DNA from: Nitrobacter sp. NHB1
GTDB lineage: Bacteria > Pseudomonadota > Alphaproteobacteria > Rhizobiales > Xanthobacteraceae
DNA: 64,000 nt
Direction of reading: 5' to 3'
NCBI RefSeq assembly: GCF_036964665.1
Contig: NZ_JBAMDA010000004.1
Span: forward strand, 1-64,000
Shown: in pieces, positions 1-64,000 of the stretch
How the letters are laid out: each line of letters opens with the position of its first letter
Position numbering within the stretch: position 1 is the first letter of the stretch
Program-made: the position numbers and the translations under genes
Notes under the pieces: generated by a model
Seen by the model: only the letters and a program-made list of their open reading frames with translations
What the model was told of the DNA's origin: nothing
Database searches by the model: none

Positions 1-113
1 CGCCGACTTCCAAAAACCCGGCCGGCTTCATGTCGGAACGGTGGCCGGCTTCATGTCGGAACAGTGGCCGGCTTCAAATCGGAATACCCGGCCGGAATAA
101 ATCGGAATCCGCA
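1..113. repeat. Terminal repeats of an IS21-type element (one end only)
   Basis: Four related units starting with gccggcttcatgtcggaac lie at about 21, 44, 67 and 91, with a period of 23-24 bases. Each contains a variant of the core tcggaa. Arrays like this are typical of IS21-family ends. Read on the minus strand, the outermost edge begins TGCGG, as the IS21 element at 27590 begins TGCG. The body of the element lies left of the window. It appears to have removed the start of the desaturase that follows. Confidence 0.6.
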
Positions 114-1004
114 GGTTATAACGTGGGCTACTCTCGATGCCGGCTATTGGATTGGATTGCTGCTAGCTGTGCCGGCTGCGGGCTTTCTCGTGCGTCTTTT
201 CATGATCCAGCACGATTGCGGCCACGGATCGTTCTTCCGCCACCGCCTCGCGAATGATTGGGTTGGGCGCGTCATCGGCGTGCTGACACTGACGCCATAC
301 GGTTTCTGGCGGCGGGCTCACGCCCTCCACCATGCCAGCTCGGGTAATCTCGATCGGCGCGGAATCGGCGACATCGATACGCTGACTGTCCGTGAGTTCC
401 TGGCGCTCTCCAAGGGGGGCCAGCTCTTATACCGCTTGTACCGGCATCCGATCGTGATGTTCGGAGTCGGCCCGGCATATCTGTTCATCTTTCGGCATCG
501 GTTGCCGATGGGACTTACGCGCCGTGGCTGGCAACCTTGGCTAAGCGCGATGGCGACGAATGTTGCAATCGCAGTTCTTCTGGCGACCATGGTCTCGCTG
601 TTTGGGCTTGGTCCATTCCTGCTTGTGCAGTTGCCTATCACGCTTCTTGCCACCTCGATCGGTGTCTGGCTGTTCTATGTCCAGCACCAGTTTGAGGATA
701 CATTCTGGGCCCGTGACGATGGCTGGAATCGTCACGAAGCCGCGCTGCAAGGCAGCTCGCACTATGACCTGCCCAACGTCCTGCGTTGGTTTACCGCCAA
801 TATCGGCGTGCGCCACGTCCATCATCTGTGCAGTCGGATTCCTTATTACCGGTTGCCACAGGTATTGAAGGATCACCCGCAGCTTTCCTCCATCGGACGG
901 CTGACTCTGGTGCGCAGCAAAGCCTTCGCTGTGTACGCAAGGCCCTTTGGGATGAGGATCGGCATAGGCTTGTTTCGTTTCGCGAGATTGCGTCTGCACC
1001 GTAA
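114..1004 (+). pseudogene. Fatty acid desaturase, N-terminally truncated and frameshifted
   Basis: This is a membrane di-iron desaturase of the delta-12/omega-6 type, which puts double bonds into membrane acyl chains. The three histidine boxes are present: HDCGH (211-225), HALHH (319-333) and HVHH (814-825). Hydrophobic stretches lie between the first and second boxes and again at about 540-680. The 5' end is replaced by the IS21-type repeats at 1-113, so the usual N-terminal residues are missing. Near 906-920 the reading frame shifts. The expected C-terminus, with residues SLRCVRKALWDED, continues in another frame and stops at 1004, while the original frame runs on without meaning towards 1290. 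The gene is almost certainly inactive. Confidence 0.8.
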
Positions 1005-1185
1005 CGGTTTCGAGCTTCGAATTACCGTCTCAGCAAGTCCCGTTCCGCGCCGGCTCCGAAACGGCAATTCGGCCACAGCCCGCCGTTCCGACGAGTTTCT
1101 CGCGGACTTCACGTTCAGGCAAAAAGATGCGCGCGCCACCATTGCTGCAAACGCTGGTCAACGACTAATGGCACCGGGAAATCGT

Positions 1186-3018
1186 TCACCGGGCTTTGCC
1201 GCCTGTTGGTGCGACCCGCTTGGAGCGCTGCTGCGCCGGGCCGCGCGCATCGATCAGGTTGAAGGCCGTATCGATGAGCCCGATATGTGAGAAGCCCTGG
1301 GGAAAGTTGCCCACGAGCCGCCTTCGAATGGGATCGTATTCTTCCGCGAGCAGCCCGAGATCGTTGCGCACGGCCAGAAGGCTCTCGAAGAGTTTTGATG
1401 CATCATCGATCCGGCCGAGCATCACATAGGCGTCGGCCAGCCAGAAGCTGCAGGCGAGAAACGCGCCTTCTTCGCCGCCGATTCCATCATCGACCTGGTC
1501 CGGCGAATAACGCAGCACGAACCCATTGCAGACCAGTTCCTGCTCGATTGCCGTGATCGTGCCGACCACGCGCGGGTCGTCGGCAGGCAAGAATCCGACT
1601 TGCGGGATGAGGAGGAGGCTCGCATCCAGAGCCTCGCCGCCATAGTGCTGCGTGAAGCTATTGCGCTTGGGATCAAAGCCGCTTTCGCAAATATCAGCGT
1701 GGATCGTGTCGCGCAGTTCCCGCCAGCGATCAACCGGGCCATCCAGACCGAAATGCTCGGCGGACTTGATAGCCCGGTCGAAGGCGACCCAGCACATCAG
1801 CCGGGAATGGGTGAAGGCTCGGGGTTCTCCCCGCACTTCCCATATCCCATTGTCCGGCTTTTGCCAGACCGTCTCGAGATGATCGAGAAGGACGCTTTGC
1901 AAGCGCCAGGCTTCGGCCAGCGGCGCCAGTTCAGCTTCGCGCGCGGTATGCAATGTTTCGACTAGTTCGCCATAAACGTCGAGCTGCATCTGGCCGACTG
2001 CTTCATTACCAACCCTGACCGGGGAACTCTCCTCATAGCCCGGCAGCCAAGGAACTTCATTCTCCGGCAGCCAGCGTTCGCCAGCAATGCCATACATGAT
2101 ACGAAGCTGCTCGGGATGCCCGGCAGCAGCGCGCAACAACCATTGCCGCCAAGCCTCCGCCTCTTCGCGATAACCTGCGTTCAACAGCGCGTACAGAGTG
2201 AGCGCGGAGTCGCGCAGCCAGCAATAGCGATAATCCCAGTTGCGGCTGCCGCCGATCGCTTCCGGAAGCGACGTCGTCGGCGCCGCCACGATGCCCCCTG
2301 TCGGTCCGAACGTCAGCAATTTAAGCGTGATGAGAGAGCGGATGACCGCATCGCGCCATACGTTGTGCTTGATGTCAAAGCGGCATCGTTTCGACCATTC
2401 TTGCCACCACGAAATCGTGCGGTCCATAGTCTCCGAACGATCCGGCACGAAGTGCGGCATCTTGTGGGAGCGATGATAGGAGAGCGTGAAAGGCACCTCT
2501 TCGTTTTCCCGAGCAGTGAAGCGAGCCGTGCTCTTCATTTCTCGGCCCTCCAATGCGACGGCCGTGTGCAATTCGACCGCGTCGGGGCCTGCGACGGCGC
2601 TTAGGCCGTAATCGCGATGTCTCACCCAGGGAACGGCCTGCCCGTAGTTGAAACGGAGGATGAGCTCCATGCTCATCGACACCTCGCCCCATACGTCACG
2701 CACGATGCGCACAACATCGACTTTCTCTTCATCGTCGGTGAGAGGCATGAAATCAGTAAGCGTGCAGGCCCCTGTCGCAGTCTCGAAGCGCGTCTCAAGC
2801 ACCGCGGTTCCGGGGACGTAGCGCCGGCTGATACGGCAGGCGGGATCCTCAGGCGCCAGCAGCCAGCGGCCGTGCTTTGGACCGCCTAGGAGGGCAGCGA
2901 AGCACGCAGCGGAGTCGAAGCGCGGCAGGCAAAGCCAGTCGATCGACCCGTCGCGGCTCACGAGCGCTGCGGAGATCATGTTACCGATGATGCCATAGTC
3001 CTCGATAGGCTTCGACAT
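1186..3018 (-). CDS. Glycoside hydrolase family 15 protein (glucoamylase/trehalase type)
   Basis: A 610-residue protein of the GH15 family, which removes glucose from alpha-glucans or hydrolyses trehalose by inversion. It has the N-terminal beta-sandwich region seen in bacterial GH15 proteins (motifs DYGIIGN and GSIDWLCLPRFDS). An (alpha/alpha)6 barrel follows, with the conserved NWDYRYCWLRDS at about residue 260 and a later VGNEAVGQMQLDVYGE segment. There is no signal peptide, so it should be cytoplasmic. The start at 3018 has a purine-rich ribosome site (aggaagggt) just upstream. An SDR remnant ends 18 bases upstream on the same strand, suggesting a former SDR-GH15 operon. A paralogue lies at 31055-32848. 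The substrate cannot be told from sequence. Confidence 0.88.
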   Translation of the reverse strand: MSKPIEDYGIIGNMISAALVSRDGSIDWLCLPRFDSAACFAALLGGPKHGRWLLAPEDPACRISRRYVPGTAVLETRFETATGACTLTDFMPLTDDEEKVDVVRIVRDVWGEVSMSMELILRFNYGQAVPWVRHRDYGLSAVAGPDAVELHTAVALEGREMKSTARFTARENEEVPFTLSYHRSHKMPHFVPDRSETMDRTISWWQEWSKRCRFDIKHNVWRDAVIRSLITLKLLTFGPTGGIVAAPTTSLPEAIGGSRNWDYRYCWLRDSALTLYALLNAGYREEAEAWRQWLLRAAAGHPEQLRIMYGIAGERWLPENEVPWLPGYEESSPVRVGNEAVGQMQLDVYGELVETLHTAREAELAPLAEAWRLQSVLLDHLETVWQKPDNGIWEVRGEPRAFTHSRLMCWVAFDRAIKSAEHFGLDGPVDRWRELRDTIHADICESGFDPKRNSFTQHYGGEALDASLLLIPQVGFLPADDPRVVGTITAIEQELVCNGFVLRYSPDQVDDGIGGEEGAFLACSFWLADAYVMLGRIDDASKLFESLLAVRNDLGLLAEEYDPIRRRLVGNFPQGFSHIGLIDTAFNLIDARGPAQQRSKRVAPTGGKAR

Positions 3019-3036
3019 GCTACCCTTCCTTTTCTG

Positions 3037-3216
<180 letters not shown>

Positions 3217-4230
3217 TCATCGCAGCCTTTGATTCGTAGCGGTTCCCGATGGAGCTTCGACAAGATTTCGGCCCCGCGCGTCCGCGGTTTGCGGGAGACG
3301 GGCGAGGGCCGCAGTGCGGTGTGCAAGAAGGCTCTGAGCTTCGACAAATACCCGCAAAACCTCCGGGTGGGCCATTCGGATGCGCCGCTCGATAGCGCTT
3401 ACCGCGTTCTCGACGTCAGCTGCGGAAATCTGGTCGGCGAATTCGAGGCTCAGCGTGACCAGCACCTCGCGCGGCCCGAAATGCATGGTGAGCATCTCGT
3501 TGATGCCGGCCACGCCGGATTCGGCGGCAGCGATCCGTCGGATATCGGCGCGTGTTTCTGGAGCGATTGCCTCGCCGGTGAGCAGACTCTGGGCTTCGTA
3601 GGCAAGAAAGGCAGCGGTAGTGGCGAGGATCAACCCGATTATAATGGAAGCTACGCCGTCGAGAACCGGCAGATCGAGCGCCTGCGAAAGGAAGACGCCG
3701 GCCATGGCGGCGGCGAGGCCAAGCATCGCCGCGCTGTCCTCCAGCAACACCGTGAATACCACCGGATCCTTGCTGCGCCGCATCGCCGAAACCCAGCCGA
3801 AATCTCCCTGCGATCGTCGGAATTCACGGAATGCCACGACCCAGACGGCAGCCTCGAAAACTATCGCCAGCCCGAGAACGATGTAGCTCACATAGGCGTT
3901 CTCGATTGGCTGCGGATGGCGCACCTTTTCAATGCCGTGGTACAGCGACAGTCCGGCTCCGACGCCGAAGATCAGCACAGCGACGACGAAGACCCAGAAA
4001 TAGAGCTGGAGACCATGCCCCAACGGATGCTCCGCGTCGGCGGGCCTTGCCGCGCGCTTGAGGCCGTAAAGGAGGAGCGCTTGGTTGCCGGTGTCGACGG
4101 TCGAGTGAATGGCCTCGCTCAGCATGGCGGCGCTTCCGGTGAGCCAGGCCGCGCCGTACTTGCTGATCGCGATCAGCGTGTTGCCCAAGAGCGCAGCGTA
4201 GATGACCGTTTTCGAAGCGTGTACCGCCAT
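3217..4230 (-). CDS. Cation diffusion facilitator (CDF) family transporter
   Basis: A 337-residue inner-membrane antiporter of the CDF family (Zn, Co, Cd, Mn or Fe efflux). Six hydrophobic segments are visible. Metal-site motifs are SEAIHSTVD, with H42 and D46 in TM2, and LLEDSAA, with E164 and D165 in TM5. A soluble C-terminal domain follows, containing GINEMLTMHFGPREV. The ATG at 4230 has a GAGGG-like site at a good distance, although an in-frame TTG at 4242 is possible. The last ~30 residues (after QSLLAHRTAALARLPQTA) look less conserved and may be altered by the junction with the SDR remnant downstream. The metal is not predictable here. Confidence 0.85.
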   Translation of the reverse strand: MAVHASKTVIYAALLGNTLIAISKYGAAWLTGSAAMLSEAIHSTVDTGNQALLLYGLKRAARPADAEHPLGHGLQLYFWVFVVAVLIFGVGAGLSLYHGIEKVRHPQPIENAYVSYIVLGLAIVFEAAVWVVAFREFRRSQGDFGWVSAMRRSKDPVVFTVLLEDSAAMLGLAAAMAGVFLSQALDLPVLDGVASIIIGLILATTAAFLAYEAQSLLTGEAIAPETRADIRRIAAAESGVAGINEMLTMHFGPREVLVTLSLEFADQISAADVENAVSAIERRIRMAHPEVLRVFVEAQSLLAHRTAALARLPQTADARGRNLVEAPSGTATNQRLR

Positions 4231-4242
4231 CGGATCCCTCAA

Positions 4243-4530
4243 TCGCTCGGCCGCGAGCGCTCGCCGCCGGCCTGGTGCGGGTCGAGCGCGAGTTGAGCCG
4301 GCCGATGCTCAGTTCAAGTTGGCGCTGCGCGGCCTCGATCGCCCCGGCGCACTGCGACCTGCCGTCCGAGTTCAACGCGGCAGCCAGAGTCGTCAGGGAC
4401 GTTTCGAGTTCGCTTGTCAGGATGTGATCGCCGAGCCCCGATAGTGAGCGCAGCAGGAGATCGTCCGCCTGCCGCCGGAGAGGCGGGGGCAAGCGGTGAA
4501 ACAGGATCGCAAAGGTCCGGTAGACCTCTG
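4243..4530 (-). other. Unrecognised coding-like fragment fused to an IS256 transposase start
   Basis: Downstream of the transposase N-terminus the same minus-strand frame continues through about 95 helix-rich residues (LPPPLRRQADDLLLRSLSGL, later SELETSLTTLAAALNS) before running into the CDF gene in another frame. I do not recognise the family. It may be the 3' part of an older gene upstream of the transporter that was cut when the IS256 fragment arrived. Confidence 0.35.
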
Positions 4531-4765
4531 CGAGCAGTTCTTCGATGAACTCACGCGATCGAGCCCGCACTTCGGCCTCAAGTGGATCAAACCAGTTGTC
4601 GAAAAGATCGCCGGTCATATCGGCCGCAGGCTGCAAGGAATCAGGCTTCATGGTAATGCTCGTCATGGCGTGGTCTCCAGTCCGACGCTTCAACGCCGGA
4701 TGATTCGAGGTTGAACACCCCGGAGACTACGCCACACTCAATTCCTACCAACTCCGCGATGGGAC
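4530..4765 (-). mobile_element. Left-end fragment of an IS256-family element
   Basis: The minus strand is nearly identical to the left end of the complete element at 10194-11612. It shares the terminal repeat gcggagttggtaggaatt, the untranslated leader and the first ~55 transposase codons up to EFIEELL. Homology then ends. In this copy the leader reads gccgatatgaccgg, two bases longer than the complete copy, so the longer N-terminus starting MTSITMKPDSL is in frame here but not there. Confidence 0.8.
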
Positions 4766-4819
4766 CTCATCAACCATGGCGTCCGCAGCAGGTCGATCAT
4801 CGCATCAGTCCATCGCGCC

Positions 4820-5128
4820 TTGCGAACTTTGGAAGCTGTGGGAAAGGTAGTTCGCGTCGAGGGTAAGTGGGTTTTGGCGACGCGGCAAAGGGAAGCTAGA
4901 AGCCACAACCGCAAGAAACGGCACCAAGGGCCGGTTGCTCATCAAAACGAACGATTGAAACTGCTTTCAAAAATTCTCGGAATGCTCGGTTCGTCTGAAG
5001 ACGGCGAAGTTTTGGTTGACGCAAGAAAAGCAGAAGCTAAGAGGATGGAGTTAGGTTTGTCTTGGGAAACTATCATCATGGACGACCGATCTTGGTCTCG
5101 ACTTAAGGCGCGCGTGCTAGGAAAATGA
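4820..5128 (+). CDS. Hypothetical protein
   Basis: An open frame of up to 102 residues beginning with TTG at 4820. An internal ATG at 4982 would give only 48 residues. The conserved-looking part is LKLLSKILGMLGSSEDGE followed by ARKAEAKRMELGLSWE, which resembles small uncharacterised Rhizobiales proteins often found near phage-like or accessory genes. I cannot assign a function. The stop overlaps the start of the next gene by four bases (ATGA at 5125), so the two are probably translated together. Confidence 0.5.
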   Translation: MRTLEAVGKVVRVEGKWVLATRQREARSHNRKKRHQGPVAHQNERLKLLSKILGMLGSSEDGEVLVDARKAEAKRMELGLSWETIIMDDRSWSRLKARVLGK

Positions 5129-5463
5129 AGAGGATAGATAGAGAGGAAGACGAACGGCGCGGGACTGTCACATATCAGTTGGACGACGGTCGTTTTGTGA
5201 CGCTTGAGGAAAGCGCTGTTGCGCAGTTCGGAGCGGACAATCTCATCCAATGGCTGGGTCTCGAACGTCTCCCGGTAATGCAGCAGGGCCGCCGTGTCGG
5301 CACACTCCCGGCAGATTTTGATCCTCTTAATGCCAGAATCCGGAACTCTCTGTATCAAGTCCGCCCCGGTGATCTGAAGCGTGAAGGAGATGCTTGGGTG
5401 GCAGAAGATATGCTGAGCTCAGATGACCTGGATGCTGTCATAGAATTTGAGCGGGACAAATGA
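5125..5463 (+). CDS. Conserved hypothetical protein
   Basis: A 112-residue acidic soluble protein with no signal peptide or membrane segment. It begins MKRIDREEDERRGTVTYQLDD and carries DGRFVTLEESAVAQFG and a C-terminal ML(S)SDDLDAVIEFE. I do not recognise a family. It is translationally coupled to the gene before it through an ATGA overlap at 5125, and a degraded gene follows 45 bases downstream. Confidence 0.55.
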   Translation: MKRIDREEDERRGTVTYQLDDGRFVTLEESAVAQFGADNLIQWLGLERLPVMQQGRRVGTLPADFDPLNARIRNSLYQVRPGDLKREGDAWVAEDMLSSDDLDAVIEFERDK

Positions 5464-5507
5464 CTCATGACTCGGTTCGTGAGGAGCATCGCTAGGATTC
5501 GTTCCTC

Positions 5508-5836
5508 GTGACCTTAAATTGGCAGGATGAACCTCCTCTCCGACCTACCGTCATAGCCGGCGACAAGCTCGATAACGACTATTGCGTGATCCATGAGGGC
5601 CGCAGCGTCGGCAGGATCAGGCTTGCCGAAGAACGTTCATGGCAGGGCTTCGTCTGGACGTGGAACGTCAACCCGCCGCTCCCGATCCCGTCATGATGCA
5701 ATGGATCGGCTGATAGTCTGGAAGCCGCGAAGAACGAGTTCAAGGCCGCGTGGGAACGGTTCTATGCGAGCCTCTGCCGGACCGGATCAGGCGCTGGCAC
5801 CTCATTGAGGACATCGGCACGTCGAATGAGTGGTAG
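5508..5836 (+). pseudogene. Frameshifted small hypothetical gene
   Basis: The product is readable only by changing frame twice. Residues NDYCVIHEGRSVGRIRLAEE are followed by GFVWTWNVNPPLPIPS, then ADSLEAAKNEFKAAWERFYA from about 5712 in another frame, then IRRWHLIEDIGTSNEW ending at 5836. The order and spacing fit one ~105-residue protein of the small Bradyrhizobium hypothetical type. Two indels, near 5695 and 5780, have broken it. The function is unknown. Confidence 0.6.
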
Positions 5837-6022
5837 CTGGAATGAACTGGTCTCGCCGCTTCGATCCACCGATCAAGACGCCAGGCGGCAACATGGTGCA
5901 AGCGCAAACCTATTCCGGACTTGTGGAAAGTGCCACCCCGGGGTTGGGGCTGGTCGACGGTCTGTTTATATCGGTGTTCTCGTGAGTCCTCTGCTATCTT
6001 CAGGAGAGTCTGGGATACGGCA

Positions 6023-6247
6023 ATGGCAAAACGTCGTGGTTTTAAGCAACTCACTCTTCAGGATCGCCTTACTTCTTGGGCCAACAAGACGCGAGCACAT
6101 GCGAGCGAACTGGAGCCAGGTCCCGTCCGAGAAGCCTTGCTGAAAAAAGCCGAGCAGGCGGAAACCGCAGCCAGACACGAAGCATGGTCGCAATCGGTAC
6201 GGTTGCAGCCGTCTACCAGTTCGCAACGTTCTGAACGGCAATGCTAA
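6023..6247 (+). CDS. Small conserved protein (MAKRRGFKQLTLQDRL family)
   Basis: A 74-residue, highly charged and probably helical protein. The ATG at 6023 is preceded by caggagagt and matches the start of its paralogue at 36717-36938. The two share RRGFKQLTLQDRLT-W, then ELEPGP-R-ALL-KA--AE-AAR--AWS. No catalytic motif or membrane segment is visible. I know no function. Two copies in one window suggest it travels with accessory DNA or is a lineage-specific stress protein. Confidence 0.65.
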   Translation: MAKRRGFKQLTLQDRLTSWANKTRAHASELEPGPVREALLKKAEQAETAARHEAWSQSVRLQPSTSSQRSERQC

Positions 6248-6288
6248 TCGATAGACAGCTACAAGTTTCGCGGACAAGGATGGTTCGC

Positions 6289-6366
6289 ATGAGTGAGGCA
6301 ACCGCAGAGCCAACATTAGAGGAAGCGCTGGTCGATATCCGGACCCTGGCCATCTTCGTCCTATAG
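6289..6366 (+). CDS. Possible very short ORF (25 codons)
   Basis: The reading frame ATGAGTGAGGCAACC... gives MSEATAEPTLEEALVDIRTL and ends in TAG at 6364. Codon use is plausible, but there is no strong ribosome site and no recognised family. It may be the start of a longer gene ended by a mutation at the TAG. Confidence 0.25.
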   Translation: MSEATAEPTLEEALVDIRTLAIFVL

Positions 6367-6451
6367 AGCGGCGATCAGACTGGTATGAAGCGCGACTTAG
6401 AGATGATCCTGACAATCGCGGAAATGGTGCTGCCAGGCACAGAGGTTTTCA

Positions 6452-6670
6452 ATGACTGACGAGAAGTGGGAGATAACGAACCCGCTCTGCGACTTAGATG
6501 TGGATGCTGCGATCAGACTTCGTTGGGTGCTTCGTGATATCCGCTCGGGGCGAGCGAAGCTCATGGTGCCACGCAGTGATGATCTGGCTTTGCTGGAACA
6601 GCGCGGGTTGGTCACGATGAGTGAGGGTGAGCCGGCGCTGACGGATGCGGCGAATTCGGTGATCCGATAG
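6452..6670 (+). CDS. Small conserved hypothetical protein
   Basis: A 72-residue soluble protein beginning MTDEKWEITNPLCDLDVDAA. The central WVLRDIRSGRAKLMVP and a C-terminal LLEQRGLVTMSEGEPALTDA resemble small Bradyrhizobium proteins with a winged-helix-like tail. No function is known to me. A GC hairpin lies just downstream at about 6682-6700. Confidence 0.55.
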   Translation: MTDEKWEITNPLCDLDVDAAIRLRWVLRDIRSGRAKLMVPRSDDLALLEQRGLVTMSEGEPALTDAANSVIR

Positions 6671-6757
6671 GCCAATAAAAAACCCCGCCGGACGCGGGAG
6701 GAACAGAGGGCAAGTTGGGGAATTGGTTAGGTCCACCCTGGAAAAAGGAGTGCCGCT

Positions 6758-7084
6758 ATGAACGATCCCGAAACACGTCCGAGCGTTGGCAAAGATGTAT
6801 ACCAGGACCCTCAGGGAGATCACCCCCCCGCGGCGCCTGACAATATGCGCCAAGGGCGTCCATCCGCGCCTGCAGACGCGGGGAACCCGGACCCTGGATA
6901 CCCCGACCAAAACACTATGAACAAGCAAAACCCCGATCAACAGCAGAATCGAGGCGAGAGACCGCAGATAGAGCAGCAAGACGAAAAAACTCGCAAGGCC
7001 GAAATCACGAAGGCCGTAGAGGAAGATGATCCGGACAATAACCCTCAGGGCCAAGAAAAAACCGGATACAGCGGCGGTTTCTAA
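6758..7084 (+). CDS. Low-complexity, probably disordered hypothetical protein
   Basis: A 108-residue hydrophilic protein rich in P, Q, N, D and G, with almost no hydrophobic residues (for example PDQQQNRGERPQIEQQDEKT). It has no signal peptide. The start at 6758 is preceded by aaaaaggagtgccgct, a good ribosome site. A strong intrinsic terminator follows at 7116-7142. A GGAAC sits at about 6695 with an aatt 16 bases downstream, a weak match to a stress promoter. It may be a desiccation- or stress-type disordered protein; that is a guess from composition. Confidence 0.6.
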   Translation: MNDPETRPSVGKDVYQDPQGDHPPAAPDNMRQGRPSAPADAGNPDPGYPDQNTMNKQNPDQQQNRGERPQIEQQDEKTRKAEITKAVEEDDPDNNPQGQEKTGYSGGF

Positions 7085-7115
7085 TCGAGCCGTGCAGTCG
7101 CGCTCGCTTTACTCG

Positions 7116-7142
7116 AAGGCCGCCCCTTGGGCGGCCTTTTTC
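7116..7142 (+). terminator. Intrinsic terminator
   Basis: The stem aaggccgcc/ggcggcctt closes on a short loop and is followed by a run of T. It lies 32 bases after the stop of the disordered-protein gene and just before the IS256 insertion. Confidence 0.85.
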
Positions 7143-7165
7143 ATTATAGAAAACCCGCCGGAGCG

Positions 7166-8482
7166 GGTTCATGCGGGGATGTCCCGATCTGGCGCCTTCA
7201 ATCGTCGGAAGCCCTTGTTGGCCTCGATCATGCCGGCCGCGACCCATCGCAAGGCCATACCGGCATCCCGCCAGCGTTTGACGTTGCGGGTGACGCGGCG
7301 AATGGTGCCCATCATGTTCTCGGCGATGTTGGTACAGGCGAGCGATCGACGAAGCTCCTTTGGCAGCTTCAACCGGACCATGGTCAGGATTTCGTCTAGG
7401 CCTTCGAGGATGCTGGCCGCTACGCCAGGCCATTGCTGGTCGAGTCGACGCGCGAGATTGCGGATCAAGTTTTCAGCCTTGTCGGCGTCATCGAGCTCCC
7501 AGGCCTGGCGCAGCACCCGACGGGTGGCCGCATGATGCTCTTTCGGCAGGCGTTCCATGATGTTGCGCGCCTTGTGGATCTGGCAGCGCTGGATCGCGGC
7601 GGCCGAACCGAAGGTACGGCGGATCGCCTTCGACAATGCTTTTGCGCCGTCGACGATAAACAGTCTTGGCATCGTCGGGTCGAGCCCGCGCACGACCAGG
7701 TTGTCCAGCAGGGGCCTGAACCGTCGCGGCGTTCTCGCTCGCCCCTTCCACCAGCGCCAGCGGATGCTTGTTGCCTTCGCCGTCAACCCCGATCGCGGCG
7801 ACCAGCACGAGATCGCCGCCGAGATGCAGCCCGTCGATTTGCACCACCAGAAGGTCGAGCGCGGATAGATCGGCAGCCATGAAGTCGGCCAGCCGCGCCG
7901 CCGACAGCGCTACGAACCTCCGCGAGGCCGCCGACTTCGAAACCCCCGATCCGGGCGGTGCCGGCACGTCACCCTCGGGCAGCCGGACAGCGCGACCGAA
8001 CCGGCGCGTCGACACATTGATCAGCATCAGGTTCATCGCCCAGCGACCGAGCCAGTCCTCCTGCGCCGCCGTTTCCCAGCTCGGGATCGTGATCTCGCGG
8101 CCGTCCACGCCCCGGGCCCGCGGGCGCTCGACCTCGATCTTGCCGCCGTGGAAGCCGATCCGCCCCCGCGTTCGGCCCCAACGGTGCGCCCGCCGCGCCG
8201 CATCGCGACCGTGGCGTGGCCCGCAGGCCGCCGTGACATCCGCTTCCATCATCGTGCCGAGCACTTCGATCCCTGCCGTAAGGCAGAACCGATCGAAGCG
8301 CGCCCGCACTTCCGCAAACGCTTCGTCCACAGCTCCGGTCGCCGGCAAACCAGCCGGTGTGATATCTCTCGTCATGGCGTTGCTCTCCTTGTGGAATCAG
8401 CACCCCGAGCCTACCGGCTCAAGGTGGGCAACGCCGACCTCTTCAGAAATTCAACAGAACCCGGGACATCCCCGGTTCATGC
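7166..8482 (-). mobile_element. IS256-family insertion sequence with 9-bp target duplication
   Basis: The element spans 7175-8473 (1299 bp). Its ends read ggggatgtcccg and cgggacatcccc. It is flanked by the direct repeat ggttcatgc at 7166-7174 and 8474-8482, as expected for this family. The intact repeats point to a recent insertion. The transposase stop codon is supplied by the target duplication, because the final tga lies just outside the inverted repeat. Confidence 0.9.
7169..8375 (-). pseudogene. IS256-family (mutator-type) transposase, frameshifted
   Basis: The reading frame from 8375 gives a typical mutator transposase: CGPRHGRDAARRAHRWG, then the DDE-region motif LLVVQIDGLHLGGDLVLVAA. 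Near 7720 one extra C in ggcccctgctgg shifts the frame. The rest (LLDNLVVRGLDP, then RLFIVDGAKALSKAIRR, then CTNIAENMMGTIRRVT) continues in a second frame to 7169. All catalytic segments survive across the two frames, so this is either a single-base mutation or a sequencing error in an otherwise complete enzyme. Confidence 0.85.
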
Positions 8483-8604
8483 AGTCTCAATCTTTTTAGC
8501 TGGCCGCTAGACTGGGACTTGAATTTTTGAGACCATGCGGGGCATCAATCATCGCTCTATAACCAAGAGACATGTGCCCGCGCCCAAACCTCCAAGATTG
8601 ACAG

Positions 8605-8630
8605 CCCGCCATGCCCGGCGGGTTTCTTTT
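8605..8630 (+). terminator. Intrinsic terminator-like hairpin
   Basis: The stem cccgcc/ggcggg is followed by tttctttt. No ORF lies directly upstream. Confidence 0.6.
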
Positions 8631-8705
8631 GTCCGGAACTCCTGCCCCTCGCCGGCATTAACCGGCCGGGACGGGGGGATAACTTGGCTGGTCCACCCCC
8701 GAACC

Positions 8706-8744
8706 AAAAAGGCCCGCATGGCACCTCGTCCGGCGGGCCTTTTT
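8706..8744. terminator. Bidirectional terminator hairpin
   Basis: The stem aaaaaggcccgc/gcgggcctttttg has A on the left and T on the right, so it can stop transcription from either strand. It closes the putative small transcript that would start near 8665. Confidence 0.7.
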
Positions 8745-8869
8745 GGTGGAGCACAACGGATGACCCTTGGTGACCTATCGCGTGACCTTTTTGTCGGGAA
8801 CGAATGCGTGCCTGCGGGCATTGAATGAGTGGATGGCCAGCTCCGTCTACCCTATGGGTGGTGTAATGA

Positions 8870-8908
8870 CCCGCCGGTGACCTCTCGCCGGCGGGTTTCC
8901 ATTTTTCA
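8870..8908 (+). terminator. Intrinsic terminator-like hairpin
   Basis: The 8-bp stem cccgccgg/ccggcggg is followed by a T-rich tail (tttccattttt). No coding region precedes it. Confidence 0.6.
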
Positions 8909-9099
8909 ATTAATCCGCGCTCCGCAGTCGGTGAACTCGATTTCGCCGCCCGGCAGTTCTCGCCAGGAATCGACCGCGGATATATACGCGAGCCGGCCGG
9001 CGATCGAGAAGCGCCGGCGCCGTCTGGCGGTCCTGCTCGCGGATGTCTCACCCATCGTCAGCCTTGGCTACCGGCGCCGTACGGCACATGTCGTTCGGG

Positions 9100-9402
9100 C
9101 TACGTATTCTTTGCCTTGAAATGTTGGCACCAGCCATTGGGGCTAATTCCGCCCTCGACCAACTCGCACTGGTTTGGAGCCTGGAAGTGCTGGCACATTT
9201 GACAACGCTGGTTTCCGTTTGGCTTGTCCTGGTATTTGGCTTCCGATTTGCTGATCTTTTGCTGCTGGGTCTGCGCATAAATGGGAAAAGCCGTGCTGGC
9301 CAATGCCGCGGCAAGCCCGATCGTTCTCATCAGGTCTCGGCGTGACCATACCGCAAAGCTACTTGGACGAAACGAGAGATCACGTGACGTTTTGTTCTTC
9401 AT
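9100..9402 (-). CDS. High-potential iron-sulfur protein (HiPIP), Tat-exported
   Basis: A 100-residue precursor of a HiPIP, a small soluble periplasmic electron carrier with one [4Fe-4S]3+/2+ cluster. It passes electrons from cytochrome bc1 or an outer donor to a terminal oxidase or reaction centre. The four cluster cysteines are C67, C70, C79 and C92 (CQMC, QCE, WCQHF). A twin-arginine signal (SRRDLM at 20-25, then a hydrophobic run ending AYAQ-like) is present. ATG 9402 has gaggagaac upstream. An EcfG-like promoter lies at 9450-9474 on this strand. In some iron oxidisers a HiPIP works with outer-membrane cytochromes, which is of interest given the cluster at 51-58 kb. Confidence 0.88.
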   Translation of the reverse strand: MKNKTSRDLSFRPSSFAVWSRRDLMRTIGLAAALASTAFPIYAQTQQQKISKSEAKYQDKPNGNQRCQMCQHFQAPNQCELVEGGISPNGWCQHFKAKNT

Positions 9403-9449
9403 TGTGTTCTCCTCGCAGTTAAGTGGCACAGGCATATCGCCCGTGAGCC

Positions 9450-9474
9450 AACTGAATCGTATTATAAAGGTTCC
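9450..9474 (-). promoter_or_regulatory. EcfG-type promoter for the HiPIP gene
   Basis: On the minus strand GGAAC is followed by 16 bases and AGTT, one base from the consensus GGAAC-N16-CGTT of the alphaproteobacterial general stress sigma factor. It lies about 48 bases upstream of the HiPIP start. The spacer contains ttataat, so a housekeeping -10 is an alternative. Confidence 0.5.
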
Positions 9475-9668
9475 TATCGGTGGGTTGGCAGGCAGGTCGC
9501 TCCCGCGTTCGACAGCACAGTCACCGACCTCACGGATTGAGATCGGTGGACCGTAGCCCGTCAAGTCTTCCACATTCATCAGACTCTTTGCATGCGCTCA
9601 GAACTTAGCTGGCAGGTCTCGACGCGCCTTATACCGTGATCCGCATGACGTCAGCATGTGGACACGCC

Positions 9669-9838
9669 ATGGAACATCACACCAAGCTTCTGCAATTCGC
9701 GCACTGAAATCGCTTTCGGGGGCAATCGACGCGGCGGCGAATCGCGAGCTTCAAACCAAATCTGAATACGTCCGCCGCTCCGTGATTGATCGGCTGAGGG
9801 CTGACGGCATCGATCCGTCGTTCCCGGCGACGGCTTGA
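9669..9838 (+). pseudogene. Ribbon-helix-helix-like small protein, frameshifted
   Basis: The start MEHHTKLLQF (9669) is followed by a stop after two codons. A second frame then continues ALKSLSGAIDAAANRELQTKSEYVRRSVIDRLRADG to 9838. Joined, the product resembles CopG/Arc-type ribbon-helix-helix proteins, in which a short strand precedes two helices ending in SEYVRRSV. A single missing base near 9699 explains the break. Confidence 0.6.
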
Positions 9839-9856
9839 GCGAGTGAAGGCCACAAC

Positions 9857-9958
9857 ATGATCAACCCGCTTCAGCTTCCATCCTCGCAAGCGTTCACGCC
9901 GCAGCTTTTGCAGCTCGTATCCTCAATCAACCAAAGCCAGAAGCCCCAGACGCTATGA
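9857..9958 (+). CDS. Possible 33-residue ORF
   Basis: Reads MINPLQLPSSQAFTPQLLQL and a polar tail, ending in TGA at 9956-9958. It starts 18 bases after the frameshifted ribbon-helix-helix gene. I do not recognise it. The codon use is reasonable, but no family supports it. Confidence 0.3.
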   Translation: MINPLQLPSSQAFTPQLLQLVSSINQSQKPQTL

Positions 9959-9959
9959 G

Positions 9960-10193
9960 GATGCCACCCAGTACTTTTCACCTCGGCCAAATCATACAGA
10001 GGCATCCGTAGAGGTCTCCGCCATCAGGCGTATTTCGCTCTGATAGACAATGACAAGATCGGTGGATGTGAAGGGAATTCGCTGAACAGTTTGCCCGGCA
10101 GAGTGATCTCGATGTCCAAGCCGCCAACTGGACAGGTGCGGGCGTAGCTTCCTTGCAGTTGTTCGTTGATTGTAAGATCCAGAAGCTTCGGGT
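9960..10193. other. No recognisable gene
   Basis: A short stretch between the small ORF and the IS256 element. The minus strand can be read as fragments (for example LLDLTINEQLQGSYARTCPV), but these end in stops and match no family I know. It is probably a cut gene remnant. Confidence 0.35.
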
Positions 10194-11612
10194 CCCGTCG
10201 CGGAGTTGGTAGGAATTGAGTGTGGCGTAGTCTCCGGGGTGTTCAACCTCGAATCATTCCGGCGTTGAAGCGTCGGACCGGAGACCACGCCATGACGAGC
10301 ATTACCATGAAGCCTGATTCCTTGCAGCCTGCGGCCGATGACCGGCGATCTTTTCGACAACTGGTTTGATCCGCTTGAGGCCGAAGTGCGGGCTCGATCG
10401 TGTGAGTTCATCGAAGAACTGCTCCGCGGCGAGCTTGAGGCGGCGCTTTCCCGGCCGCGTTACGGGCGTAGCCCGACGACCGGCAGTGAAGGAAGAGCCG
10501 GCGTTGCGGGTCACCGCCACGGCAGCCGGACGCGGTCGCTGACCGGCACGTTCGGGGCGATCGAGATCGCGGTGCCGCGCGCCCGTCTGACCACGTCCGC
10601 GGGCGGGACGACGGAATGGAAGAGCCTGGCGCTGCGGGCCTATCAGCGGCGCACGCTGGCCGCCGACGCGCTGATCGCGAGCACCTATCTTGCCGGCACC
10701 AACACCCAGCGGGTGCGCCGCGCGCTGGCGGCGTTGTTCGGCGGCACCGTCGGCAAGGACACCGTGAGCCGGACCTGGCGCAAGGTGAAGAGCGATTGGG
10801 ATGCCTGGAACACCCGCTCGCTGGCCGAGGATTCGATCGTGCGCCTGATCCTCGACGGCACCGTCGTTTGCGTGCGGCTCGACCGCAAGGCGACCTCGAT
10901 CTCGCTGCTCGTTGTCCTCGGCGTGCGCGCGGACGGCCAAAAGGTGCTGCTCGCGATCAAGAGCATGGGCGGGGAGAGCGCCGAGGCATGGCGCACTGTC
11001 CTCGACGATCTCATCAAGCGCGGGCTGCGGCGGCCCGAGTTCCTCATTGTCGACGGCGCGCCGGGGCTCGACAAGGCCATTGCCTGCGTCTGGGACGCCG
11101 TGCGGGTGCAACGCCGCTGCACGGTTCACAAGCACAGAAACCTGTTCGCCCATGCCCCCGAGCGGCTGCATGACGAGATCACCGCGGATTACAACGACAT
11201 GATCTACGCGACGACGCCTGAGGAGATCGAAACGCGCCGCAAGGCCTTCGTCCGCAAATGGCGGCTCAAGCATCGCGCCGTTGCCGATAGCCTCGAGGAG
11301 GCGGGAGAACGCTTGTTCACCTTCACGCGCCTGCCGCCGAGCCAATGGCGCAGTGTACGCACCACAAATGCAATCGAGCGTTTGCACGAAGAATTCAAGC
11401 GACGGATCAAGACGCAAACTGTTCTGCCATCCGCCGACACCGCCACGACGTTGTTCTGGGCGCTGCTCGCTTCAGGACAGATCAACATGCGCAAGGTGGA
11501 CGGTTGGCAGACGCTCTCGACACAACCCATTGATCAGCCGATTGACCTTGCCGCCTGAAACGATACCTTCATGTTACCCGAGAATGTGCCACACCGAATT
11601 CCAACCGCATTC
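10194..11612 (+). mobile_element. Complete IS256-family insertion sequence
   Basis: The left end (gcggagttggtaggaattgagtgtggc) and the reverse complement of the right end (gcggttggaattcggtgtggc) form imperfect inverted repeats around one transposase. A fragment of the same element lies at 4530-4765. I could not find a convincing target duplication, so the ends are approximate. The second copy of the left end implies an earlier, larger set of these elements in the region. Confidence 0.75.
10338..11558 (+). CDS. IS256-family transposase
   Basis: A 406-residue mutator-type transposase. The DDE catalytic region is readable: LILDGTVVCVRLD, later EFLIVDGAPGLDKAI and CTVHKHRNL, then the helical SVRTTNAIERLHEEFKRRIK near the C-terminus. 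The leader before 10338 has lost two bases compared with the fragment at 4.6 kb. A longer N-terminus starting at 10292 is therefore out of frame, and translation would have to use the ATG at 10338. Whether the shortened form is active is unknown. Confidence 0.88.
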   Translation: MTGDLFDNWFDPLEAEVRARSCEFIEELLRGELEAALSRPRYGRSPTTGSEGRAGVAGHRHGSRTRSLTGTFGAIEIAVPRARLTTSAGGTTEWKSLALRAYQRRTLAADALIASTYLAGTNTQRVRRALAALFGGTVGKDTVSRTWRKVKSDWDAWNTRSLAEDSIVRLILDGTVVCVRLDRKATSISLLVVLGVRADGQKVLLAIKSMGGESAEAWRTVLDDLIKRGLRRPEFLIVDGAPGLDKAIACVWDAVRVQRRCTVHKHRNLFAHAPERLHDEITADYNDMIYATTPEEIETRRKAFVRKWRLKHRAVADSLEEAGERLFTFTRLPPSQWRSVRTTNAIERLHEEFKRRIKTQTVLPSADTATTLFWALLASGQINMRKVDGWQTLSTQPIDQPIDLAA

Positions 11613-12182
11613 CGGACGGCACCTGACAAGGTTTGTAATGCCGGGCATCGCATGACGCTGGAAGAATGTCTCGCCCGTGATGCCATCGGGCGCACGAATG
11701 ATCGAACATGGCCGGCCTTTGAGGTGCTCGATCATCACAGCCCGACAGCTTCCAGCTATTTTACAAGATCGAGCTTTGTTTCCCCCGCATTCTTCCCGGC
11801 GCCTGGCCATAACGCCTTGTCAGGTTTGCTGATGGTAACGCCCATCACGGCGGAGGTCGCTTTATTGCCGGGCAGGGCCGCCCGCTTTTTTCGGTACGGG
11901 CTGCGCAAGGTCTGTCTTGTCGGGCGAGGCAGGGCGCTCCGCACGCACTTCGCGTGCCGACCTCTTCCGCAGCTTACCGGGCTCGCTGCTGCCGCACGGT
12001 CCTTGACCGCCGGGGCGTGTGACCTCCTTCGCCCAACCCATCCCTCAAGCGCGTTGCAAAGTATCGGTCGTCAGGCGGTGAAAAGCCGAAGGCAATTCCC
12101 GTGCGCCTCGTCCGAGGAGATGTGCGGCCACATCAATCGAACCAAAAAATCGAAGGACGGGCCTCGTAGGATGCCCTCTATA
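11613..12182. other. No gene recognised (570 bases)
   Basis: A plus-strand open frame covers most of this stretch but has no recognisable domain, and its codon pattern does not look genuine. A small minus-strand frame starting near 12047 (MGWAKEVTRPGGQGPCGSS) is charged and could be real, but nothing supports it. A GC hairpin with a T tail (ggcagggccgcccgctttttt) lies near 11870. Confidence 0.35.
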
Positions 12183-12548
12183 TTAGAAAGAACGGCTGAG
12201 AGGAGCGTGAAGATGAGCGACGATGCCGAGAAGTAGATACAGGAGATACTGGCTCGCTTCAGCGACGGACGCACCATCTCGGTTTTGGGAGTTCTGAATC
12301 AAAAACACCATCAGGAACGTCACGATGGTCGTCCCGGTGTTGATCACCAATTGCCAGGTGTCGGAGAATTCGAATAACGGGCCTGTAACCGCCCAAATCA
12401 AAACAAGCGCGACAGCGGCGACAAAGATTGGCGCGCGACCAGCCTGCCGCGACGCACTATTTGCGATCTCGCCGAAAAGCTGCGCGCTGCTGCTTTGTTT
12501 ATCTTTGCTCCGATCGTTTGCATGTTCTACACGCGATGTCCTGGCCAT
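12183..12548 (-). CDS. Low-affinity iron permease family protein, C-terminus altered
   Basis: A 121-residue membrane protein like the fungal Fet4-related bacterial permease family. The soluble start ([14 protein letters not shown]) is followed by a first membrane segment ([20 protein letters not shown]). [21 protein letters not shown] segment follows, then the hallmark IQNSQNRDG. Family members continue with a cytosolic DEL(I/L)R helix; here the sequence changes after NRDG and ends in an unrelated 30-residue tail, so the gene is probably truncated or frameshifted near 12270. The start at 12548 fits family members better than the upstream in-frame codon at 12611. A GGAAC-N16-CGTC sequence lies upstream at about 12570-12594. 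Confidence 0.65.
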
Positions 12549-12749
12549 TTGGACTCCGTCAAGGCACTTGTTGCCGGACAGAATGACGCGGAGGAGGAAC
12601 TTTTGTTCCAATAATCCTCTCGTAAGGCGTGTACTCGGAAAAGTGAAGGATTGGCCGAGCTACCGATTCGTTCTTTGGGAACGGAACAGAGCCAGAGGGT
12701 GGAACCGTTTCTCTCATCAAGCCTTGTCATGCGCACAAGAGAGACGGTT

Positions 12750-12980
12750 ATGGAAATCAAAGAGCATATGGAAGTCATCGGCGCCGATGGGGCTCATGTG
12801 GGCACAGTGGACAAGGTTGAAGGTGGAAGGATTAAGCTAACCAAGAAGGACAGCGGTGAGGGTGCGCATAAGGGTCATCACCATTTCATCGATAAGGGTC
12901 TTATCGTTGGTGTGGAAGGCAACAAGGTGAGGTTGTCGGCGAATGGAAATGTCGCGGTAACGATGGAGGAAGAAAGATAG
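12750..12980 (+). CDS. DUF2171 domain protein
   Basis: A 76-residue small soluble protein starting MEIKEHMEVIGADGAHVGTV. It follows the DUF2171 pattern: a beta-barrel-like PRC fold with DKVEGGRIKLTKKD, HHHFIDKGLI and GNKVRLS. These proteins are common in stress-inducible loci of Rhizobiales; their role is not established. An in-frame ATG at 12729 is an alternative start. The upstream region has the palindrome-like attcgttctttgggaacgg, repeated in similar form at 13020, which may be a regulatory site. Confidence 0.75.
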   Translation: MEIKEHMEVIGADGAHVGTVDKVEGGRIKLTKKDSGEGAHKGHHHFIDKGLIVGVEGNKVRLSANGNVAVTMEEER

Positions 12981-13021
12981 GCAACCTGCCGTTAAGACTC
13001 TCCAAGTGGATTTTCTCGATT

Positions 13022-13046
13022 ACGATTCGTTCTTTGAGAACGAATT
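13022..13046. promoter_or_regulatory. Palindrome possibly used as an operator
   Basis: ATTCGTTCTttgAGAACGAAT is a perfect dyad with 9-base arms. A close relative (attcgttctttgggaacgg) lies at about 12665 upstream of the DUF2171 gene. The pair flanks that gene and precedes the next one. It resembles GTTC/GAAC repressor boxes, but the spacing does not match the alphaproteobacterial LexA box. Confidence 0.4.
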
Positions 13047-13120
13047 AGCGTCGTATCAGAACCCGCCGTTACTCCTCATTAAGGGGTCGGCGCGATGGTG
13101 AGCGAGAACAGGACTTGAAC

Positions 13121-13495
13121 ATGTCGACGAAAAATAGAGCCCCCAGGCCAACCAAAACAACCAACAACAGCAGGACCAGAACAACCGGTAGGACCAGAAC
13201 AAAAAGCAGGCCGAGAGAAGAGGACGTAGGACCAAGGATAGAAGACATTCGGCCTGAAGGATTGCAGATGCACGTGCCGGCGCCCCCGCAGCAGGCTCAG
13301 CCAGCAATCAGCATCGTGGCCGTCGAACAGCTTCTGCGGGCTTACGGCTGCGCAGCCAATGTGCGCCGCGACGAGAGCGGGCAAGTGGTTGCCATGGCCG
13401 CCAACCCGAGAATGCAGGCGGAGGTGGATAGGCGATTGCAAGAGGTGCTAAGAATGAACGTCAATACCGAGAACCCTCAAAGGGGTAGACGTTGA
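13121..13495 (+). CDS. Hypothetical basic protein
   Basis: A 124-residue protein. The first ~40 residues are basic and disordered (STKNRAPRPTKTTNNSRTRT), followed by a compact segment AISIVAVEQLLRAYGCAAN-VRRDESGQVVAMAANPRM. I do not recognise the family. The tail EVDRRLQEVLRMNVNTENP reaches the edge of the IS5 fragment at 13500, so the true C-terminus may have been replaced. Confidence 0.5.
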   Translation: MSTKNRAPRPTKTTNNSRTRTTGRTRTKSRPREEDVGPRIEDIRPEGLQMHVPAPPQQAQPAISIVAVEQLLRAYGCAANVRRDESGQVVAMAANPRMQAEVDRRLQEVLRMNVNTENPQRGRR

Positions 13496-13499
13496 AGGC

Positions 13500-13985
13500 G
13501 CTGGAACGGGAGAACCTCGCGCCGACCGGCCCCCGGCTATCACGCTTGGCGCTGATAAGGCCTATGACACGGAGGACTTCGTCAACGAGTTGCGCTCGAT
13601 GAAGGTGACGCCGCACGTGGCGCAGAACACGAGCGGCCGAAGCTCGGCGATCGACGGACGCACGACGCGGCACAGCGGCTATGCCGTCAGCCAGCGCATC
13701 CGCAAGCGCATTGAGGAAGCGTTCGGCTGGATTAAGACGGTCGCCCGCCAGGACAAGACCCGCTTCCGCGGCCGCGACCGCGTCGGATGGGCCTTCACCT
13801 TCGCAGCCGCCGCTTACAATCTGGTGCGACTGCCGAAGCTCATGGCGGTGCCAGCATGACCGCGCCGTCCCACCGCACGCCAAACTGCTCGACGCCGCTC
13901 GATCCAGATCACATTCGCCTATCGCAACGGCGATCAATCCACCCCCTAAAGCCAGACCGGACACTTCTTCAACAGCCTGTTGCTC
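13500..13985 (+). mobile_element. 3' fragment of an IS5-family element
   Basis: The last ~115 codons of an IS5-type DDE transposase (13515-13859) are in frame: GADKAYDTEDFVNELRSM, then RIRKRIEEAFGWIKTVARQD and the closing FTFAAAAYNLVRLPKLM. The right end ttcttcaacagcctgtt follows at about 13968-13985. The 5' half is missing. It abuts and truncates the IS110 element next to it. Confidence 0.75.
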
Positions 13986-14725
13986 GATCTGTTGCACCAG
14001 GCGGGCAATTCGCTTCTCGGCGTCCTCGACAGCGTAGATGTAGTCCTGCAGCACAATCTGCTGGGCCGGATGGTCGAACCGCACCGTCGTGAGCCAGCGC
14101 CGGTAGGCCAGCGTCCAGGCTCCCTGTCCCGCGAAGATCTTGGCATGGCGAAGTAGAAAGCCACCGAGATGCTGGCGCGCCTTGCCCAGTACCCGCACTG
14201 CCGTCGTTCGTGCTCGAACCAGATCCCGCATGGCTTCGTGCGCGACGTCCGGTACCCAGACAGCTGTCAATTCGCCCGCTCGGTGCAGCTTTGCCAGCAT
14301 CAGCGCGTCGCGCCGATCGGTCTTCACCCGGTCACCCGCTTTGATCGGGATTAGCGAGGGCGCGATGACCACGCAGCCATGCCCGAGCCCCGTCAACAAC
14401 CGATGCAAGCCATAGCCGCAGGGGCCCGCTTCGTAGCAGAAGCTCAAGCGAAGCCCAGGACGCACCAGCCGCGCCACCATCTTGGTCAGCACGTCCGCGC
14501 GGTTTGCAAAGACGCCAATTTGGCGGATCTCGCCAGACCGCCCGCCCTCGGCAACTGCTACCGACACGGTCGCTTTGTGCACATCAAGTCCAACGTAAAT
14601 GATAGAATCCATGTGGCCCGTCTCCCATGCATGAGGCTCTCTGCCGTCTCCAGACGGCTCAATCCTCGGATCGTTGCATGCCGTGAGGCGGGCCGCCTTT
14701 CAGCGCACCGCGAACATAGGGTCTA
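13986..14725 (-). mobile_element. 5' part of an IS110-family element (copy A)
   Basis: The transposase frame from 14612 gives MDSIIYVGLDVHKATVSVAV and the DEDD-type N-terminal RuvC-like domain (KTDRRDALMLAKLHRAGELT), ending about residue 210 where the IS5 fragment begins. A copy in the opposite orientation lies at 35745-36632. The shared sequence starts at the same point in both (near 14725 and 35745), marking the element edge. The C-terminal serine domain is missing, so it is inactive. Confidence 0.8.
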
Positions 14726-14780
14726 AAACCTCAACCCGCATCGCCTGATGACCTTAAAGCTAAACTTAAGGTCACATGCT

Positions 14781-15440
14781 TCACGAGATACCCTCGTCAA
14801 ACAAGGCGGTCCTCGTCGGACGCGTACCCTCGACGCCGTCGAGTCCGTCGAGCGCTACTTGGGTTGGGCCGTGATTGAGCGTCGCATTTCCCGGTCTTAG
14901 CCCGTGACGCGCATAGAAGTGCCGGCTGGCCGCGACATCGCTGACCGAAATCGCGCTGTGGTCGATGCCCATTATGCCCGTGCCCTCCCACTCGCGATTA
15001 GCGCCTCGCGGAAATTGGATGAATTCGAGCGGATGACCTTCGGGATCGCGAAACTTGACCACAGTCACACCGCCGGCGGACTTGGGCAGCGTTACCGGGC
15101 ACTCCTGGCTGATCGGCGTGGCGCCTGCGTCGCGTGCGCGAGACCATGCGGCCTCCGCATCGTCTGTGACGAGCGCGAGGTGCTGGAACACAAGATCGCA
15201 GGCAGTCGTATCACGTGGATAGGGGCGACCCCGATGATCGAAGCTTTCGAGATCCACGCGGCTTCGGCTGAGCGACATTGCGATCCGCGAACCGGCGCCT
15301 GCGAGGCCGAGCAGTTTCATGTCCGCAACGGGAATGGGGGTTGCCTCGTCGGCATCGAAACCGATCGCCCGATAAAAGGTGACCAACCGCGCGGGATCAG
15401 CGGAAACGAGCCGAAAACCTGCGATCTCCCGGAAAATCAT
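14781..15440 (-). CDS. VOC/glyoxalase-fold protein, C-terminally truncated
   Basis: A 219-residue protein with two VOC (glyoxalase/dioxygenase fold) modules. The first, MIFREIAGFRLVSADPARL, runs through VTVVKFRDPEGHPLEFIQF. A second begins IDHSAISVSDVAASRHFYAR. The second module breaks off after QVALDGLDGVE, just before the IS110 edge, so the C-terminal 60 or so residues are lost. ATG 15440 overlaps the cupin stop (ATGA), indicating translational coupling. It is the last gene of the GMC-DoxX-cupin-VOC operon. A metal-dependent lyase, isomerase or dioxygenase role is possible, but not testable from the remaining half. Confidence 0.75.
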   Translation of the reverse strand: MIFREIAGFRLVSADPARLVTFYRAIGFDADEATPIPVADMKLLGLAGAGSRIAMSLSRSRVDLESFDHRGRPYPRDTTACDLVFQHLALVTDDAEAAWSRARDAGATPISQECPVTLPKSAGGVTVVKFRDPEGHPLEFIQFPRGANREWEGTGIMGIDHSAISVSDVAASRHFYARHGLRPGNATLNHGPTQVALDGLDGVEGTRPTRTALFDEGIS

Positions 15441-15895
15441 GTCAGGTGGCATGGCTCGCGCATCGGATCGACATGCAGCTGGATGGTCATCAGGCAGCAC
15501 GGTTCGTCGCCGATCGCGCCGGACTTGTGGCCCTTCTTGCCATCGGTTTCGGTGCAGCCTTGATCCTCTCCGAACGAGAAGTCGCCCGGCCTCTGCTCGA
15601 TGCGCGTGCCGTCCATGCTTTCGATCCACCAACGGCCGGACAGCACGATGATCCATTGTGGCGCCGGGTTCTCATGCCAGTCGCCTACCCAACCGACGGG
15701 TTGGACGGTGAAGACAACGGTGGCCTCGCCGCGCTCCATCTTGTCGTTCCACTGCGGGTCCGCTGGGCCGACTGCCTTGAGCTCGTAATCGGTGAGCGCG
15801 CATTGCGACAGATGGCTGATGCCATCGCCATCGACATGCAGATGCCAATAGGGAACGGATGGCTTGGGGCCTGCCTTGGGAGCTTGATCGCTCAT
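15437..15895 (-). CDS. Cupin-domain protein
   Basis: A 152-residue soluble protein. The cupin barrel is seen in VGWVGDWHENPAPQWIIVLSG, followed by DGTRIEQRPGDFSFGEDQG; these supply the histidines and the PGD turn of cupin motif 1 and the start of motif 2. It begins MSDQAPKAGPKPSVPYWHLH at 15895. The upstream frame continues but lies inside the DoxX gene. Starts and stops overlap on both sides (ATGA at 15892-15895 and 15437-15440). It probably binds a divalent metal and a small organic substrate. Confidence 0.8.
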   Translation of the reverse strand: MSDQAPKAGPKPSVPYWHLHVDGDGISHLSQCALTDYELKAVGPADPQWNDKMERGEATVVFTVQPVGWVGDWHENPAPQWIIVLSGRWWIESMDGTRIEQRPGDFSFGEDQGCTETDGKKGHKSGAIGDEPCCLMTIQLHVDPMREPCHLT

Positions 15896-16356
15896 GGGTG
15901 TACTCGGTAAGGATGGCTGGAGGCCAGGGGGGCATGGAGGAAGGGGACAAGCCCTGTGCCGTCCGTGCCGATGACGATCAGCAGGAAGCCGGCGCCAAGC
16001 GACAGATTCTTCAGGAAGTCCCACAGCAGTGTACGACCCTTGCCGTCGGGATCAGACCAGAAATCGCCCTGTGCCCAGAATTGTTTATATAGAACCGCTG
16101 TCGCAACGCAGTAGCCGGCAATGATGAAGGCACACGCCCGGTCGGCGATGCCGGTGACGACGCCGAGCGTGCAGACGATTTCGACAAACAGACCAATCAG
16201 GATCATCGTGATCGCGATCGGACGCGGCTTGAACATGCTCTGCGCTTGCTTGACCGCGTGATCGAAACCGAAAATCTTGTCGAGTGCGCTGAACGGCAGG
16301 AACAGCAGCACAAGGCCATAACGAACGACGAGCGCGACGATTTCCGACGTCGTCAT
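15892..16356 (-). CDS. DoxX family membrane protein
   Basis: A 154-residue inner-membrane protein with four hydrophobic segments: VALVVRYGLVLLFLPFSALD, IAITMILIGLFVEIVCTLG, ACAFIIAGYCVATAVLY and a C-terminal LGAGFLLIVIG. It carries the DoxX-type DFLKNLSL before the last helix. DoxX proteins sit beside oxidoreductases and are thought to help pass electrons to the quinone pool. ATG 16356 overlaps the GMC stop by four bases. Confidence 0.85.
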   Translation of the reverse strand: MTTSEIVALVVRYGLVLLFLPFSALDKIFGFDHAVKQAQSMFKPRPIAITMILIGLFVEIVCTLGVVTGIADRACAFIIAGYCVATAVLYKQFWAQGDFWSDPDGKGRTLLWDFLKNLSLGAGFLLIVIGTDGTGLVPFLHAPLASSHPYRVHP

Positions 16357-17915
16357 AGCCGCTCCTTGATGATATCGGCCACGCGCAGCGCATTCGCGAT
16401 GATCGTGAGCGTTGGGTTCACCGCGCCGATAGAGGGGAAGAAGCTCGCGTCGGTGATGTAGAGATTGTCGACTTCGTGGGCGCGGCAATCCAGATTCAGC
16501 ACCGACGTCGCCGGATCTGTGCCGAAGCGGCATGTGCCCGCCTGGTGCGCGGTGCCGGAGAGCGGGATATTCTTGCCGAGATAGAGCGAGCGTTCGAGCA
16601 ACACGGCGGGCCAGCCAATCTTCGACAGAACATCCTTCAGCTTGCGCTTCAAATGTTCGAGCGCTTGAGGATTGGTTGGAATTAGATCGAGATGAACCTT
16701 GCCCTCCTTGTAATAGACGCGGTTGTTCGAATGAGGCAAGTCCTCGGCTTGCAACCAGAAATCCATCGAATGGCGAGCGATCTCGCCGAATGGCATATTG
16801 GGCAGCCACTCGAGCCAACCGGGCAGTTCCTCACCCTTTATCTGGTCGGCGTGGCTGGTCGCGCACATCTGGATCAGGCCGAGGGGATAGTCCCAATCGT
16901 CGCTGCCGAAATAAAAATCGCTGAACGCCAACGTCTTCTGGAACACTGTCTCGTTGACGTGACGCATCACCGCCATGACGATGCTCATTTCGTGGCGCAT
17001 GTAATTGCGTCCAACCTGGTCAGAGCTGTTGGCGAGTCCGTTGCGATGACGGTCATTGGCGGAGCGCAATAGAAGTAACGCGGAGGAAAGCGATCCACAC
17101 GCAACTACCACAATGTTGGCCGAATAGATTTCCTGTTGTCCGTTGCGTTCTACATGGACGGCATCGACTCGCCGGCCACTGACATCGGTCCCGAGCTTCG
17201 AGACATAGGCGCTGGTCATTAGAGTCACATTGTCGTGTTTCGCCAGCATCGGATCAATACAGATCACCTGTGCATCCGCCTTGCCATTGAGGAGACAGGG
17301 GAAGCCATCGAATGCGCTGCAGCGCATGCAGGTGCTAGTCGGCGTGGCGAAGCCATCCTCTTTCTGATCAAGCAAGATACCGAGCGGGAGATGGAAAGGC
17401 TTGAGACCGATGCCAGTCAGCTTGTCGGACAGCTCGGCAACCTTGGGCTCATGCTTTATTGCAGGATAGGGGTAAGGCTTGGTTGTCGGGGGCTCAGTGG
17501 GATCTTCGTCGCGCGCGCCGTGGACATGGAACAACGTCTCTGCGGAGTCATAATAGGGGGCGAAGACGTGATACTTGAGCGGCCACGCTGGCGATATGCC
17601 GCCGGCATGTGTGATCTCGTCGAAATCGCGTTCGCGCAGTCGAAACAGCGCTGAGCCATAGACCTTGGAATTGCCGCCCACATAATAGTGCAGTTGCGGG
17701 CTGAAAGTGCCGCTATCAGCATTGATCCATGTCTCGGAGGCCTGATATCTGCCGTCGACGAAGACGGCTTGCGCGCTCCAGTTCGCCTCCTCACGCGGCA
17801 GATAATCGCCGCGCTCAAGGATCAGGATGCGCTTTCCGGTCGGGGCAAGTGCTTGGGCGAGCGAAGCGCCGCCGGGGCCGCTGCCGATAACGATCAGGTC
17901 ATAGTGCTCGGTCAA
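16353..17915 (-). CDS. GMC-family FAD oxidoreductase
   Basis: A 520-residue FAD enzyme of the glucose-methanol-choline family. The dinucleotide fold is at 10-16 (GSGPGG), followed by ILERGDYLPREE. The substrate/FAD region includes GGNSKVYGSALFR. C-terminal features are PLSGTAHQAGTCRFG (the catalytic H of GMC enzymes) and SIGAVNPTLTIIANALR. There is no export signal. It heads a four-gene operon joined by ATGA overlaps, so its partners DoxX, cupin and VOC are made in step with it. A near-consensus EcfG promoter is at 17965-17989. It probably oxidises an alcohol or sugar into the quinone pool; the substrate is unknown. Confidence 0.85.
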   Translation of the reverse strand: MTEHYDLIVIGSGPGGASLAQALAPTGKRILILERGDYLPREEANWSAQAVFVDGRYQASETWINADSGTFSPQLHYYVGGNSKVYGSALFRLRERDFDEITHAGGISPAWPLKYHVFAPYYDSAETLFHVHGARDEDPTEPPTTKPYPYPAIKHEPKVAELSDKLTGIGLKPFHLPLGILLDQKEDGFATPTSTCMRCSAFDGFPCLLNGKADAQVICIDPMLAKHDNVTLMTSAYVSKLGTDVSGRRVDAVHVERNGQQEIYSANIVVVACGSLSSALLLLRSANDRHRNGLANSSDQVGRNYMRHEMSIVMAVMRHVNETVFQKTLAFSDFYFGSDDWDYPLGLIQMCATSHADQIKGEELPGWLEWLPNMPFGEIARHSMDFWLQAEDLPHSNNRVYYKEGKVHLDLIPTNPQALEHLKRKLKDVLSKIGWPAVLLERSLYLGKNIPLSGTAHQAGTCRFGTDPATSVLNLDCRAHEVDNLYITDASFFPSIGAVNPTLTIIANALRVADIIKERL

Positions 17916-17964
17916 TTCGACTCTCCGGCGTATAGTGTCGAGACTCTATGCTCGACATTTATTG

Positions 17965-17989
17965 AACGGCGAGCGGCGCCGATGTTTCC
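17965..17989 (-). promoter_or_regulatory. EcfG-like promoter of the GMC-DoxX-cupin-VOC operon
   Basis: On the minus strand GGAAA-N16-CGTT, one mismatch from GGAAC-N16-CGTT, ending 50 bases before the GMC start. Confidence 0.5.
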
Positions 17990-18003
17990 ACTGGGAGCTT
18001 ATG

Positions 18004-18822
18004 TCAGAACGTTTTCAAACCGATCTCCTGCCCTTTGGTAAGGCACACCTCTTTTATACCTCCGGGGCGAAGCATGGCCATCGGTCGCCGCGATACGCCA
18101 TCCGGTGGGCCTTTTAGCACTTGGAATTGCGTATCGTTGCCGAATTGAACGAAACGAATGTCAAAGCTCTCCTTGCCTAGTTTGAGGTCGCGAACAGTTA
18201 TTTCGGGCAGCCAATCGGGTAGGACGGGATCGACATATAGTTTGCCGTTTGGCGCATCCGGCTGAAATCCCAGTATGGCCTGGAGAAGAGAAAACATCGT
18301 TCCCGCGGCCCAGCCCTGAGGAACATTGGCGCCGAGATATTGCACCGGGAATGATCCCAGTTCTTTCTGCGTGCCAGCGTAAAGCTCCGGTACTTGGTCC
18401 AACTCAAAGAAATCAATCGCGCGCGTGACGGCCTCGGCAATCCTATTGGCTTCGTCATGGAAGCCATACCGTTTCATACCTTGGGCAATGAAGCCGTTAT
18501 CGTGCGGCCACACTGCGCCAACCTGATAGTGATACGGATTGAAGCTAACGTGATCGGACGACAAGGTGCGGATACCCCAGCCGCTCCACATATCCGGTCG
18601 CATTAGTCGTTCGACCACTCGTCGCGCTCGTTCCGGGGGCACAATCCCCGACCAGAGACATTGTCCCGGGTTCGATGCGAGGGAGAGAACCTGCTTTTTG
18701 TCGCCGTCAAGGCAAAAGGCATAAAAGCCTATGTCCTCGTTCCAAAACACGTCATTGAAGTGGTCGAATAGCGCGGCAGCCTTGGCGCGCAAGGCGTCGG
18801 CGGCAGCCGGCTTTTGCAGTTT
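18004..18822 (-). pseudogene. C-terminal fragment of an amylo-alpha-1,6-glucosidase/glycogen-debranching-type enzyme
   Basis: About 270 residues of the (alpha/alpha)6 catalytic barrel of a glycogen debranching-like hydrolase. Readable segments are LFDHFNDVFWNEDIGFYAFC, SNPGQCLWSGIVPPERA, GWGIRTLSSDH, VGAVWPHDNGFIAQGMKRYG and LGANVPQGWAAGTMFSLLQA. The N-terminal half is missing: upstream of about 18822 the sequence switches to a cyoA remnant on the opposite strand. The 3' end is intact. Its loss fits the general decay of this carbohydrate region. Confidence 0.8.
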
Positions 18823-18895
18823 CCTGCTGCTGCCGTTCTTTGCCTGGCGATATCGCTATGGCAACAAGACCTCAAAATATACGCCTAAGTGGGAC
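18800..18895 (+). pseudogene. cyoA (quinol oxidase subunit II) remnant
   Basis: In frame with cyoB lies a ~25-residue piece, FLLLPFFAWRYRYGNKTSKY, then TPKWD. It matches the end of TM2 and the following loop of CyoA (W-x-YR-x-x-N-x-x-x-x-Y-x-P-x-W). The signal peptide before it and the cupredoxin domain after it are absent. It is joined directly to the cyoB start. Confidence 0.65.
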
Positions 18896-20938
18896 ATGCT
18901 CCAGCGCCCCACCGAAAGCAACATTATCAACGGCTGCATCGCCACTGCGGCCGCGTCGATGGTGGTGATCGGCGCAATCTTGCTGGTCACGCTGCTGACG
19001 AGGTACAAGTTATGGCACGCGCTTTGGTCGGACTGGATGACCAGTGTCGACCACAAGAAGATCGGCATCATGTACGTGACGATCGCGCTCGTCATGCTGG
19101 TACGTGCGCTCATCGAAGCGGCGTTGATGCGGGGACAGCAGGCATTTGGCCTGGGTGGCGGCTTTCTCTCGCCGGATCATTTCGCGCAACTGTTCAGCAC
19201 GCACGGCACCATCATGACTTTTTTCATGGCGATGCCATTCCTTACCGGTATCATCAATTATGTGATGCCGTTGCAGATCGGCGCGCGCGACGTATCCTTC
19301 CCCGTGCTCAATTCCATCAGTCTAGGACTGACTGCGGCGGGCGCAGCACTTGTGATGGTGTCGCTGGTGATTGGCAAATTCTCCACTGGTGGCTGGTTTG
19401 GTTATCCGCCCTACACGGAGGCGACGTTCAGTCCCGGCGTCGGCCCGGATTACTGGATCTGGGCGCTTTCGTTGGCTTCGCTCGGATCCACCTTCACGGG
19501 CATCAACTTTGCCGTCACTATTTATAAGGAGCGAGCGCCCGGCATGAATTTGACGCGGATGCCACTGTTCACGTGGACCGCGCTATGTACCAGCGTCATC
19601 ATGATTTTCGCGATGCCGCCGTTGACCGTGGCTACGGCGCAACTGGCCCTTGATCGCTATCTTGGGTTCCACTTTTTCACCAATGCCCTTGGTGGCAACA
19701 TGATGAACTTCGCCAACTTGTTCTGGTTGTTTGGACATCCGGAAGTCTACATCCTGATCCTGCCGGCCTTCGGTGTCTATTCGGAGATCATTTCGACATT
19801 TTCCGGCAAGACGCTGTACGGCTACCTATCGCTGGTGATGGCCACCATGGCGATCGCGATCCTGTCGTTCACAGTGTGGCTGCACCACTTCTTCACCATG
19901 GGGCAGAGCGCCAACATCAATGCGGTGTTCGGTATCGCTTCGATGCTGATCGGAATTCCCACCGGAGTGAAAATCTATGACTGGATGCTGACGATGTTTC
20001 GCGGCAGGGTGCGCTTCACCGTGCCAATGGTCTATTCGATCGGCTTCATCCTGCTTTTTGTTCTCGGTGGCATGACCGGCATCCTGCTGGCTGATCCCAC
20101 CGTCGATTATCAGGTGCACAACACGGTGTTCCTGGTTGCCCATTTCCACAATGTTGCAGTGCCGGGCGTGTTGTTTGGCATGATTTCCGCCTATCATTTC
20201 TGGTTTCCCAAGGCGTTCGGCTTTCGCCTTAACGAGCGCTGGGGCATGCTTTCAGCGTTATGCTGGATCTTCGGGTTCATGCTCGCGTTCTTCCCGCTAT
20301 ATGCGTTGGGACTCATGGGTCTTCCTCGGCGCACGGTGGCCTACGCCCAGCCCTCATATGTGCCGCTCGAATGGGCGGCGTTCCTTGGCGCGCTGCTGAT
20401 TCTTGTCGCGTTGGCAGCGCTGGCAATACAGCTTTGGGTGTCCATCAAACGTCGGAACGAGAACCGTGTTCTCGCGGGCGACCCTTGGGATGGCCGCAGT
20501 CTGGAATGGGCGGTGTCGGCGCCACCGCCCGAATACAATTTTGCGGTGATCCCCGTGGTCAAGGGCCGCGATGCATTCACCATGTCCAAAGAAGATGGCA
20601 GCGCCTATCAGCGGGCCGATACTTATAAGGATATCGAGCTACCAAAGAATAGCGCCATGGGCCCCTTGATCGGGCTGATTGGTTTCGTGCTCGCCTTCGG
20701 CCTCGTCTGGCATATCTGGTGGATAGTGATCTTGGCTTTCGCGGCCGCGATAGCGGCCATGATCATCCGTGGTTTCGCGCGCGATACTACCCGCATCGTC
20801 CCGGCGCAGGACGTCCGCCAGCAAAGCGACCGCTGGCTAAACGCCGTGGCAGTCGCTACCGCCATCTCCCGTGCGGACGAACGCAGCCCGGCCAACGACG
20901 GTCTCGCTCAGCATCAGGCCAATGGGGTAGTGCCATGA
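18896..20938 (+). CDS. cyoB: Cytochrome bo3-type quinol oxidase subunit I
   Basis: About 680 residues with the 12+ membrane segments of a haem-copper oxidase subunit I. It receives electrons from ubiquinol, reduces O2 to water and pumps protons. Ligand motifs are FSTHGTIMTFF (low-spin haem), HPEVYILILPAFG (CuB His and the cross-linked Tyr) and WLHHFFTMG (CuB). VAHFHNVAVPG carries the haem ligands. ATG 18896 (MLQRPTESNI) is chosen because the residues before it belong to a cyoA remnant. The stop overlaps the cyoC start (ATGA). With subunit II reduced to remnants, it is doubtful that a working complex forms. Confidence 0.9.
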   Translation: MLQRPTESNIINGCIATAAASMVVIGAILLVTLLTRYKLWHALWSDWMTSVDHKKIGIMYVTIALVMLVRALIEAALMRGQQAFGLGGGFLSPDHFAQLFSTHGTIMTFFMAMPFLTGIINYVMPLQIGARDVSFPVLNSISLGLTAAGAALVMVSLVIGKFSTGGWFGYPPYTEATFSPGVGPDYWIWALSLASLGSTFTGINFAVTIYKERAPGMNLTRMPLFTWTALCTSVIMIFAMPPLTVATAQLALDRYLGFHFFTNALGGNMMNFANLFWLFGHPEVYILILPAFGVYSEIISTFSGKTLYGYLSLVMATMAIAILSFTVWLHHFFTMGQSANINAVFGIASMLIGIPTGVKIYDWMLTMFRGRVRFTVPMVYSIGFILLFVLGGMTGILLADPTVDYQVHNTVFLVAHFHNVAVPGVLFGMISAYHFWFPKAFGFRLNERWGMLSALCWIFGFMLAFFPLYALGLMGLPRRTVAYAQPSYVPLEWAAFLGALLILVALAALAIQLWVSIKRRNENRVLAGDPWDGRSLEWAVSAPPPEYNFAVIPVVKGRDAFTMSKEDGSAYQRADTYKDIELPKNSAMGPLIGLIGFVLAFGLVWHIWWIVILAFAAAIAAMIIRGFARDTTRIVPAQDVRQQSDRWLNAVAVATAISRADERSPANDGLAQHQANGVVP

Positions 20939-21558
20939 GCCAGCAAGTCTTCAAGCATCCGGGACTGAATCTCGGACCCGCGCATGGCAGGGATAACGAT
21001 GCCGCCGAAACCGTGATGTTCGGGTTCTGGGTCTTCCTTATGAGCGATTCCATCCTGTTCAGCATGGTGTTCGCCACTTACGTGACGTCGTTGAATAGCA
21101 CCGCGGGGGGCCCAGGGCCGCATCAGCTATATGACATCAAGAGCGTCTTCATCGAGACACTGCTGCTGCTGGCCAGCAGCTTTACTTTTGGCATGGCATC
21201 GCTGGCATTGAAGTACAAGCGCAGCAAAGCGCGGTTGATCGTTTGGCTGGCTGTAACGCTGGTACTGGGTGTTGCCTTCCTGGGCTTCGAACTGCACGAC
21301 TTCAACAGCATGTTTGCCAAAGGCGGCATACCCAGCCGTAGTGGTTTTCTGTCCGCATTCTTCGATCTGGTACCGCTGCACGGGCTGCACGTTACCGCCG
21401 CCTGCGTCTGGCTGATCTGCCTGGTGGGCCAGATCGCGCGCTACGGCCTGGATACGAAGACCAAGCTCGGTATCATGCGGCTTTCGCTGTTCTGGCATTT
21501 TCTCGACATCGTCTGGATCGCGATGTTCTCGGTGGTTTACCTGGCGGGGCTAGCATGA
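20935..21558 (+). CDS. cyoC: Cytochrome bo3 quinol oxidase subunit III
   Basis: A 207-residue membrane protein with five predicted helices. It carries the subunit III signature: AAETVMFGFWVFLMSDSILFSMVF, a Glu in VFIETLLLLASS, DLVPLHGLHV-TAACVWL and a final WHFLDIVWIAMFSVVYL. It supports oxygen delivery and stability of the oxidase core. The start overlaps the cyoB stop and the stop overlaps the cyoD start (ATGA both times). Confidence 0.9.
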   Translation: MSQQVFKHPGLNLGPAHGRDNDAAETVMFGFWVFLMSDSILFSMVFATYVTSLNSTAGGPGPHQLYDIKSVFIETLLLLASSFTFGMASLALKYKRSKARLIVWLAVTLVLGVAFLGFELHDFNSMFAKGGIPSRSGFLSAFFDLVPLHGLHVTAACVWLICLVGQIARYGLDTKTKLGIMRLSLFWHFLDIVWIAMFSVVYLAGLA

Positions 21559-22070
21559 GGGAACGAAAAGGCAATAACAACGACCGGTCGAGGCGTAAGC
21601 AGGCAGGGCGTCGAGAATTCCGCTCCTACGTCGCGGACATTGGTTTGGCGCTTTTGCTGATCGTGGTGCCGGTCGTGCTCATGCATTGGGCCCGTGGCAT
21701 ATCGCGTCTATCGCTACCCAGCGGACAAACAAGTGCTTGCGATGAGCGCACCCAACGCAAGCAAGAGGAGCGTGAAGAGTTCCTCTCGTACGTCTGGGGC
21801 ATTAGTCTGGCGCTTTTGCTGACCGTTGAACCGTTTGCGCTCATATATTGGTTCCCCGGCATTCCTCGCTTTCCATTGCTTCTTTTCATCGGCGTCTTGG
21901 CGCTGGTTCAAATTCTGGTGCACTTCCGCTTCTTCCTGCATATCGGCTTCAAGCAGAAGCGTGAGGATTTGCAGCTGCTCTTGTTCTCAGCGTTGTTGCT
22001 GACCATCATGGTCGCGGGCACCATCTGGATTATGGCCAGCCTGGCGCAGCGCATGGCAATGCCAACGTAG
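21555..22070 (+). CDS. cyoD: Cytochrome bo3 quinol oxidase subunit IV with an internal duplication
   Basis: A 171-residue protein; usual CyoD is about 110. The last ~100 residues are the normal three-helix subunit IV: RKQEEREEFLSYVWGISLAL, then FIGVLALVQILVHFRFFLHI and a final helix. In front of it residues 14-55 repeat residues 68-108 imperfectly (RKQAGRREFRSYVADIGLAL against RKQEEREEFLSYVWGISLAL), adding one extra predicted helix. The DNA repeat shares tggcgcttttgctga. It overlaps cyoC by four bases. Subunit IV helps assembly; the duplication probably does little or disturbs it. Confidence 0.85.
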   Translation: MRERKGNNNDRSRRKQAGRREFRSYVADIGLALLLIVVPVVLMHWARGISRLSLPSGQTSACDERTQRKQEEREEFLSYVWGISLALLLTVEPFALIYWFPGIPRFPLLLFIGVLALVQILVHFRFFLHIGFKQKREDLQLLLFSALLLTIMVAGTIWIMASLAQRMAMPT

Positions 22071-22158
22071 CTTTGAGCGCAAGCGGCGAGCCTCAATCTG
22101 TCGGTAACTTTCATCTGCGCCGCGATGCCTTCACTTGGGTCACGGGTTGGGATGCCTC

Positions 22159-22184
22159 GGAACCAAGCGCCGCGACCATTCGTT
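22159..22184 (+). promoter_or_regulatory. EcfG-type promoter of the SDR-ThDP operon
   Basis: GGAAC at 22159-22163, a 17-base spacer and CGTT at 22181-22184, ending 25 bases before the SDR start. This is a full match to the alphaproteobacterial general stress promoter. Confidence 0.7.
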
Positions 22185-22209
22185 AGAAACCATGTCCAGG
22201 AGAAGAACC

Positions 22210-23202
22210 ATGGCGAAAGTGGCGGTAATCACCGGCGCCGGAGCGGGCGTTGGCCGCGCCACGGTCGAGGAGTTTGCCCGGCAAGGCTTCGATGTCGCGC
22301 TGCTGTCGCGCGATCCAGATCGGCTTGAGCGGGCGGCAAAACAAATACGGCAGTACGGGGTGCGCGCGCTACCGATTCCGACTGATGTCGCCGATCCCGC
22401 GGCAGTTGAAACCGCCGCCGATCGCACCGAGGCCGAGCTCGGGCCCATCGATGTCTGGGTGAATGTTGCCATGGCGACGGTATTTGCCCCCGTGTCCAAG
22501 CTGACGGCGGAAGAGGTCGAGCGCGGAACCAAAGTCACTTATCTCGGACAGGTGCATGGCATGATGGCAGCGCTAAAGCGAATGCGCGTGCGCAATCGCG
22601 GCACCATCGTCAATGTGGGTTCCGCGCTTGCCTACCGCTCGGTGCCGCTGCAATCGATCTATTGTGGTGCCAAGGCAGCGATCAGGGGCTTCACCGATAG
22701 TCTCAGATCCGAGATATTTCACGACAAGCTGGATATCCAGTTGACGATAGTTGATCTGCCGGCGGTGAATACCCCGCAGTTCGACTGGGCGCTTAATAAA
22801 ATGGGACGGAAACCGAAGCCGGTCGCTCCGATTTTTGAACCCGAAGTGCCGGCGCGCGCGATCTTCTTTGCCGCCACACACAAGCGCCGTGACATCTGGG
22901 TTGGCTGGCCAACCATCAAGGCAATCCTTGCCAACCGCATCGCGCCCGGACTGATCGATCGCTATCTCGCCACCGCTGGGTATTCTGGTCAGCTTTCAGA
23001 AAAGCCGACGTCGCCCGATGCGCCCGCCAATCTATTCGATCCGGTGCCCGGAGACTATGGCGCGCATGGCCGATTCGATCGGCAATCGCGCAGCGTGAGT
23101 TGGGCGATGTTCACAAATCGGCACAAGACGGCATTTCTCCTAGCTGCGGTGATTGGCGGAGCGGCGGTTCTTCACCAGATCGCCAAGCGGTTGGATGTCT
23201 AA
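22210..23202 (+). CDS. SDR-family oxidoreductase with C-terminal membrane segment
   Basis: A 330-residue short-chain dehydrogenase. It has the NAD(P) motif TGAGAGVG (8-15), the catalytic serine in NVGSALAY (S138) and YxxxK at Y151/K155 (YCGAKAA). After the catalytic domain a long tail ends in a hydrophobic segment (TAFLLAAVIGGAAVLHQIAK), so the enzyme may be membrane-anchored. ATG 22210 has aggagaag in front. It begins an operon controlled by an EcfG promoter, followed 53 bases later by the ThDP enzyme. This long SDR type is common in Rhizobiales stress loci; the substrate is unknown. Confidence 0.85.
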   Translation: MAKVAVITGAGAGVGRATVEEFARQGFDVALLSRDPDRLERAAKQIRQYGVRALPIPTDVADPAAVETAADRTEAELGPIDVWVNVAMATVFAPVSKLTAEEVERGTKVTYLGQVHGMMAALKRMRVRNRGTIVNVGSALAYRSVPLQSIYCGAKAAIRGFTDSLRSEIFHDKLDIQLTIVDLPAVNTPQFDWALNKMGRKPKPVAPIFEPEVPARAIFFAATHKRRDIWVGWPTIKAILANRIAPGLIDRYLATAGYSGQLSEKPTSPDAPANLFDPVPGDYGAHGRFDRQSRSVSWAMFTNRHKTAFLLAAVIGGAAVLHQIAKRLDV

Positions 23203-23255
23203 AGCATCGGCTCTATTGCCATTGTTGTTACTGTGCCAGTTTCGCGGAGACCTCG

Positions 23256-25037
23256 ATGTCACAGAATGTCGCTGAATTCGTCTGGCAAAGGCTCTCGGAA
23301 TGGGGTCTCTCACGAGTTTATGGCTATCCCGGAGACGGCGTAGGCGGACTGGATGTCGCGCTCGAAAAGGCCAAGAGCTTCATGGACTATGTTCAGGTCC
23401 GCCACGAAGAAATGGCGGCGTTCATGGCTTCCGCGCACGCGAAATTTACAGGTCAGCCCGGTCTCTGCTATGCGACTTCGGGACCAGGCGCGATTCATCT
23501 GCTGACCGGACTGTATGACGCGAAGGCGGATCATGTGCCCGTGGTGGCCATCGTCGGCCAGCAAGCGCGCTCCGCGTTAGGCGCGAGCTATCAGCAGGAA
23601 GTCGATCTTCAAACGTTGTTCGCTGACGTGACCGAATATGTAATTACCGCGGTGGTGCCTGAGCAGGTGCGAACCTGCATCGATCGGGCGGTGCGCATCG
23701 CGCAAGCCAAACGCGCCGTCACGTGCGTCGTGATCCCGAATGACCTCCAGGAAGTCGTATACGTCGATCCGCCGATGGCTCACGGCGCGACGCATACCGG
23801 CGTTGGTTATCCCGGCGCCGCGACCTTGCCGAACATGGATGATCTAAAAAGGGCTGCGGAAATTCTTAACAAGGGCAAGAAGGTGGCGATGCTTGTCGGC
23901 GCTGGTGCGCTGCATGCAACCGATGAGGTGATCGCCGTTGCCAACCGTCTCAACGCCGGGGTTGCCAAGGCTCTGCTCGGCAAGGCGGCAGTACCTGACG
24001 ATTTACCGTTCGTCACCGGATCGCTCGGTCTTCTCGGCACCAAGCCGAGTTGGGACCTGATGAAGCAGTGCGACACCTTTTTCATGATTGGCTCTGCCTT
24101 TCCTTACAGCGAATTTCTGCCTATGCCGGGTAATGCAAGAGGCATTCAGATCGACATTGATGGAGCCAATGTTTCGCTCCGTTATCCTATGGATTACTCG
24201 CTGATTGGAGACAGCAAGGAGACGCTCGCCGCGCTGCTGCCGTTACTCGAGCAGAACATTAACACTGGATGGCGCGAAGGTATCGAGAAGGGTGTCACTA
24301 AATGGTGGGAAACGCTCAAGGATCGAGCCATGGAACCCGCCGATCCGATTAATCCGCAGCGTATCTTCCATGAGCTTTCACCGAAGCTTCCTGACGACGT
24401 CATCATGACCGGCGACAGCGGATCAGTAGCAAACTGGTACGCGCGGGACATCAAGATCCGGCGGGGAATGAAAGGCTCACTGTCCGGCGGGCTCGCTTCC
24501 CTGGGCGCCGCGACGCCTTACGCGGTTGCCGCCAAAATGGCCTTTCCGGATCGACCGGTGATTGGATTCATCGGCGATGGTGCGATGCAGATGAATGGGC
24601 TCAATGTGATGATTACGGTCAGCAAATACTGGCAACGCTGGAGAGATCCCCGGTTCATCATTATGGTTCTCAACAATCGTGACCTCAACCAAGTGACGTG
24701 GGAAGAGCGTATCCAACTCGGCGAGGGCAAGACACCGCTGACGCAGGCGATCCCGGATTTCCCTTATCACAAATATGCCGAACTGATTGGGCTGAAGGGT
24801 ATCTATTGCGACGATCCGGAGAAAATCGGTGCGGCTTGGGACGAGGCACTGGCCTCCGACCGTCCGGTCGTCATGAACATGCGCGCTGATCCCAACGTGC
24901 CGCCCTTGCCACCGCACATCACGCTCAAGGATGCCAAACACTTTATGACGATGATGGAGGACGAACCAGAACTCGCCAGTGTTATCAAGAACAGCGCACG
25001 GCAGATGCTGGCGGGCATCCTGCCGAGCAAGGACTGA
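23256..25037 (+). CDS. Thiamine-diphosphate enzyme (pyruvate oxidase/acetolactate synthase type)
   Basis: A 593-residue protein with the three domains of the POX/AHAS family. The N-terminal PYR domain has the activating Glu in VRHEEMAAFM (about 51-52) and ATSGPGAIHLLTGLYDAKAD. A central FAD-binding-like region follows. The C-terminal PP domain has the ThDP-Mg motif GDGAMQMNGLN (about 439) through VLNNRDLNQVTWE. It resembles thiamine-pyrophosphate-requiring proteins of the pyruvate oxidase branch rather than biosynthetic AHAS, as no small subunit is nearby. It would decarboxylate pyruvate or another 2-oxoacid. It shares the operon with the SDR and a membrane protein. Confidence 0.85.
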   Translation: MSQNVAEFVWQRLSEWGLSRVYGYPGDGVGGLDVALEKAKSFMDYVQVRHEEMAAFMASAHAKFTGQPGLCYATSGPGAIHLLTGLYDAKADHVPVVAIVGQQARSALGASYQQEVDLQTLFADVTEYVITAVVPEQVRTCIDRAVRIAQAKRAVTCVVIPNDLQEVVYVDPPMAHGATHTGVGYPGAATLPNMDDLKRAAEILNKGKKVAMLVGAGALHATDEVIAVANRLNAGVAKALLGKAAVPDDLPFVTGSLGLLGTKPSWDLMKQCDTFFMIGSAFPYSEFLPMPGNARGIQIDIDGANVSLRYPMDYSLIGDSKETLAALLPLLEQNINTGWREGIEKGVTKWWETLKDRAMEPADPINPQRIFHELSPKLPDDVIMTGDSGSVANWYARDIKIRRGMKGSLSGGLASLGAATPYAVAAKMAFPDRPVIGFIGDGAMQMNGLNVMITVSKYWQRWRDPRFIIMVLNNRDLNQVTWEERIQLGEGKTPLTQAIPDFPYHKYAELIGLKGIYCDDPEKIGAAWDEALASDRPVVMNMRADPNVPPLPPHITLKDAKHFMTMMEDEPELASVIKNSARQMLAGILPSKD

Positions 25038-25041
25038 GCCG

Positions 25042-25959
25042 ATGGCAAGGACCCGTCACCGGGGGAGCCATCCGGCGCTTGATGCGACCGCTGCGGGTTT
25101 GCGACCGGCGAGAATCCCCCAACTCCGAATGAAGCCAACCGAGATCGTCGTTGCTGCGCGGCGGCTCAATCGCGCCGCGGGAATGATCGCGGGCTCCGTT
25201 CTACTGGACAGTGCGATGGAGCACTATCGCGGCAATTTTCATAACAAGGCGATGTGGACGCCGATCCTCACTTCGCTTGCGTCAATTGCCGTGAGCGCAC
25301 ACGGGCTCTCTGACAAACGGCACGGTGCGCACCCTGTGCGCGACGCGGTATATGCCGCAGCGGGCTTGGTTGGAATAATCGGCACCGGGTTCCACATTTA
25401 CAATGTCACCAAGAAGGTTGGGGGATTTAACTGGCAAAACTTATTCTATTCGGCGCCGCTCGGCGCTCCCGCCGCGATGTCGTTGTCGGGTCTAATGGGG
25501 TTTCTCGCCGAACGGGTGCGCGAAAACAGGCCCGGGATCCGGCCCCGCGTATTTAACTTACCCGCAGGACGTGTGGTTGCAGCGGCCACTAGCCTATCGA
25601 TGCTTGGTACGTCGGTGGAGGCTGGCTTACTCCATTTTCGCGGGGCTTTCCACAATCCGGCGATGTTGCTTCCGGTGACAATGCCGCCGGTTGCGGCCGG
25701 GCTCCTTGCAAAGGCCGCCGTCGGTCGTGCGGAGGCCAGACGGATACCATCGAAAGCGTGGTTGATGGCAACGGCCGTGATGGGCGTCGCAGGTGTTGCC
25801 TTGCACGCCTATGGCGTTTCGCGCGGTATGGGCGGATGGCGCAATTGGCGGCAAAACGCGTTCGCCGGGCCGCCGCTACCGGCCCCACCTGCCTTCACTG
25901 GCCTTGCCTTGGCCGGTCTCGCCGCGCTGGCACTGTTGAAGGATCACGCCCGTGACTAA
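25042..25959 (+). CDS. Polytopic membrane protein of unknown function
   Basis: A 305-residue protein with about eight hydrophobic segments and an internal two-fold pattern. LLDSAMEHYRGNFHNKAMWTP in the first half recurs as VEAGLLHFRGAFHNPAMLLP in the second. Each is followed by a segment ending HIYNVTKKVGGFNWQNLFYSAP or HAYGVSRGMGGWRNWRQNAF. I do not recognise a named family. It lies 4 bases after the ThDP gene and overlaps the next gene by 8 bases, so it belongs to the dehydrogenase operon and may anchor or shuttle electrons. Confidence 0.7.
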   Translation: MARTRHRGSHPALDATAAGLRPARIPQLRMKPTEIVVAARRLNRAAGMIAGSVLLDSAMEHYRGNFHNKAMWTPILTSLASIAVSAHGLSDKRHGAHPVRDAVYAAAGLVGIIGTGFHIYNVTKKVGGFNWQNLFYSAPLGAPAAMSLSGLMGFLAERVRENRPGIRPRVFNLPAGRVVAAATSLSMLGTSVEAGLLHFRGAFHNPAMLLPVTMPPVAAGLLAKAAVGRAEARRIPSKAWLMATAVMGVAGVALHAYGVSRGMGGWRNWRQNAFAGPPLPAPPAFTGLALAGLAALALLKDHARD

Positions 25960-26602
25960 GCTTCCCCGTTATCCAGGTTATGACGTCCTTGCCAAGCGCA
26001 ACTCGCCGTCTTGGGATGCCGTCACCCGGCGCGTCGTAGACGAGCGTTTAGCGACACCCAACATGCCGAGATTTTTCACGGAAGAAGAATGGGAAGTAGC
26101 CGATGCCTTGTGCCGACGCATCGTGCCCCAACCGGGCGAGACTGACGCGGTATCGCTCGTTGCGCTGCTGGACGCAAAGTTGCTTGCCAATCACGGAGGT
26201 GGCTTTCGCGAGGTGGACATGCCCTACATGCAAGAGGCATGGCGGAAGGCGCTCGCCGCGCTCGACGGCGAGGCGCGGGCGAAACATGGCGCTCACGGAT
26301 TCTCCGAGCTTTCCGAAGAAAACCAAGACGCTCTCTTGTTAGCCATGCAACAGGGCAAAGTCTCGGGTGAGCGTTGGGCCGGCATCGACGCCAAGACATT
26401 TTTTGACCGCCGCATTCTTGTCGACGTCCCGCCGCTCTATTACGAGCATCCCAAGGCGTGGAATGAGATCGGCTTCGGCGGTCCAGCATCGCCACGTGGC
26501 TACGTTCGCCTCGACGGCGATCGGCCTGATCCGTGGGAGGCAGTCGAGGCACCGCCCGGCGACGAGGATAAGGTCGAGCGGGAGAACTGCCGTGTTATCT
26601 GA
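25952..26602 (+). CDS. Gluconate 2-dehydrogenase subunit 3-like protein
   Basis: A 216-residue soluble protein of the gluconate-2-dehydrogenase subunit 3 type: PRFFTEEEWEVADALCRRIV, FREVDMPYMQEAWRKALAAL and a Tyr/Trp-rich centre (VPPLYYEHPKAWNEIGFGG). In known enzymes this subunit pairs with a GMC flavoprotein and helps its export or assembly. It uses a GTG start at 25952, overlapping the gene before by eight bases, and its stop region overlaps the GMC gene that follows. No Tat signal was seen. Confidence 0.8.
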   Translation: MTKLPRYPGYDVLAKRNSPSWDAVTRRVVDERLATPNMPRFFTEEEWEVADALCRRIVPQPGETDAVSLVALLDAKLLANHGGGFREVDMPYMQEAWRKALAALDGEARAKHGAHGFSELSEENQDALLLAMQQGKVSGERWAGIDAKTFFDRRILVDVPPLYYEHPKAWNEIGFGGPASPRGYVRLDGDRPDPWEAVEAPPGDEDKVERENCRVI

Positions 26603-27589
26603 TCCTTTTGCCGCGCCGCGTGCGAAAGACGGGAAGGCTCCCGACGTCTTTCGCCGCGGTGCGTGGGTGCCGATGCGCGAATTTTCTGAGACTGAGGAGG
26701 TGGATTTCGCAATTGTCGGTACAGGGGCAGGCGGCGGTACGCTGGCGGCGCTACTGGCGGAGCAGGGCTTCTCGGTAATCGGCTTCGATGCCGGGGCCTA
26801 TTTCCGCCCACTGGAGGACTTTGCATCCGACGAGACCGAGCAGAACAAACTTTACTGGAACGACGCGCGCGTCGTCGATGGGCCCAACCCGATCCAGATG
26901 GGCGGCAAGAATTCGGGCAAGTCAGTGGGTGGCTCTACTGTCCATTACGCGATGGTGTCGCTGCGTTTCCGACCCGACTGGTTCAGGGCGCGCACCACAC
27001 TTGGTTATGGCGCGGACTGGCCAATCAGCTGGCAGGAGATGTGGCACTATTACGGAGAGGCCGAACGGCAGATCAACATCTCCGGACCGCTAACATACCC
27101 CTGGGGTCCGAAACGTCCGCGCTACCCATATCGCGCGCATGAGTTAAACGACGCCGGCAAACTTCTCGCCAAGGGATGCGAGGCGATCGGCATCAAATGG
27201 ACCGAGACGCCGCTCGCTACGCTTTCCGCGCCACACGCGGGCCCCGAGGGCAAAAGTCCGCCCTGTGCCTACCGAGGATTTTGTCGCTTTGGGTGCACCA
27301 CCAACGCCAAACGGTCGGCCCTGACCGTATGGATACCGCGCGCACTCGCTGCGGGCGCCGAAATCCGTGATCTTGCGATGGTCGGGCGGATCGAGACGGG
27401 GCCCGCAGGCCGCGCGACGGGCGTGCACTATCACCGCGAGAGCGCTTGGCACTTTCAGCGCGCAAAGAATGTCGTCGTGGCAGGCTATGCCGTGGAGACG
27501 CCGCGGCTGTTGCTTGCGTCCGCCAACCAAGAGTTTCCTGATGGTCTCGCGAACAGCTCCGGGCTCGTCGGGAAGAACTTGATGACGCA
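26592..27589 (+). pseudogene. GMC-family oxidoreductase, 5' part, interrupted by IS21
   Basis: The first 332 codons of a GMC flavoprotein. FAD motif VGTGAGGGTLA occurs early, then FRPLEDFASD, GGSTVHYAMVSLRFRP and a CxxxGxCxxGC motif (PCAYRGFCRFGC) seen in gluconate/2-keto-gluconate dehydrogenases. GTG 26592 overlaps the subunit-3 gene. At 27589 an IS21 element enters after ...NLMTQ. Joining 26592-27589 to 30209-30866 restores a 551-residue protein with no lost base, which shows the gene was intact before insertion. Confidence 0.9.
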
Positions 27590-27709
27590 TGCGCATTTCG
27601 GTGATCGTGAGCGGCGATTTCACTCGATGGTGAGCGCTCGTTTCATTTGATCGTGAGCAGACATTTCAGGCGATCATGAGCAGCCGCTTTGGCCGACTTG
27701 GTGATTGGT

Positions 27710-28471
27710 TCAGGGGTTCGCGGCTTCGTCAAGCGTTCTGTTTCGCGCGTTCTGTTTTCGCATGCTTTCTCCGCTGAGTTGGAGGCGGTGGGCGTTGTGA
27801 ACGAGGCGGTCCAGGATGGCGTCGCCCAATGTTGGGTCGCCGATGACGGCGTGCCATTGATCGACCGGGACCTGGCTGGTGACGACGGTGGAGGCGCGAC
27901 CGTGGCGATCATCGAGGATCTCGAGAAGGTCGCGTCGCTCTGACGGGTTGAGCACCGACAGGCCCCAATCGTCGAGTACCAGCAGCTGCACGCGGCTGAT
28001 GGTTTTGAGCAGGCGGCCATAGCGGCCGTCGCCGCGGGCCAGCGCGAGCGCCTCGAACAGGCGGGGCACGCGATGGTATTGGACCGATCGATTGTCGCGA
28101 CAGGCCTTGTGGCCAAGTGCACAGGCAATCCAACTTTTGCCGAGCCCGGTTGCCCCGGTGATCAGCAGGTTCTGATGACGGGCGATCCAATCGCCGGCGA
28201 TCAATTTGGCGAACACAGCGCGATCGATGCCGCGCGGCGTGCGCAGGTCGATATCTTCCACGCATGCGTTTTGCCGAAGGGCTGCGAATTTGAGGCGGGT
28301 GGTGAGACGTTTGGTGTCGCGCTCTGCGGCCTCGCGATCAACCAGCAAGCCGACGCGCTCCTCGAACGACAGCGCGTTGAGATCGGGTGATCGTCGTTGT
28401 TCCTCCATGGCCTTGGCCATGCCGGTCAAGCCGAGCGTGATCAGCCGTTCGTGGGTAGGATGTGTCAGCAT
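27710..28471 (-). CDS. istB: IS21 helper ATPase IstB
   Basis: A 253-residue AAA+ ATPase that acts with IstA in transposition. Walker A GATGLGKS, Walker B LLVLDDWG and sensor motif TSQVPVDQWH are all present, with the typical N-terminal helical part LSFEERVGLLVDREAAERD. It lies 15 bases after istA. Intact length. Confidence 0.93.
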   Translation of the reverse strand: MLTHPTHERLITLGLTGMAKAMEEQRRSPDLNALSFEERVGLLVDREAAERDTKRLTTRLKFAALRQNACVEDIDLRTPRGIDRAVFAKLIAGDWIARHQNLLITGATGLGKSWIACALGHKACRDNRSVQYHRVPRLFEALALARGDGRYGRLLKTISRVQLLVLDDWGLSVLNPSERRDLLEILDDRHGRASTVVTSQVPVDQWHAVIGDPTLGDAILDRLVHNAHRLQLSGESMRKQNARNRTLDEAANP

Positions 28472-28486
28472 AGGGATCTCCAGGGT

Positions 28487-30025
28487 TCAGTGGAAATAGT
28501 CCTGACCGCGGATGTTGCCGTGGCGCAGGGGGTGGTCGTCGGTTGCCTCGTCGAGGAATGCGCGATCCAGTCCGTTCTTGAGGATCGAACGGATCGAGGC
28601 GACGGAATGCGCCTTGATCAGGATGCCGCGCCGGCAGGCGGCGTCGATGCGGGCATCGTCGTAGCTCCTGGTCAGCGCCAGGATGCCGAGGCAGGTGCGA
28701 AAGCCTTGTTCTGGATGCGGCCGGGCCGCGATGACGGCCTGGAAAAACGCCGCGGTCGATGGGCCGATCTTCTCGCCGGCGGCGATCAGCCCTCCCGGCG
28801 TCCACTTGCCGTAGCGGCGATGCGCGCTCGGCATGTGGTCGGCAATTGTGGTGTGGCCGCGCCGGTTCGGCGCACGCGGGTGGCTGGCAATCCTCTGGCC
28901 CTTGTGGAAGATCTCGACCGTCTTGTCGGTGATGCGAACATCGACGAGTTCACGGATCAGGCGATACGGCGTGGAATACCAATGGCCATCGACCTCGACG
29001 TGATAATCGGGGGCGACGCGGCAACGCTTCCAGCGCGCAAAGACATAGGGCTGCTCCGGCAACTCCCCCAGCTTGGGACGGTCGACCTCGGCAAACAGTT
29101 CGGCACGGCTGGTGCCGAATCCGCGCATCTGCCGGGCGTTGAGCTCGACAACCAGGGTACGAATCGCAGCATTCAGCTCTGCCAGGGAAAAGAACCGTTG
29201 ATTGCGCAGGCGCGCCAAAATCCAGCGCTGTGCGATCTGGACGGCGACCTCGACCTTGGCCTTGTCCTTCGGTCGTCTCGGCCTCGCCGCAAGGATCGCG
29301 GTGCCGTAATGACCGGCCATCTCGGCATAGGTTCGGTTGATCCCGGGATCGTAGCGATCGGGGTTGGTCACGGCGGCCTTGAGATTATCGCAGACCACGA
29401 ACTTCGGCACGCCGCCGAGATACCTGAACAGGTTGGTATGCACGCCGATCCAGTCGGACAGGCTCTCGCTTGGGCAAGCCTCGGCGTAGGTGTAGTTCGA
29501 GGCTCCCATCGCCGCGACGAACAGCTTCATGGCGTGCGCTTCGCCGGTGATCGGATCGACGACGTCGATGGTGTCGCCGGCAAAATCAACGAACACCTTC
29601 TCCCCGCCGATGTGGGTCTGGCGCATCGACGGGCGCACGCGGTTCTTCCAGGCCTCGAAGGTCGTGCAAAACCAGGTGTAGCCAAAGCCGTCCGGATTGG
29701 CGGCGCGATACTCTTCCCAGAGCAGCAGGCGCGTCACGCTGCGGCGGCGAAGCTCCTTCTCGACAAAAGCCCAGTCCGGTATCGGGCGCCGGTCGCTTTG
29801 CGACGCTGACGCCGGTGCCGGGAATAGCAACAGTTCCAAGCCATCGTCGTCCATTCCTTCCGGAAGTGGCCAGGCGAGCCCCGCCAGGCGCGCTCGCCGC
29901 ACGTAGCCATGGACCACGCCATTACTCACCCCCAAGGTCCGCGCGATGACCCGCTCGGTCAACCCTTGGTGCCTCAAACGTAAAACTTCTCTGATCCGGC
30001 GCATCGACAATCTCTCGGTAGGCAT
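28487..30025 (-). CDS. istA: IS21 transposase IstA
   Basis: A 512-residue DDE transposase. The N-terminal helix-turn-helix (SMRRIREVLRLRHQGLTERV) is followed by the rve catalytic domain with FVDFAGDTIDVVDP, PKFVVCDNLKAAV and AKVEVAVQIAQRW. A C-terminal beta region follows (VARFKRCRV-type HWYSTPYRLI). Full length and directly upstream of istB. Confidence 0.93.
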   Translation of the reverse strand: MPTERLSMRRIREVLRLRHQGLTERVIARTLGVSNGVVHGYVRRARLAGLAWPLPEGMDDDGLELLLFPAPASASQSDRRPIPDWAFVEKELRRRSVTRLLLWEEYRAANPDGFGYTWFCTTFEAWKNRVRPSMRQTHIGGEKVFVDFAGDTIDVVDPITGEAHAMKLFVAAMGASNYTYAEACPSESLSDWIGVHTNLFRYLGGVPKFVVCDNLKAAVTNPDRYDPGINRTYAEMAGHYGTAILAARPRRPKDKAKVEVAVQIAQRWILARLRNQRFFSLAELNAAIRTLVVELNARQMRGFGTSRAELFAEVDRPKLGELPEQPYVFARWKRCRVAPDYHVEVDGHWYSTPYRLIRELVDVRITDKTVEIFHKGQRIASHPRAPNRRGHTTIADHMPSAHRRYGKWTPGGLIAAGEKIGPSTAAFFQAVIAARPHPEQGFRTCLGILALTRSYDDARIDAACRRGILIKAHSVASIRSILKNGLDRAFLDEATDDHPLRHGNIRGQDYFH

Positions 30026-30200
30026 CGGGCTTCCTCATCGGTTGAATGAGGAACCCGTAACCCGGTTGAGTTTGTCGGCCGAAGCGTCAGGCACCCGCGA
30101 AAGGGGTGCTCACGATCGCCTGAAATCGCTGCTCACGATCCCGCGAAATCCCTGCTCACGATCATCTGAAATCGGTGCTCACGATCCCGCGAAACACGCA

Positions 30201-30866
30201 ATGACGCAATCCAATCAGGCCTATTGGGGACGAATGGACGAGCCGGTGCGCTGGTACAAAGGGCCGCCGAGTCTCGCCATCACTGAGCATTGGAATTACG
30301 ACGACAACAAAGATTTTCATGGCGGCTATTGCTGGATGGGGCAAGGGCCTCTCCCGAACGAATGGGCTGCGGTTCAGACGGGATCGCGCGGGCTCTGGGG
30401 AGAGAAGTTGCGTAACGCGATGCTCGATTACAACCATATGATTGGCGTCAAGATGGTGGGTGAGATGTTGCCTAACGAGAAGAACCGCGTCACGCTCGCC
30501 GACGACATCGACCAATACGGATTGCGGGTCGCCAAAATCACCTATGCATGGGGTGACAATGATAAGGCGCTCATCAAACATGCAATCGAGCAAATGAGCC
30601 GATCGATCGAGGCGATCGGAGCAAAGGATATGTTCGCGCAAGAAGATGACACAAATCATCTCGGAGGTACCGCGCGAATGGGCAACGACCGTCGAACCAG
30701 CGTGGTGAACGCCGATTGCCGGAGTTGGGATATCCCAAACCTCTGGGTGTGCGACGGGTCGGTGTTCCCGACAGTCGGCGGCGTAAACCCCGCCCTGACG
30801 ATTCAGACAATTGCCGTACGGACGGCCGACAGAATTCGCAAGTTGGCGGCAGCCGGCAAAATTTGA
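30201..30866 (+). pseudogene. GMC-family oxidoreductase, 3' part
   Basis: The remaining ~220 codons of the gene broken at 27589. They begin with the duplicated target (MTQSNQAYWGRMDEPVRWYK). The GMC C-terminal signatures follow: DDTNHLGGTARMGND (catalytic His), NADCRSWDIPNLWVCDGSVF and GGVNPALTIQTIAVRTADRI. The end of the frame overlaps the antisense cyoA remnant by little or nothing. It would form a complete active site if rejoined. Confidence 0.88.
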
Positions 30867-30879
30867 GCTGCGATGAGTG

Positions 30880-31057
30880 GAGTGAGCAGCAGCACCGGCC
30901 CAGCGACGAAGATCAACACCACCCCGACTCTCAAATAGAGGGGCCATTGACTCTCGGCGATCGGCCCAGCTTGGTTCATCATGTCGAGCTTCAACGCGCT
31001 GCATCCACTGAGCAGAAACAGGGGCAGCGTAGCGAAAGCGCCCGCATGATGCTTTCA
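30880..31057 (-). pseudogene. 5' fragment of cyoA, quinol oxidase subunit II
   Basis: In one minus-strand frame lies a lipoprotein signal (AFATLPLFLLSGCSALKLD). MNQAGPIAESQWPLYLRVGV and VLIFVAGPVLLLTPLIA follow, which is the N-terminus and TM1-TM2 of CyoA. It stops where the GMC gene begins. The GH15 stop and a cyoA ATG would overlap (ATGA at 31055-31058), but a one-base shift soon after the ATG puts the signal peptide out of frame. The cupredoxin domain is gone. Confidence 0.72.
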
Positions 31058-32848
31058 TCCGCCGGCACGCTGGATCACGGGGCCAGAAAGAAACAGGGCG
31101 GTGTTGATCAGGCCCAAATGTGTCAACGCCTGGGGAATGTTACCGATCAGGCAGCGGTTGTGCACATCATATTCCTCGCTGAGCAGGCCTACATCGTTTG
31201 AAACTCCGATCACCCGTTCCAATAGCATCGCCGCTTCGTCATCACGACCCTGCATCTTGTAGCAATCCGCGAGCCAGCACGAGCAGGCGAGGAATGCACC
31301 CTCGTCGGGGCCATCCGGCTTCGGCGGCTTTCGTCGTACCAGCCCACCATCCATCAGTTCGCGCTCGATCGCCGCGATCGTGCTCGCCATGCGCGGATCA
31401 TCAACGGGAAGGAAGCCGACCAGCGGCAGCAGCAAAAGCGACGCGTCGAGGACGTTGCCGCCATAATGCTGGACGAAGTGGCCGAGATCGCTGGAATAGC
31501 CACGCTCGCAGATTGCATGGTGCATCGTCGTCCTCAGCGCTTTGAGCCGACCGATCAATACAGGATCGACGTCGATATTCTCGACATGGGCCTTAAGAAA
31601 ACGATCGACCCCCACCCAAGCCATGACCTGCGAATAAATGTAGCATTGCGGATCACCGCGACTTTCCCAAATGTCGGCGCTCGGCTGGTCCCAGACCTTC
31701 TCGAGATGCTCGACGATGGCAGTTTCAACTTCAACGATGCGCGGCGTGCGCTCTATCCCGGCGTTGGCCAGCACATCGAAGCTGTCTATCAATTCGCCGA
31801 ACACGTCGAGCTGGGTTTGGCCTGAGGCTGCATTGCCGATGTGGACCGGCGTTGCGCCCTGATAGCCGGGCAACCCGTCCAATGCATATTCTGGCAGGCG
31901 GCGGAGACCATCGATCCGGTAGACGATCTGCATCTTGGCGGGCTGGCCCGCGACCGCCCGCAAAATCCAGTCGCGCCAGCGCGTCGCCTCTTCGTGGAAG
32001 CCGGCATTGAGCAGCGCGGTCAGCGTAAAGGTGGAGTCGCGCAGCCAGCAATAGCGATAATCCCAGTTGGCTGACCCACCCGAAATCTCAGGCAGTCCAA
32101 GTGTCGCGGCGGCGACGATCCCGCCGCTATCCCGGTCGATCAGCGCGCGCAGCGTGATGAGCGAGCGTCGCACCGCGCCGTCCCATCGGCATTTTGTCTC
32201 GAACCGGCCGACCCAGCCCTTCCATTTCTTTTCCGTTGCGCTGACGAGTGCATTTACTTTCAAGGGCGCGGGCAGCGGCAACGTTGCGGGCGAATACCCG
32301 AGAACGAAGGCGATCTTCGCACCCTTGGCAAGCATAAAGCGGGCGCTGGCATTGTCGGTCTCAATCGTCAGTTCGACGGGGCAATCGAGAATCACGCGGT
32401 CCGGACCGATCTCAAAAATAAGGCCCCGTTTGTGACGTTGCGCCCAAGGCGCAATTTGACCATAACCAAACCGCAGTCTCAACGACATCGCCATCTGCAC
32501 CTCGTCCTCCAGCCCCTCCACGATGCGAATGATCGATGACCCGCCGTCATGCCAAGGCATAAGGTCCGTAACGCGCATACGACCGGTGTCCGTTACATGC
32601 TCGGTCTCGAGAATAGGAGTATCGCCGCGGTAGCTGCGCGTGGTCTTCGAGACGTATCCGGCCGGCGAAATGCGCCAATAACCATGACTCTCATCACCAA
32701 GGAGCGCCGCAAGACAGGCGTCGCTGTCGAACCGAGGCCAGCACAGAAAGTCGATCGATCCCGTCTTGGCAACGAGCGCGCAACTGCGGCCGTCTCCGAT
32801 GATCGCATAGTCCCGGATCGCCGATGTCATCGGGGGCCGCTCCTTCAA
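31055..32848 (-). CDS. Glycoside hydrolase family 15 protein, second paralogue
   Basis: A 597-residue GH15 enzyme similar to the one at 1186-3018. It opens with MTSAIRDYAIIGDGRSCALV, GSIDFLCWPRFDSDACL and ANWDYRYCWLRDSTFTLTAL, and has IGNAASGQTQLDVFGE. It is cytoplasmic. An alternative start at 32866 is not needed. Promoter: GGAAC-N16-CGTT at 32952-32976 on this strand, about 104 bases upstream. Downstream it ran into cyoA with an ATGA overlap, so GH15 and the quinol oxidase were once one transcript. Confidence 0.88.
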   Translation of the reverse strand: MKERPPMTSAIRDYAIIGDGRSCALVAKTGSIDFLCWPRFDSDACLAALLGDESHGYWRISPAGYVSKTTRSYRGDTPILETEHVTDTGRMRVTDLMPWHDGGSSIIRIVEGLEDEVQMAMSLRLRFGYGQIAPWAQRHKRGLIFEIGPDRVILDCPVELTIETDNASARFMLAKGAKIAFVLGYSPATLPLPAPLKVNALVSATEKKWKGWVGRFETKCRWDGAVRRSLITLRALIDRDSGGIVAAATLGLPEISGGSANWDYRYCWLRDSTFTLTALLNAGFHEEATRWRDWILRAVAGQPAKMQIVYRIDGLRRLPEYALDGLPGYQGATPVHIGNAASGQTQLDVFGELIDSFDVLANAGIERTPRIVEVETAIVEHLEKVWDQPSADIWESRGDPQCYIYSQVMAWVGVDRFLKAHVENIDVDPVLIGRLKALRTTMHHAICERGYSSDLGHFVQHYGGNVLDASLLLLPLVGFLPVDDPRMASTIAAIERELMDGGLVRRKPPKPDGPDEGAFLACSCWLADCYKMQGRDDEAAMLLERVIGVSNDVGLLSEEYDVHNRCLIGNIPQALTHLGLINTALFLSGPVIQRAGG

Positions 32849-32951
32849 GGCGATGTCTCTCGATCGCCATCAGTTCAGCTCGCGATCGTTACAAAAGCGA
32901 GGTCGGTGAAATGGTACCCAGCGATCCGCGTTCGGCGCTCTGGTTGTTACA

Positions 32952-32976
32952 AACGTAGCCAGCTTATCGAGGTTCC
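32952..32976 (-). promoter_or_regulatory. EcfG promoter for the second GH15 gene
   Basis: On the minus strand GGAAC-N16-CGTT, an exact consensus match. It lies back to back with a similar promoter on the other strand at 33018-33042. Confidence 0.75.
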
Positions 32977-33017
32977 TTCCTAGCGCGACGACCCTAGCGG
33001 CACTATGCCCGACTATG

Positions 33018-33042
33018 GGAACAGGCCCGCGAAGCACGGGTT
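33018..33042 (+). promoter_or_regulatory. EcfG-type promoter for the SMP-30 gene
   Basis: GGAAC at 33018, a 16-base spacer and GGTT; 28 bases before the start at 33070. One base differs from the CGTT consensus. Confidence 0.6.
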
Positions 33043-33069
33043 ATCAAGCATGAATGTGAGGATACCGCG

Positions 33070-33951
33070 ATGACCATCGAGACGGTGCTGGATTGCCAAG
33101 CGACGATTGGTGAATCCGCAACGTGGGTAGCAGACGAGCATGCTCTCTATTGGATAGACGTCAAGGCGCCAGCACTGCACCGCTACTGTCCAGACAACGA
33201 AGCAACACGGAGTTGGCCGATGACGAGCGATATCGGCGGTTTCGCGCTGACCGGCGATGGGAGAGCGGTAGTGGCCCTCCGGCAGGGGCTATTTCGCCTC
33301 GACCTCGATAGCGGCGCGCTGGACCCGCTGGCGCCGCCGCCATTCGATCCGGGGCTGTTTCGCTTCAACGAAGGCGCCTGCGACGCCAATGGCCGCTTCT
33401 GGATCGGCGTGATGTTCGATCCCCTGAAAGGATGCCCGCCGGCTCAACAGGGAAGGCTCCATAGTTTCACGTTTGATCAAGGGCTGCGCGACGAGCCGGA
33501 TGAAGCCGAGTTGCACAACGGCATGGCTTGGAGCGGTGACGGCAAGACTTTCTTTCTGTCGCACAGTAATACAGGCGAGATTATCGCCTTTGATTACGAG
33601 GGAAACAGTGGCGCGATTTCGAACCGCCGGGTCTTCGCAACTGTGCCCGCCGAACTCGGCATCCCCGACGGCGCCGCGATCGATACGGAGGGCGGTTATT
33701 GGTCGGCGCTACATGGCGGCGGCAAGCTGCGTCGCTTTCGTCCCGACGGCTCCGTCGATCGCGACATCGACCTACCCGTCAGCCAGCCAACAATGCCTGC
33801 CTTCGCCGGTGAGGACCTCGCCACGCTCTACGTCACCAGTGCTTCGGATCAAATGAGAGCAGACGCAAAGGCAAGGGAGCCACAGGCAGGAGGGTTGTTT
33901 CGCTTCGACGCTGGTTGCCGCGGCATCTTGCGGCACTTTCTGGTATGCTGA
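33070..33951 (+). CDS. SMP-30/gluconolactonase-family lactonase
   Basis: A 293-residue six-bladed propeller enzyme that opens sugar lactones. Metal and active-site residues are visible: GESATWVADEHALYWID (metal Glu), FNEGACDANGRFWIGVM, LHNGMAWSGDGKTFFLSHS and GIPDGAAIDTEGGYWSAL (Asp). It is cytoplasmic. Its divergent, shared stress control with GH15 and nearness to GMC dehydrogenase genes suggest a role in oxidising sugars through lactones to acids. Confidence 0.87.
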   Translation: MTIETVLDCQATIGESATWVADEHALYWIDVKAPALHRYCPDNEATRSWPMTSDIGGFALTGDGRAVVALRQGLFRLDLDSGALDPLAPPPFDPGLFRFNEGACDANGRFWIGVMFDPLKGCPPAQQGRLHSFTFDQGLRDEPDEAELHNGMAWSGDGKTFFLSHSNTGEIIAFDYEGNSGAISNRRVFATVPAELGIPDGAAIDTEGGYWSALHGGGKLRRFRPDGSVDRDIDLPVSQPTMPAFAGEDLATLYVTSASDQMRADAKAREPQAGGLFRFDAGCRGILRHFLVC

Positions 33952-34580
33952 CGATTGTGCCAAGGAGGCTTTAATTCGCTGCCGAGTCAATCAGCGTTGA
34001 GTTGTGTCAAGACGAAGCATCCCGGCCAGCGGTGCGGAACAAAAGTAGGTCACTCGGATGGCCAGGTGCGATGCACGGCGGTGTCCGATGGGGCGGGTTT
34101 GGGATGAGGCGCGGAGATTTCAGTGTTTGTGGACCAACCGCGTCGTAGGTGGCCTGGATTTGCTTCACGTGCGTGGTATGCCCTTGCGTTCTCACGCCAA
34201 GCGCAAGCGCGGATCGCTCCGTATCGATATTTCTACTCTGAATTAACTGCCATCGGCCGTGGTCTCGTCGGGATCATGCAGCGCATCGGCCAGCCCTCGG
34301 TCATCGGCGAACTCGGCAGGGAAGTCGAAGAAGACAAGCAGAGTTTCCCGGTCCTTGGTCAGGCAGACAACCGCCTTCTCGTACTTGGCTGCGGCTCTCG
34401 TAGCCCGAGCTGCTGGCACGCATGCGCGAAGTTGTAGCGCGTGTTTATCACTCTCGCGTTCTGGACCTGGTTGTGCGAATGGGTTTCGTCTCGTCGCCCC
34501 TTCTGATCGTCGCACTCATCGTCAAAGATCAACTAACGGTAACTCGCCGCAGTGGACCGACGAGTAGACCCTGCGCTGCT
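33952..34580. other. Mostly non-coding; holds a transposase fragment
   Basis: No intact gene. An IS256 scrap is at about 34320-34415 (separate entry). Other open frames here have no recognisable domain. Confidence 0.5.
34320..34415 (-). pseudogene. IS256-family transposase scrap
   Basis: The minus strand reads AAKYEKAVVCLTKDRETLLV, then FFDFPAE, the characteristic segment before the HWxHLRTTNPIES block of IS256 transposases. The downstream block is missing. Confidence 0.6.
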
Positions 34581-34605
34581 GGAACTTGCGGCCCGACAGC
34601 ACGTT
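34581..34605 (+). promoter_or_regulatory. EcfG promoter for the DUF883 gene
   Basis: GGAAC (34581-34585), 16 bases, CGTT (34602-34605): exact consensus, 36 bases before the start. Confidence 0.8.
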
Positions 34606-34640
34606 TATACCGGACATGCTTTCAGTTTCAGGAGCTTTAG

Positions 34641-35012
34641 ATGTCGAGCACCGATGGCGAGGATGTGATGGAGAACTTGACGGATAAAGCGACCTACGAG
34701 CGCCTCGAAAAGGATTTATCAGCCGTGAAAAACGATATTGCCGCACTGGCCGAGCAGGTCTCCGACGCGCTCAATGCGTTGACCGGCACCGCCAAAAAGC
34801 AGACTCGCCGCGGCTACAAGCAGGCCAGGGCCAACGTGGACTCCGTCCTCTCCGATGTGTCGGAGCGCGGCAACGCGGCCATCGACGCGGCGCAAAACGC
34901 CGTATCCTCGATCGAGGACACGCTCGAGGAGGCGATCCAGCAACGGCCCCTCGCCACAGTCGGACTTGCGATCGGACTGGGATTTTTGATCGGCGTGACC
35001 TGGCGCCGGTGA
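34641..35012 (+). CDS. DUF883 (ElaB/YqjD-type) membrane-anchored protein
   Basis: A 123-residue protein: a long amphipathic helix region (YERLEKDLSAVKNDIAALAE, then KQARANVDSVLSDVSERGNA) followed by one C-terminal membrane segment with the glycine motif typical of the family (PLATVGLAIGLGFLIGVTWRR). In enterobacteria such proteins bind ribosomes at the membrane in stationary phase. The consensus EcfG promoter supports a stress role here. An in-frame ATG at 34668 is an alternative start. Confidence 0.85.
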   Translation: MSSTDGEDVMENLTDKATYERLEKDLSAVKNDIAALAEQVSDALNALTGTAKKQTRRGYKQARANVDSVLSDVSERGNAAIDAAQNAVSSIEDTLEEAIQQRPLATVGLAIGLGFLIGVTWRR

Positions 35013-35134
35013 TTTCTGGCGCCGGTGATTTCTGCGATCGGGTTGGCGCGGCCGCGGATATCCTGTGGTCGCCGCCGGCTTGGTCGCGCGAGCGGTTTAT
35101 CCGAACAATTGATTTCGAATCGGGCGAGGCATTG

Positions 35135-35578
35135 ATGTTTCAGCGGACAATCGATGACTTCAAGAAGAGCGCGGGCAACGCCCTGCAGCTCACGTCCCTC
35201 GCCATGGTGGCGATTATCGCCGGCTTCGTCGCAATCCTGTTCCTGTGTGCCGCCGCGTTTGTCTTCGTGCTCCAAAACTACGGCCTGATCGAGGCTTGCC
35301 TGACCGGTGCGGCGTTCTTCTACCTGATCACCCTGATCGCGGTGGTGATCTATACGATCCGACGAAATGCCATGAAGAAATGCGCGGCCAAGACAGCCAA
35401 GTCGGCGGCACAAAATCTTCTCGCCGATCCGATGCTGGTAACGGCGGGGCTTCAGCTGGTGCGCGCGATCGGCGTCAAGAAGCTGATTCCGATCCTGGCC
35501 GTCGGCGGCCTGGCGCTAGGGCTGCTCGTGGGCCGACGGGACCGAGGCGACGATGGCAATGCCAGCGACGACACCTGA
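35135..35578 (+). CDS. YqjE/phage-holin-superfamily-like membrane protein
   Basis: A 147-residue protein starting MFQRTIDDFKKSAGNALQLT. Two central membrane helices (SLAMVAIIAGFVAILFLCAA and ACLTGAAFFYLITLIAVVIY) are followed by a basic cytosolic stretch and a final hydrophobic segment (LIPILAVGGLALGLLVGRR). Proteins like this usually follow DUF883 genes (the yqjDE arrangement), as here 122 bases downstream. It is probably co-transcribed from the same stress promoter. Confidence 0.78.
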   Translation: MFQRTIDDFKKSAGNALQLTSLAMVAIIAGFVAILFLCAAAFVFVLQNYGLIEACLTGAAFFYLITLIAVVIYTIRRNAMKKCAAKTAKSAAQNLLADPMLVTAGLQLVRAIGVKKLIPILAVGGLALGLLVGRRDRGDDGNASDDT

Positions 35579-35744
35579 ATTCCGGACAACGACAAGAGTC
35601 AGGCAGGTCCGCTGTCTGCCATCGACTTCGGTTTCGCGTAACAAAAGTCAGGCGGCGGCGATTTGTGCGTCGTTGTGTTGGTTTGCAGATGTGCAAAACA
35701 CTTACGTGGGGAGCGCTGGGCAAAATATGCCGGCGACGAAGTCT

Positions 35745-36632
35745 GGACCCTATGTTCGCGGTGCGCTGAAAGGCGGCCCGCCTCATGGTATGCAACGATC
35801 CGAGGATTGAGCCGTCTGGAGACGGCAGAGAGCCTCATGCATTGAAGACGGGCCACATGGATTCTATCATTTACGTTGGACTTGATGTGCACAAAGCGAC
35901 CGTGTCGGTAGCAGTTGCCGGGGGCGGGCGGTCTGGCGAGATCCGCCAAATTGGCGTCTTTGCAAACCGCGCGGACGTGCTGACCAAGATGGTGGCGCGG
36001 CTGGTGCGTCCTGGGCTTCGCTTGAGCTTCTACGAAGCGGCCCCTTGTGGCTAGGGCTTGCATCGGTTGTTGACGGGGCTCGGGCATGACTGCGTGGTCA
36101 TCGCGCCCTCGCTAATCCCGATCAAAGCGGGGTGACCGGGCGAAGACCGATCGGCGCGACGCGCTGATGCTGGCAAAGCTGCACCGAGCGGGCGAATTGA
36201 CAGCTGTCTGGGTACCGGACGTCGCGCACGAAGCCATGCGGGATCTGGTTCGAGCACGAACGACGCCAGTGCGGGTACTGGGCAAGGCGCGCCAGCATCT
36301 CGGTGACTTTCTACTTCGCCATGCCAAGATCTTCGCGGGACAGGGAGCCTGGACGCTGGCCTACCGGCGCTGGCTCACGACGGTGCGGTTCGACCATCCG
36401 GCCCAGCAGATTGTGCTGCAGGACTACATCTACGCTGTCGAGGACGCCGAGAAACGAATTGCCCGCCTGATACAACAGATCGAGCAACTGCTGGAGGCAT
36501 AGTCGATGGCACCGGTGGTGAAAGCGATCCAAGCAATGCGCGGCGTCGCCTTTATCAACGCCGTGACGCTCGTCGCGGAAATTGGAGACTTCACCCGCTT
36601 TGCCAACCCCCGTCAGCTCTCTGACGAATAAG
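35745..36632 (+). mobile_element. IS110-family remnant (copy B, inverted relative to copy A)
   Basis: Shares the left edge and transposase with copy A at 13986-14725 but in the opposite direction. The frame starts MDSIIYVGLDVHKATVSVAV at 35866 and meets a stop after ...YEAAPCG (36052), frameshifts near 36131, a stop after EQLLEA, and then GVAFINAVTLVAEIGDFTRF from the serine domain until it breaks off about 36632. It is inactive, with several independent lesions. Confidence 0.8.
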
Positions 36633-36716
36633 GCGGGTTAGTCTTGGTATGAAGGCGCACAGGCTAGATGCATGCGCCCCCCAGACAACCGGAGGCAAAT
36701 ATGCCAGCTGCCCGGT

Positions 36717-36938
36717 TCATTTTGTTGGACGACGAGAACCATCCGTAGGCGGCTGCAATCCCGATGACCTCGACCATGCATCAAATCGTGCTGCGGATTC
36801 CGCTTTATCGGCTTTTTGCAGCAAGGCGTCTCGATAGGGACCTGGCTCCAGTTCGTTCGCCTGCTCGCGCGTCTTTTTGGCCCAAGCTGTAAGGCGATCC
36901 TGAAGGGTCAGTTGCTTGAAACCACGACGGTCCGCCAT
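36717..36938 (-). CDS. Small conserved protein (paralogue of 6023-6247)
   Basis: A 73-residue charged helical protein starting MADRRGFKQLTLQDRLTAWA at 36938, with a good ribosome site (gcgagaaggaat). It matches the 74-residue gene at 6023 over most of its length. Upstream on this strand lies GGAAC-N16-GCATTA (about 36985-37010), a weak stress-promoter match. Function unknown. Confidence 0.65.
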   Translation of the reverse strand: MADRRGFKQLTLQDRLTAWAKKTREQANELEPGPYRDALLQKADKAESAARFDAWSRSSGLQPPTDGSRRPTK

Positions 36939-37463
36939 TGTCGTTATTCCTTCTCGCACCAGGCCAAAGGCCGCCGGGACGGATAATGCGTCGGGGGAGG
37001 CTGGGTTCCGATCTCGCCAGCGGCGTGTTGTCCATCCGCAATAAAAACGGCCACCAAAATGGGCGGCCTGCCGGTTTGGGAATATAGATTGGTAGAGAAA
37101 AAATATGGCGCCGGCTACCGATATATATATGTCAGCGACAGGTCGAGATGGTTCATGCCGCAAGATCAATAACCGCCGGCGAGGGGGCGCCACCGGCGGG
37201 TTCGGGTTGGGCTTCGTGGATGCGACAGAGATTGTAGTGCGCGACCTACAGCGCGACCGCGTCCTCCAGGTAACCGAAAGCCCGCCCCTCGGCGCTGGCC
37301 TTTGTTTGTGCCTTGAAAAGGAACGTCGATTACCGACCAACCAGCGCGGTCGCGCGCTTTACGCCCTGCGCAAGCGCGCGCCGCCTTGCCGACTTGCCTC
37401 GCTCATCTCTTGAATGTTCGATTGAAGCGGCATATACATGGCATATACAAAGGGATTCCATCG
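36939..37463. other. No recognised gene; hairpins and antitoxin operator
   Basis: Open frames here lack any known domain. A GC hairpin (gccggcg/cgccggc type, near 37170-37200) resembles those at 8.6-8.9 kb. The VapBC operator repeat lies at 37429-37449. Confidence 0.4.
37429..37449. promoter_or_regulatory. Direct-repeat operator candidate of the VapBC locus
   Basis: GGCATATACA occurs twice with one base between (37429-37438 and 37440-37449), 15 bases before the antitoxin start. The position and the AT-rich tatac core fit an autoregulatory site overlapping the promoter. Confidence 0.5.
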
Positions 37464-37721
37464 ATGGCACAAGCCGGATCGACCCAGCGCCGCGAGGCAA
37501 AACTTTTTCGCAACAATCGCAGTCAGGCGGTCCGCATTCCCGTGGAATTCGAACTGCCCGGGGAGAAAGTATTGATCAGCCGCGAGGGCAATCGGCTCAT
37601 CATTGAGCCCGCGCCCCAGGGAGCGGGGTTGCTTGCGGTCCTCGCCACTTGGGAGCCTCTGAACGAAGAATTTCCGGACGTCGATAAGGGGCTGCAGCCC
37701 CTGACGGATGTCGAACTGTGA
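37464..37721 (+). CDS. vapB: VapB-type antitoxin (AbrB/SpoVT-fold)
   Basis: An 85-residue protein. A swapped-hairpin DNA-binding domain occupies the first ~50 residues (EAKLFRNNRSQAVRIPVEFE, then KVLISREGNRLIIEPAP). An acidic C-terminal tail (WEPLNEEFPDVDKGLQPL) can block the toxin active site. It overlaps the toxin gene by four bases (GTGA). In the cell it neutralises VapC and represses its own promoter. Confidence 0.88.
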   Translation: MAQAGSTQRREAKLFRNNRSQAVRIPVEFELPGEKVLISREGNRLIIEPAPQGAGLLAVLATWEPLNEEFPDVDKGLQPLTDVEL

Positions 37722-38125
37722 CGGCTATACGCTACATGCTGGACACGAACATCGTTTCAGACTTGATCCGAAATCCCGCCGGGAGAGTCGCCGGGCATCT
37801 CGCGTCGGTCGGTGATAATGGATTGGCTGTCAGCATTATTACTGCGGCCGAACTACGGTTCGGAGCTGCGAAGAGCCGATCCGCCAAACTGTTGTCTCGA
37901 GTTGAGGCAGCATTGCTAGCGCTTGCCGTCCTTCCATTTGATGTACCGGCGGACGCAGAATACGCCGGCATCCGAGCCGAACTTGAGGCGGCTGGCCAAA
38001 CGATAGGCCCAAACGACCTTCTCATTGCCGCGCACGCTTACAGCCTTGGGACGATCATGGTCACCGCGAATGTCGGCGAATTCAGCCGCATCCGCGGGTT
38101 GAAGGTAGAAAATTGGTTGGAGTAG
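37718..38125 (+). CDS. vapC: VapC-type PIN-domain ribonuclease toxin
   Basis: A 135-residue PIN nuclease. Acidic metal-binding residues are seen in RYMLDTNIVSDLI (Asp8 region), TAAELRFGA (Glu) and GPNDLLIAAHAYSLGTIMVT (Asp), followed by NVGEFSRIRGLKVENW. These form the catalytic quartet. The GTG start at 37718 overlaps the antitoxin stop. Such toxins cleave tRNA or rRNA; the target cannot be told here. Confidence 0.9.
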   Translation: MTAIRYMLDTNIVSDLIRNPAGRVAGHLASVGDNGLAVSIITAAELRFGAAKSRSAKLLSRVEAALLALAVLPFDVPADAEYAGIRAELEAAGQTIGPNDLLIAAHAYSLGTIMVTANVGEFSRIRGLKVENWLE

Positions 38126-38240
38126 GGCACGAGGAGTTTCGTGATGGCGCTGATCTTGTTGCACATCCGCGTCCATTAGGTGGTGTCTGGCAAAGTCATT
38201 ATGGAACTTTAACTCTCCAACATTCTGACACAACAACAGA

Positions 38241-39795
38241 AGATCTTGTCATCGCCAATTAGGGAAGTCACGATTTGAGCCATTTAGAAATGTCACTCGG
38301 ATCTGGGGAGATTAGCCGCCTTTCTTGAGGGTTAGGGGTGGAATTTGCTGGTTTCGAGAGGGCGGCGCGTGGAGCCTCCAGATCGCGCAACGCGACGCCC
38401 GGGTGCGCTGATCTAGCCGACTTTGAAAATATGGTTCTTCTGGCCCCGCCGACGTGGCGCCTTGGCCGAGCGCGACATGTCGAGCTGCTTCTGCTGCTCG
38501 GCAATGTAGGCCAGGATCGGCCCTAAGCGCTTGTTCTCGACAATGGCAGCCTGGTTGACCTGCGGCCGCTTGTCGAAGGTGCGATAGGGCAGATCAATCC
38601 CATTATGGCGGATCGCAAGCCGCCCGTCGGGATAATCGACCACGGTCACGCGCTTGCGGGCCAGCGGCCTAGTGATCGGCGTCGGATCCAGCATGAACAA
38701 CACCTGGTCATACTGCAGCGTCAGGTTCATCGACACGGTGCGCTCTTCTTTCCAGGCAAACGCATCGTCGAGATCGTCATGCTCGGCGAGGGTGCGATGA
38801 ACATTCTGCGCGTTGAACGGGGCCTTGGCGAAGCGGGTATTGTAGGCCTCCATGAAGGCCGGCAGGAATGCGTTGCCAGCTTCGATCGTGTCGATGCCGC
38901 AAAGCCGCATCTCCTTCACCAGCCGGTCCTGCAGCGTGCCATTGGCCCGTTCGACCCGCCCCTTGGCCTGTGAGGAGTTGGCGCAGATGATATCGATGTT
39001 CATGGCGTGCAAGGCACGGCCGAACTGGGTCATGCCATCACCGCCCACCGCGTCCTTCTTGTTGACCCGGAACACCCCATGCTTATCCGAGTAGAACGCG
39101 ACCGGCTTGCCATAGCGTTCCAGATAAGTGCGCGTCGCTGCAAAATAATCGAACGTGCTCTCGCTCTGGACGAACTGCAGATGCATCAGTCGGCTGGTGG
39201 CATCGTCAATGTAGACGAGCAGGGTACATTTGGGGCCACGGCCCTCGAACCACCAGTGCTCCGACCCGTCGATCTGAATCAGCTCGCCAACGCAGTCGCG
39301 CCGGTACCGCGGCTGATGCACTGGCTTCAATCGTGCCCGGCGATCCTTCCAAAGATCCGCCGCGATCATCCATTGCCGCACCGTCTCGCGCGCCAGGCAG
39401 ATGCCATGAAGCTCCGCAAGCTTCTCAGAGGCCAGCGTCGGTCCGAAATCGTTGTAACGCTCCCGGATGATTCCAATCGCCGTATCACGCAAATCCGCGG
39501 GATAGGAGCGGTTGCTCGGACGGCCACGCCGCCGTGAAACCAGGGCCTCAGCCCCATGCCGCTTGTACGACTTGGCCAACCGATAGATCTGACGCCGGCC
39601 CAAACCCATCAACGTCGCCGCCGCAGCAACCTTGATCCGACCCGCCGCTAAATCCTGCAAGACGTCCATCCGGTCGATCTCCGTCCGGCTCATCGTAATC
39701 ACCGTCATCGGCCCAGTGCTCCCCAACCAAAACCGTGGAGAGTGTCATCTCTAACTGGGCCAACCGTGACTTCTCTATCTGGCGTCTACAGATCT
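38241..39795 (-). mobile_element. ISNCY-family insertion sequence
   Basis: About 1.55 kb. Imperfect inverted ends of at least 45 bases are present: the left reads agatcttgtcatcgcc..gggaagtcacg and the right, on the other strand, agatctgtagacgcc..agaagtcacg. One full-length transposase is inside. A target duplication was not clear, so the outer limits may be off by a few bases. Confidence 0.8.
38413..39726 (-). CDS. ISNCY-family transposase
   Basis: A 437-residue DDE transposase. Helix-turn-helix domains come first (AAAATLMGLGRRQIYRLAKS, then RRRGRPSNRSYP). The rve domain follows (ELIQIDGSEHWWFEGRGPKC, AFYSDKHGVFRVN, SSQAKGRVERANGTLQDRLV), with a C-terminal beta region. No stops or shifts, so the enzyme is probably functional. 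Confidence 0.9.
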   Translation of the reverse strand: MGSTGPMTVITMSRTEIDRMDVLQDLAAGRIKVAAAATLMGLGRRQIYRLAKSYKRHGAEALVSRRRGRPSNRSYPADLRDTAIGIIRERYNDFGPTLASEKLAELHGICLARETVRQWMIAADLWKDRRARLKPVHQPRYRRDCVGELIQIDGSEHWWFEGRGPKCTLLVYIDDATSRLMHLQFVQSESTFDYFAATRTYLERYGKPVAFYSDKHGVFRVNKKDAVGGDGMTQFGRALHAMNIDIICANSSQAKGRVERANGTLQDRLVKEMRLCGIDTIEAGNAFLPAFMEAYNTRFAKAPFNAQNVHRTLAEHDDLDDAFAWKEERTVSMNLTLQYDQVLFMLDPTPITRPLARKRVTVVDYPDGRLAIRHNGIDLPYRTFDKRPQVNQAAIVENKRLGPILAYIAEQQKQLDMSRSAKAPRRRGQKNHIFKVG

Positions 39796-39796
39796 G

Positions 39797-40236
39797 ATTC
39801 GCATAATGTGGATTATGGAATATATTCCTAATTCTTACAAAGTCAGTCCGAAGCAGGGAGATGGTTTTTCCAAAAATTTTATCGCAGGCGGACGTACGTG
39901 TCTTGTTCAATGCTCCGAGCATTTCGGGGCCCAATGATACCACGGACGCGAAATTCCAAGAAGCACGGATATCTCTATTTTATCACAAATTAGCGCGGGT
40001 GAGCTGCCGCCGTTTTTTGATTTAGGGCGGCGTAACCCTAACAATGCTCAATGGCAAAATGCAAAAAACGAAGCTCAGCGCGGATCGATCATCGCTGGTT
40101 CAAGTTTATATCGCCTGCACGTGGCAGCCGAGGCTGGCGCACACGGATGCACGCAGGTGCGTCGGACAAAGCAGAAAAAGTTCGTCCGCGCGCTCGAGGT
40201 CCAACAGACACCTAGCAGTCCATGACGGAGCGGGGT
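39797..40236. other. No gene seen (440 bases)
   Basis: Between ISNCY and the LuxR gene. It is AT-richer than its neighbours around 39800-40020, a possible sign of foreign or non-coding DNA. No ORF here looks genuine. Confidence 0.4.
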
Positions 40237-40968
40237 TCAGAGAATGAGCTTTACCCGAATTGCTGTGGCGATGGCATGAGCCTTGTTTACCGCACCAAGC
40301 TTTGCGCGGGCCGCCGTGATGTGCTTGGTCACGGTAGATCGTGAGATTCCAAGAATTACCGAAATCTCCCAATCCGTCTTTCCCTCGCCCGCCCAAAGTA
40401 AGCAATCCCATTCGCGCGGGGTCAGAGTGTCACCGACGCGGCGGCGCCAGGTCGCGATGTGGTGGAGATGTCGTCCTACGACATAGGTGGCAGCGAAGTT
40501 CAGTACTGACAGATCAGCGGAATGAGGCAGTTTCCCCGGTCCCCCGAAAGACAACGCTGCGACGTCGCCCTCCATTGTGGAAATGGGTACGACATAGCCG
40601 TCGCGAAGCCCGAATTCTGACGCTTCGCCTTGTACTAACCTGACATCGTCACGCTGAGGGCAGCGCTCATAGCCCTCGTGCCATGTGAACGGCGTCCGTT
40701 CATAAGAAAGCCGCTGGATGATCGGATCGCGAAATACATATCCATTACCTTCGTAGCGATCCAACCATCCCCTGGGAAGACGTTGGAACATGATCCGTGA
40801 ACGCATTTCAGCCAATGGCACCGCACGGGTCGGCACGATCCCACCGAAGAGGCTTGTCAAGCCGAACGACGCCGCGATGCTTAACAGGCAATCTTCAACC
40901 TCCGCGGCAGATCTTGTCTGCTCCACGGCCTCGATAAAGCGGACGGTGTGCCTGAAGTGGTCTGACAC
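40237..40968 (-). CDS. LuxR-family regulator with autoinducer-binding-type domain
   Basis: A 243-residue transcription factor. The first ~165 residues resemble the AHL-binding fold (W/Y residues in [20 protein letters not shown], then [20 protein letters not shown]). The C-terminal GerE-type helix-turn-helix follows ([20 protein letters not shown], then [19 protein letters not shown]). No luxI-type synthase is in the window, so it is a LuxR solo that may read foreign or plant signals. Neighbours give no target. Confidence 0.85.
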
Positions 40969-40975
40969 TCGCTAA

Positions 40976-41227
40976 CACCTCCTCGGTTAATCCAGGTCGC
41001 CTGCGCAACAGCCGCACTTTGCCTGAGGAGCGGCGATGTCATCTTGACGCTTGGTGTCTACGCCGCCGCAACGCGACTCCCTCTGAGCAGCGCGTATGCC
41101 AATCACTGAGGTATAATTCCAATATATGTTATCGCTAGGTCATGCAAGCAGACCACGGTTTCACGAACGCGCGGTACGTCATGCGGCGAATGTTACGGCG
41201 GTGCCGATTGTCCGTCGTCAGATAAAT
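40976..41227. other. Upstream region of the LuxR gene
   Basis: No coding region. It contains the AT-rich tgaggtataattccaatata near 41100, which may be a promoter. Confidence 0.35.
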
Positions 41228-41282
41228 TGAGACCGATGGCGGACTGATTTAGCGGAGGCTCTGGCTCATCTCGGTTGGCATT

Positions 41283-42263
41283 TTAGGCAGCAGCTTTGCG
41301 ATGAAGCAATCGCCGTTGTTCGATGGTCTTTCGCTTGATCCTTTCTCGTTGCATCAGGATTATTTGGCCGCGGCCGAAGTAAACGTCGGCAGGAGTGAGA
41401 TTGTCGAGGCTCTCATGATAGCGCCGATGATTGTAATGCTCGACGAAGGTCTCGATCTAAGTTTCGAGATCGCCGGGTAGGAAGTAATTTTCCAGCAGGA
41501 TGCGGTTCTTCAGGGTCTGGTGCCAGCGCTCGATCTTGCCTTGGGTTTGGGGATGGCACGGTGCACCACGCGTATGATCCATGCCTCGATCCTGCAGCCA
41601 GTCGGCCAGTTCACCGGCGATGTAACACGGCCCATTGTCGGACAGCAGGCGCGGCCGCTGGTGCACCGTTGGCTTGTTGCAGCCTGATGCGACAAGCTCC
41701 AGGTTCAGCGTAGCGGTGACGTCCTCGGCCTTCATGGTCGTGCACAGCTTCCAGGCGATGATATAACGCGAGAAGTCGTCGAGGATGGTCGACAGGTAAA
41801 ACCAGCCCCAGCCGATGACCTTCAGATAGGTGAAGTCAGTCTGCCAGAGCTGATTGGGCGCCGTCGTCTTGTCCTTGAACTCGTCGGCGGCCTTAATCAC
41901 GATGAAGGCCGGACTGGTGATCAGGTCGCTCGCCTTGAGCAGGCGATAGACGGATGCTTCCGAGACAAAATAGCCTGCGCTGTCGGTGAAGGTCACGGCC
42001 AGTTCTCGCGGCGACAGTTCGGACTTGTCCAAAGCCAGCTCCACGATCCTATCTCGCACGTCATCCGGAATCCGGTTCCAAACCCGGTTCGGCCTTGGGC
42101 TGCGATCCTTGAGTGCTTCAATCCCACCGGTCAGGAATCGATCGTACCAGCGATGGAAAGTGGCGCGCGGAATGCCAAGCTGTTCCAACGTCCGGCGCGC
42201 CGGCAGATGCGACTGCTCGACCAGGCGAATGATCTCGAGCTTTTCAGAGGCGGGGTATCTCAT
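41283..42263 (-). pseudogene. IS3 transposase orfB with premature amber codon
   Basis: The DDE integrase part is complete: PNQLWQTDFTYLKVIGWGWF, RPRLLSDNGPCYIAGELADW and HPQTQGKIERWHQTLKNRIL. A TAG at 41457-41459 replaces the usual Gln after GDLET. The expected remainder (IETFVEHYNHRRYHESLDNL, then PADVYFGR) continues in the same frame to 41283. A single C-to-T change explains it. The truncated form still has the catalytic triad but loses about 57 residues. Confidence 0.85.
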
Positions 42264-42640
42264 TCGTCGTCGCCCCCATCCGCGATCATGCTTTTTTTGA
42301 GCAGTCGTAATTTCAGCGCCTGTTCGGCGACGACCTCCTTCAGATCGTGGGTCTCGCGGCGAAGAACCTTAACCTCATCAGTGGTGGCGGCACGTGCGGT
42401 GTCGCCCGCCAACCGCTTCTTGCCGGCTTCGAGGAACTCCTTCGACCAATTGTAATACAGGCTCTCCGCGATCCCTTCGCGTCGGCACAAAGCCGCGATC
42501 GACTCTTCGCCACGCAATCCATCCAGCACGATGCGGATCTTCTCCTCCGCACCATACTGCTTGCGGGTCACCCGGCGAATGTCCTTGATGACCTTCTCCG
42601 CCGACGGCTTGGTCGCTTCCATTTTCTGTCTCATCGTCAT
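42260..42640 (-). CDS. IS3 transposase orfA
   Basis: A 126-residue DNA-binding protein: helix-turn-helix EEKIRIVLDGLRGEESIAAL and CRREGIAESLYYNWSKEFLE, then a leucine-rich helix LRRETHDLKEVVAEQALKLR. It overlaps orfB by four bases, the site where frameshifting usually joins the two. Confidence 0.9.
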   Translation of the reverse strand: MTMRQKMEATKPSAEKVIKDIRRVTRKQYGAEEKIRIVLDGLRGEESIAALCRREGIAESLYYNWSKEFLEAGKKRLAGDTARAATTDEVKVLRRETHDLKEVVAEQALKLRLLKKSMIADGGDDE

Positions 42641-42703
42641 TCCCTTTGAAAGGCTACGATGAACCAGAAATCCTCCCCTCTCAATTAGCCCAATTCTGTC
42701 TCA

Positions 42704-42950
42704 TTGGTGCTGACGTCGGACACCACATTGGCATCGACTTCCATTCTGGTGAGATCGGTAGCGATGAGAAACAGCGTCGGGGTCTGGAAGCTTGCCGCCA
42801 CCGTCTGCCCCATGGTTACGTTGCGCGAAACCACAGTGCCATCTACGGGGGACACGATATTCGAGTAGTCCAGATTGACCTGCGCGGCGTCAAGCGAGGC
42901 CTGACGCTGCTGAATGGTTGCTTCATCGAACGCGATCTGCGTCAATGCCT
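42704..42950 (-). pseudogene. Membrane-fusion (HlyD/MacA-type) efflux protein fragment
   Basis: About 80 residues of a periplasmic adaptor: the end of the coiled coil (DEATIQQRQASLDAAQVNLD) and the lipoyl/beta-barrel part (YSNIVSPVDGTVVSRNVTMG, then SFQTPTLFLIATDLTRMEVD). It is cut by the IS3 element on one side and fused to a different gene on the other. Confidence 0.7.
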
Positions 42951-43172
42951 GTTCATGCTGTCGAGGAGCAGCGTCTTGCCCTGAGTCAGACCTAAGCGCC
43001 GAGCCTGGGATATGATTGTATCCTTGGATAAAAAATCCAGTACGGCGGAATGATGCTGCCGGCTGATTTCCCTTAAATGGCGGTAACGGGTAAGCACCTC
43101 GGCGCGGCTCAACAGGGCCGCCGGTCTCTCAATGGCGTTGTCTTCCCGAAGGGCGACGGCGGCGGAAACCAT
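42950..43172 (-). pseudogene. N-terminal fragment of a conserved hypothetical gene
   Basis: About 73 residues (MVSAAVALREDNAIERPAAL, RYRHLREISRQHHSAVLDFL, QARRLGLTQGKTLLLDSM) typical of a Rhizobiales helical protein of unknown function. It runs straight into the efflux-protein fragment at about 42950, a junction that leaves neither gene whole. Confidence 0.55.
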
Positions 43173-43420
43173 GTGACCTCCACGTTCGACGATGCGCGCC
43201 TGCGCGGATGACGCCGCGGCGCCACAGCATGGCCCGCTTTTAATCCAACATGCTGATTCGGGGAATTGGCAAACCTAAAATCCGAAGCTTGGCTGGGAGG
43301 CAGCTGGATGGTGACGTTACCAGCCGGCGATTGTGCCCGAGGATGGACCGGTGAGTGTTTCTGCTAACGGTTGATTAGGCGCGCCGCTGGCATCCTGCCG
43401 CTGATTCGGAGGGTGTTGCG

Positions 43421-43615
43421 TTGAGTGCTGAAATCATCTGGCTATGCGACCGGCTAGCCGAAGCTGACGCAGATCTCGCAATTGACCTGCGCACTGCCGT
43501 CGACGTGGCGATCCGTGATCTGCAGGAAATACAGGCCCACTGGGGTACCGAGCTAGCGCTCGAGCGTTTGGCGGAATGCCGGTCAATGCTCCGGACGGTG
43601 CTTGAGGCTTCGTGA
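43421..43615 (+). CDS. Small hypothetical protein
   Basis: A 64-residue acidic helical protein (MSAEIIWLCDRLAEADADLA, VAIRDLQEIQAHWGTELALE) starting at TTG 43421. It has no recognised domain and lies convergent to the multicopper oxidase. Confidence 0.4.
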   Translation: MSAEIIWLCDRLAEADADLAIDLRTAVDVAIRDLQEIQAHWGTELALERLAECRSMLRTVLEAS

Positions 43616-43633
43616 ACCAAGCCCACTGTACCG

Positions 43634-45091
43634 CTAGGCGTATTTGAACAGCGCCATGAAGCCGAAATCCATGTGCAATTGTTGATGGCAATGAAAGAGC
43701 GTGTCGCCGGGATTGTCGGCGATAAAATCAACTTCGGCTTTCTGAAACCCACCCAGCATCACAACGTCTTTCACGATGCCAGCGGTGGCCCGCCCGTTGA
43801 TGCGCGTCAGCTCGAAACTGTGCCGATGCAGATGCAAGGGGTGGATGTCATCGCTGGCGTTGGCAAACGCGAGGCGATAGCGCCTGCCCTGACGGAGGGT
43901 GAACATCGGCGTCATGGTATCCATTGAAAATGCCTGCCCATTGAGCGTCCAGCGATTGAACCCGTGCTCGGCGGCATTGTGCTTGACGATGGTCAGCGCA
44001 ATCGTCTCGTCGGGGGCGACCGGTGGCGCGGCGTCAGCCTTGCCAAATCGCGTATAGTCCCAGCGGAACGGGTTGGGCTTCATCCATAGCGGCTTGCCGG
44101 CCTTGCCGGCGTATTCCACCACAATCCCCATACCGTGGCCGCGGTCATCATCCGCAAGATCGCCCATCACCCAAACACCCGGATGTTTCATCTCCACAAT
44201 TGCCGAGACCCGCTCCGCCGTGCCTAGCCAGAGCACCGGCACGTCCGCAGACAACGGCACCGCATTTCCGTCGAGCGCAACGACCCGAAAGAGGTGTCCG
44301 GGCAGCGCAAGACTACGTATCTCGGTCGCGCTGGCGTTGAGAACATGGAAGAGCACGTGTTCGCCTTCCTTGACCCGGATCGGATCCCGCTGCCCGAGCA
44401 TACGGCCATTGATGCTGAACAGTTCGTAACTGACTTCATAGCCTTTGGGACCGCCTTTGGTCTCCTCGTCGGCCGCTTTTCCGATCTGCTGCAATGACGC
44501 AATCGGTACTCCAGGCAGCGCGTCACTCGCCATATCGCCGCCCCGGCTAAACGACGGGTTGAATTCCTTCATGACCAGAAACACTTCACGGTCATAGGCT
44601 CCCGGATCCTCCTTTGGTTCGATGTAAACCGGACCCGCCAGACCGCTATAGGTGCCGCGGCTGAGATCGGCGCCCGCAACGACATGGGTATGATAGAAAC
44701 GAAAGCCGGTTGGACCTGGCATAAAAGCGACCCGGCGCATGCCGTGCGCCGAAACGTAAGGCGTGCCCTCCTCCGCCGCACCATCAACCTGGCTCGGTAT
44801 GGTTTGCCCATGCCAATGGACGAGTTCGGGCGTATCCGTGTCGTTGAACAAATCGATCACCACCCGTTTCCCCTGCTTGAAACGCAGAAGCGGCCCCGGA
44901 AACTGATCGTTGTAAAGGGTCGTCGATACGATGTGATTGGGGGCGAGCTCGATCAATCCTTCAGCCATGCGCAGCGTGTAGTCGGCTCTCTCGCTCGCAT
45001 TCTCGGCGGCGGCCCAAACAGGGTGTGGTGCAGCGGCTACCATTGGTGCAAGGCCGGCGAGCTTCAGCAAGGCGCGGCGATTGAGTTTCAC
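43634..45091 (-). CDS. Tat-exported multicopper oxidase
   Basis: A 485-residue periplasmic enzyme with three cupredoxin domains that couples one-electron oxidations to O2 reduction. A twin-arginine-type signal (NRRALLKLAGLAPMVAA) ends in AWA-like residues. Copper ligands are H92-W-H94-G, H134-T-H136, HPLHLHRH (about 417-424) and HCHQQLH (467-473). The residue at the axial type-1 copper position is Phe478 rather than Met, which in laccases raises the copper potential. It is divergent from the PadR gene with a palindrome between them. Possible roles: Cu(I) or Mn(II) oxidation, or phenol oxidation. Confidence 0.9.
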   Translation of the reverse strand: MKLNRRALLKLAGLAPMVAAAPHPVWAAAENASERADYTLRMAEGLIELAPNHIVSTTLYNDQFPGPLLRFKQGKRVVIDLFNDTDTPELVHWHGQTIPSQVDGAAEEGTPYVSAHGMRRVAFMPGPTGFRFYHTHVVAGADLSRGTYSGLAGPVYIEPKEDPGAYDREVFLVMKEFNPSFSRGGDMASDALPGVPIASLQQIGKAADEETKGGPKGYEVSYELFSINGRMLGQRDPIRVKEGEHVLFHVLNASATEIRSLALPGHLFRVVALDGNAVPLSADVPVLWLGTAERVSAIVEMKHPGVWVMGDLADDDRGHGMGIVVEYAGKAGKPLWMKPNPFRWDYTRFGKADAAPPVAPDETIALTIVKHNAAEHGFNRWTLNGQAFSMDTMTPMFTLRQGRRYRLAFANASDDIHPLHLHRHSFELTRINGRATAGIVKDVVMLGGFQKAEVDFIADNPGDTLFHCHQQLHMDFGFMALFKYA

Positions 45092-45206
45092 GGCTGTCTC
45101 CTATCTGGGCAAGCGCGGACCAAATGGCGGGCATGGACGCGTAAGCCCGTTTCGTTGTTTCCAAGTTTACGCTATGAATCGGTAACACTTGGAATCACTA
45201 TCGGTT

Positions 45207-45228
45207 CTCGATATCGTCTATCGATATT
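45207..45228. promoter_or_regulatory. Palindromic operator between the multicopper oxidase and padR
   Basis: CGATA-tcgtc-TATCG inside ctcgatatcgtctatcgata is a dyad with 5-base arms (10 with mismatches), 24-45 bases upstream of the PadR start and about 116 bases from the oxidase start. The symmetry and position fit a PadR-type repressor site that could control both directions. Confidence 0.5.
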
Positions 45229-45251
45229 GGAGCCGAATCAAATGATTTGGA

Positions 45252-45557
45252 ATGATGAAGTTCGACGATCTGCTGACCGGATTTATCCGGCTTCATGTTC
45301 TTCACCATGCGGCGGAGCACGAAATCTATGGCCAGTGGATGATCGACGAACTGGCCAACCACGGATACCGGCTGAGTCCCGGCACTTTATACCCGATGCT
45401 GCATGCGATGGAGCGCCGGGGCTATCTGGTCTCGCGGGTAACCCGCGAGGGCCGCACCGCACGAAAGCTCTACAAAGCCACCAAACTCGGCAGGCAGGGA
45501 CTTGCGCTGGTAAAGCTCCGCGTACGGGAATTCACCGGCGAAGCCATGAAGCACTAA
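45252..45557 (+). CDS. PadR-family transcriptional regulator
   Basis: A 101-residue winged-helix repressor: IYGQWMIDELANHGYRLSPG, then TLYPMLHAMERRGYLVSRV and TREGRTARKLYKATKLG. ATG 45252 and 45255 are both possible. The recognition helix and wing are typical of the group that senses phenolic or other small molecules. It begins a run with chrA, 22 bases before it, so it may control that gene and the divergent oxidase. Confidence 0.85.
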   Translation: MMKFDDLLTGFIRLHVLHHAAEHEIYGQWMIDELANHGYRLSPGTLYPMLHAMERRGYLVSRVTREGRTARKLYKATKLGRQGLALVKLRVREFTGEAMKH

Positions 45558-45579
45558 CGCGTCACGCCTATACCCTGCC

Positions 45580-46770
45580 ATGAGAAGGAACGCGTCCGAG
45601 GGCGCCCCCGCGGAGGTCTTTGCCGCATTCCTGAAGCTCGGCCTGACGTCATTCGGCGGGCCGATTGCCCATCTCGGCTATTTTCGTAATGAGTTCGTTG
45701 TCCGCCGAAAATGGCTGGCCGAACAGAACTATGCGGATCTGGTGGCGTTATGCCAGTTTCTTCCCGGCCCGGCCTCCAGCCAGGTCGGTATTGCGATCGG
45801 CCTGTCGCGCGCGGGCTATCTTGGAGCGCTTGCCGCCTGGAGCGGATTCACTCTTCCATCCGCTCTCGTCCTCGTTCTTTTCGCTTATGGACTTTCCGCA
45901 GCCGGTAATGCTCTGGGCAGCGGCTGGCTGCACGGACTGAAAGTCGCGGCTGTCGCCGTCGTCGCGCTGGCCATCCTCGGGATGGCACGGACCCTGACAC
46001 CGGATCGCGGACGCGCGACGCTGGCGGTGCTGGCGGCGGTCACCGCTCTGGCGATACCGTCGGCATGGGGACAGATCGGGGCCATTGTCTTAGGCGCGTT
46101 GATCGGCATGGCATTCCTGCGCGCCGAACCGGTGACGGAGCAGGTGCAATTGAAGGTGCCGGTCAGCCGTACCAGCGGAATCCTGGCACTCGTCATCTTC
46201 GCCGTTCTGCTGGCGGGACTTCCTCTCATCGCCGCAACGACTGGCAATCAGCCCATTCGCGTGTTCGACACCTTCTATCGCGTCGGTTCGCTGGTGTTCG
46301 GCGGCGGCCATGTCGTTCTTCCACTCTTGCAAGCCGAGGTCGTGCCGTCAGGTTGGGTCGGCAACGATGCATTCCTTGCCGGTTATGGCGCCGCTCAGGC
46401 TGTTCCAGGGCCGCTATTCACATTCGCTGCTTATCTCGGCGCCGTGATCGGCGGCTGGAAGATTGCCGCCCTCTGCCTGGCTGGGATTTTTCTGCCGTCG
46501 TTCCTACTGGTCGTCGGAATCCTGCCGTTCTGGGAAGGGCTGCGGCGACGGAGAACAACACAAGCGGCGCTGCGCGGTGTCAACGCCGCGGTCGTGGGAC
46601 TGCTGCTGGCGGCATTTTACAATCCGGTTTGGACCAACGGAATTCTGACCAGGGCGGATTTCGCGCTCGCGGCGGTCGCCTTCCTGTTGTTGTTTCTTTG
46701 GCGAACGCCGCCTTGGCTCGTGGTTCTTCTCTGCGCCGCGGGCGGACAGCTTCTGACGATGGCATCATGA
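45580..46770 (+). CDS. chrA: Chromate transporter ChrA, bidomain type
   Basis: A 396-residue membrane protein with about ten helices in two related halves. Half one carries KLGLTSFGGPIAHLGYFRNE and CQFLPGPASSQVGIAIGL. Half two carries FYRVGSLVFGGGHVVLPLLQ and GYGAAQAVPGPLFTFAAYLG. It exports chromate and related oxyanions. It follows the PadR gene by 22 bases, so the regulator may be part of the same transcript. Confidence 0.9.
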   Translation: MRRNASEGAPAEVFAAFLKLGLTSFGGPIAHLGYFRNEFVVRRKWLAEQNYADLVALCQFLPGPASSQVGIAIGLSRAGYLGALAAWSGFTLPSALVLVLFAYGLSAAGNALGSGWLHGLKVAAVAVVALAILGMARTLTPDRGRATLAVLAAVTALAIPSAWGQIGAIVLGALIGMAFLRAEPVTEQVQLKVPVSRTSGILALVIFAVLLAGLPLIAATTGNQPIRVFDTFYRVGSLVFGGGHVVLPLLQAEVVPSGWVGNDAFLAGYGAAQAVPGPLFTFAAYLGAVIGGWKIAALCLAGIFLPSFLLVVGILPFWEGLRRRRTTQAALRGVNAAVVGLLLAAFYNPVWTNGILTRADFALAAVAFLLLFLWRTPPWLVVLLCAAGGQLLTMAS

Positions 46771-47861
46771 CAGTGAAAGCGCCTGCGGCCAGACCACTTC
46801 GCTCGCTGCAAATTGGCCGGGGCCTCGCGGCGCTGTTCGTCGTCCTCTTTCATCTCAACAATTCCGTCTGGGGCATCGGGAAATATTTTCCCGATGCCTT
46901 TTCTTCACTGCTGAGCTTTGGAAACTCAGGCGTCCAGTTTTTCTTTGTGTTGAGCGGATTCATTATCTATCTCGTCCACGCCAATGATACTGGCCGCCCG
47001 CGGCAATTCTTGCCGTTCGCCTTCAAACGATTCGTTCGGGTCTACCCGACCTATTGGGTGGTCTTGTTTGCGGTTCTGGCGGCGCTACTTGTAAATCCGT
47101 CGCTCGGCACTCCCGACGAGCGCACTGTATCGCGCGTTGCCGCATCCGTTCTCCTGATTCCCTATCCGCAAGAACCTATCGTCAGTGTCGCCTGGACGCT
47201 CGAACACGAATTGCTGTTCTATGTGATCTTTTCGATGACGATCCTGAACGCCAGGATCGGTAAATGGGTATTCGTCGCCTGGCAGGCCGCCTGCCTTGCG
47301 AACACATTGGCCGGATCGTCTGAATTTCCCTATGGGGTAATCTTGTCGGCCAACAACCTCTTGTTTTCGTTCGGGCTTGCGATGGCGTTCCTGTTCAGGA
47401 AATGGCGCTGCCCGGCGCCCGGATTTGTAGCCCTCATCGGCGCGCTCGCATTTATCGCGGTTGGCGTGCACAAGGTCTATGCGACGCATCTCTTACCCGC
47501 AGATGCCTATATCGTCGCTTTTGGCGCAGCCAGCGCATTCGCTATCCTGGGAGCCTGCAATTATGAGCGCAGGCACGGCCTGCGCGTACCGCGATTGCTG
47601 GATACTCTCGGAGACGCGTCGTACTCAATATATCTCGTGCATCTGCCCTTGCTCTCCCTTTTCGCCAAGGCACTGTTCGCATCAGGCGTTGCTGGATTGC
47701 TGCCCCAAGGGATCTCGCTCATCCTGATGGTATGTGTCGTGCTGACGGCCGGCGTGACATTCAGTAAACTCATCGAGATGCCCCTTATCGCAGCGTTCCG
47801 GAAATTCAGGCCGCAGCGCCCCGCAACCGTTATCGATATTTCGCAGCCGAATGAGTTTTGA
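46767..47861 (+). CDS. Acyltransferase-3 family membrane protein
   Basis: A 364-residue protein with ten predicted helices of the AT3 family that acylates sugars or polysaccharides outside the membrane. Motifs are SLQIGRGLAALFVVLFHLNN (catalytic H), FFFVLSGFIIYLV, KRFVRVYPTYWV (R-x-R-type) and LGDASYSIYLVHLP near the end. It overlaps the chrA stop by four bases (ATGA). Confidence 0.87.
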   Translation: MTVKAPAARPLRSLQIGRGLAALFVVLFHLNNSVWGIGKYFPDAFSSLLSFGNSGVQFFFVLSGFIIYLVHANDTGRPRQFLPFAFKRFVRVYPTYWVVLFAVLAALLVNPSLGTPDERTVSRVAASVLLIPYPQEPIVSVAWTLEHELLFYVIFSMTILNARIGKWVFVAWQAACLANTLAGSSEFPYGVILSANNLLFSFGLAMAFLFRKWRCPAPGFVALIGALAFIAVGVHKVYATHLLPADAYIVAFGAASAFAILGACNYERRHGLRVPRLLDTLGDASYSIYLVHLPLLSLFAKALFASGVAGLLPQGISLILMVCVVLTAGVTFSKLIEMPLIAAFRKFRPQRPATVIDISQPNEF

Positions 47862-48425
47862 ACACGGCGTCCCAGTGTCTCGCCGCCTAGTATCCGCGAT
47901 GATGCCTGGATACCAGCCGAGCAATGGCCGGGGTCGCGCGTAGGATTCCTGGCACTCGATTTCACGAGATCGTGGGTAATAACGTCGCGCTACCGCAGGA
48001 CCCGTGGACCGACAGCAATATCACCGCGGTCGCGGCGTTCATTGCATCCGCTAGGACAGACATAGGGACTCACGGTGAACGACGGGTCATTCACGACCAG
48101 CCGGAACAGTGGCAAGTCCGTCTATATCGGCAGGGCCGCCGAAAGCGGATATCAATCGTGTAGACAGCCACAATCCGCTCGTACTGATCCTTACCAACGC
48201 CTTCGCAGCTAACGGGTCTGTCAGCGAATAGTCATCAAGCTCGTTCGCAGAACTTGGTACCACAATGATAAGATTTCGTCTCCGCGACGAAGCGGACACG
48301 ACACCGATGTCGTCAATTTCGATAAGCGAATGTCGATTGAATTGTTTCCACGCGCGAATAAAGTGTGTTGCGCAATTGCGGGCATATTGGCGGTTGAAGT
48401 TAAACGGACGCTATTGAGGATAGAC
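47862..48425. other. Mostly non-coding; a possible cytochrome remnant
   Basis: An open frame at 47924 gives HEIVGNNVALPQDPWTDSNI and TAVAAFIASARTDIG, which looks like the C-terminal helix of a c-type cytochrome but has no haem motif. No other support. The rest shows no gene. Confidence 0.35.
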
Positions 48426-49157
48426 ATGCAGACAGTCAAGTATCGGTTGTTTGAGCCGCGATTGGCCCCGCGCAGGACTAAGCTGGAAATGCCGGGCTGG
48501 GGCGGCAATCCAGAACCACGCCGCGATGGTTCGCATGAATATGCCTGGCACTGCATTCCGTTTACGGAGGGAGCGCAATACGGCATCGAAATCTTTTATC
48601 CTTATGACAATGAACTGCACGTCACGCAGGATCGCGGACAGGTCATCCTTACCGGCGATTTCGGTCCCGATCCCGAGACCGGCATCCAATGGCCGCCGTT
48701 TCGCAAGTTTGGCGAGAACTATTACACCTATCAGCTGCTGTTAGATCTGCAGGTCACTGATGATATGGCGGTGCGCACCGAGCCACACCCGCGCTATTAT
48801 ACTTCACAGACTGACGACGTTCCCCTAGCCGTGCCGGCTTTATTGCGGACCAGTTGGTGGCCGATGATTTCCTTCATGGTCTTCAAGGCGCCGCCACCCG
48901 GCGTCACACATATATTTCGCCATGGCGAGCCGATGCTGCAAATTCTGTTTCTGCCGGCTGAGCCGAGCTTCGAACTAATCCCTATGACGACCGATGAAGC
49001 AGCCGAACGAGAGATGCGCGGCCGGCGCATTCACGCCAGCCGCGATACGCTCGCGAAAGAATCCACATGGACGTCAGCGACGAATACGGTCTTTGACGGG
49101 ACGTACCGCCATATCTTGCGCGCGGCCAAAACCAAGACGCGGACGGATGGGACCTAA
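48426..49157 (+). CDS. Conserved hypothetical protein
   Basis: A 243-residue soluble protein starting MQTVKYRLFEPRLAPRRTKL. Its conserved-looking core is EYAWHCIPFTEGAQYGIEIF, YPYDNELHV, LLRTSWWPMISFMVFKAPPP and HIFRHGEPMLQILFLP. It is similar in style to DUF6065-type proteins of unknown role; I am not sure of that match. No signal peptide. It lies between the acyltransferase run and the histidine-rich gene, convergent to the latter. Confidence 0.6.
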   Translation: MQTVKYRLFEPRLAPRRTKLEMPGWGGNPEPRRDGSHEYAWHCIPFTEGAQYGIEIFYPYDNELHVTQDRGQVILTGDFGPDPETGIQWPPFRKFGENYYTYQLLLDLQVTDDMAVRTEPHPRYYTSQTDDVPLAVPALLRTSWWPMISFMVFKAPPPGVTHIFRHGEPMLQILFLPAEPSFELIPMTTDEAAEREMRGRRIHASRDTLAKESTWTSATNTVFDGTYRHILRAAKTKTRTDGT

Positions 49158-49172
49158 GATGTCAGGCTTTGC

Positions 49173-49541
49173 TTACCGGATTACCACACCGCCCACGCCT
49201 GGCACACCGATGAATGAGCCATGGTGGTGGTGGTGATGATGGTGGTGGTACCGACGACGGTACTGATGATGGTGATGATGATGACGGAAGTAACGGTGGT
49301 GGTGATGATGATGGTGGTGATACTGCGCCAACTGCACTCCGTCAGCGGAGTTAGCGTCAAGTCTGGCGTTGTCGGCCACGAGGGCTTCGGTTGCATGGTC
49401 GATTGGCGTCAGCAGGTCTGCGTAAGATTGCGCGGCAAGCGGGTCATTTGTGATCAGAACCGAGGCTGTCGACGCGTGAGCTCCGCCAATCGCGGCTACG
49501 GCCGCGACCGCCCCCAATAATCCAGCTATTTTCTTGTCCAT
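49173..49541 (-). CDS. Exported histidine-rich protein
   Basis: A 122-residue precursor with a signal peptide (MDKKIAGLLGAVAAVAAIGG, cleavage after AHA). A short spacer with YADLLTPIDHA precedes three histidine runs at 75-82 (8 His), 87-92 (6 His) and 99-107 (9 His), then a hydrophobic GVPGVGGVVIR tail. Such proteins are common in Bradyrhizobium and are assumed to bind Ni, Zn or Cu in the periplasm. The plus-strand open frame over the same bases is an artefact of the repeated His codons. Confidence 0.8.
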   Translation of the reverse strand: MDKKIAGLLGAVAAVAAIGGAHASTASVLITNDPLAAQSYADLLTPIDHATEALVADNARLDANSADGVQLAQYHHHHHHHHRYFRHHHHHHQYRRRYHHHHHHHHHGSFIGVPGVGGVVIR

Positions 49542-49689
49542 CCTTGTCCTCCGAATTGCGCATACGCGCGGTTACAACTCTTACCCAAGACCCAACGTCA
49601 CTTCTGCCTGCAGGTTCCAGCCTTCAGAAGTTTCCCACGCGGAACGGGCTTTCGCTAGATTTGGTGACGGCGTTGCCGGTCAGGCGGCG

Positions 49690-49905
49690 GCGGTTCGGAC
49701 CAGGGGTCACTTTCCTACCGATGACGCCGCAACAAAATTGCTGTATCTATGTCTCAACCGCGCTGCGGCTGAGTGGAAGCGCAAGCGCCCACCGCGCGAA
49801 TGGTCCGAGGCGAAGACCCAATTCGCCATCATGTTCAACGAGCGTTTCGTGAACTCATGATGGTTCACCCGCCTCAAACACAGAATTTCCGATAGTCCCA
49901 ACCGG
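49690..49905 (+). pseudogene. IS256-family transposase C-terminal scrap and right end (copy 1)
   Basis: RGHFPTDDAATKLLYLCLNR, PPREWSEAKTQFAIMFNERF and the end sequence cctcaaacacagaatttccg. A nearly identical copy lies at 58248-58405 in the same direction, with the cytochrome cluster between. Confidence 0.75.
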
Positions 49906-50045
49906 ATTGCCGATGATCTCGATCCCGTTGTTGAATGTTACACTGAGAACGAGTTTTCGCAACTGGTTGTGGCCATGGAGACGGCGCCAGCTTTTCTGCG
50001 CGCGCGTTCCCCGTAAGCACCTGTGAGCGTATTTCAGCATCGGAC

Positions 50046-50121
50046 CGAGATCCCTTCCCCGAAGCGGTCCGACGGATCATCTACACAACTAACGCTATTG
50101 AGGCGCTCAATTCAAAGGCCG
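50046..50121 (+). pseudogene. IS256-family transposase fragment
   Basis: EAVRRIIYTTNAIEALNSK is the conserved mutator motif. It is then fused to an IS701 piece. Confidence 0.65.
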
Positions 50122-50575
50122 GGCAGTTCAACTGCACAAATGATGGTTTGTGGACACGCGGTCTGCTGATCCGTCGCCGCATCGCCGATGCTGACCTCGC
50201 CTTCTTCACGACCTGGTGTCCAGCGGGAACATCAATTGAAACGCTGGTCGCAGTTGAAGGCCATCGATGGCGATCGAGGACAGCTTTGAAACCGTGAAAA
50301 ACGAGTTCGGGCTCGATCACAACGAGAGCAGATCCTGGCATGGCTGGCACCGTCATGTGTCCCTGGTGATGCTCGCCTTCGCCATGATGGCCGCGATCCG
50401 ACATCGCGCTAATCCGCCGCCGCCCAAAAAAGCCAAACCTCGCTCCTCCGGCAAAAGCCAAAGCATCACCACGCCGCCACTGATCCGTTGGTCGATCCAG
50501 GAAATTCGCCGCATTGCCATCCGACTCGCGCGAAAGCGGATCCAACCCGCACACATCATCGCATGGTCTTGCTAG
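50122..50575 (+). pseudogene. IS701-family transposase fragment, frameshifted
   Basis: GLWTRGLLIRRRIADADLAF, then SIETLVAVEGHRW, a one-base loss at about 50267, then IEDSFETVKNEFGLDHNESR and SWHGWHRHVSLVMLAFAMMA in the next frame to 50575. These are the C-terminal catalytic part of an IS701-type transposase. The rest is missing. Confidence 0.7.
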
Positions 50576-50639
50576 CGCAGGGCTCACCAGGCTGCCGCTC
50601 AGCGCGCTCACTTCAAATCAAACACGCAACTGTAACACC

Positions 50640-50909
50640 CCGATGCTGCAAGTGCCTCGCAGTATCCATGAGGGCGCACGAGACTTCGCCCGCCACATCG
50701 CCAAGACCGCCGCTTTTCTAACCTCGCGGCGACAGCGCAAGAAGGTTGAGATGTGGTTCGCCCACCTCAAACGCATCCTCAAGCTCGACCGACTGCGACT
50801 GCGCGGCCCATGTGGCGCACATGACGAGTTCCTGCTCCCCGCCACCACTCAGAGCCTGAGGAAACTGGCCAAGCTGATCCCCGCCACCGCACCGATCTTG
50901 GCTGCTTGA
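50640..50909 (+). pseudogene. IS5/IS1182-type transposase C-terminal fragment
   Basis: RRQRKKVEMWFAHLKRILKL, then DRLRLRGPCGAHDEFLLPAT and LRKLAKLIPATAPIL. This is the final helical part of a DDE transposase. No 5' part. Confidence 0.65.
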
Positions 50910-51101
50910 TCGGTTACGGCTGCCTTCAAACGCCACGGCTCGCTCGACGTAAGATCACTCCAGACCAAAAGGCGACTTCTTCGGCACAATCTGGCATTAC
51001 CGGACACTGAGTAAGAGGTGTTGGAGGTTGCGGAGAAATTCAACCAAGCTGCGGCCCAGACGATCATCACGTTCTGGCATCCGATGGCAGCAATGGCAGG
51101 T

Positions 51102-51629
51102 CTAACTCTTGACCTTTTGCCATGCGTCTTGTGCGGCCGGTGGAAGTTTATCCATGTGTTTTAGGAAAAGGGCAAGTGTCCAAATCTGTCTGTCGGTGAG
51201 GGCATCCTTCCACGAGGGCATGGCCGTCCAGCGGACACCGTGTTTGATCTTCCAAAACGAAAAACCTTCGGGATCATCCTCAACGCCATGCGATGCTAGT
51301 TGAGGAGGTTTTGGATAAAGACCTTTCGCAACGGGCGATGCCGATTCACTACCTTTTGCCGTGCCGTGGCACATCGCGCAGTGCTTCGCAAACAAATTGA
51401 TGCCATCAATCAAATTTGCATCGGTTGTCGCGACAGGATTGGGACCCTTCGGCGCTTCGCGACTCAATAACGCATCTAGTGACGTACCAGCTATCCAAGT
51501 TTCGAGTGGGCCGGGCGTTGCGTCGGCGTTGGCCGGTATGACGCCACTCTGGATAAGAATATAACCACTAACAATTGCGGCGGCGATTGTTAACACGGCC
51601 CCGGCGACGAATCCTTTCAGCATGCCCAC
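51102..51629 (-). CDS. Membrane-anchored monoheme cytochrome c
   Basis: A 175-residue protein with an N-terminal membrane anchor or signal (GFVAGAVLTIAAAIVSGYIL) and one haem site C84-A-M-C-H88. The sixth ligand is probably Met136 or a nearby Met in the RWTAMPSWKDALTDRQIW segment. It is class I type, periplasmic, like electron shuttles that feed oxidases. It lies left of, and on the opposite strand to, the cytochrome genes at 54-58 kb. An ATG at 51623 is also possible. Confidence 0.87.
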   Translation of the reverse strand: MGMLKGFVAGAVLTIAAAIVSGYILIQSGVIPANADATPGPLETWIAGTSLDALLSREAPKGPNPVATTDANLIDGINLFAKHCAMCHGTAKGSESASPVAKGLYPKPPQLASHGVEDDPEGFSFWKIKHGVRWTAMPSWKDALTDRQIWTLALFLKHMDKLPPAAQDAWQKVKS

Positions 51630-52074
51630 TCCATAAGTTTAAGACTTGCGCCCCCTCGCGGGCGCCGAAAAGCCGGATTCCGAATCATAAGCCGAGCCGA
51701 GCCTGACATCGAAAACTCTGGAATCTGATTAGAGTTCCCAAACATTCCATAGCTCAATCGAAACGTTTCGTGACACGGGAAAGTGTGTTGCGGCGGGTGC
51801 TCGGCATTTTGATCCGCAGGGCGGTTTGGCCGAGCTTCGCCGCGTTCATCATCGCCATCCCTGATCCTGTGCAGAGCAGGCTGAAGTAAAACCGCCTGGT
51901 CCGACGCTACTGCCGGCACTTGAGCACGAAACCCAAGCCGCGCTAGAGAAGCGCGCCGAGGTCGAACTCAATCCGAGCGTCATTCTGCCGCTCGACTATG
52001 GCAACGACCGGCGGCTGGCCGAACTGCTGGGCAGCAACGATGGCCAGGCCGACAACCTCGATGAGATCGCCAAG
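51630..52074. other. Fragments only
   Basis: At 51907-52095 a plus-strand piece reads LEKRAEVELNPSVILPLDYG, then DGQADNLDEIAKLLPPHV with a stop. It looks like the C-terminus of an unrecognised gene. The rest shows no gene. Confidence 0.4.
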
Positions 52075-52269
52075 CTATTGCCTCCCCACGTCTAGATTCG
52101 ATCTGATGACCAAAGGCACCGTGAGCAAAGACGGCATGGCCAAGGATGAAATGTCGAAGGCCTCGATGACATCGAATCCGGACTCCCTGATCATCTCGAC
52201 TGCTTCCATGCGCAGCAGCGGTTCGTCCTCGACCACCAGAACCAATTGCCTTGACGCCGCGCTTGTCAT
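52075..52269 (-). pseudogene. Response-regulator receiver domain, truncated
   Basis: MTSAASRQLVLVVEDEPLLRMEAVEMI followed by RESGFDVIEAFD (52155) is the first third of a CheY-like receiver. It includes the acidic pocket (EDE) but lacks the phosphoacceptor Asp. Beyond this the frame carries an unrelated tail. It lies 160 bases after the sensor kinase gene on the same strand and may have been its partner. Confidence 0.65.
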
Positions 52270-52430
52270 CCCTTCCGACCTCCACTGTGGCCACCGACTC
52301 TCCCTTGCGGGACGATTCGCTGCTGAGGCTGACATCACTGCCTGCACGATGGGTGAGCGGTCGAAACAGGCTGCAGCCAACTTCGTTCCGAAACGATCCG
52401 CAGTCGAGGTTCACGACGATCGATATTCAC

Positions 52431-53651
52431 TCAATCCTGGTGGATCGGCACGTCAAATTCGATCGCCGCGCCTTCTGGCCATTCAAGGTTAATGCTCATG
52501 CGTCCTTCGAGTTGGGCGAGCAGGCTCTTGATGACCTTGAAGCCCAGACTTGCGCGCGGCTGGTCGATATCGAAATCCTGCGGGAGACCAATTCCCTGAT
52601 CCGAAACCACGACGTGCAGGTCGACGCCGCGGCGTTCACCCGACACCTGGATCGCTCCGGATCCGCCGGGATATGCATGTTTTGCTGCATTCGTCACAAG
52701 CTCGTTGATCAGCAGGCCCAGCGGAATGGCCTTGTCGGCGGAGATCATAAGGTGCTCAAACCTGCAAGTGACCTTGTTCCCAAAAATCGTTTCTTGAAGC
52801 TTGGTGCAAAGCCCGCCTGCAAAATCGGAAATATCGACGAACCCGATCCGGGTACTGCGCCATAGGTGATCGTGCACCTGGGCAATCGTCGTAATGCGCG
52901 AGGCGGCGTCCTTGAGCGCATTCTGGACGTCTTCCGACAGCGCATTGCGGGCCTGGACCCGGAGTAGGCCCACGACCGATGCGAGACTGTTCTTGACACG
53001 GTGACTCATCTCGCGCGTTAACATAGCCTGATGATCAAGCGCTGCCTGCAGTTTTGTATCGGCATGTTGCCGTTCGATCGCTAACCCGAGAAGGCCTGCA
53101 AAACCGGCCAGGAAGTCGGCGTCCGCAACATCGAACTGGCCGGGATCGGGACTGTCGACTTCGAGAACGCCATACGGCAGATTGCCTTCGCCGCCTCGTG
53201 GGATCAGGACGTTGATCGCACGCCTGATGCTGTGATCAGACAACAGCTTCGGCGTTCGAAAACGTGTTTCCTCCTGAAGGTGGTTGGAGATCACGATCTG
53301 CGCGGTATGGAACGCATAGCCGGCCGGTGATTCCATATCGATTCCGAGAGACACGTTGCCGATAATCCCCGGAGCCCACCCGACGCCGGCGCGCACCAGC
53401 AACCGATTATCGTCAGGCGTATATTCAAGGACTTTGGCGAAAGAAGTTTCGAGACCCTGGGCGCAAAGTTCGGCTGCCTGCTGCAGGATCTGTCCGATGT
53501 CCCGGGTTTGCAGCGCCAAACGGCCAAACTCCCCCAGCAAGGATTGCTGCCGCAAGCGATATGGGAGTTCTTGCCTTGTAGCACCACTCTCAGGGGCGGG
53601 AGCTGTTACCGACTCCGGCCCCGGTCGAATAAGCATAAAATGTCCCGTCAA
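52431..53651 (-). CDS. GAF-HisKA_2 sensor histidine kinase
   Basis: A 406-residue cytoplasmic kinase. The GAF sensor (about 40-195) includes LEYTPDDNRLLVRAGVGWAP and GVLEVDSPDPGQFDVADADF. The HisKA_2-type phosphoacceptor region is REMSHRVKNSLASVVGLLRV (His217). The ATPase part has LINELVTNAAKHAYPGGSGA (N box) and VVSDQGIGLPQDF (G1 box). This kinase class often acts on stress or light responses in alphaproteobacteria, where it can feed the PhyR/EcfG system. Its own receiver gene downstream is truncated. A second start at 53636 is possible. Confidence 0.87.
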   Translation of the reverse strand: MTGHFMLIRPGPESVTAPAPESGATRQELPYRLRQQSLLGEFGRLALQTRDIGQILQQAAELCAQGLETSFAKVLEYTPDDNRLLVRAGVGWAPGIIGNVSLGIDMESPAGYAFHTAQIVISNHLQEETRFRTPKLLSDHSIRRAINVLIPRGGEGNLPYGVLEVDSPDPGQFDVADADFLAGFAGLLGLAIERQHADTKLQAALDHQAMLTREMSHRVKNSLASVVGLLRVQARNALSEDVQNALKDAASRITTIAQVHDHLWRSTRIGFVDISDFAGGLCTKLQETIFGNKVTCRFEHLMISADKAIPLGLLINELVTNAAKHAYPGGSGAIQVSGERRGVDLHVVVSDQGIGLPQDFDIDQPRASLGFKVIKSLLAQLEGRMSINLEWPEGAAIEFDVPIHQD

Positions 53652-53918
53652 ATTGAGGTCCCGTCGCCATCATGGCATGGCGCCGCACCATTTTGTACGC
53701 GATCTCGTTGATCGGCAGGAGCCGACTCCACTCATACCGACCCTAGCGCGGCTTTCACCTTCTCGGGCTTGAAGGGCACCGAGCGAAGCCGGACCCCGGT
53801 TGTCTATGGGAAGATGTCGCCGGCCGGCTGGACGATATCACAAGCGTCAGCGCCTTCAGGTCCAACATCTGTTTGCGAAACTTGCGCAAGCGCAAGTTCT
53901 CAGGAGTTGCCGATCGGA

Positions 53919-54563
53919 TTAGTTCAATTCACTGACGTAGGCCGCGACAGCTCTGATCTGCGCATCAGTAAGGTCATGGGCGATCGGCTGCATGATCGCC
54001 GACGCATCTGGGTTGGCCTTATTCTGACCACGCTCTTTGTCCCAGTTTGTCAGCTTTTTTATCACGTAGTCATTAAGTTGACCTGCGAGACGCGGAAACT
54101 GTCCGACGCCCTTTGCTTCAGGTCCATGGCAGGACGCACAAGGGGGAACGTTGGCACCTGGAATGCCCTCATCGTAAATCTTCTTGCCCTCGGGCACGAT
54201 TGCTTTTGGCGCGCCGCCTAACGGCTTTGGCTTGAGATTTTTGAACTCGTCCGTCAGGGCCGCCAGCATCGCCGGGCTCAATGCATGGGCGACGTTGAAC
54301 ATTACCGGATTCCGACGCCGGTGTTCGATGAACGCCTTGAGCTGGTTCTCCACGTATTCGGGCTGCTGCCCCGCCAATCGCGGCATCGGGAAGGATCCGC
54401 GGAAGCCTTGCGCCTCGACGCCATGACAAGTCTTGCAATAGTCCGTCTTCGCCCTGAGCTCCGGGGCCGACACATGCCCGGTCTTCTCTTGCGCATGTGC
54501 CATCGTCGAGATGGAAGCAGCGACAACAAAGGCTGTTGTTCGCGTTAGCGATTGCAAATTCAT
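53919..54563 (-). CDS. Periplasmic diheme cytochrome c (c4-like)
   Basis: A 214-residue precursor. A signal peptide (residues 1-24, ending AHA) precedes two related haem domains: C43-KTC-H47 and C142-ASC-H146. Each is followed by a PRLAGQ motif and a helix ending VENQLKAFIEHRRRNP or VIKKLTNWDKERGQN. This is the cytochrome c4 or cytochrome c553-like tandem fold. It is divergent from the barrel gene. Two close relatives lie at 56716 and 57451. It is probably an electron shuttle across the periplasm to an oxidase. Confidence 0.9.
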   Translation of the reverse strand: MNLQSLTRTTAFVVAASISTMAHAQEKTGHVSAPELRAKTDYCKTCHGVEAQGFRGSFPMPRLAGQQPEYVENQLKAFIEHRRRNPVMFNVAHALSPAMLAALTDEFKNLKPKPLGGAPKAIVPEGKKIYDEGIPGANVPPCASCHGPEAKGVGQFPRLAGQLNDYVIKKLTNWDKERGQNKANPDASAIMQPIAHDLTDAQIRAVAAYVSELN

Positions 54564-54883
54564 GAGCGTCCCCGCCAATGATGTTCGCAAACTACGCGTA
54601 GCGCGTTGTTGTGGTCCAGTTGATTCTTGCGGCGTTCGCAAATCGACCTTCGACAAAAAAGTAGCATGGAGATGAGGCGACGCCTTTTCAAACGTTTCAC
54701 ACGCCAGTTGCTAATGTCTCTTAGAAGCATAAGCAACTGGCGTTGCGAAAATGTCTCGGGAGATTGAAATCTGATCTCGTGCGACGGATGTCGCTTGGTG
54801 GAGCGTGCAACTCTTGGCCTACTAACGCGAAGGTGATTCGTAGCCCTAACTTGCACCAAGCGCGCCGCAGCGGGATGCACGCG

Positions 54884-56449
54884 ATGTCGGACCACCGTTA
54901 CAGTGCAATTGAATGGGCTGTCAGGTGGCCTTTTACCGCACTCGCTCTTTTGGTCATCTCGATCGTCACGTTGACGATTAGCCTCGCGTCACCCGCGAAC
55001 GCACTGCCAAGCTTCGCGCGGCAGACCGGCCAGCCCTGCGGGGCATGTCATACGGATTTTCCCGCGCTTACTCCGTTCGGGCGAAGGTTCAAGCTACTCG
55101 GTTATACGACGGGAGGAGGCGAGTTCCGCACGTCGCCCTTCTCGTCAAACACTGGCCGCGACGTTCGCGCCGAGTACAACAAGCTCAGAGACTACGTGAA
55201 GGCGCTGGACAATTCTGCGCCTACGTCTGAGCCAGACGCCAACAGCAAGGAATGGGTCCCGCCGATCTCGATGATGGCGATCGTGGGCTACACGCATACC
55301 CACGGGCCAACGGTTGCACCGCCGACCTATCCCTATCAAGCAAATGACAACGTGGTGCTTTCGCCCGTCAGCGGTTTCTGGGGCGGAGCCATCACGGATC
55401 ACGTCGGAGCGTTCGCCCAGGTCACTTACAGCGGGCCAGACCCCTTGTCCGCGCTGACCGGTACGCCGGCGGACCAGTTCAAGCATACATGGTCGTGGGA
55501 CAATACCGACGTTCGCTACGCCAATACTGCGAACCTCGGTCCTTTCGACTTTATCTATGGCATCACCGCCAACAACAACCCGACAGTTCAGGACTTGTGG
55601 AATACGACGCCGGCATGGTCGTTCCCCTATGCAGCCTCGACGCTTGCAGGCACACCCAACGCCAGCACCATGCTCGAGGGGGCGTTCGCCGCTCGTGTCG
55701 GAGGCGTCGGGGCTTACACTTCAATTAACGACCTGCTTTACCTCGAATTCACCGCGTACAAGACGCTCGGCTTTAACGCCCAGAATTCGCTCGGCATGAA
55801 TCCGTTCGACGGCCCTGGTCGCTTCGGAGGTGTGGCGCCCTATTGGCGGATCGCGCTGGAGCCGCACTGGGGCAGGCATTCGCTGATGGTCGGCACGTTT
55901 GGAATGTATCTGGACGTGCATCCGTGGCTCGATCCGACCTTCGTAACTGGGACCACCGGGACATTCCAGCAGTCGGACAAATTCACCGATGTTGGCTTCG
56001 ATACGCAATACCAGTATCAAGGCGACAATTACTGGCTGACATTGCGCGGCAGTTATATTCGTGAATTCCAGCGGCTGGATGCGAGCTTCGCCAATCTGGC
56101 CGCCGCCAATCCGACTAATCTGCTCAACAGCCTGAAGCTGCAGGCCTCACTGGCCTTTGGCGCCGACAATCGGATCGTATTGACTGGCCAATACTTCAAC
56201 ATCTGGGGCACGGCGGACGCCAATCTCTACGGTATCGACGCCAACACGGGTCTTGTGCTCACACCGAACAGCGATGGGTGGCAGGCCGAGATCGCCTATA
56301 TCCCGTTCGGCGCCAGCAAGTCATTTGGCTGGCCATGGTTCAACGCCCGTATCGGCCTACAATACACCTACTACAACAAGTTCAATGGCACGACCGTCGC
56401 CGCCAACGACAACAATACCGTGTTCCTCCACGCCTGGTTTGCGATGTAG
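54884..56449 (+). CDS. Outer-membrane cytochrome-barrel protein (Cyc2-like candidate)
   Basis: A 521-residue protein. A signal peptide ends at about residue 40 (SPANA). One haem site follows, C52-GAC-H56, in the setting FARQTGQPCGACHTDFPALT, then PFGRRFKLLGY. The next ~430 residues alternate hydrophobic and polar residues with Gly and aromatic girdle residues (for example VSGFWGGAITDHVGAFAQV, YWLTLRGSYIREFQRLDA) and end FLHAWFAM, as in a beta barrel. This one-haem-plus-porin layout resembles Cyc2, the outer-membrane Fe(II) oxidase family. The start at 54884 is chosen because it puts the hydrophobic signal near the N-terminus; 54743 or 54875 are in-frame alternatives. No Fe-binding site can be read from the sequence. 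Confidence 0.7.
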   Translation: MSDHRYSAIEWAVRWPFTALALLVISIVTLTISLASPANALPSFARQTGQPCGACHTDFPALTPFGRRFKLLGYTTGGGEFRTSPFSSNTGRDVRAEYNKLRDYVKALDNSAPTSEPDANSKEWVPPISMMAIVGYTHTHGPTVAPPTYPYQANDNVVLSPVSGFWGGAITDHVGAFAQVTYSGPDPLSALTGTPADQFKHTWSWDNTDVRYANTANLGPFDFIYGITANNNPTVQDLWNTTPAWSFPYAASTLAGTPNASTMLEGAFAARVGGVGAYTSINDLLYLEFTAYKTLGFNAQNSLGMNPFDGPGRFGGVAPYWRIALEPHWGRHSLMVGTFGMYLDVHPWLDPTFVTGTTGTFQQSDKFTDVGFDTQYQYQGDNYWLTLRGSYIREFQRLDASFANLAAANPTNLLNSLKLQASLAFGADNRIVLTGQYFNIWGTADANLYGIDANTGLVLTPNSDGWQAEIAYIPFGASKSFGWPWFNARIGLQYTYYNKFNGTTVAANDNNTVFLHAWFAM

Positions 56450-56473
56450 GGCGGCAGTATAGGAGATCGTCGG

Positions 56474-56716
56474 ATGAAGATAGTGCCCTTTGCGAATGCC
56501 GCGACGCTTGGGATCGCCCTCACTGACTCTGCACTTGCGGCCGACATGCCGCGCAAGGCGGAGCCGCCATTCGCTACCCGTTTTACCTGGACCGGATGCT
56601 ACCTCGGTGGCCAGTCCGATCCGACCAACGTATTTCCAGACAATGAGGATGTGGGGCAGAACATTCAGGTCGTGAAGGTCGGATTGAGCTTTCGTATTGC
56701 GGGGAACGAATCCTGA
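56474..56716 (+). pseudogene. Outer-membrane beta-barrel protein with large internal deletion
   Basis: An 80-residue frame. MKIVPFANAATLGIALTDSALA is a signal peptide, ADMPRKAEPPFATRFTWTGC resembles the start of Omp25/31-type Rhizobiales porins (usually LPxPAPPVxxTWTGxYxGxx), and NIQVVKVGLSFRI is their last strand. About 150 residues between are missing, so no barrel can form. It lies 24 bases after the cytochrome-barrel gene and has an aggaga ribosome site. Its TGA overlaps the next ATG. Confidence 0.7.
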
Positions 56717-57393
56717 TGCCAGCGCGACCTGCATTGCAGCGGACACCTCGCCGTCGGGCATTTACGGTCCGCGTTGCCTTGCAGGCGATAGTGCTGATCA
56801 CAGCTTTCCCAATCGCTTGTCGGGCGGATGATCGAGTCCAGGTCGCGAAGGGGGGTCTCGAGGCCAAGCTGGAATATTGCGAGACATGTCATGGCCTGTC
56901 GGCTCAGGGATATCGCGGCTACTTTCCGATGCCGCGGCTGGCGGGACAGAATACCCAATATATCGAGAACCAATTGCGGGCCTTCATCGAGCGGCGGCGT
57001 ACCAATCCGATCATGGCCAACGTCGCCCACGTACTGAGCTCATCAATGGTCTCGGCGCTGGCGACGCACTTCAGGAGACTGGATCCGAGACCGATTGGAG
57101 GCGCGCCGAGAGGGTCTATGGCTACAGGCAAGCGCATCTATGAAGAAGGGCTTCCTGAATCCAACGTGCCAGCATGCTCTGCATGCCACGGATCCGACGG
57201 CAAAGGGCAGAACGAAATTCCACGGCTGGCAGGTCAATTGTATGAGTACACCGTCGGCCAGCTCTCGGGTTGGGCAAGGGTGAGAGGCCAGGGATCGGCG
57301 GCCGACACTTCAGCGATTATGGCGCCGACGGCGCGCAATATGACGCGACCACAGATTGAGGCGGTGGCTGCATATGTCAGCTATCTGCAATGA
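56716..57393 (+). CDS. Diheme cytochrome c (c4-like), second copy
   Basis: A 225-residue precursor with a signal segment (ALQAIVLITAFPIACRA). Two haem sites are C55-ETC-H59 and C154-SAC-H158. It is closely like the protein at 53919, sharing GYFPMPRLAGQNTQYIENQL and IERRRTNPIMANVAHVLSSS. The ATG shares its A with the upstream stop (TGATG). It belongs to the run that starts with the barrel gene, suggesting a functional link. Confidence 0.88.
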   Translation: MPARPALQRTPRRRAFTVRVALQAIVLITAFPIACRADDRVQVAKGGLEAKLEYCETCHGLSAQGYRGYFPMPRLAGQNTQYIENQLRAFIERRRTNPIMANVAHVLSSSMVSALATHFRRLDPRPIGGAPRGSMATGKRIYEEGLPESNVPACSACHGSDGKGQNEIPRLAGQLYEYTVGQLSGWARVRGQGSAADTSAIMAPTARNMTRPQIEAVAAYVSYLQ

Positions 57394-57450
57394 GTTCCGC
57401 GATTTTGTCCATGCTGTTGGTCTTATCGAATCACGTGAGAGCCTGAGGTC

Positions 57451-58047
57451 ATGACGGGCATGAAACTGAAAGCAGCGCTGCTGGTGATTCTCGCCTCGAT
57501 TGCTCCCGCCGCGGCCTGGGACGGCACTAGTATTCACAATTGTACTTGGTGCCACGGGACATCAGGGCAGGGCTATACGGTCGCGCCCCGCTTGGCCGGG
57601 CAGCGGCCGGCCTATGTCGAAAGCCAGATAAGAAGTTTCCGCGATCACTCGCGAGACAATCCTTTCTCCAGGCAGTACATGTGGGGTGCAGTGGCAGCAC
57701 TTGGTCCTCGCGCGGCAAGCGACCTGGCAGCCTACTTCGCGACGATCCATCCGAAGCCTGCAAACGACGGCAATCCCGCTCTCACGGCGAAGGGAAAAAC
57801 GATTTACATGGACGGAATTCCCGAGGCCAATATCGCCTCGTGCTATGCCTGTCACGGTCCTAACGCCGAAGGTGTGCGAGATATTCCTCGCCTCGGGGGG
57901 CTCTCCTATTTCTATCTCAAGTCCCGGCTCGTGCAGTGGGGCCAAGGTTATCATTCGGGCATGGGAACGCCGATGCCGGTCGTTGCCCGCTCCTTGGGCC
58001 CGGACGAAATTGAAGCGTTGGCTTCTTATATCAGCTTCGTCAGGTAG
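57451..58047 (+). CDS. Diheme cytochrome c (c4-like), third copy
   Basis: A 198-residue precursor. A short signal (LKAALLVILASIAPAAA) is followed by haem sites C31-TWC-H35 and C131-YAC-H135, each with a PRLAG/PRLGG-type motif (APRLAGQRPAYVESQIRSFR and IPRLGGLSYFYLKSRLVQWG). It is more divergent than the other two but of the same fold. It lies 57 bases after the second copy and is probably in the same operon as the barrel protein. Confidence 0.87.
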   Translation: MTGMKLKAALLVILASIAPAAAWDGTSIHNCTWCHGTSGQGYTVAPRLAGQRPAYVESQIRSFRDHSRDNPFSRQYMWGAVAALGPRAASDLAAYFATIHPKPANDGNPALTAKGKTIYMDGIPEANIASCYACHGPNAEGVRDIPRLGGLSYFYLKSRLVQWGQGYHSGMGTPMPVVARSLGPDEIEALASYISFVR

Positions 58048-58247
58048 TCAGTTGTTTCAATGCATCTTCGATTGCAGCCATGGGCCGCACTACCGAGTCA
58101 AGTTTTAGGTGCCGAGTAGCGGATGGTCTTCATCTTGCCACCGTTGGCTAACGGGTGGTGCACGAGTGGGGCGTGAACGCGACACCCTCATTACCCGTCG
58201 CGGTCGTCCGTTGATGATCGTCAGCAACAACGGCACGGAGTTCACCA
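58048..58247. other. IS3 scrap within non-coding sequence
   Basis: At about 58175-58247 the plus strand reads RDTLITRRGRPLMIVSNNGT, then EFTS, part of an IS3-type integrase (RRGRPxMIVSDNGTEL). No other gene. Confidence 0.6.
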
Positions 58248-58405
58248 GTATGGCCACTCAACCGCGCCGCGGCTGAGTGGAAGCGCCCACCGCGCGAATG
58301 TTCCGAGGCGAAGACCCAATTCGCCATCATGTTCAACAAGCGTTTCGTCAACGCAAGATGGTCCACCCCGCCTCAAACACAGAATTTCCGATAGTCCCCC
58401 AGCCG
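58248..58405 (+). pseudogene. IS256-family transposase C-terminal scrap and right end (copy 2)
   Basis: It matches 49690-49905 over cgaagacccaattcgccatc, agcgtttcgt and the end cctcaaacacagaatttccg, with an internal deletion of 6 bases. Same orientation as copy 1. Confidence 0.75.
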
Positions 58406-58482
58406 AATTGTAAACGACGTAGGCGATGCTCCGGTTCGGCTATTTTAGGCTCAATATCCGTCGCGCGCTCACCAGAGCCGCG

Positions 58483-59028
58483 TCACATCATGCAACCCAC
58501 CTCGGTAAGCACCTCATCTGCCTTCTTCTTTTGTTCCGCACTCAGTGCAGCGTAGAGCTTCGCAAGCGCCGGTTTAATCTCCTTAAGCGCGGCAAGCCGG
58601 CTGTCCATTGCGGCAATTTGCGCATCAAGGCGATCGGCCGGCGTCTTGGCTTCGAATACGGTCTTCATTGTCTGCCACATGCCCTGCATGTTTTGCAGAT
58701 TGCCCTTGATCGCCTCTGCGTAAGCATCCCATACGCTCCTTTGAGCGTCAGTAATGCCCAGCTCCGCTTTGAGGAAGGCGATACGCCCCTCCGCGAAGGT
58801 AGCCACCTGCCCGTCAGGGGTGCTTCCCATCGTTGGACAGCCGCTCATCATTCCGGGACCATAGCCAGGACCCATCATGCCGGGTCCATGGCCTTGCCCA
58901 TACATCATTTCGGGGCCGTACTCATTTCCGCCTCTGCCCATTTGAGCGCTAACTGGAGAAGAGATCATTGAGGTCGCAATCGCGATAGCGCTGGCAAGCC
59001 CGATAGCAAAAATTGTTCGTTTCGACAT
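58483..59028 (-). CDS. Spy/CpxP-like periplasmic protein (LTxxQ family)
   Basis: A 181-residue precursor. A signal peptide (MSKRTIFAIGLASAIAIATS, ending SAQ) and a Met/Gly/Tyr-rich linker (MMYGQGHGPGMMGPGYGPGM) precede two antiparallel helices. These carry TDAQRSVWDAYAEAIKGN and LKPALAKLYAALSAEQKKKA, the LTxxQ-like motif places. Such proteins are ATP-independent chaperones or metal-stress (Cu/Ni/Zn) sensors. A small membrane protein on the same strand lies 146 bases upstream. Confidence 0.85.
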   Translation of the reverse strand: MSKRTIFAIGLASAIAIATSMISSPVSAQMGRGGNEYGPEMMYGQGHGPGMMGPGYGPGMMSGCPTMGSTPDGQVATFAEGRIAFLKAELGITDAQRSVWDAYAEAIKGNLQNMQGMWQTMKTVFEAKTPADRLDAQIAAMDSRLAALKEIKPALAKLYAALSAEQKKKADEVLTEVGCMM

Positions 59029-59047
59029 GCTCGATCTCCCTGTTTGC

Positions 59048-59167
59048 AACGATGCCAAGGCCGACGTGTTCGACTACATCGAACGCTTCTACAATCCGAA
59101 ACGTCGACACTCGACGATTGGTTATCTGAGCCCTATGGAGTTCGAGAGGCAGACTGGATTAGCTTAA
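59048..59167 (+). pseudogene. IS3-family transposase C-terminal fragment
   Basis: NDAKADVFDYIERFYNPKRR, then HSTIGYLSPMEFERQTGLA and a stop. It is the last 39 codons of an IS3 integrase. It begins within the Spy gene leader. Confidence 0.75.
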
Positions 59168-59174
59168 GCCGGTG

Positions 59175-59339
59175 TCAACCGAACCGGGTGCAGCTCACGC
59201 CTCCATGCGAGGGCGACCGTACGAACAAAATCACACCTATGACTACCGCGGCGAGAACCAAGGGCCAGATGATCATGTTAAATGCTCCGCCGTCCCATCC
59301 ACTCGTCATGCCCCAATCGTGGCCATATCCCCACATCAT
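59175..59339 (-). CDS. Small membrane protein (54 residues)
   Basis: Too short for usual gene finders. ATG at 59339 (or 59336) is preceded by ggagataag. The product starts MMWGYGHDWGMTSGWDGGAF and has one membrane segment, NMIIWPLVLAAVVIGVILFV. A short basic tail follows, which ends at the IS3 scrap and may be altered. Trp/Gly/His-rich starts like MWGYG are typical of small SHOCT-type or metal-responsive membrane proteins next to Spy-type genes. It would be co-transcribed with the Spy-like gene. Confidence 0.6.
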   Translation of the reverse strand: MMWGYGHDWGMTSGWDGGAFNMIIWPLVLAAVVIGVILFVRSPSHGGVSCTRFG

Positions 59340-60092
59340 CACTTATCTCCTCACCGGGTCTGGGTGCGGGCGCCGCTTTTAAAACGCCGCACACCGCTCC
59401 TTCCTGACGTGCTCATTTTTACATTGATCTTCAACTACAACATTGCTCACAAGCGTTCCTTGAGGCAGATCAACGGACCACTTTCGCGCCGATCCTTTGA
59501 AACTCGAAACATACCTCTCCGGGTGGTCGGATAATTCGGACGATTGGCATTGCTCGGGCGAAAGCCAAAATCGGCCTCCAGGACATCGTCTACAACATCC
59601 GCCGTCTTGTCGCGCTGGAGCGAATGGCCGCCGCATGAGGGAGCCGTCTGCCCGGTACGCATAAAACCGGACGCAGATCGCGTGAACGCAACCGCTTCCC
59701 CGGAAAATCAACAGTGAAAACGAGCGTCACGCCACAGCGGCGGGAGATCCAACGACAAAAACGTCATTGTTCGAGGTGCCCAATAGCCGCAGTTCGATGA
59801 ATTGCCTACGGTGGCATGCAGCAATAAACTTTTTCGAGATAACTTCGATGGATCGCCTGGACGCACTTGCGCTCGCCGAACTTGACCGCCAACTGTTCGG
59901 CGAACTTCGGCCGACCACGACCCCTTGCCGGTGTCCATATCTTGGGTGGCGCATTCGTCCCCGGTCACTCATCTGGAGGGCTTTTAGGTTTGAGTTGCGA
60001 CGATCGAAAGAAAGCTTCAATTCAACATCGAGCCCAGTAACTCGACAAAGGTTTTCAAATCTGAGATTAAAGACCTCGACCGATAAAGTTTT
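59340..60092. other. Remnant-rich stretch without an intact gene
   Basis: At 59549-59638 the plus strand reads IARAKAKIGLQDIVYNIRRL, then VALERMAAA and a stop, the C-terminus of an IS5-type transposase. The remainder, including an open frame at 59767-60183, has no recognisable domain. Confidence 0.5.
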
Positions 60093-60978
60093 AGAGTCTA
60101 TCCGGAAACATTATGCGGGATTGCATAGCTTTCTCAGCATGAGGCGGATCGACGCGAGACGCAGGAACGCGAGCGCTTTCTGATTGAAATTCTCCCAATC
60201 CCTGGCGAGCCTACGGCATCGTCCCAGCCACGCGAATGTGCGCTCGACGATCCATCGCTTCGGCAACACGACGAACTTCTTCGCCGTATCGGAGCGCTTG
60301 ACGATCTCAACGTTCACGCGCGACATGATCTTCTTCATGGCGCGCCGGAATATCGGGCCCTGATAACCGCCATCGGCATAGAGCTTCAGCAGGAACGGAT
60401 ACAGACCGAACAGGGTCGCCATGACAAGGGCCCCGCCATCGCGATCCTGCAGATCGGCGGCATGCACGACGGCGTGCATCAGCAAGCCTTGCGTATCGAC
60501 GAGGATGTGACGTTTCTTGCCTTTGATCTTCTTGCCTGCATCGTATCCAGGCGGATCGTAGGACCCCCTTTTTCAGCGCTTTTGACGCTCTGGCTGTCGA
60601 TGATCGCGGCGGTGGGGCTGGCCTCGCGCGAGGCCCGTTCCCGGCACTCCACGTAGAGAACCTCATGCACACGATTGAGCGTGCTATCCCAACTCCACAG
60701 GTCGAAATAATCGTACACCGTGCTTTTCGGCGGAAGGTCCTTCGGAATCGCGCTCCATTGGCAACCCGTGCTCAAAATATACATCAGCCCGTTGACGACC
60801 TCGCGCATGATAACCGTGCGCTTACCGCCGCCGCGCTTGCCCGGCGGGATCAAGGGCTCGACGAGCTTCCATTCCTCATCCGTCAGATCGCTGGGGTAGC
60901 GAAGCTTGCTTCGGTTGTAGCGCCCGCGATTTTCCATCGTCCACATCGGCGATCCCTTCCAGAATCAGATCGCCTCTC
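60093..60978 (-). mobile_element. IS5-family insertion sequence with broken transposase
   Basis: Approximate limits only: gagtctatccggaaac on the left and gaggcgatctgattctgg (minus strand) on the right resemble inverted ends. The transposase is split between two frames by a 4-base loss. Confidence 0.65.
60111..60946 (-). pseudogene. IS5-family transposase, frameshifted
   Basis: First frame (60946-60479): LTDEEWKLVEPLIPPGKRGG, NGLMYILSTGCQWSAIPKDL and AAIIDSQSVKSAEKGGPTI. Second frame (60485-60111): LMHAVVHAADLQDRDGGALV, LYADGGYQGPIFRRAMK and VLPKRWIVERTFAWLGRCRR. Between them, near 60555, the sequence is four bases shorter than expected for ...TIDPPGYDAGKK. The catalytic parts lie in both frames, so a working product would require frameshifting; a true mutation is more likely. 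Confidence 0.8.
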
Positions 60979-60987
60979 TTGATGATG

Positions 60988-62325
60988 TGGACGCCCCCGC
61001 ACCCGCGGCAACCTCTATGGTGTTGACCGGACACCGAAGCAGGAAGAGGAGCGTTTACGATGACGATTACGACGATTGGGCTGGATTTGGCGAAGAGCGT
61101 GTTTCAAGCGCACGGCGTTGATGAGAGCGGCGCGACGATTTTGGTGAAGCGTCTGCACCGCAAACAGATGCTGCTGTTCTTCTCGAAACTTCCGCCCTGT
61201 CTTATAGGAGTGGAGGCGTGCGGAACGGCGCATTACTGGGCGCGCACCCTCACCACCATAGGGCACGAGGTTCGGCTCATTCCACCGTCTTACGTGAAGG
61301 CCTACGTCAAGCGCGGCAAGAGCGATGCACTCGATGCCGAAGCGATCTGCGAAGCCGTACAGCGCCCGACGATGCGGTTTGTGCCGGTAAAAACGGTCAA
61401 GCAGCAGAGCGTTCTCATGACCCATCGCGCCAGAGCCTTGCTGGTGCGCCAACGCACCATGATCGCCAATGCCTTGCGCGCGCATCTGGCCGAACTCGGC
61501 CTTGTCGCAAATCCCGGCATCGCCAATCTGGCGAAGCTGGCTGAACAGGCACTGTCCGACGAAAACACTTTGCCAGCTTATGCTCGCACTTCTTTGGGGA
61601 TTCTTGTCCGCCACATCATGGTGCTCAACGATGAGATCGCGGTGCTGGATCAGCAACTCATGGCCTGGCACGCCGAGAGCGAGACCAGTCGCCGACTCGC
61701 CGGGATCCCCGGCCTCGGCGTGATCACGGCCACGGCTCTTGCTGCCACCGTCACCGATCCCGATCAGTTTCGCTCGGGCAGACAGTTCGCCGCCTGGCTC
61801 GGTCTAACGCCGCAGCAGCATTCCACCGGCGGCAAGACCCGGCTCGGCGGTATCTCCAAGCAGGGAGACCGATACTTGCGCCGCTTGCTCGTCGTCGGCG
61901 CCACCGCCGTGATCCGCCACACAAAGGACAAGCCAACGCCCATGGCTAATTGGATCAGAAAGCTCATGGAGAAGAAGCCGTTCAGGCTCGTCTCCGTTGC
62001 GCTGGCCAATAAGCTCGCCCGGATCGCATGGGTCGTGCTGACGCGAAAGGAAGCCTATCGGCCCTATGAACTGACAGCCTGAGCACAGGCCCCAGGCAAC
62101 CCTAATTGGTAACGGCAGTCGATGATGTGTAACGATCGAGCCAATGGTGAGACCAACCCGTGTGATTCAATGCGCTTCATAAGCGCGGCATCTTGATAAG
62201 GGACCTCACCGGCGGATTTCCATCAAGGCCAGCGGCAATCACAGCGCCGCATAAACAGGCCGGACATATGAAAGCAACCGATCACACCCATCCCGACAAA
62301 AAGCCCTTGCCATAGGGGGCGTCCA
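60988..62325 (+). mobile_element. IS110-family (IS1111 group) element
   Basis: Subterminal inverted repeats TGGACGCCCCC (60988-60998) and AGGGGGCGTCCA (62314-62325) flank one transposase, as in the IS1111 group, where repeats lie just inside the ends. True ends lie a few bases outside. No target duplication is expected in this family. The left side abuts the IS5 element. Confidence 0.8.
61060..62082 (+). CDS. IS110-family (IS1111 group) transposase
   Basis: A 340-residue DEDD/serine-type transposase. The N-terminal RuvC-like domain has TTIGLDLAKSVFQAHGVDES, IGVEACGTAHYWA and VKRGKSDALDAEAICEAVQR. The C-terminal Transposase_20 domain has GIPGLGVITATALAATV, FAAWLGLTPQQHSTGGKTRL and GDRYLRRLLVVGATAVI (catalytic Ser in QHSTGG). 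Full length with no breaks. Confidence 0.93.
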   Translation: MTITTIGLDLAKSVFQAHGVDESGATILVKRLHRKQMLLFFSKLPPCLIGVEACGTAHYWARTLTTIGHEVRLIPPSYVKAYVKRGKSDALDAEAICEAVQRPTMRFVPVKTVKQQSVLMTHRARALLVRQRTMIANALRAHLAELGLVANPGIANLAKLAEQALSDENTLPAYARTSLGILVRHIMVLNDEIAVLDQQLMAWHAESETSRRLAGIPGLGVITATALAATVTDPDQFRSGRQFAAWLGLTPQQHSTGGKTRLGGISKQGDRYLRRLLVVGATAVIRHTKDKPTPMANWIRKLMEKKPFRLVSVALANKLARIAWVVLTRKEAYRPYELTA

Positions 62326-62330
62326 CATAT

Positions 62331-62613
62331 GAATCACATGTGATTCATCCGATTCAAGAACTCTCCGGATGGGCTCTTAGCGGGAAAGAATAAGCGCGAA
62401 CACGTTTCCGCATCGACCTTTAGATTTTTGCTTTCTACTCATTGTGTCCCCTAATATTCGTTTAACGGCTGCAGCCAGGCTACTAATATAAGTGCGAAAA
62501 CTCCCGCTCGATCTCCTCGAATGTTATCTGGGTTTTGAAATAACCGAGATGTTCTCCGTGTTCTTCCCTATCCGGTTCAATGGGAACGGCGTCTCGTTCT
62601 CAGGGATTGCTGG
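62331..62613. other. No gene seen
   Basis: Between the IS1111 element and the acetyltransferase remnant. A short repeat (cacatatgaatcacatgtgattcat) at 62325-62350 is palindromic and may be the target or a secondary structure. Otherwise featureless. Confidence 0.35.
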
Positions 62614-63110
62614 CATATCTTTACGCGTCCAATTCGGGCGGACGACGAGCCGCTGCTTCTTGGGTTGTTACACCACGTCAACAAGGAAGATATGTGGCTT
62701 CGGTTCTTCGACTCCATCAAAGAATTCATCCACTTGTTCCTCGCCAGGTTGACCCAACTCGATTATGCGCAAGCGATGGCGTTTGTCGGTTTCGATGAAG
62801 GTAGCGGTGAAATCCTTGGTGTCGTTTGGCTGCATGCTGACTCAAAACAAGAAACCGGCGAGTATGCGATCCTGCTGAGATCGGATCTGAAAGGAAGGGA
62901 TAGGGCTGGGCTCTGATGCAAATGATCATCGAATACGCCAAATCTGAGGGGCTGAAGCGGATATCCGGTCAGATCCTCCACGACAATTCGGTCATGCTGA
63001 AGATGTGCCGTGAACTGGATTTTGAGGTCAAAACCGGCGCGCAGGATCGTGGCCTCTACGACGTGTTGCTTGTGCTGACGCCGTCGGGTGCAGACAAGGG
63101 GTTATCATAA
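62614..63110 (+). pseudogene. GNAT acetyltransferase domain, truncated and frameshifted
   Basis: TRPIRADDEPLLLGLLHHVN, then MWLRFFDSIKEF and LTQLDYAQAMAFVGFDE lead into ILGVVWLHADSKQETGEYAI and LLRSDLKGR in one frame. After a single-base loss near 62900 the next frame continues GWALMQMIIEYAKSEGLKRI, then GQILHDNSVMLKMCRELDFE to 63110. This is the GNAT part of protein acetyltransferases of the Pat type, which usually follows CoA-binding and ATP-grasp domains. Those domains are absent. It is inactive. Confidence 0.8.
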
Positions 63111-63162
63111 CCACTGGCACAGATCGCGCCGAACCAAAGCCCGGGTATGGCGAGCGATCTGC

Positions 63163-63271
63163 TAGAGCCTTTTCGCTTCTGATGGAATCAGAAGCCAGGC
63201 TCTATGATTTTGATTTGACGCGTTTTCTTCACGCGAACCGGTATCCACTTCGCTCGAAAACGCTCTAGTCC
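63163..63271. repeat. Intergenic palindromic repeat of Rhizobiales type
   Basis: Contains TAGAGCcttttcgcttctga paired with tcagaagccagGCTCTA, and a following part gcgttttcttcacgcgaacc leading to cgaaaacgctctag. The dyads would form hairpins. Units like this recur between genes in Bradyrhizobium genomes; I see one here. Confidence 0.55.
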
Positions 63272-63356
63272 TCGTGTGAGGCGATAATGCGCGCCGCGCA
63301 ATGGGCCGCCTGCGGGGCAACAGGCTGGATTTGACCTCGGGCGGAGACATCCCCAA

Positions 63357-63551
63357 TCACGCCGCCCAACGCCAGTCCCGGACCTCCGGCATGTCGTCGC
63401 CATGCTCGCTGATATAGAGCTTGCGGCGCTCCAGGTCCGTCCAGTAAAGCGCTGTCGCCTTCTCGACCTGGCTGCTCAACCGGGGGAATGCGCGTCGGAT
63501 GGCGTCTAGTGCCGGCTGGAAGGTGCAATCAAGTTTTACCCCCTGGCTCAC
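63357..63551 (-). pseudogene. C-terminal fragment, possibly phosphoketolase-like
   Basis: The reading frame ends [20 protein letters not shown], then RWAA. The ending EHG(D/E)DMPE(I/V)RDWxW is typical of phosphoketolase C-termini. The preceding ~35 residues ([19 protein letters not shown]) do not settle the matter. No catalytic region is present. If correct, it is another carbohydrate-enzyme remnant. Confidence 0.4.
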
Positions 63552-63646
63552 GCAAAGAGCTTGGATATGCCGTGTCGAGGTCCACCTCGGTCGAGATCAA
63601 CGGCACCTACTGCTGTTGGGCATCGCTGTTACGGACTTGCGTCTGG

Positions 63647-63967
63647 TTACTTTTTCTCTTCGCCGAACGACCGATGCAAGGCATTGAGAGCATCAACCGC
63701 CTTCTGCACCTTTTGCTCCGGCGGGCCGCGAAAAATGTCTATCATTGCGTCGAAATCTTCATTCTGATCGGCCTGTGCCGACGCTAGGATATGACGCACA
63801 TCGCAACTCTCTCCTGCGGGCGCTGGGGGCGCTCCACCTAACGACAATGCCTTGCGCGCTGGCTTCTGCAGCTCCGGTCGGGCGATTAGTGTTAACGGCG
63901 CGGCTGAGATTGGAGTGATCTTTGACGGCTTCGTGCTCTCGGCCTTCTTCCTGGGTGGCAGCCTCAC
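63647..63967 (-). CDS. Hypothetical protein, possibly continuing past the window edge
   Basis: The frame gives 106 residues from a GTG at 63967, and it stays open to the edge at 64000, so the true start may lie outside. The N-terminus is basic and Pro-rich (RLPPRKKAESTKPSKITPIS). A helical C-terminal part follows (DAMIDIFRGPPEQKVQKAVD, then ALNALHRSFGEEKK). No family recognised. Confidence 0.5.
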   Translation of the reverse strand: MRLPPRKKAESTKPSKITPISAAPLTLIARPELQKPARKALSLGGAPPAPAGESCDVRHILASAQADQNEDFDAMIDIFRGPPEQKVQKAVDALNALHRSFGEEKK

Positions 63968-64000
63968 CGGGGCCTTGCGCGTTGTCGGTGTTTTGATCGC

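Follow-up and report, generated by a model that had tools for sequence, protein, structure and literature searches.

A Cyc2-like cytochrome-porin gene and three diheme c4-type cytochrome genes on a plasmid of Nitrobacter sp. NHB1

Described Cyc2 systems and the Nitrobacter locus

Cyc2 proteins are recognised by the segment AXPXFAR[Q/K][T/Y] ahead of a CXXCH motif and by PXL after it, with OprO and OprP as the structural templates given for the barrel (PMC8406198). The same source presents a tree of 1,593 Cyc2 sequences and gives biochemical evidence of Fe(II) oxidation for three diverse representatives; Cyc2PV-1 has been produced heterologously in E. coli (PMC8406198). Many homologues occur in organisms without known iron oxidation, and function is described as uncertain beyond the characterised clades (PMC8406198, PMC5566968). 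In the rusticyanin operon (cyc2-cyc1-cup-coxBACD-rus) of Acidithiobacillus, Acidihalobacter and Acidiferrobacter, Cyc2 is partnered by a Cyc1-like c4 cytochrome, and the Acidithiobacillus protein has been linked to a dense cluster of homologues from Rhodanobacteraceae, Hyphomicrobiales, Burkholderiales, Nitrosomonadales and Acidiphilium (PMC10654088). A Bradyrhizobium cyc2 cluster from a pyrite-oxidising enrichment encodes a HiPIP together with three periplasmic cytochromes, including Cyc1 and CycA1 homologues (PMC5566968, citing Percak-Dennett 2017), and the electron route considered below has already been proposed for it (PMC5566968). Since cyc2-like genes have been reported in nitrite-oxidising Nitrospinaceae and UBA8639 MAGs (PMC11995701), a Cyc2 homologue in a nitrite oxidiser has precedent; in the literature searched, the coverage of which was partial, no report of Cyc2 in Nitrobacter was found.

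The locus analysed here lies in a stretch of 64,000 nucleotides (hereafter, the window) that corresponds to C4:1-64000, where C4 is a contig of 208,920 bp in a 3.79-Mb genome. The contigs of this genome measure 3,306,651, 276,398 and 208,920 bp, plus about 2.5 kb. C4 carries RepB, RepC and ParA-type genes along with conjugation-type secretion genes. Three NarG/NxrA-type genes of 1,214 aa are found on the largest contig, one of them grouped with genes for a diheme cytochrome c, an FKBP-type protein and an MFS transporter; the alphaproteobacterial setting read from the DNA in the preliminary description is borne out by this context. The genome of 'Candidatus Nitrobacter laanbroekii' NHB1 is reported to have three copies of nxrA and to comprise a chromosome of 3.3 Mb and two plasmids, of 0.28 and 0.21 Mb (PMC12815253). 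The strain is described as an acidotolerant nitrite oxidiser; with 500 uM nitrite it grows at pH 5.0-7.5, and when less nitrite is supplied its growth can still be detected at pH values as low as 3.5. The main text of the genome paper (PMC12815253) has 0 occurrences of the word 'iron'.

The features of the window discussed below are the following.

9100..9579, minus strand: possible HiPIP (PF01355, E 0.0023, below the Pfam cut-off), 45 kb from cyc2
18731..21558, plus strand: haem-copper oxidase subunits I and III (PF00115, PF00510)
53919..54656, minus strand: divergent diheme c4-type cytochrome, Cyc1-like (PF00034; PDB 1h1o, E 1.9e-30)
54884..56449, plus strand: Cyc2-family outer-membrane cytochrome-porin, 521 aa, protein P0001 (ORF, Cyc2 consensus, at least 567 relatives, fold, tree)
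54884..55003, plus strand: probable signal peptide, residues 1-40 (by eye; model helix 4-34)
55037..55051, plus strand: single haem c attachment motif CGACH, residues 52-56 (conserved in alignment)
55265..56443, plus strand: predicted 16-stranded beta barrel, residues 128-520 (AlphaFold2/DSSP; Foldseek top match OprP 2o4v)
56474..56716, plus strand: small outer-membrane barrel gene remnant (80-aa ORF with a stop; both ends kept in frame, central part absent by comparison with kin)
56716..57393, plus strand: diheme c4-type cytochrome, Cyc1-like (PDB 1h1o, E 3.4e-27)
57451..58047, plus strand: diheme c4-type cytochrome, Cyc1-like (PDB 1h1o, E 2.5e-26)

Compared by description only, the Bradyrhizobium cluster and the window share a Cyc2 accompanied by three periplasmic c-type cytochromes. 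They differ in that the HiPIP gene lies inside the Bradyrhizobium cluster, whereas the sole HiPIP-like ORF found in the window is the one 45 kb away, and in that the window has a Nitrobacter host, a plasmid replicon and a small outer-membrane protein (OMP) gene reduced to a remnant. The gene had been put forward in the preliminary description as the best candidate for a previously undescribed system. That claim does not survive the comparison, because a cluster of this kind, with a HiPIP and three cytochromes beside cyc2, had been described from Bradyrhizobium in 2017 (PMC5566968), and the family already has its 1,593-sequence tree (PMC8406198). The system is of a known kind, and what is new is the organism in which it is found and the plasmid that carries it.

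With the rusticyanin operon the window shares a Cyc1-type c4 cytochrome adjoining cyc2, present here in three copies and not one. It differs in having no cox, cup or rusticyanin gene adjacent: none was found in the six Pfam-scanned ORFs of 51-59 kb, the other ORFs there having been judged by eye. Assignment to that operon was rejected on gene order, the cox genes lying elsewhere on the plasmid. MtrAB, PioAB and MtoAB, in which a separate decahaem cytochrome is combined with a 26-strand porin, were likewise rejected, as P0001 has a single haem motif fused to a predicted 16-strand barrel.

Sequence and predicted fold of the cyc2-like gene product

The reading frame for P0001, taken from the ORF list of the window, is intact. 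Its first 40 residues, ending in ANA, are signal-like as judged by eye, and a single CxxCH follows at C52-H56 in the setting ALPSFARQTGQPCGACHTDFPAL. Residues 40-62 fit the published Cyc2 consensus (ALPSFARQT..CGACH..PAL). The pattern A.P.FAR[QK][TY].{2,4}C..CH...P.L occurs once in the six frames of the window and in none of 100 mononucleotide shuffles, and C52, C55 and H56 are invariant in all 77 aligned family sequences, an alignment that left out L016, L029, L075 and L078 of 80 loci. At 521 aa with one CxxCH, the protein is also longer than the 365 aa taken as the minimum for a Cyc2 with CXXCH. The intact frame at 54884-56449 and the lone haem motif behind a signal-like N-terminus, both already noted in the preliminary description, therefore stand. 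The aromatic ending claimed there was not found: P0001 ends in ...HAWFAM, with Met as the final residue, and the C-terminal residue is non-aromatic also in the ten closest loci (L016-L025).

Searches with P0001 returned no match in Pfam or NCBIfam and nothing significant among PDB sequences (best E 0.94), and a profile of eight relatives gave just two weak matches to PDB sequences (E 0.22 and 0.53). Across the 77 aligned members, Pfam returned WW_2 in two, PorV in one and nothing else, so that no Pfam model was found for the family.

The 77-sequence alignment was used for an AlphaFold2 prediction, which reached a mean pLDDT of 83.8 and a pTM of 0.82. Sixteen strands, counted from the DSSP strand list, are predicted over residues 128-520. 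The barrel seen in the earlier reading of the sequence is thus recovered, with a size of about 393 residues and not some 430. The same reading had looked to AlphaFold for a 16-strand barrel with an N-terminal haem plug; the strands are as envisaged. Confidence is low at residues 37-48 and over most of the segment 79-118 that links the plug to the barrel, so that the model does not fix the position of the haem plug.

A Foldseek search of the PDB with the model gave OprP (2o4v) as the top match with an E value of 2.4e-9. There were 259 matches with E <= 0.001, and the 50 listed of these are by title nearly all porins or outer-membrane channels. The superposition on OprP is loose, with an rmsd of 9.0 and TM scores of 0.40 by query and 0.49 by target. 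The phosphate porins OprP and OprO resemble P0001 in their 16-strand barrel and differ from it in sequence, the identity being about 11%; they are also not known to have a haem domain. A 16-strand barrel related to OprO and OprP, as used to recognise Cyc2, is what the predicted model contains.

Of the 77 aligned sequences, 74 share Met131, which lies close to the beginning of barrel strand 1. This residue was considered as a universal haem ligand and dropped, being present in 95 of 105 non-Zeta-like sequences versus 2 of 14 Zeta-like ones; for P0001 it is a candidate branch-specific haem ligand. Pairwise dN/dS of cyc2 against six relatives is 0.10-0.15, with dS of 1.2-1.5, near saturation. Such low values speak for constraint through the history of the family, and less so for constraint in the present strain.

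Relatives, neighbouring genes and periplasmic carriers

A scan of named genome contigs matched at least 597 stretches, and at least 567 relatives were confirmed. The best 80 of these are 34-79% identical to P0001 in the best segment, and the nearest among the matches listed come from Bradyrhizobium and from other bacteria, most of them Alphaproteobacteria. In nine of these loci (L016-L024, several from Bradyrhizobium) the counterpart is 63-79% identical to P0001. The relatives include members from groups of the dense cluster described around Acidithiobacillus Cyc2 (PMC10654088). Among 72,556 plasmid records, nine hold a Cyc2-like gene, including plasmids of Methylocystis, Acidiphilium and Caballeronia. 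Six of 61 genomes, the NHB1 genome counted, have a match at E <= 0.001, which in two (G011, G020) covers no more than a short part of the N-terminus, the ORFs there being 92-154 aa long; the gene is present in none of eight congeners. The Cyc2-like proteins encoded on Acidiphilium cryptum pACRY03 (L010) and on a plasmid of A. ferrooxidans YQ-N3 (L011) are identical and the genes around them are arranged alike, reflecting either a recently shared plasmid or a mixed culture, and a Caballeronia plasmid (L012) has HiPIP, cyc2-like and c4-type genes in succession at 6945-9962.

In a tree of 119 sequences, P0001 groups with L016 and L017 (SH-like support 0.91) within a clade of ten (support 0.93), at a distance of 0.21 from L016. 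The tree was rooted on probable zetaproteobacterial sequences and left out L075, L078, L011, the G443 sequence (L128/L141) and the duplicates L145, L147 and L148. Its references are stand-ins, namely the Cyc2 of genome G688 and family f61, and not the Cyc2 of A. ferrooxidans or M. ferrooxydans; f61, in which genomes are small and the gene is almost always present, is on these grounds and by its motif probably from Zetaproteobacteria. The smallest clade to include P0001 as well as the G688 Cyc2 comprises 91 sequences (support 0.94), and P0001 is 2.59 from the G688 protein versus 4.90 from the probable zetaproteobacterial sequences. On these distances P0001 branches nearer the rusticyanin-operon-like Cyc2 of G688 than the probable zetaproteobacterial Cyc2. 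The tree, which holds no named reference sequence, suggests a placement in FeGenie Cluster 2.

The G688 cluster contains, on one strand, cyc2, a cupredoxin-like ORF (Pfam E 0.085, below the cut-off), COX1, an ORF that by eye looks like heme A synthase, and a match to the rusticyanin family (137 bits, under the curated cut-off of 146.7). No c4 (Cyc1) gene was found in the 19 kb examined, and the Cyc2 motif there reads FARQL, not [T/Y]. By BLASTP this Cyc2 is 28% identical to P0001 over residues 14-521 (E 1e-51), so that the homology is full-length, and conserved residues are shared. A second cyc2 lies in G688 about 185 kb from the rusticyanin-operon-like cluster (L163, L162). P0001 has the N-terminal consensus and cytochrome-porin architecture also of Cyc2PV-1 and the Cluster 1 Cyc2 of neutrophilic iron oxidisers; it differs in that just 36 N-terminal columns align meaningfully with one probable zetaproteobacterial homologue, across a long branch. 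Taken with the consensus motif and the 16-strand barrel with OprP as top match, the homology to the G688 protein sustains the initial view of a Cyc2 relative and haem-porin, and P0001 is almost certainly a member of the Cyc2 family.

All three neighbouring c4 cytochromes, mutually 37-52% identical, have as best PDB match 1h1o ('cytochrome c-552'), the next chain being 8 to 12 orders of magnitude behind. We take 1h1o to be the A. ferrooxidans Cyc1/CYC41. Each c4 is closest to the gene at the same position in L016-L024, where that gene is present: the upstream one (53919-54656) has a counterpart upstream of cyc2 in eight loci (L017-L024; 54-78% identical), the first downstream (56716-57393) has counterparts in L016-L024 (63-76%), and the second (57451-58047) in eight of L016-L024 (59-75%), the contig of L022 ending earlier. 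Seven of the ten nearest loci keep the order upstream c4, cyc2, small OMP, c4, c4. Of the remaining three, L016 and L022 are truncated where their contigs stop, and in L025 every one of the three c4 genes follows cyc2. L016-L024 thus have the layout of the window where contigs allow, and the same cluster was found in Bradyrhizobium and kin. None of the window neighbours at 51102, 52431, 58483 and 43634 had a match in the listed loci, 30 from the family and seven from plasmids. P0001 and the three Cyc1-like diheme c4 cytochromes are best explained as one module.

Directly after cyc2 and ahead of the first downstream c4, all ten closest loci have a stop-to-stop ORF of 261-289 codons. The L017 copy was scanned and matched OMP_b-brl (PF13505), and the other nine look alike by eye. 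As this gene is a remnant in the window, the module may be decaying, or the small outer-membrane protein may be dispensable.

Carriers beside cyc2 were surveyed in 87 loci, of which 62 have at least 1.5 kb of flank on both sides. A c4 cytochrome, HiPIP or other CxxCH ORF is nearby in 48 of the 62: c4 within 2.5 kb in 18, HiPIP in 14, both in three, and another CxxCH ORF within 1.5 kb in 13. No carrier was found in the other 14 (profiles, 2.5 kb; CxxCH ORF, 1.5 kb), a figure that is slightly high, at least two being misses of the distance rule (L046, which has a c4, and L084, which has a CxxCH ORF). Matches to the c4 profile numbered 62 near cyc2 versus one beyond 4 kb, in 384 kb and 439 kb of DNA, respectively; for the HiPIP profile, which was seeded with the 23 matches from the same loci and is hence tuned in sequence and not in position, the counts were 23 versus one over the same lengths. 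These counts suggest that a cyc2 of this branch is usually accompanied by a small periplasmic one-electron carrier. A simpler test, which asked whether a CxxCH ORF lies no more than 600 bp downstream, was positive in 26 of 80 loci (the other 7 of the 87 being short of flank) versus 121 of 6,094 control windows. None of the ten closest relatives was picked up, since in these the small OMP gene comes between cyc2 and the c4 genes downstream, and the profiles with a 2.5-kb limit were used for this reason. From these loci, which are in part closely related (the ten nearest to P0001 are kin, L010 and L011 share one protein sequence, and a single MAG supplied both L028 and L029), c4 and HiPIP seem to be interchangeable beside cyc2.

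Elsewhere in the window, the HiPIP-like ORF at 9100-9579 is a possible extra carrier, its membership of the module being uncertain, and the oxidase at 18731-21558 is a possible electron sink. The plasmid has a second oxidase gene set (L104, C4 about 187300-191300), comprising SCO1, a cytochrome-c-fused coxB, coxA and, by eye, a coxC-like ORF. A multicopper oxidase gene with Pfam Cu-oxidase domains lies about 9 kb from the cyc2 module (43634-45091, minus strand), and a secreted-looking 122-aa protein with long histidine runs and no informative Pfam match is encoded at 49173-49541 (minus strand). The surroundings of the module on the plasmid are rich in transposases. One transposase, at 28487-30025 (IS21-like by eye), has an identical protein at four further places on plasmid and chromosome (L098, two copies in L102, and a cut copy in L106).

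Proposed role and rival explanations

The notion that P0001 moves electrons across the outer membrane, raised when the gene was first described, is well supported by the motif, the barrel, the homology to the G688 Cyc2 and the c4 partners. An outer-membrane conduit handing electrons to c4 cytochromes is likely, in our estimation. That the Cyc2-family protein and the three c4 cytochromes make up a module passing electrons inward, most likely from Fe(II), is our preferred reading and a fairly likely one; for Fe(II) as the natural donor of P0001, taken by itself, the balance is only slightly favourable. In such a module, the predicted barrel would sit in the outer membrane and, by analogy with published Cyc2 models, the haem-bearing N-terminal domain would plug its periplasmic end. 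A dissolved donor, most likely Fe(II), would enter the barrel from outside and reduce the haem. The c4 cytochromes, to go by neighbourhood and homology, may then ferry electrons over the periplasm, to end at a haem-copper oxidase (energy) or at bc1 (reverse electron flow). In Nitrobacter, electrons from nitrite enter the chain at the level of cytochrome c, and the cyc2 module could therefore hand its electrons straight to the chain already in place. At low pH, Fe(II) persists longer in air, and this, with the growth of NHB1 at pH 3.5-7.5 depending on nitrite, was counted in favour of the preferred reading.

The same conduit might instead do another job, exchanging electrons with a partner other than Fe(II) (reduced metals, humics or a partner cell) or detoxifying Fe(II) at the surface, and not serving energy gain. 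The spread of the family over at least 567 relatives, many Cyc2 hosts being without known iron oxidation (PMC8406198, PMC5566968), and the variation of partners among c4, HiPIP and other CxxCH ORFs are compatible with this. Against it are the three diverse Cyc2 with biochemical Fe(II) oxidation (PMC8406198) and the likeness of the c4 partners to the c4 of 1h1o, and we consider another job rather unlikely. The remnant adjoining cyc2 raises a different prospect, that of a decaying plasmid passenger with no present role in NHB1, which would also suit the transposase-rich surroundings and the absence of the gene from all eight congeners. However, cyc2 and all three c4 ORFs are intact, pairwise dN/dS is low and L016 lies near in the tree; a mere passenger appears improbable. 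The empty Pfam and NCBIfam searches and the lack of a significant PDB sequence match would even allow an ordinary porin or soluble cytochrome that carries CxxCH by chance, but the motif recurs in every one of the 77 aligned sequences, the consensus is absent from the shuffles and a barrel fold is predicted. Conservation of the haem motif together with the barrel contradicts such a coincidence, to which we give almost no credence.

Returning to the preferred reading of an inward-passing module fed most likely by Fe(II), we put forward tentatively, and as a doubtful extension, that it is a plasmid-borne, transferable module for iron oxidation. Fe(II) could be a second donor for a nitrite oxidiser of acid soil, or could be scavenged before it reacts with nitrite, and iron and nitrogen oxidation would be linked in one cell. 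Should P0001 function as a Cyc2, iron as well as nitrite could be oxidised by a Nitrobacter in culture. This would also suggest that plasmids can spread Fe(II) oxidation through the alphaproteobacteria of soil, and that Cyc2 proteins of this branch, for which no Pfam model was found, pair with interchangeable periplasmic carriers, either c4 or HiPIP.
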